Origin: Candidatus Stygibacter australis
Lineage (GTDB): Bacteria > Cloacimonadota > Cloacimonadia > Cloacimonadales > TCS61
NCBI GenBank assembly: GCA_030765845.1
Contig: JAVCDJ010000039.1
Span: 1 to 32,648 of the forward strand
Reading direction: 5' to 3'
DNA: 32,648 nucleotides
The notes beneath the pieces are model-generated. The model did no database searches. It saw only the letters and a list, made by a program, of their open reading frames with translations, and was not told the origin of the DNA. The translations under genes and the position numbers were made by a program. Each line of letters starts with the position of its first letter. The stretch's first letter is position 1. Below, piece by piece: positions 1 through 32,648 of this stretch.

Positions 1-1
1 C

Positions 2-931
2 GCCAAAGAGTTCATGATCAAATATGGCGTTAAAACTGCTATTTATGAAAGATTTGATAATTCTGCTAAAGCACGGGAATACTGTCAAAAACTTAAGGGA
101 AAATGCGTGATCAAGTATGATGGACTGGCAGCAGGCAAGGGCGTTTTTGTTTGTAATACCCTTAAAGAAGTAGAAGATGCCCTTATCATTATAAATGATA
201 CCTATGGTGCTGATGCCAGAATTCTGATCGAGGAATTACTTACTGGTCAGGAATTATCTATACTCGCTTTCACCAATGGCTCAGAATATCAGATATTATT
301 ACCTTCTCAGGATCATAAACAATTATTGGATAACGATAAAGGACCCAATACGGGAGGAATGGGTGCCTATTGCCCCGTGGATTTCTGCACAGATGAAATG
401 CTGGAACAGATCAAGAAGGAAATAATTGAACCAACTATCCAGGGCTTAAAGCAAGAAAATTTCAATTACCACGGTGTGCTCTATTTTGGTTTAATGATTA
501 CTCCCGATGGGGTCAGTGTGCTCGAGTATAATGTACGCATGGGTGATCCAGAGACAGAGGTTGTATTACCTGCCTTAAAAAGTGATCTGCTTGAACTAGT
601 TCTGGCGTGTTTCAAGGGAGGATTACAAGAATTTAACCTGGAATTTAATCCAGGATATTTTGTGGATGTAGTCCTGGCATCAGGAGGTTATCCTTCTCAT
701 TACACCAAAGGTTATCCTATTGATATTCCACTTGAAGTAGATGGTGTTATATTCCATGCTGGCAGTAAATTAGACAATGATATAATTGTAACATCTGGCG
801 GCAGAGTATTGAATGTGGTTGCTGATGGAAAAGATCTTAATTCTGCGATCAAGAACGCTTATGATCTGGTTTCCAAAGTATCATTTAAGGATATGTATTA
901 TCGGACTGATATAGGTACCAGGAATTTATAA
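2..931 (+). CDS. purD: Phosphoribosylamine-glycine ligase, 5'-truncated by window edge
   Basis: This ATP-grasp enzyme joins glycine to phosphoribosylamine to make GAR, the second step of purine synthesis, in the cytoplasm. The frame is open back to base 2, and the codons before the first ATG (AKEF, then MIKYGVKTA) already match the family, so the ATG at 14 is internal. The missing part is the N-terminal substrate-binding domain. Visible motifs are YDGLAAGKGV in the ATP-grasp fold, GPNTGGMGAYCP, and the metal/ATP-binding LEYNVRMGDPETE, close to the usual LEFNxRFGDPE. The C-terminal domain is complete. The stop codon is followed directly by the purN ATG with no gap, implying one transcript and coupled translation. 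Confidence 0.95.
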   Translation, partial: AKEFMIKYGVKTAIYERFDNSAKAREYCQKLKGKCVIKYDGLAAGKGVFVCNTLKEVEDALIIINDTYGADARILIEELLTGQELSILAFTNGSEYQILLPSQDHKQLLDNDKGPNTGGMGAYCPVDFCTDEMLEQIKKEIIEPTIQGLKQENFNYHGVLYFGLMITPDGVSVLEYNVRMGDPETEVVLPALKSDLLELVLACFKGGLQEFNLEFNPGYFVDVVLASGGYPSHYTKGYPIDIPLEVDGVIFHAGSKLDNDIIVTSGGRVLNVVADGKDLNSAIKNAYDLVSKVSFKDMYYRTDIGTRNL

Positions 932-1510
932 ATGAAAGATAAAATCAAGCTTCTAATTATGATCTCTGGCAGAGGGTCAAATATGGAAGCTATCCTTAGA
1001 AATACAATCTCTGGCAAACTGGAATCACTAGTAGAAATTACTCATGTTTTCAGTAATAAGGAGGATGCTCCCGGATTGGAAACTGCAGAAAAACTGGGAT
1101 TTACCACAAAAGTAATCATTTCAAAATGTAAGAAACGGGATCAATACAATTTTGAACTTAAAGAATGGTTAGAGAAAATTGAACCAGATTATATCATACT
1201 TGCTGGTTATATGCTGATAATTTCCTCTGAGATCATCAGTCTTTTTCCTGAGAGGATAATCAATATTCATCCTGCAGATACCAGGCAGCATCAGGGATTA
1301 CATGGTTATGAATGGGCCTGGAGGAACAAACTTTCAGAGACAATGATCACAATTCATTATGTGGATAAGGGTTTGGATACCGGCAAAATAATAGCTCAGA
1401 AAGTGGTTGATCTAAGGAATACTAAAACACTAGATAATATAGAGATAACTGGTTTGAAAGTAGAACATGAATTGTATAGCGATGTGCTTGCAGAGTTGTT
1501 CAGCAAATAA
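932..1510 (+). CDS. purN: Phosphoribosylglycinamide formyltransferase (GART)
   Basis: The product transfers a formyl group from 10-formyl-THF to GAR, directly after PurD in the purine pathway. The N-terminus has the substrate loop SGRGSNMEAIL. The catalytic Asn/His are in NIHPA, and the catalytic Asp is in LDTGKIIAQ. At 192 residues it has typical PurN length. The segment after NIHP is unusual: it reads ADTRQHQGLHGYEWAW, where well-known PurN proteins have a SLLPxFxG loop followed by an A-L helix. The catalytic Asn, His and Asp are still in place, so I call it an active but divergent PurN. A formyltransferase acting on another substrate is possible, but the position between purD and guaA argues for purine synthesis. 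Confidence 0.9.
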   Translation: MKDKIKLLIMISGRGSNMEAILRNTISGKLESLVEITHVFSNKEDAPGLETAEKLGFTTKVIISKCKKRDQYNFELKEWLEKIEPDYIILAGYMLIISSEIISLFPERIINIHPADTRQHQGLHGYEWAWRNKLSETMITIHYVDKGLDTGKIIAQKVVDLRNTKTLDNIEITGLKVEHELYSDVLAELFSK

Positions 1511-1535
1511 CTAATTTGATAGGAATTCTTAAATA

Positions 1536-3326
1536 ATGCAAAAAGAAATAGCTATTTTAGATTTTGGTGGTCAATACACTCACCTGATAGCACGCAGAAT
1601 TCGAAACTTGGGAATATTCAGTGAGATCTATCAGCCTGAAGAATTTGAATTTAAAACTCATATTGCCGGAATTATATTTTCCGGTGGACCTCAATCTGTT
1701 AATGCCAAAGATGCTTATAGAATTAAATGGTCTATTGAAAAGAGTTCAGTTCCTGTTTTGGGTATTTGCTATGGACATCAGTTGATCGCCCATAAGATCG
1801 GGGGCTTGATAGAAAGTGGTTCAAATAAAGAATATGGCTATGCTGAAATTGATTGCTATGATCAAACTGCAATTTTCAAAGATACAGCATTCAAACAGAA
1901 AGTGTGGATGAGTCACGGTGATCACGTAGTTAAACTACCTTCAGGATATGAAATCCTAGCAGCAACTGATCAGGTTCCAATTGCTGCTTATAAATCGGAT
2001 GATGACAAAATATTTGGAGTACAATTTCATCCGGAAGTATCTCACACGGAATTTGGGTATAAAATTCTGGATAACTTCCTGAATATCTGCACCGATCGCA
2101 GGGACTGGAGAGTGGATAATTTCAAGAATGAATTGATCGAATCGGTACGCAAACAAGCTGGTGATAATGATTTACTGATATTATTATCAGGTGGAGTGGA
2201 TTCACTGGTTGCCATGGAATTGTGCCTTGCTGCAATAGGGAAAAAGAGGGTTTTTGCTATTCATATAGACACTGGTTTTATGAGATATCAGGAATCAGAT
2301 AATATTGTAAATCACTTACAGGAATTGGGTTATGATAACTTGAAGCTGATTGATGCGGAGGATGTTTACCTTAGGGAATTGAAGGATATATTTGAGCCTG
2401 AAGCAAAAAGACTGATAATTGGCAGATTATTTGTGGAAATAGCTAATAATGCAATTGCTGAATTTAATAGAGATAATATTTTACTCGTCCAGGGAACTAT
2501 CTATCCAGATACAATTGAAAGTGGAGATTCAGCTAAATCAGCAAAGATAAAAACCCATCATAATCGGGTAAAAGAGATAGAAAAGCTGCTGGCTGAAGGG
2601 AAAATTATTGAACCTATCAGGGAATTATATAAAGATGAGGTTCGCAAACTCGGAATAGAGTTGGGTATTCCGGAAGAACTGGTAAATCGTCATCCATTTC
2701 CGGGTCCCGGGTTGGCGATCAGGATCTTAACATCTGATTCTACCACTGTAATACCCTATGATAATACTGAAACAGCAAAACTGGAAGAAATCATAAAAAA
2801 TCGCAATTTTAAGGCAGAAATACTTCCAATACGCAGTGTTGGCGTAATGGGAGACTTCCGAACCTATCATCATCCTGTTTTGCTTTCCTACAGATCAAAT
2901 AACGTCCAAAACTGGCAGGAATTAAGAATCGCTGCTCGAATGACTATTAATAGTTTTAGTTCTGTAAATAGAGCTTTATTCGCGATTATGGAGCAAAAAG
3001 AAAGTTATTCTCTCAAGAAACACCGTCTCACTAAAATTGCCTGTGATCAACTAAGGCAGGTAGATCATCTATTGATGCAAAGGGTGAAGCCCATTGAAGA
3101 AATCTGGCAAATGCCTGTCGTGCAATTACCTCTATTTGATCATCAGGGCAGACAGGTTTATGTAATGCGTCCCGTGACTTCAATTGATGCCATGACAGCA
3201 GATTTCTATGAAATGGATTTTGATTTCTTAAGAGAACTAGTTTTGGAAGTAAAAAAATTACCTTTTGTCGCTGATCTATTTTATGATATCACCTCCAAAC
3301 CTCCAGCAACTATTGAATGGGAGTAA
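1536..3326 (+). CDS. guaA: GMP synthase (glutamine-hydrolysing), long form
   Basis: The product converts XMP to GMP using glutamine and ATP. Residues 1-185 form a class I amidotransferase with nucleophile C78 (GICYGHQ) and H165/E167 (FHPE). The ATP-pyrophosphatase domain has its P-loop SGGVDS at 218-223 and the RHPFPGPGLAIR motif near 385-396. The C-terminus KPPATIEWE is the family signature. The protein has 596 residues against about 510-525 for the common bacterial form. The extra roughly 75 residues (about 450-525) lie in the dimerisation region and recall the duplicated subdomain of the human enzyme (NWQEL...AARM...VNRALF, then LRQVD...QMPVVQLPL). The start is the first ATG, 25 nt after purN, behind a weak AGGAA. 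Confidence 0.95.
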   Translation: MQKEIAILDFGGQYTHLIARRIRNLGIFSEIYQPEEFEFKTHIAGIIFSGGPQSVNAKDAYRIKWSIEKSSVPVLGICYGHQLIAHKIGGLIESGSNKEYGYAEIDCYDQTAIFKDTAFKQKVWMSHGDHVVKLPSGYEILAATDQVPIAAYKSDDDKIFGVQFHPEVSHTEFGYKILDNFLNICTDRRDWRVDNFKNELIESVRKQAGDNDLLILLSGGVDSLVAMELCLAAIGKKRVFAIHIDTGFMRYQESDNIVNHLQELGYDNLKLIDAEDVYLRELKDIFEPEAKRLIIGRLFVEIANNAIAEFNRDNILLVQGTIYPDTIESGDSAKSAKIKTHHNRVKEIEKLLAEGKIIEPIRELYKDEVRKLGIELGIPEELVNRHPFPGPGLAIRILTSDSTTVIPYDNTETAKLEEIIKNRNFKAEILPIRSVGVMGDFRTYHHPVLLSYRSNNVQNWQELRIAARMTINSFSSVNRALFAIMEQKESYSLKKHRLTKIACDQLRQVDHLLMQRVKPIEEIWQMPVVQLPLFDHQGRQVYVMRPVTSIDAMTADFYEMDFDFLRELVLEVKKLPFVADLFYDITSKPPATIEWE

Positions 3327-3370
3327 TTCTCTCATTGATCTAACTGATAATATAAGAAAAGGATATAGTT

Positions 3371-4579
3371 ATGAAGAAATTAATAGTATTATTCTGTATA
3401 TTGGTTATAGGAGTTATACTTTTTGGGAATTCAGAACCTGACTGGGTGAGTTATTACAAAGAAACGGGCAGTATTAAGAATTTTAAGAAGTACTATTTTG
3501 GAGTGGGTGTTGCTGAGAAATCAGAAAAAGAAGCTGATAAAATTGCCCTGGAACGATTCGGTATGTCACTGGAAACAAAAGTGGAAAGTGAAGTGAATCG
3601 ATATATTAAAGAGCGAAACGGCAAGGTAACTGATGAGATTAATAAGAAGATCAAAATCAGCTCTGATATAGGTCTGCGTGGTATAGCTTTTGCGGGGCAT
3701 TATTACGATGGAAAGAGCTTTTTCAGTATAATCAAATACAAGAAGAATGAATACAATGATATTTTGCGGGAAGAAGTTTTTCGCGATTTGGAAAGGCAAA
3801 AGATAGAATTAGATAAGTTGATCGCTAAAAACAGAATGGAAGAAGAGAAAGAGAGAGAAAAAATTCGTAACAAAAAGGAAAGAGTGAAGATCAAAGATTC
3901 ATTATCTCAAGTCAAAGATGATCTAATGCTGCAAATGAGAAATAAATATCCCGAATTTTTTGATTCCACTCCACCATACAAAGCAGTAAGTTTCAGAAAC
4001 GGTCAATTGATCCCCTTTGATTATCAATTAAATCTGAAATCCACTCTCTTTCCCATTTCTTTAAATGAAATAGCATTTGCCTGGAAAACCTGGCTGTTTG
4101 AGTTCTCAGCTACTTCATCGTTTTATGAAAACAAATATGAACAGCAGGAATTACAATTTAAATATCAAATATTACCATATTCAGGTCGGTATAATAAAAT
4201 TTCAGCTGCATTTGGGGTTACTGGTTATAAAACAGGGCTGATTGATAGCAGTTTTGCAAATGCTTATCTGCTTGTGACACCATTTTTGTCTGGAAATGTT
4301 ACTTTACCTGACTTGTATTTTTCCTTCGGATCGATTTATCTTGATCTGGGTAAGACCCAGGTAGCAATTAATAATTATATATTTTATAAGCAGTTAAAAG
4401 ATAGGATAAGTGTGATATTGGAATTGAATTATTTTTATGATGATCATTTGAGGAACAGATTTGATGATGCTCTGGTCTTTCAACCAGCAATAAAATTTAA
4501 AACTACAGATAAGCTTAATACAACATTTTCTTATGAAGAAAATGAGTTGTGGAAAATCAATTTGGAAATAGGATTTTGA
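3371..4579 (+). CDS. Exported LPP20-like protein with beta-rich C-terminus, function unknown
   Basis: I cannot assign a function. Residues 1-19 are a signal peptide (MKK, then a hydrophobic run). Residues about 24-130 resemble the LPP20/FlgO-like fold: a YYFGVGVAE strand, a helix of the EADKIALERFG type, then alternating beta segments. About 130-190 is strongly charged and likely coiled coil (KNRMEEEKEREKIRNKKERV). About 200-402 has alternating aromatic beta strands and ends in Phe (INLEIGF), like outer-membrane barrels. The arrangement suggests a periplasmic domain tethered to an outer-membrane element. The stop abuts the aspA ATG with no gap, so it is cotranscribed with aspA-hydE-hydF, but a hydrogenase role is not implied by sequence. 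Its N-terminal domain is distantly like that of the lipoprotein at 24730-25602. Confidence 0.7.
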   Translation: MKKLIVLFCILVIGVILFGNSEPDWVSYYKETGSIKNFKKYYFGVGVAEKSEKEADKIALERFGMSLETKVESEVNRYIKERNGKVTDEINKKIKISSDIGLRGIAFAGHYYDGKSFFSIIKYKKNEYNDILREEVFRDLERQKIELDKLIAKNRMEEEKEREKIRNKKERVKIKDSLSQVKDDLMLQMRNKYPEFFDSTPPYKAVSFRNGQLIPFDYQLNLKSTLFPISLNEIAFAWKTWLFEFSATSSFYENKYEQQELQFKYQILPYSGRYNKISAAFGVTGYKTGLIDSSFANAYLLVTPFLSGNVTLPDLYFSFGSIYLDLGKTQVAINNYIFYKQLKDRISVILELNYFYDDHLRNRFDDALVFQPAIKFKTTDKLNTTFSYEENELWKINLEIGF

Positions 4580-5911
4580 ATGAGCAAAAAGAAATATTTC
4601 GGAGTAGAGACCGAAAAATCTATCGAGAATTTTAACGTATCAGGTAGAAGGTTACCCAAAGTGTTCATTAAAGCAATGTCAGAGGTGAAACAGGCGTGTG
4701 CTGAGACAAATGTGAGACTTGGTTATCTTGATAAAAGAAGAGGTGAGGTGATTATCTCAGTGTGTGAGGAGCTTTCCCGGAATAATTATGATGACCAGAT
4801 AGTAGTTGATGTGTATCAAGGAGGAGCAGGTACATCAACTAATATGAACTTCAATGAAGTTATAGCAGGACTGGCAAATGAGAAGCTGGATGAGGAAGTG
4901 GTACATGCAATTCATCATGTGAATCTTCATCAGTCAACAAATGATGTATATCCTACAGCTTTAAGGGTTTCTATCCTTTACCTTTTGAAATCACTTGAAC
5001 TGGAACTTCAGACAATGCAGGAAGTGCTGCAGGAAAAAGAACTGGAGTTCAGAGATGTAGTAAAACTGGGAAGAACTCAATTGCAGGACGCAGTTCCAAT
5101 GACACTTGGGATGGAGTTTGGAGCCTGGGGAGAGGCAATTGCCAGAGACAGGTGGCGGGTATTTAAAAGTCGTGAACGGATTAAGCAGATAAATCTGGGT
5201 GGAACGGCAATCGGCACGGGCTTAACGGCTCCCAGAGAATATATCTTCAAAGTTACTGAGCAATTACGGAAAATAACAGGTCTAAGTATTGCTCGCGCAG
5301 AAAATCTGGTGGATGCTACGCAAAACCTGGATCCAATTGTAGAAATATCAGGTATGTTGAAAACATTAGGAGTAAATCTATTTAAGATCAGTCAGGATAT
5401 CAGGTTCTTAAGCAGTGGTCCTATGGGAGGACTGGGAGAGATCAAGCTTCCTGAGCTGCAAAAAGGCTCAAGTATAATGCCTGGCAAAGTGAATCCAGTG
5501 ATGCCTGAGATGATAGGTCAAGTGAGTTTGAAGGTTATGAATAATGACACTTTGATCAGTCAGGTAGCTGCCCTTGGTAACCTGGAGCTAAATCAGTTCT
5601 TACCTTTATTGACAATCACAATGCTTGAATCAATGGAGTTATTGATCAACAGTATACCGTTATTCTGCCAGAAATGTCTGAAGGGCATTACAGCTAATGA
5701 TGAGGTTTGTTTAGATAAGGTAAAAAGCAGTGGAGCCTTGGCAACTGTATTGATCAACCGACTGGGTTATACTCAGGTGGAAGCTTTGATATTAGAAGCA
5801 GGAGAGAGAAAAAAGAGTCTGGAAGAAGTGATATTAGAGAAGCAATTATTAAGTGAAAAAGAGCTGAAAGAGTTATTATCACCTGCTCAGATGTATAAGT
5901 TAGGATTTTAG
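4580..5911 (+). CDS. aspA: Aspartate ammonia-lyase, hydrogenase-cluster type
   Basis: A member of the aspartase/fumarase superfamily, which eliminates ammonia from aspartate to give fumarate. Seen are GGAGTSTNMNFNEV (79-92), QSTNDVYPT (118-126), and the superfamily signature GSSIMPGKVNP at 296-306, which carries the catalytic serine loop. NPVMPE after the signature and GNLELNQFLPL favour aspartase over fumarase, which usually has NPTQCE. The 443 residues are slightly short for an aspartase. It starts directly at the previous stop codon, and hydE follows after 8 nt. From memory, aspartase homologues occur in several hydEFG gene clusters, and ammonia is a proposed source of the bridgehead nitrogen of the H-cluster. 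A dedicated role here is inference. A fumarase or argininosuccinate-lyase-like role is less likely. Confidence 0.8.
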   Translation: MSKKKYFGVETEKSIENFNVSGRRLPKVFIKAMSEVKQACAETNVRLGYLDKRRGEVIISVCEELSRNNYDDQIVVDVYQGGAGTSTNMNFNEVIAGLANEKLDEEVVHAIHHVNLHQSTNDVYPTALRVSILYLLKSLELELQTMQEVLQEKELEFRDVVKLGRTQLQDAVPMTLGMEFGAWGEAIARDRWRVFKSRERIKQINLGGTAIGTGLTAPREYIFKVTEQLRKITGLSIARAENLVDATQNLDPIVEISGMLKTLGVNLFKISQDIRFLSSGPMGGLGEIKLPELQKGSSIMPGKVNPVMPEMIGQVSLKVMNNDTLISQVAALGNLELNQFLPLLTITMLESMELLINSIPLFCQKCLKGITANDEVCLDKVKSSGALATVLINRLGYTQVEALILEAGERKKSLEEVILEKQLLSEKELKELLSPAQMYKLGF

Positions 5912-5919
5912 GAGAAGAA

Positions 5920-6993
5920 GTGATAAAAACATTAAATTATGATAATCTTAGCAGGGATGATCTTATCTACCTGCTGCAGCTCGAAGATCAGGAAGATTTG
6001 AAGGAATTATATTCAGAAGCATATAAAACTAAACTGAAATATGTAGGGAATCGGGTTTATTTTAGAGGATTGATCGAAATATCTAATATTTGCAGTAAGA
6101 ATTGTTATTATTGCGGGATCAGATGCGGTAATAGCAAAGTAAACCGATTTATTTTAGATAAGCAAGAGATAATCAGGTCAGCAAAATGGGCCTGGAAACA
6201 TAAATATGCCTCTCTGGCTCTGCAGTCTGGAGAACGTGATGATCCGGAATTTGTCGATTTTGTAGAAGATATTTTGTTAGGCATTAAAGAATTTTCTGGC
6301 GATGATCTGGGGGTCACTCTATCTTGCGGTGAGCAGACAGAAGAAACTTACCAGAGATGGCGGGATGCCGGAGCTCAAAGATATTTATTACGGATTGAGA
6401 CTTCCAACCGGGAGTTTTATAAAAAACTTCATCCAGAAGATCATCTTTTTGATAAAAGACTGGAATGCTTAAAATTACTTCGAAAAACAGGTTATCAGGT
6501 TGGAACAGGAGTGATGATAGGTTTACCTGATCAAAAAGCAGAATATCTGGCTGATGATCTGATTTTCTTCAAAGATTGGGATATAGATATGATCGGAATG
6601 GGTCCTTGGATACCTCATAAAGATACACCTCTGGGTGAGGATCATCCGGAATATGATAAAGAATGGCTTATGAGCATGGGGATCAAGATGATAGCTTTAG
6701 TAAGATTATTCCTGAAAGATGTAAATATTGCAGCTACAACAGCTTTACATGCCCTTGATCCAAAGGGTAGAGAAAAGGGATTGATGGCTGGTGCAAATGT
6801 CATTATGCCAGTGATCACTGAGAATGAGCATCGTGGAGATTATCTTTTATATGATGGGAAGCCCGTATGTGATGAAAGTGCAGAAGATTTCCGGCTGGCT
6901 TTGGATAAATCAATAAGTTCTCTGGGTGAATCAGTTGCTTATGGCATTCAGGGAAACTCACGACACTGGCAAAAAAGAGTGGGGAAGATGTAA
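5920..6993 (+). CDS. hydE: [FeFe]-hydrogenase maturase HydE (radical SAM)
   Basis: A radical SAM enzyme that acts on the HydG-derived organometallic iron synthon during assembly of the [2Fe] subcluster of [FeFe]-hydrogenase. The SAM-cluster motif CX3CX2C is C58, C62 and C65 (ICSKNCYYC). The family-typical RGLIEISNICSKNC, QSGER, IETSNREFYKKLHP and GxMIGLPDQ blocks follow. The accessory C-terminal cysteine triad of some HydE proteins is not evident; only one Cys lies in that region (PVCDES). The start is GTG at 5920, supported by GGAG at 5911-5914, which overlaps the end of the aspA stop. hydF follows with no gap. BioB and PylB are relatives, but the adjacent hydF decides the call. Confidence 0.92.
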   Translation: MIKTLNYDNLSRDDLIYLLQLEDQEDLKELYSEAYKTKLKYVGNRVYFRGLIEISNICSKNCYYCGIRCGNSKVNRFILDKQEIIRSAKWAWKHKYASLALQSGERDDPEFVDFVEDILLGIKEFSGDDLGVTLSCGEQTEETYQRWRDAGAQRYLLRIETSNREFYKKLHPEDHLFDKRLECLKLLRKTGYQVGTGVMIGLPDQKAEYLADDLIFFKDWDIDMIGMGPWIPHKDTPLGEDHPEYDKEWLMSMGIKMIALVRLFLKDVNIAATTALHALDPKGREKGLMAGANVIMPVITENEHRGDYLLYDGKPVCDESAEDFRLALDKSISSLGESVAYGIQGNSRHWQKRVGKM

Positions 6994-8199
6994 ATGGCAA
7001 AAGTAGCTCGTGGTGAACGGCTGATATTAAGCCTGGTGGGTAGAAGAAATGTTGGAAAGAGTTCTTTGATAAATGCCTTAGTAGGTCAGGAAATAGCAAT
7101 AGTATCTGAGATTGAGGGAACCACTACTGATGCAGTAGCAAAATCATATGAATTATTACCTTTAGGAGCCGTTACTCTATATGATACAGCAGGAATAGAT
7201 GACATCGGTGAGCTTGGTAAGAAACGGGTAAAGGCAACTGAGAGGATACTATACAGGACAGATATAGCAATTGTAGTTGTTGATGAAAAAGGAATAACCC
7301 CAGTAGATCAGGAAATATTACAAAGGATATCTGAGCTTAAAATACCTTTCATAATTGTATTTAATAAAGCAGATATTGCCCAACCAGCTACTGCAGATAT
7401 TGATTTATGTAATATCAAAAGCTGGAAGTGGTTTGCTGTAAGTGCTGCGGATAGTACTGGAGTGAAGGAATTGAAGGAAATACTTGCCAGGCTGGCCCCA
7501 CCAGAATTCAGACAGGAGAAGGTGCTGGTGGGTGATTTGATCCAGCCAGGTAATGTGGTTCTTTTGATAGCACCAATTGATACTGCTGCACCTAAAGGCA
7601 GACTGATATTGCCACAGGTGCAGATACTGCGTGAGATACTGGATAATGATGCTATCGGGATGATAGTGAAGGAGCGTGAGATAGAGGCTGCTCTGGAGAA
7701 ACTGGCAAAAAATCCTGACCTGGTGATCACTGATTCTCAGGTGATATTAAAAGTTGATGGGGATATTCCTCAGGAAGTGCGTCTTACTACTTTCTCGATA
7801 TTATTCGCCAGATACAAGGGTGATCTTGACATATTATTACAGGGAGTGAATAAGATAGATCAACTGCAGGATGGAGATAAAGTACTTATTGCAGAAAACT
7901 GCTCCCATAATGTGCAATGTGATGATATCGGCAGAGTGAAGATACCGCGCTGGTTACTTCAATACACTGGTAAAAAGCTGGAATTGGAAGTGACAACCGG
8001 TCATGACTATCCGGAAGACCTGGAGGAATTTGATCTGATATTGCACTGTGGCGGCTGTATGATAGGTCAAACAGAGATGCAGAGAAGAATAAAAGAAGCG
8101 GAAAGAAGGGGCGTGGCAATTACCAATTATGGTTTGGCAATCTCTAAATTGCAGGGTGTGCTGGCACGCACAGTGAAGCCACTGGGTTATGAATTATAA
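6994..8199 (+). CDS. hydF: [FeFe]-hydrogenase maturation GTPase HydF
   Basis: The scaffold protein that carries the assembled [2Fe] precursor and delivers it to apo-hydrogenase. An N-terminal GTPase domain shows P-loop GRRNVGKSS (16-24), switch DTAG (64-67) and NKAD (124-127). The C-terminal cluster-binding domain has the diagnostic CxH...HCxxC motif: C303-S-H305, then 45 residues, then H351-C352-GG-C355. The 401 residues match the family. The ATG directly follows the hydE stop codon. HydG and the hydrogenase structural genes are not in this window, so maturation needs genes encoded elsewhere. Confidence 0.95.
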   Translation: MAKVARGERLILSLVGRRNVGKSSLINALVGQEIAIVSEIEGTTTDAVAKSYELLPLGAVTLYDTAGIDDIGELGKKRVKATERILYRTDIAIVVVDEKGITPVDQEILQRISELKIPFIIVFNKADIAQPATADIDLCNIKSWKWFAVSAADSTGVKELKEILARLAPPEFRQEKVLVGDLIQPGNVVLLIAPIDTAAPKGRLILPQVQILREILDNDAIGMIVKEREIEAALEKLAKNPDLVITDSQVILKVDGDIPQEVRLTTFSILFARYKGDLDILLQGVNKIDQLQDGDKVLIAENCSHNVQCDDIGRVKIPRWLLQYTGKKLELEVTTGHDYPEDLEEFDLILHCGGCMIGQTEMQRRIKEAERRGVAITNYGLAISKLQGVLARTVKPLGYEL

Positions 8200-8226
8200 T
8201 GACATATTGTTTTATGGAGCAGTAGA

Positions 8227-9672
8227 ATGAAGAAGATAATAATAATACTATTTCTGGGTATTATCCTTAGTTCATCAGCTGATATGGATAAGCGGATTAT
8301 CGGATACTTCGCTTCCTGGGGAGTTTATGTGCGTGATTATCATGTCACAGATATACCAGCCGAGAAGATCACTCATATTAATTATGCTTTTGCCAATATC
8401 AATCCTAATACCTTAGAAATAATGCTGGGCGATGCTTATGCTGATATTGATAAGTTCTATCCTGGTGATAGTTGGGAACCCGGGTCATTACGAGGCTCAT
8501 TCCATCAATTGCAGATACTCAAAGCTAATTATCCAGAGGTGAAAACACTGATTTCTGTAGGTGGCTGGACATGGTCAACTTACTTCTCACTGGTGGCTGC
8601 TACGGCAGAATCACGGCAGAATTTTGCTGCTTCCTGCGTGGAATTTATTCAGGAATATGAATTTGACGGAGTAGATATTGATTGGGAATATCCTGTGGGC
8701 GGAGGTTTGGAAACCAATTACTATAGTGAAGATGACCCAGAGAATTTTGTGCTGCTGCTGGCAGAAATGCGCAGTCAACTTGATGCTGCTGGAGATTACC
8801 TCTTGACTGTAGCGACACCAGCAGGACCAGAAAAGATAGCGAATCATGACCTGGCAGGGATGGAACCCTATCTGGACTGGTTCAATATTATGACTTATGA
8901 TTTTCATGGACCCTGGCCAGGGGGTGGAGATGCGGTAACCGGGCATTTATCGGCAATATACAGTCAGGAAGATGATCCACTTCCAGAACCTTATCACAGT
9001 GGCTATAATACAGATGCAGCAGTGCAGACGTATCTGGCTGCGGGAATTGAAAGTGATAAACTGCAGGTTGGTTTCCCATTTTATGGACGAGGATTTGCTG
9101 GCGTGACAAACGCAAATAACGGTTTATATCAGGAATGGACAAACTGTCCCTGGTTCGGCACCTGGGAAAATGGTGTATATGATTACTATGACCTGCAGGC
9201 AAATTACAATGGTGTGAATGGTTACGAGGATTTCTGGGACGAAGAAGCTCAGATATCATGGCTATATAATGCCTCTTCGCAGGTAATGATTACTTACTGC
9301 GACACTTTATCAACTGCCTGCAAAGCCGATTATGTACTTGAAATGGAACTGGGTGGAGCGATGTTCTGGGAGTTTAACGGAGATCATAATGAAGAGCTGC
9401 TGGATGTGATCTATGCGGTATTCAGTTCTGAAGGTGAGGTCATGTATGGTGATATAGACGATGATACTGAGATCACAGCTTATGATGCTTCACTGGTATT
9501 ACAATATTTTGTGGGAATGGATCCAATACCGGAAATAGATCCTCTGCCCTGGGAAGAAGAGCGTTTGCAAAAAGCAGATGTAAGCGGTGATACAAATATA
9601 GATGCATATGGTTCAGCATTGATAATGCGCTATGTGGTCGGTATGATATTTGAATTTCCTGTGGAAGAATAA
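8227..9672 (+). CDS. Secreted GH18 chitinase-like hydrolase with C-terminal dockerin-like pair
   Basis: Residues 1-18 are a signal peptide. The GH18 TIM barrel spans about 20-400. SVGGWTWS is at 110-117, and the catalytic DxxDxDxE motif is D147, D150, D152 and proton donor E154 (DGVDIDWE). MTYDFHG lies at 222-228, and the closing FWEFNGD strand at 380-386. The catalytic set is complete, so hydrolysis of chitin or a related GlcNAc polymer is expected. The tail holds two type-I dockerin-like calcium loops, about 407-431 (YGDIDDDTEITAYDASLVLQ) and 449-473 (KADVSGDTNIDAYGSALIMR). No cohesin is visible nearby. GGAG at the right spacing supports the ATG start. Confidence 0.9.
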   Translation: MKKIIIILFLGIILSSSADMDKRIIGYFASWGVYVRDYHVTDIPAEKITHINYAFANINPNTLEIMLGDAYADIDKFYPGDSWEPGSLRGSFHQLQILKANYPEVKTLISVGGWTWSTYFSLVAATAESRQNFAASCVEFIQEYEFDGVDIDWEYPVGGGLETNYYSEDDPENFVLLLAEMRSQLDAAGDYLLTVATPAGPEKIANHDLAGMEPYLDWFNIMTYDFHGPWPGGGDAVTGHLSAIYSQEDDPLPEPYHSGYNTDAAVQTYLAAGIESDKLQVGFPFYGRGFAGVTNANNGLYQEWTNCPWFGTWENGVYDYYDLQANYNGVNGYEDFWDEEAQISWLYNASSQVMITYCDTLSTACKADYVLEMELGGAMFWEFNGDHNEELLDVIYAVFSSEGEVMYGDIDDDTEITAYDASLVLQYFVGMDPIPEIDPLPWEEERLQKADVSGDTNIDAYGSALIMRYVVGMIFEFPVEE

Positions 9673-9677
9673 AGATA

Positions 9678-10322
9678 TTGCGAGAACTATATAAGAATTT
9701 ATTAAGTAAATATGGCTGTCAGGGCTGGTGGCCTATTCTGTGTGATGATCCTCAATCAGAAAGATTATCTTGTTATCATCCCCAAGATTATTCTTTTCCT
9801 CGCAATGAATCAGAAAGACTGGAAATATGCATTGGAGCAATACTCACTCAGAATACTAACTGGTTTAATGTGGAAAAAGCCCTTTATAATTTAAAAGAAG
9901 CGAATCTGATTTCTATTGAAAGGATATTAGAAGTTTACCAGGACGAATTAGCAGAATTGATCAGATCCAGTGGTTATTATAATCAAAAAGCCCGTAAATT
10001 AAAAGTGTTTTGCAAATTTCTGAATGAATACAGAAATGGAATACCGGCAAGAGATGAACTTCTTTCATTATGGGGAATAGGTAAGGAAACTGCAGATAGT
10101 ATCCTGCTCTATGCATACCATGTGAACATTATGGTAATAGATGCCTACAGCAGAAGAGTATTCAAAGAGTATGGGTATTCCTATTGGAATCTGCCGTATG
10201 ATGAATTAAGAGCAATTTGTGAAAAAAGTATGCCAGAAGATTACAGGGTATTGCAGGAATTTCATGCCTTGCTGGTTGCTGCTGGGAAAGAAATTAAACT
10301 ACATAAGGTCAAGGTTGGTTAA
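9678..10322 (+). CDS. HhH-GPD DNA glycosylase, MagIII-like
   Basis: A base-excision repair glycosylase of the endonuclease III fold. Blocks shared with Helicobacter 3-methyladenine glycosylase III (from memory) are GWWPIL, GAILTQNT (53-60), SSGYYNQKARKL, the helix-hairpin-helix LLSLWGIGKETADSILLYA (about 128-146) and VIDAYSRR. D155 in the last is the expected catalytic Asp. The position of the Nth lyase Lys is Glu (GKET), so monofunctional activity is likely. The C-terminal four-cysteine iron-sulfur loop of EndoIII is absent; the protein ends about 10 residues after AAGKEIK, where MagIII has its structural Lys. The start is TTG, 5 nt after the chitinase stop, giving a family-like N-terminus. 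The last 14 nt overlap the convergent gene. Confidence 0.85.
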   Translation: MRELYKNLLSKYGCQGWWPILCDDPQSERLSCYHPQDYSFPRNESERLEICIGAILTQNTNWFNVEKALYNLKEANLISIERILEVYQDELAELIRSSGYYNQKARKLKVFCKFLNEYRNGIPARDELLSLWGIGKETADSILLYAYHVNIMVIDAYSRRVFKEYGYSYWNLPYDELRAICEKSMPEDYRVLQEFHALLVAAGKEIKLHKVKVG

Positions 10323-11064
10323 TTGCAGCTGGTTTATAATTTTTCAGCGTAGCCCTAAAGCTGCCAAAGATAACTTCACTTTTCAGTAATACCGGTATCT
10401 TTTCCTCATCAGCCGTAAGATAAATAAAGATATCACCACTCTGCTTAAAAATGGAATCTGTACCACGTAGTTGAGGTTCCAGTTCATAACAATCGATATC
10501 CCCAAAGATGGTATCGATTTTCTTGATCCGCTTGATCAATATATTTACAATAGTGATTTTAGCATCTTCTGCAACAGTCGCCTGGATTGTATCTCCTACA
10601 GCAAATTCCAGGGTACGCACTTTGAAGAAAGTGGTAAAAATATCGTGCGAAGGGACAGGGATATCATATCTTCTATCAGACCATTTTTTGGGTTTTCTAT
10701 GGTATCTAAGATAATTAGCATATCCAAGATTGGGATAATAAAGATTGATCCTATTCTGTCTATAACTGCCTTCACGCAGTTTTTTATGATAGCGAAAGGT
10801 TTGAAAATCATTTTGTGAGAATTCTATCTCAATTAAATCACGCACTTTATATAATCTATCAAAGAAGGAAGTTGTTTTTGCTCGTGAGGTTACCTTGTAA
10901 ACTGGAATAGAATCCTGATTTACACCTTTTTCCACAAGCATATTAACGCTTCCAGCGGTAATGATACCATAGCTGATATCAAAATTCAATTCCTCCCCTG
11001 CACCAAAACCAGCCTGGCAATACAGACTAAGAAATAAAATAAAAGTCAGAATAATATTTTTCAT
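10309..11064 (-). CDS. DUF3108 family envelope protein
   Basis: A 251-residue protein with a signal peptide (residues 1-21, cut near GFGAGEE). The body fits DUF3108: ELNFDISYGIITAGSVNM at the start, then SRAKTTSFFDRLYKVRD. It continues with a central IPVPSHDIFTTFF block and a C-terminal GDIFIYLTADEEKIPVLL. The fold is beta-rich and periplasmic; the biochemical role of the family is not known to me. The ATG overlaps the stop of the upstream barrel gene by one base (TAATG), so translation is coupled and the two proteins may work together. Its 3' end overlaps the convergent glycosylase gene by 14 nt, and no terminator is visible there. Confidence 0.85.
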   Translation of the reverse strand: MKNIILTFILFLSLYCQAGFGAGEELNFDISYGIITAGSVNMLVEKGVNQDSIPVYKVTSRAKTTSFFDRLYKVRDLIEIEFSQNDFQTFRYHKKLREGSYRQNRINLYYPNLGYANYLRYHRKPKKWSDRRYDIPVPSHDIFTTFFKVRTLEFAVGDTIQATVAEDAKITIVNILIKRIKKIDTIFGDIDCYELEPQLRGTDSIFKQSGDIFIYLTADEEKIPVLLKSEVIFGSFRATLKNYKPAAINQP

Positions 11065-12164
11065 TAGAATGCCTCAAATGAGATTATTTCCATTTCAAAA
11101 CCATCTTTACTAAAGGCGAAATCAGCTCTTAGAGTAAGCATTTGCTCAGGGACCAAAATATATCTGAAGCCAAGACCAGCACTGAATTTCTGGTTTTCCA
11201 TATCGATTTCAGATATCGAGGACATCGCCTGACCTGTTTCAATAAAGGCAGCTATCCCAATTCGTTGTAAGAAATCTGTTTTCCAGGGGAAGATACGATC
11301 TTCAAGTCTGCACAGGATAAAGTGATTATTAATGTATTTATGGTCGTCAAAACCTCTCATATCACTTCCCAGATCACTATATTTCTCAAAGGGAATATCT
11401 CCGGCAACAGATTTAAGTAGAAATTGCCCTGCAATAATATGTGTTTGAGAAACAGATAAGTATCTGCGATAATTAAAAGTAGATTTCCTGAAATCATAAT
11501 CACTGCCAAAAAGGTGATCATATATTTGTATCTGATATGATAGTTTACTCCCTTTCGTAGGAAAATAGCTATTATCAATAGTCTCTCGCTCAATGCCAAA
11601 GCCAATGCCTGTTATCAGATAATCTTCAAATCCTGTGACTTCATGACTCAGCAGATCATTATCCAGTTCACTCTCAGTAATCTTATTCTGCTCCAGAGAT
11701 ACAGATAAAGTAAGGGTTACAATATTATTTAGATGATATTCAAAATAGGGACTGAATTCATAATACTGTCTGGAATATTTTTCATCCATTACAGGTTTCG
11801 ATTGATTTCCAATACCATAAAAAGTGGTGGGCCAAAGGTAATAACGCAAGGGAATACCTAGTGAATATTTACCCTCAGCAAGATAAATACGGTTTCGGAT
11901 CAATGCTCTCAACTGTTTCTTAAAGCTAACAATCAGGTTAAATTCCAGTGATGCAGGTTGATAATTTACAGGAAGATTTTCTGGTCTATAAGTATATATG
12001 CCATATCCTCCTAAAAACACGCTGGTTTCAGGTGAATAAGCACCAAAAGGATAGAAAGCGAATGCCTTTTCTTCAGCTGAATGAGCATTTATTGCCATTA
12101 GTAATATTATTAGAAGTAATAGCAGCTTTTTAAAGTTTACCTCCCGTAACAAAAAATTCTTCAC
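11064..12164 (-). CDS. Outer-membrane Omp85/D15-type beta-barrel without POTRA domains
   Basis: An exported 16-strand-type barrel, seen as alternating hydrophobic strands along the whole protein. The motif MRGFDDHKYINN...CRLEDRIFPW matches the RGF/L6 region and following strand of BamA/TamA-like surface antigens. The C-terminal residue is Phe. At 366 residues it has a signal peptide and barrel only, with no room for POTRA domains. The role (protein or lipid handling, or patatin-like partner) is open. The first start in frame is GTG at 12164, which overlaps the SDR gene by 35 nt and has no good ribosome site. A strong GGGAGG at 12145-12140 sits 5 nt before the codon TTT at 12134-12132, just where MKKLLLLL would be expected, so the true N-terminus is uncertain. 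Confidence 0.8.
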   Translation of the reverse strand: MKNFLLREVNFKKLLLLLIILLMAINAHSAEEKAFAFYPFGAYSPETSVFLGGYGIYTYRPENLPVNYQPASLEFNLIVSFKKQLRALIRNRIYLAEGKYSLGIPLRYYLWPTTFYGIGNQSKPVMDEKYSRQYYEFSPYFEYHLNNIVTLTLSVSLEQNKITESELDNDLLSHEVTGFEDYLITGIGFGIERETIDNSYFPTKGSKLSYQIQIYDHLFGSDYDFRKSTFNYRRYLSVSQTHIIAGQFLLKSVAGDIPFEKYSDLGSDMRGFDDHKYINNHFILCRLEDRIFPWKTDFLQRIGIAAFIETGQAMSSISEIDMENQKFSAGLGFRYILVPEQMLTLRADFAFSKDGFEMEIISFEAF

Positions 12165-12885
12165 CGGTTATATACTGGTTATTTTCTGAGATCAGAAACC
12201 AGGCAAGACCACATACATCTTCAAATGAAGCACATCTTTTTAAGGGTATTTCTTTCACTTTTTCCAGGTAATATTCCTTCCTGAATTTACGATAACTCTC
12301 AGAAAAATGGCTGTCATCTATCTTAATGGGACCTGGGGAAATCGTATTGATAAAAATATTATATTTGCCTTCTTCAGTAGCCAGACTACGGCTGATATTA
12401 GCAATAGCAGCTTTTGATGCGCTATAGGCTGAACCACGAGGGAGTCCTATCCGGGTCACGTTACTTCCCAGAAGCACGATCTTTCCATAATTTTGTTTGC
12501 GGAAGTGGGGCAGAACTGCCTGCAATATTCTAAAAGTGCCTTTCACATTTACATCTACTATCTGCTCCCAGGTCTCTGGGGTACTGTCTGATAAAGACTG
12601 AAAGTCATTAGATCTGGCAGTAGAGCAATGAAATAATGCAGAAATCTGCCAACCTGTAGCTTCTATGATTTGATCAAGTTCTGGTTTAAGATCCCGGGAA
12701 TCAGCAAAATCTGTTTTTATCAGTCTCACACGAGTTGCATATTTATCAATGATTGATTGGATCCTATCAACTTTATCATGATAAAATAGAATGAGATTAT
12801 AACCCTTGTCCAGTGCCTGATGATTAAAATACGATGCCAGATTACCATTAGCACCAGTAATGATTATTGCCTGATTATTTTTCAT
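12130..12885 (-). CDS. Short-chain dehydrogenase/reductase (FabG-like)
   Basis: A classical SDR of 251 residues. The nucleotide-binding motif is TGANGNLA (10-17), followed by DVNVKGT around 111-117. The catalytic S141, Y154 and K158 lie in the LLGSN and YSASK blocks. The C-terminus has the usual NQYITGEEFFVTGG. The cofactor is NAD(P)H; the substrate cannot be read from sequence. A FabG-type 3-oxoacyl-ACP reductase or a sugar reductase are both possible. It overlaps the end of coaBC by 11 nt and the barrel gene start by 35 nt, so it belongs to the five-gene minus-strand operon. Confidence 0.88.
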   Translation of the reverse strand: MKNNQAIIITGANGNLASYFNHQALDKGYNLILFYHDKVDRIQSIIDKYATRVRLIKTDFADSRDLKPELDQIIEATGWQISALFHCSTARSNDFQSLSDSTPETWEQIVDVNVKGTFRILQAVLPHFRKQNYGKIVLLGSNVTRIGLPRGSAYSASKAAIANISRSLATEEGKYNIFINTISPGPIKIDDSHFSESYRKFRKEYYLEKVKEIPLKRCASFEDVCGLAWFLISENNQYITGEEFFVTGGKL

Positions 12886-14056
12886 CTTGGATTATATCTG
12901 GTGAAATGAAATCAAGGATTTGCACAGCTACTGGAAATTTATCACCAATTAAAGCAAATTCATCTTCATTTTTAATAAAAGTGCATGATGTAATATTTGA
13001 ACCAGCAACACCCAGATCATTTGCTACTATGTAATCAAGATTTTTTGCCTGCAATTTTGCTTTGCCATTCTCAATAATATTTTCGCTTTCTGCGGCAAAA
13101 CCACATATTAATTGACTAGGCTGTTTTATTCTCGAAAGATTTGCCAGAACATCCTGAGTTCTCACTAATTCCAGGGAAAGATCGTCTTTTTTCTTGATTT
13201 TTTCTGACTGATATTCTGCTGGTGTATAATCACTTACAGCAGCATTCATTATCAAAAGCTCAGTTCCCGGGAATTCCTTTTTACATTCCGCCAGCATCTC
13301 ATACGCTGTATAGGCTCTTATTGTTTTTATATATTCAGGAATATATTCTGTCACATGAGCAGCAATAAGTGTTACTTCTGCACCCATTATATGAGCAGCA
13401 CGGGCAAGTGCTATCCCCATTTTGCCAGTTGAGTGATTAGTAATAAAACGCATGGGATCAATATCTTCTCTGCTGGCTCCAGCGGTGATCAATACTTTCT
13501 TTCCTTTCCAGGCAAGAGCATGCTTTAGATAGATCATAATGTGATAAAGTATTTCCTGATTAACCGGATATCTACCTTTACCTTTATATCCACAGGCGAG
13601 CATACCTTCTTCGGGTTCCATAAAGAAATATCCCCGCTCTCGCAAAATCGCTATATTCGCCTGGGTAGCGGGATTATTATACATATTAATATTCATGGCA
13701 GGAACTACTACGACAGGAGTATGAGCAGCCAGCATTGTGGATGATAGCAGATCATCTCCAATACCTTGAGCAATTTTGGCTATCACATTAGCTGTAGCAG
13801 GTGCTATCACTATTATATTAGCCCAGTCAGCGAGTTCAATGTGCGGAATTGCAATATCATTTCCCCACATTGAAGAATATACTTTGTTTTGAGAGATCAC
13901 CTCAAAGCTTAACGGGTTAATAAATTGGCTGGCATTTTCTGTGCAGAGCACTTTCACTTCTGCTCCGGATTTCTTGAGCATACTACATAGCTCTATCGCT
14001 TTATATGCTGCTATCCCTCCACTGACTGCTAATAAAATTTTTCTATTCTCTAACAT
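12875..14056 (-). CDS. coaBC: Bifunctional phosphopantothenoylcysteine decarboxylase/ligase
   Basis: The product makes 4'-phosphopantetheine for coenzyme A. The N-terminal CoaC flavoprotein has SGGIAAYK at 12-19 and H72 (PHIELADWAN). PAMN is at 119-122, and the substrate clamp is ACGYKGKGR with C155. The CoaB ligase domain starts near 184 with ITAGASREDIDPMRFITNHSTGKMG. It has NAAVSDY at 271-277 and the lysine-rich EKIKKK catalytic loop near 285-290. The 393 residues are typical, and all key residues are present. It lies 9 nt after the membrane-anchored protein and overlaps the SDR by 11 nt. Confidence 0.96.
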   Translation of the reverse strand: MLENRKILLAVSGGIAAYKAIELCSMLKKSGAEVKVLCTENASQFINPLSFEVISQNKVYSSMWGNDIAIPHIELADWANIIVIAPATANVIAKIAQGIGDDLLSSTMLAAHTPVVVVPAMNINMYNNPATQANIAILRERGYFFMEPEEGMLACGYKGKGRYPVNQEILYHIMIYLKHALAWKGKKVLITAGASREDIDPMRFITNHSTGKMGIALARAAHIMGAEVTLIAAHVTEYIPEYIKTIRAYTAYEMLAECKKEFPGTELLIMNAAVSDYTPAEYQSEKIKKKDDLSLELVRTQDVLANLSRIKQPSQLICGFAAESENIIENGKAKLQAKNLDYIVANDLGVAGSNITSCTFIKNEDEFALIGDKFPVAVQILDFISPDIIQDEK

Positions 14057-14065
14057 TTTTACATC

Positions 14066-14485
14066 CTATTTAAATAAACTTGAATGATATAATTCAACTG
14101 ACACGCTTACCACATCAGCTTTGCTTTTTATTAATTTGGTTAATTTAGTGAGTACTTTGAGATAGCGTTGTTTTTCACCTGATTTAAGGTCGATTGTTGT
14201 TATCTTACTCGCTATCTCCTCACCATATTCATTAAAAGCTCTTATAAGGACACCTTCTCCTTCGAAATCAACTTTAGACCGGTTATAAGCCTCAAAAGTT
14301 ACATCGATATTTGCCTGGGTGGCTTCCTGAACCTCAATATTGTAAAAGACTATATATTTATCCCGAGCTGCATGACTACACCGACCGATCAAAAGTCCTG
14401 AAACTGCTGCAACCAGCATCAGCATAGGTACCCAGGAAGGTATTGCCCACTTCCGGTTCATGTCTATCCGATCAACACTTCTCAT
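14066..14485 (-). CDS. Membrane-anchored hypothetical protein
   Basis: I do not recognise this 139-residue protein. One transmembrane segment spans about residues 17-33 (SWVPMLMLVAAVSGLLIG), preceded by a short basic N-terminus, so the C-terminal part should face the periplasm. That part looks like a beta sandwich (IVFYNIEVQEATQANIDVTFEAYNR, then FEGEGVLIRAFNEYGEEI). Such a fold would fit the DUF3426 or FxLYD type, though I cannot confirm it. AGAGGA at 14496-14491 with 5-nt spacing supports the first ATG over the internal Met at position 9. It heads the minus-strand operon, 9 nt before coaBC. Confidence 0.7.
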   Translation of the reverse strand: MRSVDRIDMNRKWAIPSWVPMLMLVAAVSGLLIGRCSHAARDKYIVFYNIEVQEATQANIDVTFEAYNRSKVDFEGEGVLIRAFNEYGEEIASKITTIDLKSGEKQRYLKVLTKLTKLIKSKADVVSVSVELYHSSLFK

Positions 14486-14943
14486 ATTATTTCCTCTAAC
14501 TGCTAAATATCTGACTGATGATGTTAGTCAAGAAAAATAAACCAGACATAATCCTGCTTATTAGCCCTATAAATCCTATAAGGCCTATAAACCTTATAAA
14601 TGAAACAACTTAGATATTAATAGCTCATAAACCGGAACAACTTAGCACATACTGACATTATAAAGTGAGATAGTGCTTTGTCTTTCTGCAGTGAGATATC
14701 TTTAAGGCAGGTAATTTGATGATCTGAGGGAAATAACTATTATTGTTAATACTCAGGAAAGCACTGTAATAAAAATAATTAGCTATTACTAAGTAGAAAC
14801 CATGATGTTACAGATTAATTTAAATGGTACAAAATATGTTTTACTTGACAGAATGTGTATAGTGGAACAGAATATGTCCCGATAGTTAAATAGTGTTCCA
14901 GTGGGGCTCTGGAATTAATAGTTAGATAAAAGGAGAAATGAAG
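14486..14943. promoter_or_regulatory. Divergent control region with several repeats
   Basis: This is the gene-free interval between the minus-strand coaBC operon and the TetR operon. It holds four roughly 9-nt direct copies of CCTATAAA (14566-14600). It also holds a 12-nt direct repeat (GAAACAACTTAG at 14602-14613 and GGAACAACTTAG at 14634-14645) and the inverted repeats listed separately at 14863-14914. A TTGACA at 14845-14850 could be a -35 box, but no good -10 follows at 17 nt; GAATAT at 14870-14875 is 19 nt away. I see no gene here. Confidence 0.5.
14863..14914. promoter_or_regulatory. Nested inverted repeats, candidate TetR operator
   Basis: TGGAACA at 14863-14869 is an exact inverse of TGTTCCA at 14894-14900. 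The left arm also forms a near-palindrome with TGTCCC at 14875-14880 (GGAACA, 5 nt, TGTCCC). The right arm can instead pair with CTGGAA at 14909-14914 (TTCCAG, 7 nt, CTGGAA). The repeats lie 30-80 nt before the regulator start and downstream of a TTGACA, which is the usual place for an autorepression operator. The choice between the overlapping palindromes cannot be made from sequence alone. Confidence 0.4.
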
Positions 14944-15525
14944 ATGACAAAAGTGACAGAAGAATTTTTACAAAGACAGGATGAAATTCTGGTAGCTGCA
15001 TTTAATTTATTTAGAAGGCTTGGACTGAAGCGAGTTAGTATGGTAGATATTGCACAGGCAGCAGAAGTGTCGCGTACAACTTTATACCGTCATTTTAAAA
15101 GTAAACGGGCGATAATGGAGCTAATTCTGGCACGACAGCGTGAATATGGTTTTGATTTTCTGGAATATCTAAAAGATGATAGTGTGAGTTTATCAGAGAA
15201 AATGCAGGAGATGCTCAGATTGAAATATGAGATGGTAAAGAGTTGGGGTGATCTACTTATTAATGAGATACTCACAGATAGTGATTACAGCATTCAGTTA
15301 CATCAGCTACAGGAGAAGATGGGACGGCAATTCATAGAATTTTTGCGTAAGGAACAGAAGCAGGGAAATTTAAGTGATGAATTTGATGTAGAATTCATCT
15401 ATATATATCTTACTAAACTGGAATATCTGGTAATGGATGAAACTCTACAGGGATATTATCCAGATCTGGCTTCCTTGATCGTTGCAGTATTGAATATTTC
15501 ATTTAATGGAGTGAGGATAAGATAG
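14944..15525 (+). CDS. TetR-family transcriptional regulator
   Basis: The N-terminal helix-turn-helix is typical: ILVAAFNLFRRLGLKRVSMVDIAQAAEVSRTTLYRHF, then KSKRAIMELI. The C-terminal ligand domain is divergent, so the inducer is unknown. An ATG at 14938 is also in frame, but AGGAG at 14931-14935 is only 2 nt from it and 8 nt from the ATG at 14944, so I place the start at 14944 (193 residues). The stop codon shares one base with the GTG of the next gene, making it the first cistron of the transporter operon it probably controls. The repeats just upstream are candidate operators. Confidence 0.88.
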   Translation: MTKVTEEFLQRQDEILVAAFNLFRRLGLKRVSMVDIAQAAEVSRTTLYRHFKSKRAIMELILARQREYGFDFLEYLKDDSVSLSEKMQEMLRLKYEMVKSWGDLLINEILTDSDYSIQLHQLQEKMGRQFIEFLRKEQKQGNLSDEFDVEFIYIYLTKLEYLVMDETLQGYYPDLASLIVAVLNISFNGVRIR

Positions 15526-16646
15526 TGAAACGCTTTATTTTATTGATAATAATGATTTTAAGCATGATACCACTTCTCGGCTGGAAATTTGAGCATGATA
15601 TTTACTTATCGAATGAATATCTCAGAAATTCCGCCCAAAATCAAGGTGAAATTTATCTGGAATATTATCCTTCTATTCAAGAAGTGATCTACAAAAGCGG
15701 TAATATCAGCCTTGACAGCAATTTGGAATTAATGACCCGGGGAGAGGCAGGGATTATTGAAAAGAATGTGGAAAGTGATTTTGAATTGGATGCTTATAGA
15801 TTCTGGCTAAGATCTTATGCTGAGCAGAGTGAATTCAGGATAGGATTGCAGAAGATCAATTTTGGACCTGCTCGTTATTTACGCAGCCTGCAGTGGTTTG
15901 ATAAAATTGATCCCCTTGACCCACGCCAGCAAACCGAAGGAGTGTGGAGTATGCTGATGCGCTATTACGGTCTGGATAATAGTAATTACTGGTTTTGGGC
16001 AATTTATAATGAATCTAAATTGAAGGGTATGGAACTGGTGGAAACTTGCAATGAAACCTTGGAGATGGGTGGCAGGATACAAATTTCAGTGTTAGGAGGT
16101 GATCTTGGTTTCAGCTATCACAATCGTGGAGTGAAAAATCAGGCTTTTAATGAGCGAGAAACAGAATTATTTGAGGAGTCACAGGAAAGGCGGTTTGGTT
16201 TTGACAGTTCCTGGGATATCGGGATAGGGTTATGGCAGGAAACCTCAATATCCATCTATGATGGAGTGGATGATCTGCCATTATATGCAGAGTTTTATAC
16301 TCTGGGAACCGATTATACCTTTGATATCGGGAACGGATTGCATCTCCTGGCAGAACATCAGTATATCAGGACAGAAGACAAGTTAATGGAAGTAGCAGAG
16401 GAAGAAAGGACTATCAGTCTGCTGACTGCCGATTATCCTATAGGCTTATATGATAGTATAATGGGACTTGTCAGTTATGATCAGGAGCAGGAAAATATCT
16501 ATTATTACATATCATATAATCGGGTATATGATTATCACAGTCTGTATTTTAATCTGAGTTATAAACCTCAAGGAGTGCAGGACACAACATCACAGGAAAA
16601 GGCATCAGAATTTGCACTGCAAATATTATTACAATTAAATTATTAG
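15525..16646 (+). CDS. Outer-membrane beta-barrel protein of the TetR/ABC operon
   Basis: The signal peptide is residues 1-19 (MKRFILLIIMILSMIPLLG). The rest is alternating amphipathic beta strands rich in Tyr, Trp and Phe, ending in QILLQLNY, an aromatic C-terminus. A conserved-looking turn, FRIGLQKINFGPARYLRSLQWFDKIDPLDPRQQTEG, resembles the strand-plug region of DUF1302/alginate-export type porins. This is family resemblance, not proof. The start is GTG at 15525, overlapping the TetR stop by one base. It probably forms the outer-membrane exit or entry of the system encoded by the following ABC, FtsX and LolA-like genes. Confidence 0.75.
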   Translation: MKRFILLIIMILSMIPLLGWKFEHDIYLSNEYLRNSAQNQGEIYLEYYPSIQEVIYKSGNISLDSNLELMTRGEAGIIEKNVESDFELDAYRFWLRSYAEQSEFRIGLQKINFGPARYLRSLQWFDKIDPLDPRQQTEGVWSMLMRYYGLDNSNYWFWAIYNESKLKGMELVETCNETLEMGGRIQISVLGGDLGFSYHNRGVKNQAFNERETELFEESQERRFGFDSSWDIGIGLWQETSISIYDGVDDLPLYAEFYTLGTDYTFDIGNGLHLLAEHQYIRTEDKLMEVAEEERTISLLTADYPIGLYDSIMGLVSYDQEQENIYYYISYNRVYDYHSLYFNLSYKPQGVQDTTSQEKASEFALQILLQLNY

Positions 16647-16654
16647 GGGAGATC

Positions 16655-17365
16655 ATGGAAAAACTGATCAATATCAAAGAAATGTATAAGCATTATCCGG
16701 TGGGAACTGGAAAATTTACTGCCTTGAAATCAATAGATCTTAATATCACAGAAGGAGAATTCAGTGGTATCGTAGGACCAAGCGGATCAGGAAAAACCAC
16801 TCTTTTGAATATCATTGGTTCGCTCGATGTTCAATCAGAGGGTATAGTCGAGGTGCTGGGAAAAGATGTGAAATCACTGACCCACAGGCAATCAGCAAAT
16901 CTGCGAAGTGGACATATAGGTTTCATCTTTCAAACCTATAACCTGCTCCCGGTATATACTGTTTTTGAAAATGTGGAATTTCCACTATTACTGCTCAATT
17001 TTAGCGCTTCTGAGCGTAAGAAGATGGTTAACAATGCTCTGGAGTGGGTGGGATTGATGCCAAAACTGAAAAGCCGACCAGCTCAGCTTTCAGGTGGAGA
17101 ATGCCAAAGGGTTGCAATAGCCCGGGCAATTGTGAAGAAACCCCAGCTTGTTCTTGCTGATGAACCAACTGCAAATCTGGACGCAGAAAATTCTCATCAT
17201 ATCCTGAGGACTATGGTGGAATTGAATGAGAAACTGGGAACAACTTTCGTCTTTAGCACCCATGATGCCAAAGTAATCAATTATCTGCGGAGAAAGATCA
17301 CATTGATAGATGGCAGGATAGTATCTGATGATATTATCAAGCAACAAACCGGAGTAACAGGATGA
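16655..17365 (+). CDS. ABC transporter ATPase, LolD/MacB type
   Basis: A 236-residue nucleotide-binding subunit of the type VII (mechanotransmission) ABC group. Walker A is GPSGSGKTT (41-49), the Q-loop Q93 lies in FIFQTYNLLP, and the signature is LSGGE (145-149). Walker B is LVLADEP with D169/E170, and the H-loop is H203 (STHD). GTGKFTALKSIDLNI near the start and NLLPVYTVFENVEFPL are typical of LolD/MacB. It overlaps the first permease by 4 nt (ATGA), as expected for subunits of one complex. It should power the two FtsX-fold permeases that follow. Confidence 0.95.
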   Translation: MEKLINIKEMYKHYPVGTGKFTALKSIDLNITEGEFSGIVGPSGSGKTTLLNIIGSLDVQSEGIVEVLGKDVKSLTHRQSANLRSGHIGFIFQTYNLLPVYTVFENVEFPLLLLNFSASERKKMVNNALEWVGLMPKLKSRPAQLSGGECQRVAIARAIVKKPQLVLADEPTANLDAENSHHILRTMVELNEKLGTTFVFSTHDAKVINYLRRKITLIDGRIVSDDIIKQQTGVTG

Positions 17366-18546
17366 TTTTAAAATTAGCCTGGAGAAATATAATTGGAGGT
17401 GGTTTTCGCACCTGGCTGAATGTGTTCATTCTGTCCGTTGTGATCGTAACTATTATAGGTTTTCACGGGATGTACACAGGCTGGCAGAAGGATGGTGAAA
17501 ATGGCATTATCAAGTGGCATGTAGCTGGTGGGCAATACTGGCAAAGTGACTATGATCCTTATGATTCGTTCAGTTATGATGAAAGCCGGCAGCTAATGCC
17601 AGCCTCAGTGCCAGATGAAGAAGCAGTGGAATTTTTAGTAGGGCAGGGTGTGATCTATCCTCAGGGTAGAATGAAGAACATCACTCTAAAGGGAGTGGAA
17701 GAAGAGCAGGATCTGCTGGAACTGCCTACTGAGATGCTGACATATGAGCCTGGCAGGTACAAATTAATGCTGGGCCACCGTACTGCTCGAAAGTTGAAAC
17801 TGGATGAAGGTGACCGATTGATGCTGCGCTGGAGGGATGCAGGCGGAAGTTTTGATGCTGCCAGTTTTGAAGTAGTCAAGATATTCAAAACTACAGTGTC
17901 GTCTATAGATCAGGGACAGGTCTGGCTGGGAATTCAACAATTACGCAAGATGATGGGTTGCGAAGAGGCAGTGAACTATTTCTCGATTGAAAAGCCAATT
18001 ACCGGCTTAGGCAATGAATGGAAATTTAAATCACAAGACTATTTACTTTCTGAGTTCAGGGCCTTGATATCCGCCAAAATAGCTGGAGGGATGTTCATGT
18101 ATGCTCTAATGCTTTTTCTGGCTATGATAGCAGTTTTTGATACGCAGGTGCTGGCACTGTTTAAAAGACGCAAAGAAGTGGGCATGATGATGGCAATTGG
18201 CATGAATAGAGACCAGATAATCAGGATATTTACGCTGGAGGGTTTCATCTCTGGACTACTCTCTGTGGGATTGGCTGCTGTCTGGGGTACACCGCTTCTG
18301 ATAAAATTCCAGGAAAATGGATTAAGACTGCCTGATTATATGGATGCTTATGGAGTGGATGGGATCATCGATTCCATGTATCCTCAATACACGATAGGCC
18401 TGGTGATATTTACCGTGATAATTGTCCTGATGATCATGCTGGCAGTAAGTTATCTGCCGGTTCGGAGTATATCCCGGTTATTGCCGGTCGATGCACTGTT
18501 AGGAAGGATGACAGTGCCTGAGAAAAAGAAAAAGCAATACTCTTGA
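17362..18546 (+). CDS. ABC transporter permease 1, FtsX/LolE-like
   Basis: A permease of 394 residues with the FtsX/MacB layout. One transmembrane helix lies near residues 15-35, followed by a large periplasmic domain (about 40-245). Three C-terminal helices (about 250-270, 295-315 and 345-370) then contain the coupling motif LFKRRKEVGMMMAIGMNRDQI. It should pair with the second permease as a heterodimer, as LolC does with LolE. Its stop codon lies in the loop of an 8-bp hairpin that immediately precedes the next ribosome site. Confidence 0.9.
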   Translation: MILKLAWRNIIGGGFRTWLNVFILSVVIVTIIGFHGMYTGWQKDGENGIIKWHVAGGQYWQSDYDPYDSFSYDESRQLMPASVPDEEAVEFLVGQGVIYPQGRMKNITLKGVEEEQDLLELPTEMLTYEPGRYKLMLGHRTARKLKLDEGDRLMLRWRDAGGSFDAASFEVVKIFKTTVSSIDQGQVWLGIQQLRKMMGCEEAVNYFSIEKPITGLGNEWKFKSQDYLLSEFRALISAKIAGGMFMYALMLFLAMIAVFDTQVLALFKRRKEVGMMMAIGMNRDQIIRIFTLEGFISGLLSVGLAAVWGTPLLIKFQENGLRLPDYMDAYGVDGIIDSMYPQYTIGLVIFTVIIVLMIMLAVSYLPVRSISRLLPVDALLGRMTVPEKKKKQYS

Positions 18547-18560
18547 ATAGATGAGTATTG
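18535..18560 (+). promoter_or_regulatory. Intercistronic hairpin between the two permease genes
   Basis: CAATACTC (18535-18542) and GAGTATTG (18553-18560) form a perfect 8-bp stem with a 10-nt loop. The loop contains the permease 1 stop codon (18544-18546). The last stem base starts the GGAGG ribosome site of permease 2. No T-run follows, so this is not a terminator. Ribosomes finishing permease 1 would melt it, which suggests translational coupling or tuning of subunit ratio. Confidence 0.5.
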
Positions 18561-18569
18561 GAGGAATAA

Positions 18570-19841
18570 ATGATAGATTTTATACTTAAAGGGATTTTAC
18601 GGGATAGATCAAGAAGCTTATTGCCGATTATCCTGATTGCCACTGGAGTTCTTTCCACTTCGTTATATTATTCATTTATCCGTGGTTATGAAAGAATCTC
18701 TATTGATGGCAGTGCCCGTTATGATACTGGACATGTGAAAGTGATAACCAGGGCTTATGCTGAGGAATTAGATGAAAAGCCCTATGATCTATGTCTTTTG
18801 GGAGCAGAAGAATTACTTGCAGATCTAAAAAAAGATTATCCTCAACTTAACTGGTATGAGCGCATTCAGTTTGGTGGATTGGTGGATGTCCCTGATGCTC
18901 AGGGAGAAACAATAGTGCAGGGTGAAAGTGCTGTGATGGCAGTTGATCTTTCAAAGGATTCTGATGAACTGAAGCTCTTGAATCTGGGTGATGCTTTGCG
19001 AAAAGGAAAATTACCAACAGCAGACAATGAAGTCGTGCTAAGTACGGGGCTTTTTAAAAAACTTGGTATTGATATTGGAAATGATCTCAGTCTGATCACT
19101 GCTACCATGTATGGAGGAATGGCAGTGGGTAATTATCAGGTTACTGGAGTAGTGGAGTTTGGTATTCCGGTTCTTGATAGAGGAATGTTGCTGATGGATA
19201 TCAAAGATGCGCGTCAGCTTCTGGATATGCCTAATGGAGTTGGAGAGATATTAGGCATATATAAGGATAATGAATATCACTGGAATGAATCAGTAGCAAT
19301 ATCTGAGCAATTTATTAATAAATATTCTGATCCAAAAGACGAATTTTCTCCAGTTATGCTGCCCTTACATAAACAGGGTGATATGGAATCAATGCTAAGC
19401 TGGATGCGTGGAGCAATATTCATTTTAATTGGGTTCTTTGTGTTTATTATGGGACTGGTGTTATGGAATCTTGGTTTGATCAATGGGATCAGGCGTTATG
19501 GGGAGATGGGTCTCAGACTGGCAATTGGTGAGCATGCCGGGCATATCTATTTAAGTTTAATTGAGGAAGCCATCTTGATAGGTTTCTTAGGTTCCATAAT
19601 CGGAACTGCAGGAGGAGTTGGCATTGGTTACTGGCTGCAAAGTCATCCCTTTGATATGAGCCAATATCTTACGAAAGCCACAGTGATGATGAGTCCTGAT
19701 ATTTCTGCAGATGTAAACTGGTTCAGTTACGTAGTAGGTTTTATACCTGGTTTTCTGGCAACAATACTGGGTGCGGGATTTGCCGCTCTGGCGGTATTCC
19801 GGCGCAGCACAGCGTCCTTATTTAAAGAATTAGAGAATTAG
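18570..19841 (+). CDS. ABC transporter permease 2, FtsX/LolC-like
   Basis: The second FtsX-fold permease, 423 residues. An N-terminal helix (about 15-35) is followed by a MacB-like periplasmic domain up to about residue 275, then three helices. The motif GLINGIRRYGEMGLRLAIGEHAGHIYLSLIEEA is the cytoplasmic coupling region equivalent to the one in permease 1. GGAGGA at 18560-18565 with 4-nt spacing supports the ATG. The two permeases are dissimilar enough to suggest an obligate heterodimer. Confidence 0.9.
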   Translation: MIDFILKGILRDRSRSLLPIILIATGVLSTSLYYSFIRGYERISIDGSARYDTGHVKVITRAYAEELDEKPYDLCLLGAEELLADLKKDYPQLNWYERIQFGGLVDVPDAQGETIVQGESAVMAVDLSKDSDELKLLNLGDALRKGKLPTADNEVVLSTGLFKKLGIDIGNDLSLITATMYGGMAVGNYQVTGVVEFGIPVLDRGMLLMDIKDARQLLDMPNGVGEILGIYKDNEYHWNESVAISEQFINKYSDPKDEFSPVMLPLHKQGDMESMLSWMRGAIFILIGFFVFIMGLVLWNLGLINGIRRYGEMGLRLAIGEHAGHIYLSLIEEAILIGFLGSIIGTAGGVGIGYWLQSHPFDMSQYLTKATVMMSPDISADVNWFSYVVGFIPGFLATILGAGFAALAVFRRSTASLFKELEN

Positions 19842-19851
19842 GAGGAAAAAT

Positions 19852-20589
19852 ATGAAGGTAGTACTGATAACTTTGATAATATTATTCTCAGCAGTCTTTC
19901 TCTGGGCAGATACTGCAAAGGAAATAATCCGTAAAATTGATAATAACATGTATAGTGATTCACAGATCATTGAATCGCGTATGGTGATTGAAGGTAGACG
20001 GGGCGGCAGGGAAATATCTACAAGATCATGGACACGGGGCAGCCAGGATTCTTTTACAGAATACCTTTCACCACCCAGAGAGGCTGGTACCAAGATGCTG
20101 AAACTGGTAGATAAATTATGGATTTATGATAAGAACAGTGACAGAATAATCCAGATGTCAGGACATTTATTACGCCAGTCAGTAAATGGTTCAGATCTTT
20201 CTTATGAAGATTTCATGGATGAAAACAATTACCAGGATAGTTATGATCCGGTTTTGGAAGGTGAAGAGAATTATCAGGAAAGGGATTGCTGGGTAATATT
20301 ACTAACTGCCAAAACAGAAGGGGTCACCTATTACCAGAGAAAATTGTGGGTTGCCAAAGAGATATATCTGCCAGTAAAGGAAGAATTATATGGTGAAAGC
20401 GGAACTCTTTTGAAAAGGGTTGAACTTTCTGATTTCAGACAGGTGCAGAACCGCTGGTATCCTTTTAAAATCTTCTATAAAGATATATTGAATACTAAAG
20501 GCAAAGGAACCATTCTTGTGATTGAAAGTATTGAAATGGATGTAAATATCCCGGAAAGCGTTTTCAGCAAAGCTAGTTTAAGAAAATAA
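19852..20589 (+). CDS. LolA-like outer-membrane lipoprotein-sorting carrier
   Basis: A 245-residue periplasmic protein with signal peptide 1-19 (cut near LWADTAKE). The pattern IIRKIDNNMYSDSQIIESRMVIEGRRGGREISTRSWTRG fits the LolA/LolB-like fold annotated as 'outer membrane lipoprotein-sorting protein'. So do EYLSPPREAGTKMLKLVDKLWIYD and RQSVNGSDLSYEDFM. Family members bind acyl chains in a half-barrel. As the last gene of the TetR operon, it is the natural shuttle between the FtsX/ATPase complex and the outer-membrane barrel. The cargo is unknown. GGAGGA 6 nt upstream supports the start. No clear terminator follows. Confidence 0.88.
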   Translation: MKVVLITLIILFSAVFLWADTAKEIIRKIDNNMYSDSQIIESRMVIEGRRGGREISTRSWTRGSQDSFTEYLSPPREAGTKMLKLVDKLWIYDKNSDRIIQMSGHLLRQSVNGSDLSYEDFMDENNYQDSYDPVLEGEENYQERDCWVILLTAKTEGVTYYQRKLWVAKEIYLPVKEELYGESGTLLKRVELSDFRQVQNRWYPFKIFYKDILNTKGKGTILVIESIEMDVNIPESVFSKASLRK

Positions 20590-20906
20590 CTTCCGGCTTA
20601 TGATTTAATAAAAAATGACCATCAGGATTAATTCAGCTGGTTATTTCTTATAATGTTTAGAAGAGCTACTCCCGCAAATTTAAGGGAGATAATTCTCTTC
20701 CATTATCTTATTACAAAAGATGTAACGTGCTTATTAGTAATTGGATTGAAATGGCTACTTTAAAAAATATAAAGGACAGTTCTGAATACTTAAAAATGAA
20801 AATATAATTCAAATGAACGCAGATGATAGAATTGCAAATATAATTTCTTGACATTAGAATATATATTTTATAATATTTAACCATGTATTATTAATTGGAG
20901 GGGATT
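20590..20906. other. Intergenic gap before the caspase module
   Basis: This 317-nt, AT-rich stretch separates the LolA-like gene from the nuclease-like gene. It contains a weak CTCCC...GGGAG hairpin (about 20672-20691), no convincing terminator, and a strong promoter at 20848-20876 (listed separately). The longest internal ORF that starts with ATG is 18 codons (20751-20807) and lacks a good ribosome site, so I do not call a gene. Confidence 0.5.
20848..20876 (+). promoter_or_regulatory. Sigma-70-type promoter of the nuclease-caspase-lipoprotein unit
   Basis: A consensus TTGACA at 20848-20853 is followed by TAATAT at 20871-20876 (17-nt spacer), overlapping TATAAT at 20869-20874 (15-nt spacer). 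It lies about 30 nt before the start codon and is among the best promoter matches in the window. It gives the three downstream genes a transcript separate from the TetR operon. Confidence 0.7.
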
Positions 20907-21638
20907 TTGAATTCTAATTTATCTAATTGGGGAACGGAATTAGTTAATGGTATAGCAAGCTGGATAGAATATCAAAGGACTATCAGTTTTACTCGAATAC
21001 CAGAAGGTGCAGTACAACTTATTGTAGAGGGTATTCTTCAATCAAATTCAGGAAGAAATGAAAGGATCTACAAGGTAGAAAATAATTATCCTGTTAAATT
21101 GGATAATGACAAATTTGCCGATATTGCTTTCTGGTTATCGAAAGAAGAAGAAAATCCTTGTGGTTTAATAGAAAAAAAGGTTGTTACTTCTGCAGCAGGT
21201 AAAAAAAAGCGAAGCAAAAAGAAAGCAATAATTGAAGATGTTATTAAGCTTGCTCGATTTTCAAAACAAGATAATAATGCAAAGTGTTATTTGTTATTGG
21301 TTGGTGAGTATGATGGTATAGCCAAGATAATTGTTGTAGCTAAGATTGAAAAAAATGGAATTTATCATCTGCTAAAGTATGATGGGGATATAGAACAAAA
21401 GATTAATGGCTGGAGGTCAAAAAAACAAATCATAATTGATGACGGTATTAAAGAAATAAAGAACTTAGATTTAACTGTTTTTGAAAATGGTGATAAAATA
21501 TCCGCGAAATTAAGTAAAAAATCAGTTGCAGGATTAAGAGTCCAGGATAATGAAGGAAAGCAGAAATATCGTACCTGCGCATTATTATGGGAAGTGACTT
21601 ATACTGCGAGTAAATTTAATTCTAAGGAGAAAATATGA
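20907..21638 (+). CDS. PD-(D/E)XK nuclease-like protein
   Basis: A 243-residue protein without signal peptide, so probably cytoplasmic. The order of elements fits the PD-(D/E)XK fold: a helix with E41 (GAVQLIVEGIL), strand ADIAFW with D72, and strand GLIEKKVV with E89-x-K91. A helix AIIEDVIKLARF and strand KCYLLLVG follow. A very basic insert (GKKKRSKKKA, 98-107) sits after the active-site strand. This fold call is my reading, not a database hit; the C-terminal 100 residues are unrecognised. TTG at 20895 precedes the ribosome site GGAGGGG (20897-20903), so I choose the TTG at 20907. Its stop overlaps the next ATG (ATGA), coupling it to the caspase gene. The coding is Lys- and AT-rich. Confidence 0.6.
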   Translation: MNSNLSNWGTELVNGIASWIEYQRTISFTRIPEGAVQLIVEGILQSNSGRNERIYKVENNYPVKLDNDKFADIAFWLSKEEENPCGLIEKKVVTSAAGKKKRSKKKAIIEDVIKLARFSKQDNNAKCYLLLVGEYDGIAKIIVVAKIEKNGIYHLLKYDGDIEQKINGWRSKKQIIIDDGIKEIKNLDLTVFENGDKISAKLSKKSVAGLRVQDNEGKQKYRTCALLWEVTYTASKFNSKEKI

Positions 21639-22690
21639 AAAAGATAGCTGTTGTATTTATTTTTATTATAATGACATTAATTTTGCAGGCAAATGAAATT
21701 GAGGATAATTTGAAGCAGATAGAGGCATTGAAAAAAGAAATCAGTCAGAATGGAATACTGGTAGAACAGAAAATTTCTGATCTAAAAAGTTCAAATCCAC
21801 TTTTTGCTGAGCAGGATCCATTTGAAAGTGATATTGAATATCTGACAAGAATGAGTAAAGCAATGCCACAAATTAACCAGCTTAGAAAACAATATATGGT
21901 TGATCTATGGCAGAAAATGAGTTTTTTTAGAGGAAGGCTTTTTGAAACTCAAAACATAAGAGTAGCATTAGATTCTGATAAGTATGACCCAAATACAGAA
22001 GAGTGGAAAATAACCGTTGATAACCTTGATTATCAAAAAGAGCATTATGAAGTAGTAATTAAAATAGACAAAGCAAATGCAGGAAACCTATTTAAAAACA
22101 AAAATAAGCTATTATATACTGGAATATTGGCAGTGGATAACGGTGATAAAATTGGTTTGGCTAAGCTTATAATTGCAAATCCAATTAGCAAATATGAATT
22201 GGAATATGAGTTTAATCCTATGCTATCGCTTAAATTTAACGGTAATGTGTCTTCGGTAGTATTCAGTTCAGATGGAAAATATCTGGCAACTGGAAGTTAT
22301 AGAAATGCTTTTATTTTCAATTTAGAGACAGGAAATGGAGTTAAATCTTTCAAACAAGGAAATTATGTACCTTCGGTGGCATTTAGTCCAGATGGAAAAT
22401 TTCTGGCAACTGGAAGCGATGACGATTATGCTCGCATTTTCAATTTAGAGACAGGAAATGAAGTTATATCTTTCAAACATGAAATAGATGTAAATTCAGT
22501 ATCCTTTAGTCCAGATGGAAAATATCTGGCAACTGGAAGTTATAAAAATGCTTTTATTTTCAATTTAGAGACAGGAAATGGAGTTAAATCTTTCAAACAA
22601 GGAAATTATGTACGTTCAGTAGCATTTAGTCAGATGGAAAATATCTGGCAACTGGAAGCGATGACGATTATGCTCGCATTTTTAATTTAG
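21635..22690 (+). pseudogene. WD40-caspase protein, N-terminal fragment before a frameshift
   Basis: This is the 5' part of a gene that continues at 22632-24681. It encodes a signal peptide (MKKIAVVFIFIIMTLILQA), a charged helical stretch and an unrecognised domain to about residue 195. The first three WD40 blades and the start of the fourth follow. At 22628-22632 the repeated TTTAGTCCAGATGG lacks one C (TTTAGTCAGATGG). The frame then reads about 20 out-of-frame residues and stops at 22690. Restoring the base yields one 1015-residue protein with its protease domain. The unit may be a real mutation, a contingency state or a sequencing/assembly error. If translated as it stands, it makes a secreted protein with a partial propeller and no protease. 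Confidence 0.75.
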
Positions 22691-23060
22691 AGACAGGAAA
22701 TGAAGCAAAATCTTTCAAACATGGATATCAAGTACGTTCGGTGACATTTAGTCCAGATGGAAAATTTCTGGCAACTGGAAGTTCTGACAATAATGCACGA
22801 ATTTTCAATTTAGAGACAGGAAATGAAGTTAAATCTTTCAAACATGGAGGTTCTGTACTTTCAGTATCCTTTAGTCCAGATGGAAAATATCTGGCAACTG
22901 GAAGTTCTGACAATAATGCACGAATTTTCAATTTAGAGACAGGAAATGAAGTTAAATCTTTCAAACATGGAGATTATATAAGTTCAGTATCCTTTAGTCC
23001 AGATGGAAAATATCTTGCTGTTGGGTGTAGTGATGATTATGCATATATATACCGGACACT
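22255..23060 (+). repeat. Seven tandem WD40 blade repeats, 120/123-nt DNA period
   Basis: TTTAGTCCAGATGGAAAA or a close variant recurs at 22262, 22382, 22505, 22625, 22747, 22870 and 22993. That gives steps of 120, 123, 120, 122 (one base lost), 123 and 123. Each unit encodes SVxFSPDGKYLATGS, then IFNLETGN, then KSF. Blades 1 and 3 are the 40-residue type (SYxNAF) and blades 2 and 4 the 41-residue type (SDDDYAR), showing duplication of a two-blade unit. Blades 5 and 6 are nearly identical to each other (SSDNNAR). Confidence 0.9.
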
Positions 23061-24681
23061 GATCCAGGTAGAAGATGAAGTTTTAGCAAAGAAAGCAATA
23101 TCAAGACCTCCCGCACTGTCTGCAAGCGTAAGCTTTGAGGATACAGATGGTAATAATTTTCTTGATGCTTTGGAAAAGGGGATTTTTCACCTGAACATTA
23201 CCAATCAGGGAGAAGGAACTGGAAAAGGAATACTTGTTAAATTCAATCCTGAAAGGATAGAAAACTTGAATTACAATAATACATATATTGAAGAAATAGA
23301 AGCAGGGAAGACAACAGAAGTGGATATACCAATCGAGGCATATATTGGAATAGAAGATGCAGATCATCTAATTCGTTTTGAGTTTGATGAGATAAATGGT
23401 TTTCCACCGGATCCTGTAGAAATTCAGATTTCCACTAAATCTTTTCAGAAACCGGAAATATTCATTGTAGATACTGGTATTGAAGATGGTAACTCAAATG
23501 GAATGATCGAATCGGGAGAAATGATAGAATTAACTGTAAGGATCGGTAATAAAGGAAAAGGCACAGGAACAGGAGCTTATGCAAAGTTTTATGCTGGAGA
23601 CAATGTATTTATTACTGATACATTTCCCAAAACTGTGAAACTGGGCGATATTGAATATAATGACCAGATAGATGTACCACTTGAATTTTTCGTTAATGAC
23701 AAAGCAGAAGATAATATCCCTTTATATGTCGATTTTACTGAAGCAACCGGACTGGCAGGAGTGGATAAACTGCGTTTGCCGATAAAGAAAAGCGAAAGTG
23801 CAAGAACTATCCAGAAAACAGTAGTTTCAGGAATTGAGAAAGAATATGGAGAGCTTGCCTATGAAGCAGACCTTTCTGTAGATATCGAGCAGAATATACC
23901 CCGTGGAGTAAAAAACAATGATGTAATTGCAGTAGTAATCGGTAACCGTGATTATCAGAAGACAAAGCAGGTTGATTTTGCTATGCGTGATGCAGCATTA
24001 ATGAAACAGTATCTGATATCTGCCTTTGGTTTGAAAGAAGGCAATATATTCATAATTAATAATGCAACTAAGGGCGATTTTGAAACATATTTTGGCACGG
24101 ACAGAAATTATCAGGGCAAGCTTTATAATTCAGTTAAAAGCCAGGTTACTGACGTGATAATATTTTATTCCGGTCATGGTGCACCGAGTATAAAAGATCA
24201 GAAGGGATATTTTGTACCTGTGGAATGTGATCCTCAATATGTGGAATTAGGAGGATATTCAATTGATACATTTTATAATAACCTTGCTGAAATACCGGCA
24301 AAATCAATGACAGTTATCCTTGATGCCTGCTTCAGCGGAGCAGAGCTTCTGGAAAATATTTCACCTATAATACTTGATATTGATAATCCTATTATTATAT
24401 TGGAAAATAGTTTGATAATCTCCAGTTCCCAAAGTGATCAGCCGTCAAGCTGGTATAAAGAAAAGAAACATGGAATGTTCACCTACTTCTTCTTAAAGGC
24501 AATCCATAACAGAAATGCAGATTATGATAATAATGGTGATATAACCTATAATGAGATCTATCAGTATGTGTCGGACAGCAATGATGGTGTCCCATATAAT
24601 ACAAAACTGTTGCATGGTTTTGAACAGAATCCTCAGCTATCAGGTCAGGATACTGATAAAATTGCAGTTAAATACGAGTAG
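22632..24681 (+). CDS. WD40/Ig-like/caspase protein, C-terminal portion (separated by frameshift)
   Basis: This is the remainder of the gene beginning at 21635; the first usable GTG in this frame is at 22741. Four WD40-like blades come first (ending near 23060). Two similar Ig/CARDB-like domains follow (about 23116-23440 and 23455-23790, each with a DxNxNGxxExGE-like loop and GEGTGKG or GKGTGTG). Last is a peptidase C14 caspase p20-like domain (about 23900-24670). The catalytic dyad is present: His in YSGHGAP (24175-24177) and Cys in DACFSGAE (24328-24330), residues 848 and 899 of the restored protein. With the frame broken, this half lacks the signal peptide. The DUF4384 lipoprotein follows 48 nt later, a known partner type for caspases. 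Confidence 0.85.
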
Positions 24682-24729
24682 CTGTTATAAGCATTTAATA
24701 TGATGTAATATAGTATCTCAGGAGTAAAT

Positions 24730-25602
24730 ATGAGAAGGTATTTGTTAATTTTATTACTGGTTATAATTTGCGGATGTAGTCAGAATAAAGAAATTGTGAA
24801 AACTTCAACCGAAAATTCTATATTGGAAAATATAATACAGGATAAGCTTGAGCCATTAGGTAATGACTGGTTTCTTGTTACTGCCAGTATTGAGATAGCG
24901 AATATTTCACCGGAAGAAGCAAGGGACAAAGCAATAGAGAAAGCCAGCAAAAGGGCTCTTGAATATTTTGGTGTAGAAGTGGGAAGCAGAACACTTTCAT
25001 TCAAAGCTGAAACTAATAATAAAATCAATGTAGATCATTTCTCTAACCTGATCAAACTCACCAGTAGTGGAATAATTTTGAAGAAAGAGATCGTTGAAAG
25101 CAAAACTGAAGTGCATGGGGAAGACATTTATGAAATTGTGGTAATGAAGATTTTGCTTGGTAAACAAAAGGGAGAAAGAGACCCATATTTCAAGTTGAAT
25201 GCAGATCTGAATAAAAATTACTACGTTGAGAATGAAAATATTGAGATAGAGATAACACCTTCAATTGATTGCTATTTAACGGTTATATTCATATCTTCTG
25301 ATGAAAGTGTGGGGACAGTTTTTCCTAATAAGTATTCCCCGAACAATTTCGCTGAAGCAGGGCAAAAACTTACGTTGCCCACAGAAAAGGAAAAGTCGAT
25401 GGGAATAAAGTACAAAGTTACGCTGCTTCCTAATAAGGATGAAGATACAGAATTAGTCAAAGTGATAGCGACAAAAAAACCAATTTCAATAAATTTGAAT
25501 GACAACTTTAATACAGCTTTAGAATCCCTTCAAAACTGGTTAGTTGAAATACCAAGCAATGAAATTGTAGAGGTTGACCTTCAGTATTTTATAAAGAAGT
25601 AG
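24730..25602 (+). CDS. LPP20/DUF4384 lipoprotein of the caspase module
   Basis: The N-terminus MRRYLLILLLVIICGC ends in a lipobox with lipidated C16, so it is membrane-anchored. Residues about 45-145 resemble LPP20: a WFLVTASIEI strand, helix EEARDKAIEKASKRALEYFG, then beta strands ending EIVVMKILL. Residues about 154-250 match DUF4384: LNADLNKNYYVENENIEIEITPSIDCYLTV, then VGTVFPNKYSPNNF. DUF4384 domains are, to my recollection, commonly fused to or next to peptidase C14 proteins, so this is probably the partner or anchor of the caspase. A strong terminator follows at 25743-25778, closing the unit. The LPP20 part is distantly like that of the protein at 3371-4579. Confidence 0.8.
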   Translation: MRRYLLILLLVIICGCSQNKEIVKTSTENSILENIIQDKLEPLGNDWFLVTASIEIANISPEEARDKAIEKASKRALEYFGVEVGSRTLSFKAETNNKINVDHFSNLIKLTSSGIILKKEIVESKTEVHGEDIYEIVVMKILLGKQKGERDPYFKLNADLNKNYYVENENIEIEITPSIDCYLTVIFISSDESVGTVFPNKYSPNNFAEAGQKLTLPTEKEKSMGIKYKVTLLPNKDEDTELVKVIATKKPISINLNDNFNTALESLQNWLVEIPSNEIVEVDLQYFIKK

Positions 25603-25706
25603 TGAAAAAAAATTATGTCTGTTTCACCACTATGAATGGATTGCGGCTTTTAGCTGTTTGATAATATAGCTAATTTTCACCAAATTCTGCATAGAGAAGA
25701 AAGAAA

Positions 25707-25731
25707 AGCCGGTAGCAAATAGCTTCCGGCT
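25707..25731. terminator. GC-rich hairpin in the convergent gap
   Basis: AGCCGG, a T mismatch and AGC (25707-25716) pair with GCT, T and CCGGCT (25722-25731) around a 5-nt loop. It is followed only by GAAATATATTT, so it is a weak intrinsic terminator at best for the plus strand. On the minus strand its AGCCGGAAGC arm is followed by TTTTCTTTCTTCT, which would suit pyrG. Confidence 0.5.
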
Positions 25732-25742
25732 GAAATATATTT

Positions 25743-25778
25743 AAATAACCAGTGCAAATGGGTACTGGTTATTTTTTT
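25743..25778. terminator. Strong intrinsic terminator, overlapping the pyrG stop codon
   Basis: An 11-bp perfect stem (25743-25753 with 25764-25774, AAATAACCAGT and its inverse) has a 10-nt loop. The run of seven T residues (25772-25778) fits termination of the plus-strand caspase/lipoprotein transcript. The convergent pyrG stop codon (25769-25771) lies inside the right arm, so the element probably serves both directions. Confidence 0.85.
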
Positions 25779-27379
25779 GAGTAATGTTTATCAAGTGCTG
25801 CTCCCACAAAGTTATGGAATATTGGATGCGCGGTTTGTGGTCTGCTTTTGAATTCCGGATGAAATTGGACTCCAATAAAGAATGGGTGAGAGGGGATCTC
25901 TACAATTTCGCAAAGGAATTCATTCAGTGAGGTGCCAGAGAATACCATACCATTCTTTTCGAATACTTCTCTGTAATCATTATTGAATTCATACCTGTGG
26001 CGATGTCTTTCACTAATATCTTCTTTTTTATAGATCCTGGCAGCAAGAGAATCTGGTTTTAACTGGCAATCCCAGGCACCCAGACGCATGGTTCCACCCA
26101 TCAGGTTGATATCCTGCTGATCATCTAAGAGAGTGATCACGGGCTGGCTGCAGTGTTCTTCAAATTCAGTGCTGTAGGCATCATTAAGATCGCATACATG
26201 CTTGGCAAATTCTATTACTGCCACCTGCATGCCCAGGCAGATACCAAAGAAGGGGATGTTGTTTTCCCGGGCGTATTGCGTGATAGCTATCTTACCATCA
26301 ATCCCACGAATTCCAAAACCTCCGGGGATCAGAATACCATCTACACCTTCCAGGGCAGCATTGATCTTTTCAGGGGAACTATTCTTTTCTGAGTCCACCC
26401 ACTTAATATTAAGTTTTGCTTTATGAGCAGCAGCTCCATGAATAAGTGCAGCTTCCACGCTTTTATACGCATCACGATGAATCACATATTTTCCGCAGAC
26501 TGCTATTTCAACTTCTTTATCTGGATTTTTGATATTGTCTATTAATTGATCCCATTTACTAAAATCTATGGGTCTTTCTTTTATCTGAAGCTGCTTGCAT
26601 AGCATTTTATGCAATCCATCTTTTATATAAACCTTAGGTACTTCATAAAGACATTCCACATCAATGGCATTGATCACATGGTCGGCAGGAACATTGGTAA
26701 ATAGAGCAATCTTTTCTTTCACTTCGTCATTAAAGGGCTTTTCACTGCGGCACAGCAAAAAATCTGGTTGAATACCGATCTCTCTCAATTTGGTGGTGGC
26801 ATGCTGAGTAGGCTTGGTTTTTAATTCACCCGCAGCTTTAATGAATGGCACATAAGTGAGAAAAACGAACACACAATTTGATCTTCCTTCTTTGAGAGCA
26901 AATTGACGTACAGCCTCCAGAAAGGGCAGACTTTCAATATCACCCACAGTTCCACCGATCTCTGTGATCACAATATCATCATCGTTTTTACCCATTTGAC
27001 GAATAAGTGCCTTGATCTCGTTGGTTACATGAGGGATTACCTGGACGGTTTTTCCCAGAAAATCTCCTCTTCTTTCTCTCATGATAACCCTTTCATAGAT
27101 CTGTCCCGAAGTTGCATTGGATTTTGCTGATAAAGGCGTGCCGATAAAACGCTCATAATGCCCCAGATCAAGGTCTGTTTCCGCTCCATCATCCGTTACA
27201 AATACTTCTCCATGCTGAAAGGGACTCATCGTGCCGGGATCAACATTCAGGTAGGGGTCAAATTTCTGCATGATCACATTATAGCCCATCTCTTTCATCA
27301 ATACACCAATAGAGGACGATGCTATCCCTTTTCCGAGTGACGATAAAACTCCACCAATAACGAAAATGTGCTTAGCCAT
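25769..27379 (-). CDS. pyrG: CTP synthase
   Basis: The product converts UTP to CTP with ATP and glutamine. The synthetase domain (residues 1 to about 270) begins with GGVLSSLGKGIASSSIG. It continues with QKFDPYLNVDPGTMSPFQHGEVFVTDDGAETDLDLGHYERF, a nearly invariant block. The glutaminase domain has the oxyanion loop GGFGIRG, nucleophile Cys in FGICLGMQ, and the His/Glu pair in GVQFHPEF. The 536 residues are normal. The ATG lies 11 nt after AGGAG (27395-27391), farther than ideal. A four-codon leader ORF occupies the better-spaced ATG. It lies 23 nt downstream of murI and is probably cotranscribed with it. Confidence 0.98.
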   Translation of the reverse strand: MAKHIFVIGGVLSSLGKGIASSSIGVLMKEMGYNVIMQKFDPYLNVDPGTMSPFQHGEVFVTDDGAETDLDLGHYERFIGTPLSAKSNATSGQIYERVIMRERRGDFLGKTVQVIPHVTNEIKALIRQMGKNDDDIVITEIGGTVGDIESLPFLEAVRQFALKEGRSNCVFVFLTYVPFIKAAGELKTKPTQHATTKLREIGIQPDFLLCRSEKPFNDEVKEKIALFTNVPADHVINAIDVECLYEVPKVYIKDGLHKMLCKQLQIKERPIDFSKWDQLIDNIKNPDKEVEIAVCGKYVIHRDAYKSVEAALIHGAAAHKAKLNIKWVDSEKNSSPEKINAALEGVDGILIPGGFGIRGIDGKIAITQYARENNIPFFGICLGMQVAVIEFAKHVCDLNDAYSTEFEEHCSQPVITLLDDQQDINLMGGTMRLGAWDCQLKPDSLAARIYKKEDISERHRHRYEFNNDYREVFEKNGMVFSGTSLNEFLCEIVEIPSHPFFIGVQFHPEFKSRPQTAHPIFHNFVGAALDKHYSKK

Positions 27380-27386
27380 TGCTCAT
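27372..27386 (-). promoter_or_regulatory. Start-overlapping leader ORF before pyrG
   Basis: On the minus strand AGGAG is followed after 4 nt by ATG AGC AAT GGC TAA (27386-27372). This frame overlaps the pyrG ATG (27379-27377) out of frame. Ribosomes placed by AGGAG would be expected to reach this ATG at least as easily as the pyrG one, 11 nt away. Stopping within pyrG codon 3 could allow reinitiation. Whether it is translated is unknown. Confidence 0.4.
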
Positions 27387-27402
27387 AATTCTCCTGTATA
27401 TA

Positions 27403-28206
27403 TTATTTAATAAACCACGATTCACCAAGAATCACTTTATGCAGAAATTCCAGATCAGTACCAGTGATCCTGGAAGCTATTCTACTAAATTTATCTTCAT
27501 TATCCGATACATAAAAAAGATCTTTTCCGGCATTAGCGGTTTCGCATTCAGGCAATTCTGCTGCCAGGCAGTCAGCTATCACTTCTGCGCTGTCTATCAG
27601 ATTGATTTTGCCATTAGTTACTGTTCTCAAGGTCTTTTTTAAAATTGGATAATGTGTACAACCCAGGATCAGGGTATCATAATCAGAATTGATAAAGGGT
27701 GCCAGATATTCAGATGCTATCTGGTGAGTTACGGCATGATCTTCCCAGCCTTCTTCTACAAGCGGAACAAATAAAGGGCAGGCTTTTGCAAGTACTTCTA
27801 TTCCTGGATCTAGTATATGGATTGCTTTCTGATAAGCTTTACTGTTCACAGTACCGTGAGTTCCAATTATCCCGATTTTTTTATTTCTGCTGCTTTCCGC
27901 TGCTGCCTGTGCACCGGGTTGAATAACACCGATAACTGGTACTGGTAATAATGCCTGCAATACCGGCAGTGCCAGCGCGGAAGCTGTATTACAGGCTACC
28001 ACGATTATTTTGGCTCTATTCTGGAGTAGAAATCTGGCATTCTGAATGGAGTACTGGATAATAGTTTCAGGAGATTTGGGACCATAAGGAACTCGGGCTG
28101 TATCTCCAAAATAAATGATGTCTTCATAGGCAAATCTACGTCGAATCTCTCGGAAAACAGTTAAACCACCTACACCTGAATCAAAGATCCCTATTGGATT
28201 TTTCAT
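27403..28206 (-). CDS. murI: Glutamate racemase
   Basis: The product makes D-glutamate for peptidoglycan, which agrees with a walled diderm. FDSGVGGLTV (8-17) holds the catalytic Asp/Ser. C72 in VACNTAS and C183 in GCTHYPIL are the two catalytic cysteines, with H185 next to the second. VPYGPKSPETI and GTHGTVNSKAY are further family blocks. The 267 residues are standard. pyrG follows 23 nt downstream on the same strand. A TTGACA on the minus strand (28303-28298) may be its promoter -35, although no good -10 is found at the ideal distance. Confidence 0.97.
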   Translation of the reverse strand: MKNPIGIFDSGVGGLTVFREIRRRFAYEDIIYFGDTARVPYGPKSPETIIQYSIQNARFLLQNRAKIIVVACNTASALALPVLQALLPVPVIGVIQPGAQAAAESSRNKKIGIIGTHGTVNSKAYQKAIHILDPGIEVLAKACPLFVPLVEEGWEDHAVTHQIASEYLAPFINSDYDTLILGCTHYPILKKTLRTVTNGKINLIDSAEVIADCLAAELPECETANAGKDLFYVSDNEDKFSRIASRITGTDLEFLHKVILGESWFIK

Positions 28207-28632
28207 AATTATTCCTGTTTCTGTTTCTTAAACAAAATTACTTCTAATATTTCTCTATCGCTAGAATGTAGAGTAAAAAAAAAGACTCGATACAAATTGT
28301 CAATAACTATCCTCCAAACCAAGATTATCCATTTTTTAACAATCCTTAGATAACCAGTAATTGGTGATTAGGAAAGTAAAAAAGAATTTTAAGTAAAGAA
28401 TTCGTAAGAGAAGGTTTATCATAATTTATCATATTTTGCTAAATCATGAACAGGGTGAATTAAATGCACTCGCAATTCATTATTAAACTCTAAAAGTTAC
28501 CCCTTTCCTCACATCGTTTCTAGAATCTCTTGGAGCTAATTATGACCAGAATCTTAAAATATCTTGACTTACTGGTGCTAACTTCTGATATATAGAATGG
28601 GAGTAATTTAGATTTCTACTGGGGGGTAGTTA
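28207..28632. other. Intergenic gap between murI and the giant repeat protein
   Basis: This 426-nt AT-rich divergent region has a minus-strand TTGACA (28303-28298). It has a nine-A run at 28275-28283 flanked by GAGT and ACTC, and a plus-strand candidate promoter near 28564-28594 (TTGACT, then TATATA). I see no gene: the ATG-initiated frames inside it are under about 15 codons. No terminator is evident. Confidence 0.5.
28564..28594 (+). promoter_or_regulatory. Candidate promoter of the giant repeat protein
   Basis: TTGACT at 28564-28569 is followed by GATATATAG. TATATA at 28589-28594 is 19 nt away and GATATA at 28587-28592 is 17 nt away. Neither is a perfect -10. It lies about 40 nt before the ATG at 28633. 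Confidence 0.35.
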
Positions 28633-31600
28633 ATGCGGAAATTGTTGATGCATGTTATATTCATCTTATTGATATCATTACTTATGGGAGATGAGAGGGA
28701 TCCTGGCTGGCAGCCAGTAATTTATACAAATAGTACTGTAGCTTATTGTCAAGTGACAATAAACAATGAGGCTGCTGAAACGGGTGATATTCTGGGAGCA
28801 TTTGCTGCTAGTGAATGTAGGGGAACAGGTAATATATTTTTCTATAATGGTGAATCATATTCTGTTATGAATATCCAGGGTGAGCAAATAGAGACAATCA
28901 CTTTCAAGTTATGGGATGCCAATGAAGATATCATTTTAGATATTGATGAGAGTGTGCAGAGTTATCCAGGACATGATCTTGGATACCCTCCGAACTTTCT
29001 GGAGCTTAATGCCAGTGGTGGTGGGTTGCCAAATGAACCACCAGTTGTTGACCTGCCAGGGGAAATTGAATTTGATAATATTGAAACTTATTTATTTGCA
29101 ATTAGAGATTTTATTTATGATGCTGAGGGTGACAATCTTGAAATTAGCTGGACTGGTAATGAAGATGTAAATATTGAAATAACGGATAACACTTGGCAAT
29201 CGGTTAATTATGGGACCTTTACTAATTTATATGGATATATCAACCAAAATGGTGAATCTGTACCTTTGGAATATGAAGTGGGAGTTTTTGTAGGTAGTCA
29301 ATGTAGAGATATTGCCGTTCTGCAATCATATAATGGGAGGAGTTTTTTAAATACTACCGTGCAGGGAACTTCAATAGAGGAAATGGAGATCAGGATAAAA
29401 GATCCTGAAACTAACGAAGTGTGGGTCTGTGCAGATTTGATACCCAGCAATCCGGGAGGGTCAGTGGGTTATCCCACATTTCTGGAGCTTAATTGTGATG
29501 AAGCGGATCTGGAAGGTGATCTGATCTTAAATGTGACAGATTTCTGGATTGGTACGGAAGAAATTACTTTTAGTGTTTATGATCATGAAAATGATCCGGT
29601 TCAGCAGAATGTGATCGTAATGGTGCTGGCTGGTAATCACGCCCCGGAGATATTTTTGCCCGATAGCTTATATGCGATAGAAGATGAAAGTCTTATTGTA
29701 GATTTCACTGAATATATCAATGATGTAGATGATGATGAACTTACTTTAGCTCAATTAAATAATTTAGTAAATATCCAGGTTGAGATTACTGGCTTTCAGG
29801 TTAATATTACAGCAGATGCGAACTGGTATGGAAGTGAGGAATTAGAATTTGAAGTGAGTGATCCTGGTGGTTTGAGTTCAACTGATCAGATGGTAGTGGA
29901 GTTTATTTCGGTGAATGATGTTCCGGATCTGGAATTACCTTCAGAGCTTGTTTGGGATGAAGATAGTGAATATGTAATTGATCTTGCTTATATGATCTCA
30001 GATGCAGAAAATGATGAATTGACTGTGATTTGGGAAGAAAATGAATATCTGGAAATAGAGGAATCTGAGATCAACTGGGAGCCTGTAGAATATTCACAAA
30101 CTATGCTGATCTATGGTAGTGTTTCCATAAATGGTGAAGCGATAGCAAGTGATGATATTATTGCAGCATTTGTTGGTAATGAATGCCGGGGTATTGGTTA
30201 TAGATGGGGTTCATCTAATTTTACTACCTTTAACTTATTTACCGAAGAACCTGAGGAGTTGTATTTCAGGATACTTGATGTGAGTGAAAATATCACCTAT
30301 GGAGTGGATCTTGTGATTGTAACAATTCCAGGTGGAGTGGCAGGTTATCCGCCAAATTTCCTGCAGCTGGCTGGCAATACAGTGATCAATAATCTAAGCT
30401 ATAAAATTACTCCTGATGATAACTGGTTTGGAGATACTTATCTGGCATTAACTGTTACTGATAGTGAGGGAGGAGCTGCAGAAGATAATTTAAATGTAAC
30501 CATCACAGGAGTGAATGACCTGCCTTTATTGAACCTGCCGGAAAGTCTGGAGATAGATATGGGAGATATTCTCGACCTTGATCTTACGGGCTATATAGTT
30601 GATATTGATGGAGACAGCCTATATATAACAGCAGAAAGCGAATTCCTTGTTACAGAAATCAATGAGATGACGCTGGAGATTGATTGTGGGAATACTGTGC
30701 CCGGTATATATGATCTGCAGATTAATGTTTATGATGGAACAGAAACAGTAAGTGATAATATTTCTGTGGAGGTGATTGATAACAATCAGATACCGGAATT
30801 TGAACTACCTGGAGAAATATCATTTACCGAAGACTCTGAAATCGTCTTTAACTGGCAGCAATATGCCATTGACCCGGATGGAGATAGTCTGGTAATATTG
30901 TGGAGTGGTAATGAACAGATAATAATTCAGCAGATTGAAAATGGAGACATCCTTCTATCTGCAGCTCCGAACTGGTATGGCATTGAGCAGATAAATTTTC
31001 AAATATCCGATGGATTTGCCACAGTGATTGACACAATGAATATTATCGTGACAGCAGTTAATGATGCACCAGAATATATTGGTGTTTATAATATGGAATT
31101 TGATGAGGATAGTGTTTATCAGACAGGTTTAGCTGAATTCTGGCTTGATATTGATACTGATGAACTTGAGATTGGTGGATTTTCAGAATTACTGCAAGTG
31201 GCAATTATTGGTGATACTCTGGAATTGACACCGGAAGAGAACTGGAATGGTGATTGCCAATTGGAATTATGGGCTGATGATGGTGAGAACACTGTAACTA
31301 TAAATGTGGATATAACAGTGAATTCTGTTAATGATGATCCCTGGCTGGCAATACCAGAGGAAATAGAAATTAATGAAGATGGGAATTTCTCATTAGATCT
31401 TTCGGATTACAGCGGTGACGTTGATGGAGATCAGCTTGTATATAGTGCGGAAAGTAATATTATAATTATTGAAATATCAGGCAGTGAAGCATTGATTTCT
31501 GCTCCAGAAAACTGGTACGGTCAAGATACAGTAACTTTTACAGTCAGTGATGAAATTACGCGAAGCGAAGTGGAGCAGGATATAAATGTAATAATTAATC

Positions 31601-32648
31601 CGGTCAATGATCCACCTCAGTTAGACCTGCCGGAAAGTATAACTTTTGCATCTGGCAGTATTGAGGAGATTGATTTCAACTTGTATTGCAGTGATATAGA
31701 CAGCCCTGATCTTTTGATTGGTTACAGTGGCAATGAAAATATCATTATTGATGTGGATGGATTGATAGTGACCTTATCTGCTGGCAGCAATTGGCTGGGA
31801 ATGGAGGAACTTAATTTCTGGGTAACGGATGGTGAATATCAAGCAGATGATATCCTGACTGTATTTGTTACTGAGACTGGTAGTAATTTTGAAATTAATT
31901 TGCCTGAAGAGATGAGCATTAATGAAGATGAAAGTGAAGTGATTGACCTGGCTGATCATCTGACAAATAACTTGAACTACTCAATAGAGATTGAGCTAAG
32001 TGAATTGACTAATATCTCTATGGATATTAATGATTTGATCATCGAGTTTACGGGTACCCCTGACTGGTCTGGCAGTGAAGATCTCACAGTTACAGTATTA
32101 AGCTCAGATACTGGTGAAACTATCAGTGATGTGATTTCTATTGTTGTTGAACCAGTGAATGACCCACCTGTAATTAATTTACCGGATGAGATAAATCTTC
32201 AGGAGGATTCTACAATTTTTTACAGTTTTTATCAGTATTGCTCAGATATAGATAGCAACCAGTTAGATTTCTCATTGGGTAATGGGAGTCCAAATTTGAA
32301 TATCCAGATCCAGGGATATAATACCTTGATTTCCGGGGTATTAAATTATTTCGGCACTGAAGTGGTGACCTTTAATCTTAGTGACGGAGAATTTACCATA
32401 TCTGATTCCATTTTGATAATTGTGAATCCGGTAAATGATCCCCCGATTATAAATCTTCCAAACTCATTCTATGTAAATGAAGATGCTTCTTTAACCCTGG
32501 ATATGAGTAATTATATTCTGGAATTTGATAATGATGAACTGGATTTAACAGTTAGCGGAAACGAAGAAATAGATGCAGAAATTGAAGATATGGAAATCAC
32601 TTTTTCTGCTGCAGCAAACTGGTATGGCAGTGAAAGTATTACGATCAC
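28633..32648 (+). CDS. Giant secreted cadherin/Ig-like repeat protein with nested AFVGxECRG modules (3' end beyond window)
   Basis: The frame is open for 1338 codons to the window edge without a stop. An in-frame TAG at 28627 makes ATG 28633 the first start, and a run of six Gs lies 6 nt upstream. The signal peptide is MRKLLMHVIFILLISLLMG. Repeats of roughly 80-100 residues carry (V/N)NDxP at their borders, then LPxxIxxxEDS, DIDGDxL, SGNENI and NWYGxExxxFxVSD. This is the cadherin-like/Ig tandem-95 style. A second module of about 105 residues occurs at 28690-29010, 29185-29511 and 30070-30385. Each copy starts WxxVxY, contains AAFVGxECRG-like text, and ends GYPxFLELN. Acidic loops suggest calcium binding. 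It is probably a surface adhesin or matrix protein. A C-terminal sorting signal would lie outside the window. Confidence 0.9.
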   Translation, partial: MRKLLMHVIFILLISLLMGDERDPGWQPVIYTNSTVAYCQVTINNEAAETGDILGAFAASECRGTGNIFFYNGESYSVMNIQGEQIETITFKLWDANEDIILDIDESVQSYPGHDLGYPPNFLELNASGGGLPNEPPVVDLPGEIEFDNIETYLFAIRDFIYDAEGDNLEISWTGNEDVNIEITDNTWQSVNYGTFTNLYGYINQNGESVPLEYEVGVFVGSQCRDIAVLQSYNGRSFLNTTVQGTSIEEMEIRIKDPETNEVWVCADLIPSNPGGSVGYPTFLELNCDEADLEGDLILNVTDFWIGTEEITFSVYDHENDPVQQNVIVMVLAGNHAPEIFLPDSLYAIEDESLIVDFTEYINDVDDDELTLAQLNNLVNIQVEITGFQVNITADANWYGSEELEFEVSDPGGLSSTDQMVVEFISVNDVPDLELPSELVWDEDSEYVIDLAYMISDAENDELTVIWEENEYLEIEESEINWEPVEYSQTMLIYGSVSINGEAIASDDIIAAFVGNECRGIGYRWGSSNFTTFNLFTEEPEELYFRILDVSENITYGVDLVIVTIPGGVAGYPPNFLQLAGNTVINNLSYKITPDDNWFGDTYLALTVTDSEGGAAEDNLNVTITGVNDLPLLNLPESLEIDMGDILDLDLTGYIVDIDGDSLYITAESEFLVTEINEMTLEIDCGNTVPGIYDLQINVYDGTETVSDNISVEVIDNNQIPEFELPGEISFTEDSEIVFNWQQYAIDPDGDSLVILWSGNEQIIIQQIENGDILLSAAPNWYGIEQINFQISDGFATVIDTMNIIVTAVNDAPEYIGVYNMEFDEDSVYQTGLAEFWLDIDTDELEIGGFSELLQVAIIGDTLELTPEENWNGDCQLELWADDGENTVTINVDITVNSVNDDPWLAIPEEIEINEDGNFSLDLSDYSGDVDGDQLVYSAESNIIIIEISGSEALISAPENWYGQDTVTFTVSDEITRSEVEQDINVIINPVNDPPQLDLPESITFASGSIEEIDFNLYCSDIDSPDLLIGYSGNENIIIDVDGLIVTLSAGSNWLGMEELNFWVTDGEYQADDILTVFVTETGSNFEINLPEEMSINEDESEVIDLADHLTNNLNYSIEIELSELTNISMDINDLIIEFTGTPDWSGSEDLTVTVLSSDTGETISDVISIVVEPVNDPPVINLPDEINLQEDSTIFYSFYQYCSDIDSNQLDFSLGNGSPNLNIQIQGYNTLISGVLNYFGTEVVTFNLSDGEFTISDSILIIVNPVNDPPIINLPNSFYVNEDASLTLDMSNYILEFDNDELDLTVSGNEEIDAEIEDMEITFSAAANWYGSESITI

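Follow-up and report, generated by a model that had tools for sequence, protein, structure and literature searches.

Two copies of a 97-residue module (M) are nested inside otherwise ordinary tandem-95/cadherin-like repeats of a large protein, both at one fixed loop of the repeat. The protein is encoded in the window analysed here, i.e., the whole of contig C39 (32,648 bases) of a 3.8-Mb genome in 278 contigs. The closest named relatives of the source genome are Candidatus Stygibacter frigidus and two Cloacimonadota MAGs; the source itself is described as a lake bacterium.

The open reading frame of this rod protein (28633-32648, plus strand) specifies at least 1338 residues according to the ORF list and its translation, and runs off the contig end. 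A basic start followed by a hydrophobic stretch suggests a putative signal-peptide-like leader at about residues 1-20 (28633-28692, plus strand; MRKLLMHVIFILLISLLMGD). The leader is followed by the first module (M1) and, from residue 134, by tandem-95/cadherin-like repeats of about 91 residues each, the contig end at base 32648 falling inside repeat 11. With matches to NF012211 (tand_rpt_95; 215 bits versus a cut-off of 90), PF17963 (144 bits), PF17803 (112 bits) and PF17892 (87 bits), all above the curated cut-off, the protein belongs to the tandem-95/bacterial cadherin-like repeat proteins. The contig end makes 'giant', as used in the sequence-only reading, a provisional description of this protein; the longest orthologous rod ORF comprises at least 1577 residues and is likewise cut by its own contig end. 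Indeed, all four orthologous genes (that of the window, at base 32648, as well as L075, L076 and L077) are truncated at contig ends, probably because of their repeats, so that no C-terminus of the rod orthologues is available.

Two further proteins encoded in the window were noted. A 646-residue protein (22741-24681) matches a caspase-like domain (EACC1-associated type) with 60.7 bits, i.e., below the cut-off of 140, and also part of a serine peptidase model. For a 481-residue protein (8227-9672), similarity to chitinase ChiD was observed (154 bits, with an equivalog cut-off of 750 that is not reached), which fits published claims of chitin breakdown in the genus Stygibacter.

Modules and repeats were delimited with (i) a repeat HMM for which repeats 2 and 4-10 but not repeats 1 and 3 were used, and (ii) an M profile built from the three modules of the window and iterated within the genome. 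Three modules are present, as proposed by the sequence-only reading with coordinates that agree within a few tens of bases, and M1 (28708-28998, plus strand; E 1.4e-41) lies ahead of the repeats at the N-terminal, non-nested position assigned to it. The other two modules each split a repeat (all features on the plus strand). Repeat 1 is composed of an N-terminal part (29032-29184, residues 134-184, four strands in the structure model), the insert with M2 (29185-29517; profile core 29194-29481) and a C-terminal part (29518-29634, residues 296-334); the repeat HMM matches it as two pieces (residues 134-187 to model positions 1-54, residues 297-331 to 55-88) with M2 between them. The uninterrupted repeat 2 (29635-29913; model positions 1-91), in which a two-residue turn occupies the place of the insert, serves as internal control. 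Repeat 3 has the same composition, i.e., an N-terminal part (29914-30060, residues 428-476), the insert with M3 (30061-30387; profile core 30076-30360) and a C-terminal part (30388-30513, residues 586-627), and is again matched as two pieces (residues 428-480 to model positions 1-55, residues 584-626 to 49-90) on either side of M3. Repeats 4-11 (30514-32648) are uninterrupted (repeat HMM; tand_rpt_95, Big_9, Cadherin_4/5) except that the contig end cuts the last of them.

Both breaks fall at the same place (position ~54 of 91 of the repeat HMM), and the outer flanks of repeat 1 and of repeat 3 each total 92 residues, equalling one repeat. Joined at the best of a small grid of junction positions, these flanks score 57.8 bits (repeat 1) and 71.0 bits (repeat 3), compared to 19.7-32.3 bits for a single flank alone and 36.1 bits at most for controls with shuffled C-terminal flanks. 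The claims that copies two and three interrupt a repeat, that their flanking strands join into a normal one and that the same relative loop hosts both inserts have thereby been borne out.

An AlphaFold2 model of residues 132-430 (repeat 1, M2 and repeat 2; mean pLDDT 94.7, pTM 0.72; model m7506ecce5f93), a check suggested together with the sequence-only reading, puts M2 within repeat 1 and not between complete repeats. The five models computed agree (mean pLDDT 94.1-94.7). M2 is flanked by strands 48-53 (residues 179-184; end of the N-terminal part) and 165-170 (residues 296-301; start of the C-terminal part), and the equivalent strands of repeat 2 (250-255 and 258-263) are joined by the two-residue turn, the insertion point being the turn that connects strands four and five of the modelled repeat. 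The input was a 76-row alignment including uninterrupted repeat pairs, which were placed across the insert by MAFFT; since such pairs favour the nested reading, the model is consistent with nesting and no independent proof of it. In an earlier model from a four-row alignment (the four orthologues), M mostly reached pLDDT values of 75-88 and the host halves ~50-60 or lower; because of this low confidence of the host halves, the four-row model was not used as evidence for nesting. The evidence drawn from the sequence is independent of both models. Foldseek searches with both models retrieved only general cadherin/Ig-type chains (query TM-scores ≤ 0.35) and did not identify the fold of M.

The search for other proteins with the same nesting, also suggested at the outset, was productive. 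With repeat 1 plus module as query, two genomes of the same genus were found to encode full-length nested orthologues (90% and 63% identity), and a third one came from another genus of the same family (47% identity), the nesting being kept down to this ~47% identity over the N-terminal ~630 residues. Moreover, a paralogue family with the same order (leader, M, repeat with nested M, repeat, repeat with nested M, repeat) occurs in all four genomes. The two families together contain 16 nested repeats, every one of which uses the same loop and has flanks totalling 90-95 residues. Joined-repeat scores are strong in 12 of these 16 (45-74 bits), while the other four, all representing repeat 1 of the paralogue family, score 13-20 bits and are still above shuffled controls. 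When a nested-unit profile was searched against 125 genomes of the phylum, the matches listed spanned the full unit in these four genomes only and in none of the other 121, where they extend over the module and no more than a portion of a flank. Other partial repeat matches (L034, ~1847-2031; L091, 725-890; L043, 383-430) were rejected as other domains or divergent repeats. That the modules actually sit between complete repeats, the interruption being a misreading or an assembly join, has next to no probability, since it is contradicted by the split matches, flank sums and joined scores as well as by the same order in four genomes and the confident AlphaFold2 model; no support for it was found, and the four-row model could not decide.

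M is uncatalogued: among 14 diverse members searched, the best E-values, reached by single members only, were 0.022 in Pfam and 0.075 in NCBIfam, and the M profile retrieved no PDB chain up to E = 10. At E ≤ 1e-6, M is present in 68 of 125 Cloacimonadota genomes, with large expansions in the four nesting ones. Of the ~70 copies in the source genome, only four interrupt a repeat, one pair in the protein of contig C39 and another in that of contig C29. The majority are arranged in tandem or placed in line between complete repeats, so that M can do without nesting, whatever its function. Long M arrays, some with near-identical blocks, are found in ORFs of ~3500 to 5400 residues that reach contig ends (L044 on contig C165, L043 on contig C217).

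M also sits inside a host unrelated to the cadherin-like repeats. A PstC-family phosphate permease (L036, contig C193, 1285-2916, minus strand; TIGR02138, 292.8 bits), whose gene adjoins those of PstA, PstS and a PhoB-like protein, has its TM1-TM2 loop enlarged by two M modules, which add well over 200 residues. This pair is kept in two relatives (L117 and L118; 81% and 44% identity), i.e., in three genomes altogether; the PstC-like permease of a fourth genome (L115) is without M insertion. The loop is predicted to be periplasmic, and a surface ligand is not expected there. Hence, ligand display on a surface rod cannot be the only role of M.

Phylogenetic analysis groups M2 of both families with M3 of the window family (UFBoot 82), and M3 of the paralogue with M1 of the window family (UFBoot 91, long branch). 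In the host-repeat tree, repeat 1 is united with repeat 7, an uninterrupted one (UFBoot 99), and repeats 3 and 6 form another group (UFBoot 70). Thus, the M copies weakly group, whereas host repeats 1 and 3 do not, which hints that inserts entered the same repeat turn more than once, although these alignments of only ~95 columns cannot settle the matter.

Pfam scans of the window protein, the C-terminus of which lies beyond the contig end, revealed no RTX family. The complete paralogues of two genomes (L079 and L080) have a type A sorting domain (TIGR04183; 35.9 and 34.5 bits, cut-off 23), i.e., a type IX tail, at the C-terminus and are without RTX match. A search covering the SprA family and sorting domains yielded SprA-family matches above cut-off in the source genome. 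Judged from the paralogue tails and these type IX parts of the genome, the window protein, its own C-terminus missing, is probably exported by a type IX system. In the source genome (G000), at least 150 matches to the type A sorting domain were counted, which suggests that many of its proteins are type IX cargo. A 'PGDELFAFAG'-type motif precedes the sorting tail in the C29-type proteins L079 and L080 (~residues 945-1035); the M-like region ahead of this tail reached 8.9 bits at best, which is too weak to claim.

Taken together, the window protein is best viewed, with moderate confidence, as an exported tandem-95/cadherin-like rod in which two repeats act as split hosts projecting M sideways as putative binding modules. 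The chain would leave the host repeat after its fourth strand, a complete M module would fold and bud sideways from the rod, and the chain would then return and finish the host repeat, leaving the rod continuous with M2 and M3 sticking out, by analogy to RTX adhesins. M would bind through its projected end, and the window protein would be surface-exposed. Ligand binding by M is plausible from this analogy and from the polymer-attachment lifestyle proposed for the genus (PMC8542988). However, M resembles no known domain at the sequence level, and its copies are mostly not nested.

Two other explanations keep the nested architecture and assign M a different purpose. M could be a structural side-piece that stiffens, spaces or laterally packs the rod, its nesting being the neutral outcome of a close-ended module landing in a permissive turn. 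The occurrence of M in line, in tandem and nested within one genome as well as in PstC agrees with a position that is tolerated rather than tuned, and the grouping of repeat 1 with an uninterrupted repeat hints at separate insertions into one permissive loop. Furthermore, inserted domains generally have close termini (PMC13114784). Nevertheless, the two positions of the nested copies are conserved across both families in all four genomes, suggesting selection on the arrangement, and a purely structural role is regarded as unlikely. Still less probable is that M recognises a component of the cell's own envelope, either polysaccharide made by the cell or other M modules, tying rods and PstC into one network instead of binding outside ligands. 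The M pairs in the PstC loop of three genomes, which a relative lacks in its PstC-like permease, and the abundance of M in the source genome, with many copies in tandem arrays, are compatible with such a network, but with the PstC loop expected in the periplasm and the rods outside, contact between the two may never occur. One may tentatively, and with low confidence, speculate that M is a clade-specific, insertion-prone 'plug-in' that enters unrelated hosts at turns and loops (one fixed hairpin of the cadherin-like repeats, the TM1-TM2 loop of PstC), perhaps acquired repeatedly at the same repeat turn, with a binding or assembly role shared by surface rods and an inner-membrane transporter. 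The insertion in PstC provides a further test of the purpose of M.

Insertion of one domain into another is also found in RrgA, a rod-like pilus adhesin of Streptococcus pneumoniae in which a Cna-B-type domain hosts an integrin-I-like one; the folds are unrelated to those of the window protein, and RrgA belongs to a gram-positive pilus. The sequence-only reading had considered nesting unusual for tandem adhesins. This was overstated, since budding of ligand-binding domains sideways from 'split' Ig-like domains has been published for Aeromonas, Vibrio and Marinomonas, in each case in RTX adhesins (PMC12077191, PMC10865825), and insertions were found in 20% of multidomain proteins by a 2026 survey (PMC13114784). 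A literature search on nested domains in bacterial cadherin adhesins found nothing, 'split domain' being the appropriate precedent. As in Aeromonas hydrophila AhLap, Vibrio cholerae FrhA and Marinomonas primoryensis MpIBP, an Ig-like rod is predicted in which the host β-sandwich is interrupted by a projecting compact domain (PMC12077191, PMC10865825), and, as judged from sequence and model, the Ig-like host is discontinuous in sequence with a whole other domain emerging from it. Differences concern (i) the site, as FrhA is split after a single first strand (12 residues) and the present repeats after ~50 of 91 residues, i.e., in a different hairpin, (ii) the inserted domain itself, (iii) the hosts, which here are ordinary members of the repeat array, and (iv) the C-terminus, the paralogue having a type IX tail without RTX match.

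The host repeats strongly match Tandem-95, Big_9, Cadherin_4 and Cadherin_5 proteins; however, neither these models nor the neighbouring repeats are interrupted, and repeats 1 and 3 differ from them in having a domain inserted at this turn. Scaffoldin-like and dockerin proteins of Candidatus Stygibacter, which are large, extracellular, C-terminally attached and proposed to function in substrate attachment (PMC8542988), share the genus and the possession of repeated modules with the window protein. The scaffoldin-like protein contains cohesin and CBM2/CBM3 domains, whereas M and the window protein match neither (Pfam, NCBIfam). M would represent a concrete target for glycan arrays if, as has been proposed for RTX adhesins, domains in nested position were those that bind ligands. 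Thus, modules budding sideways from giant adhesins are already known, while module M, its insertion site and the export route proposed here are new, and 'split domain' projection, described for RTX adhesins, is extended to an uncultured phylum with type IX secretion as the candidate setting.
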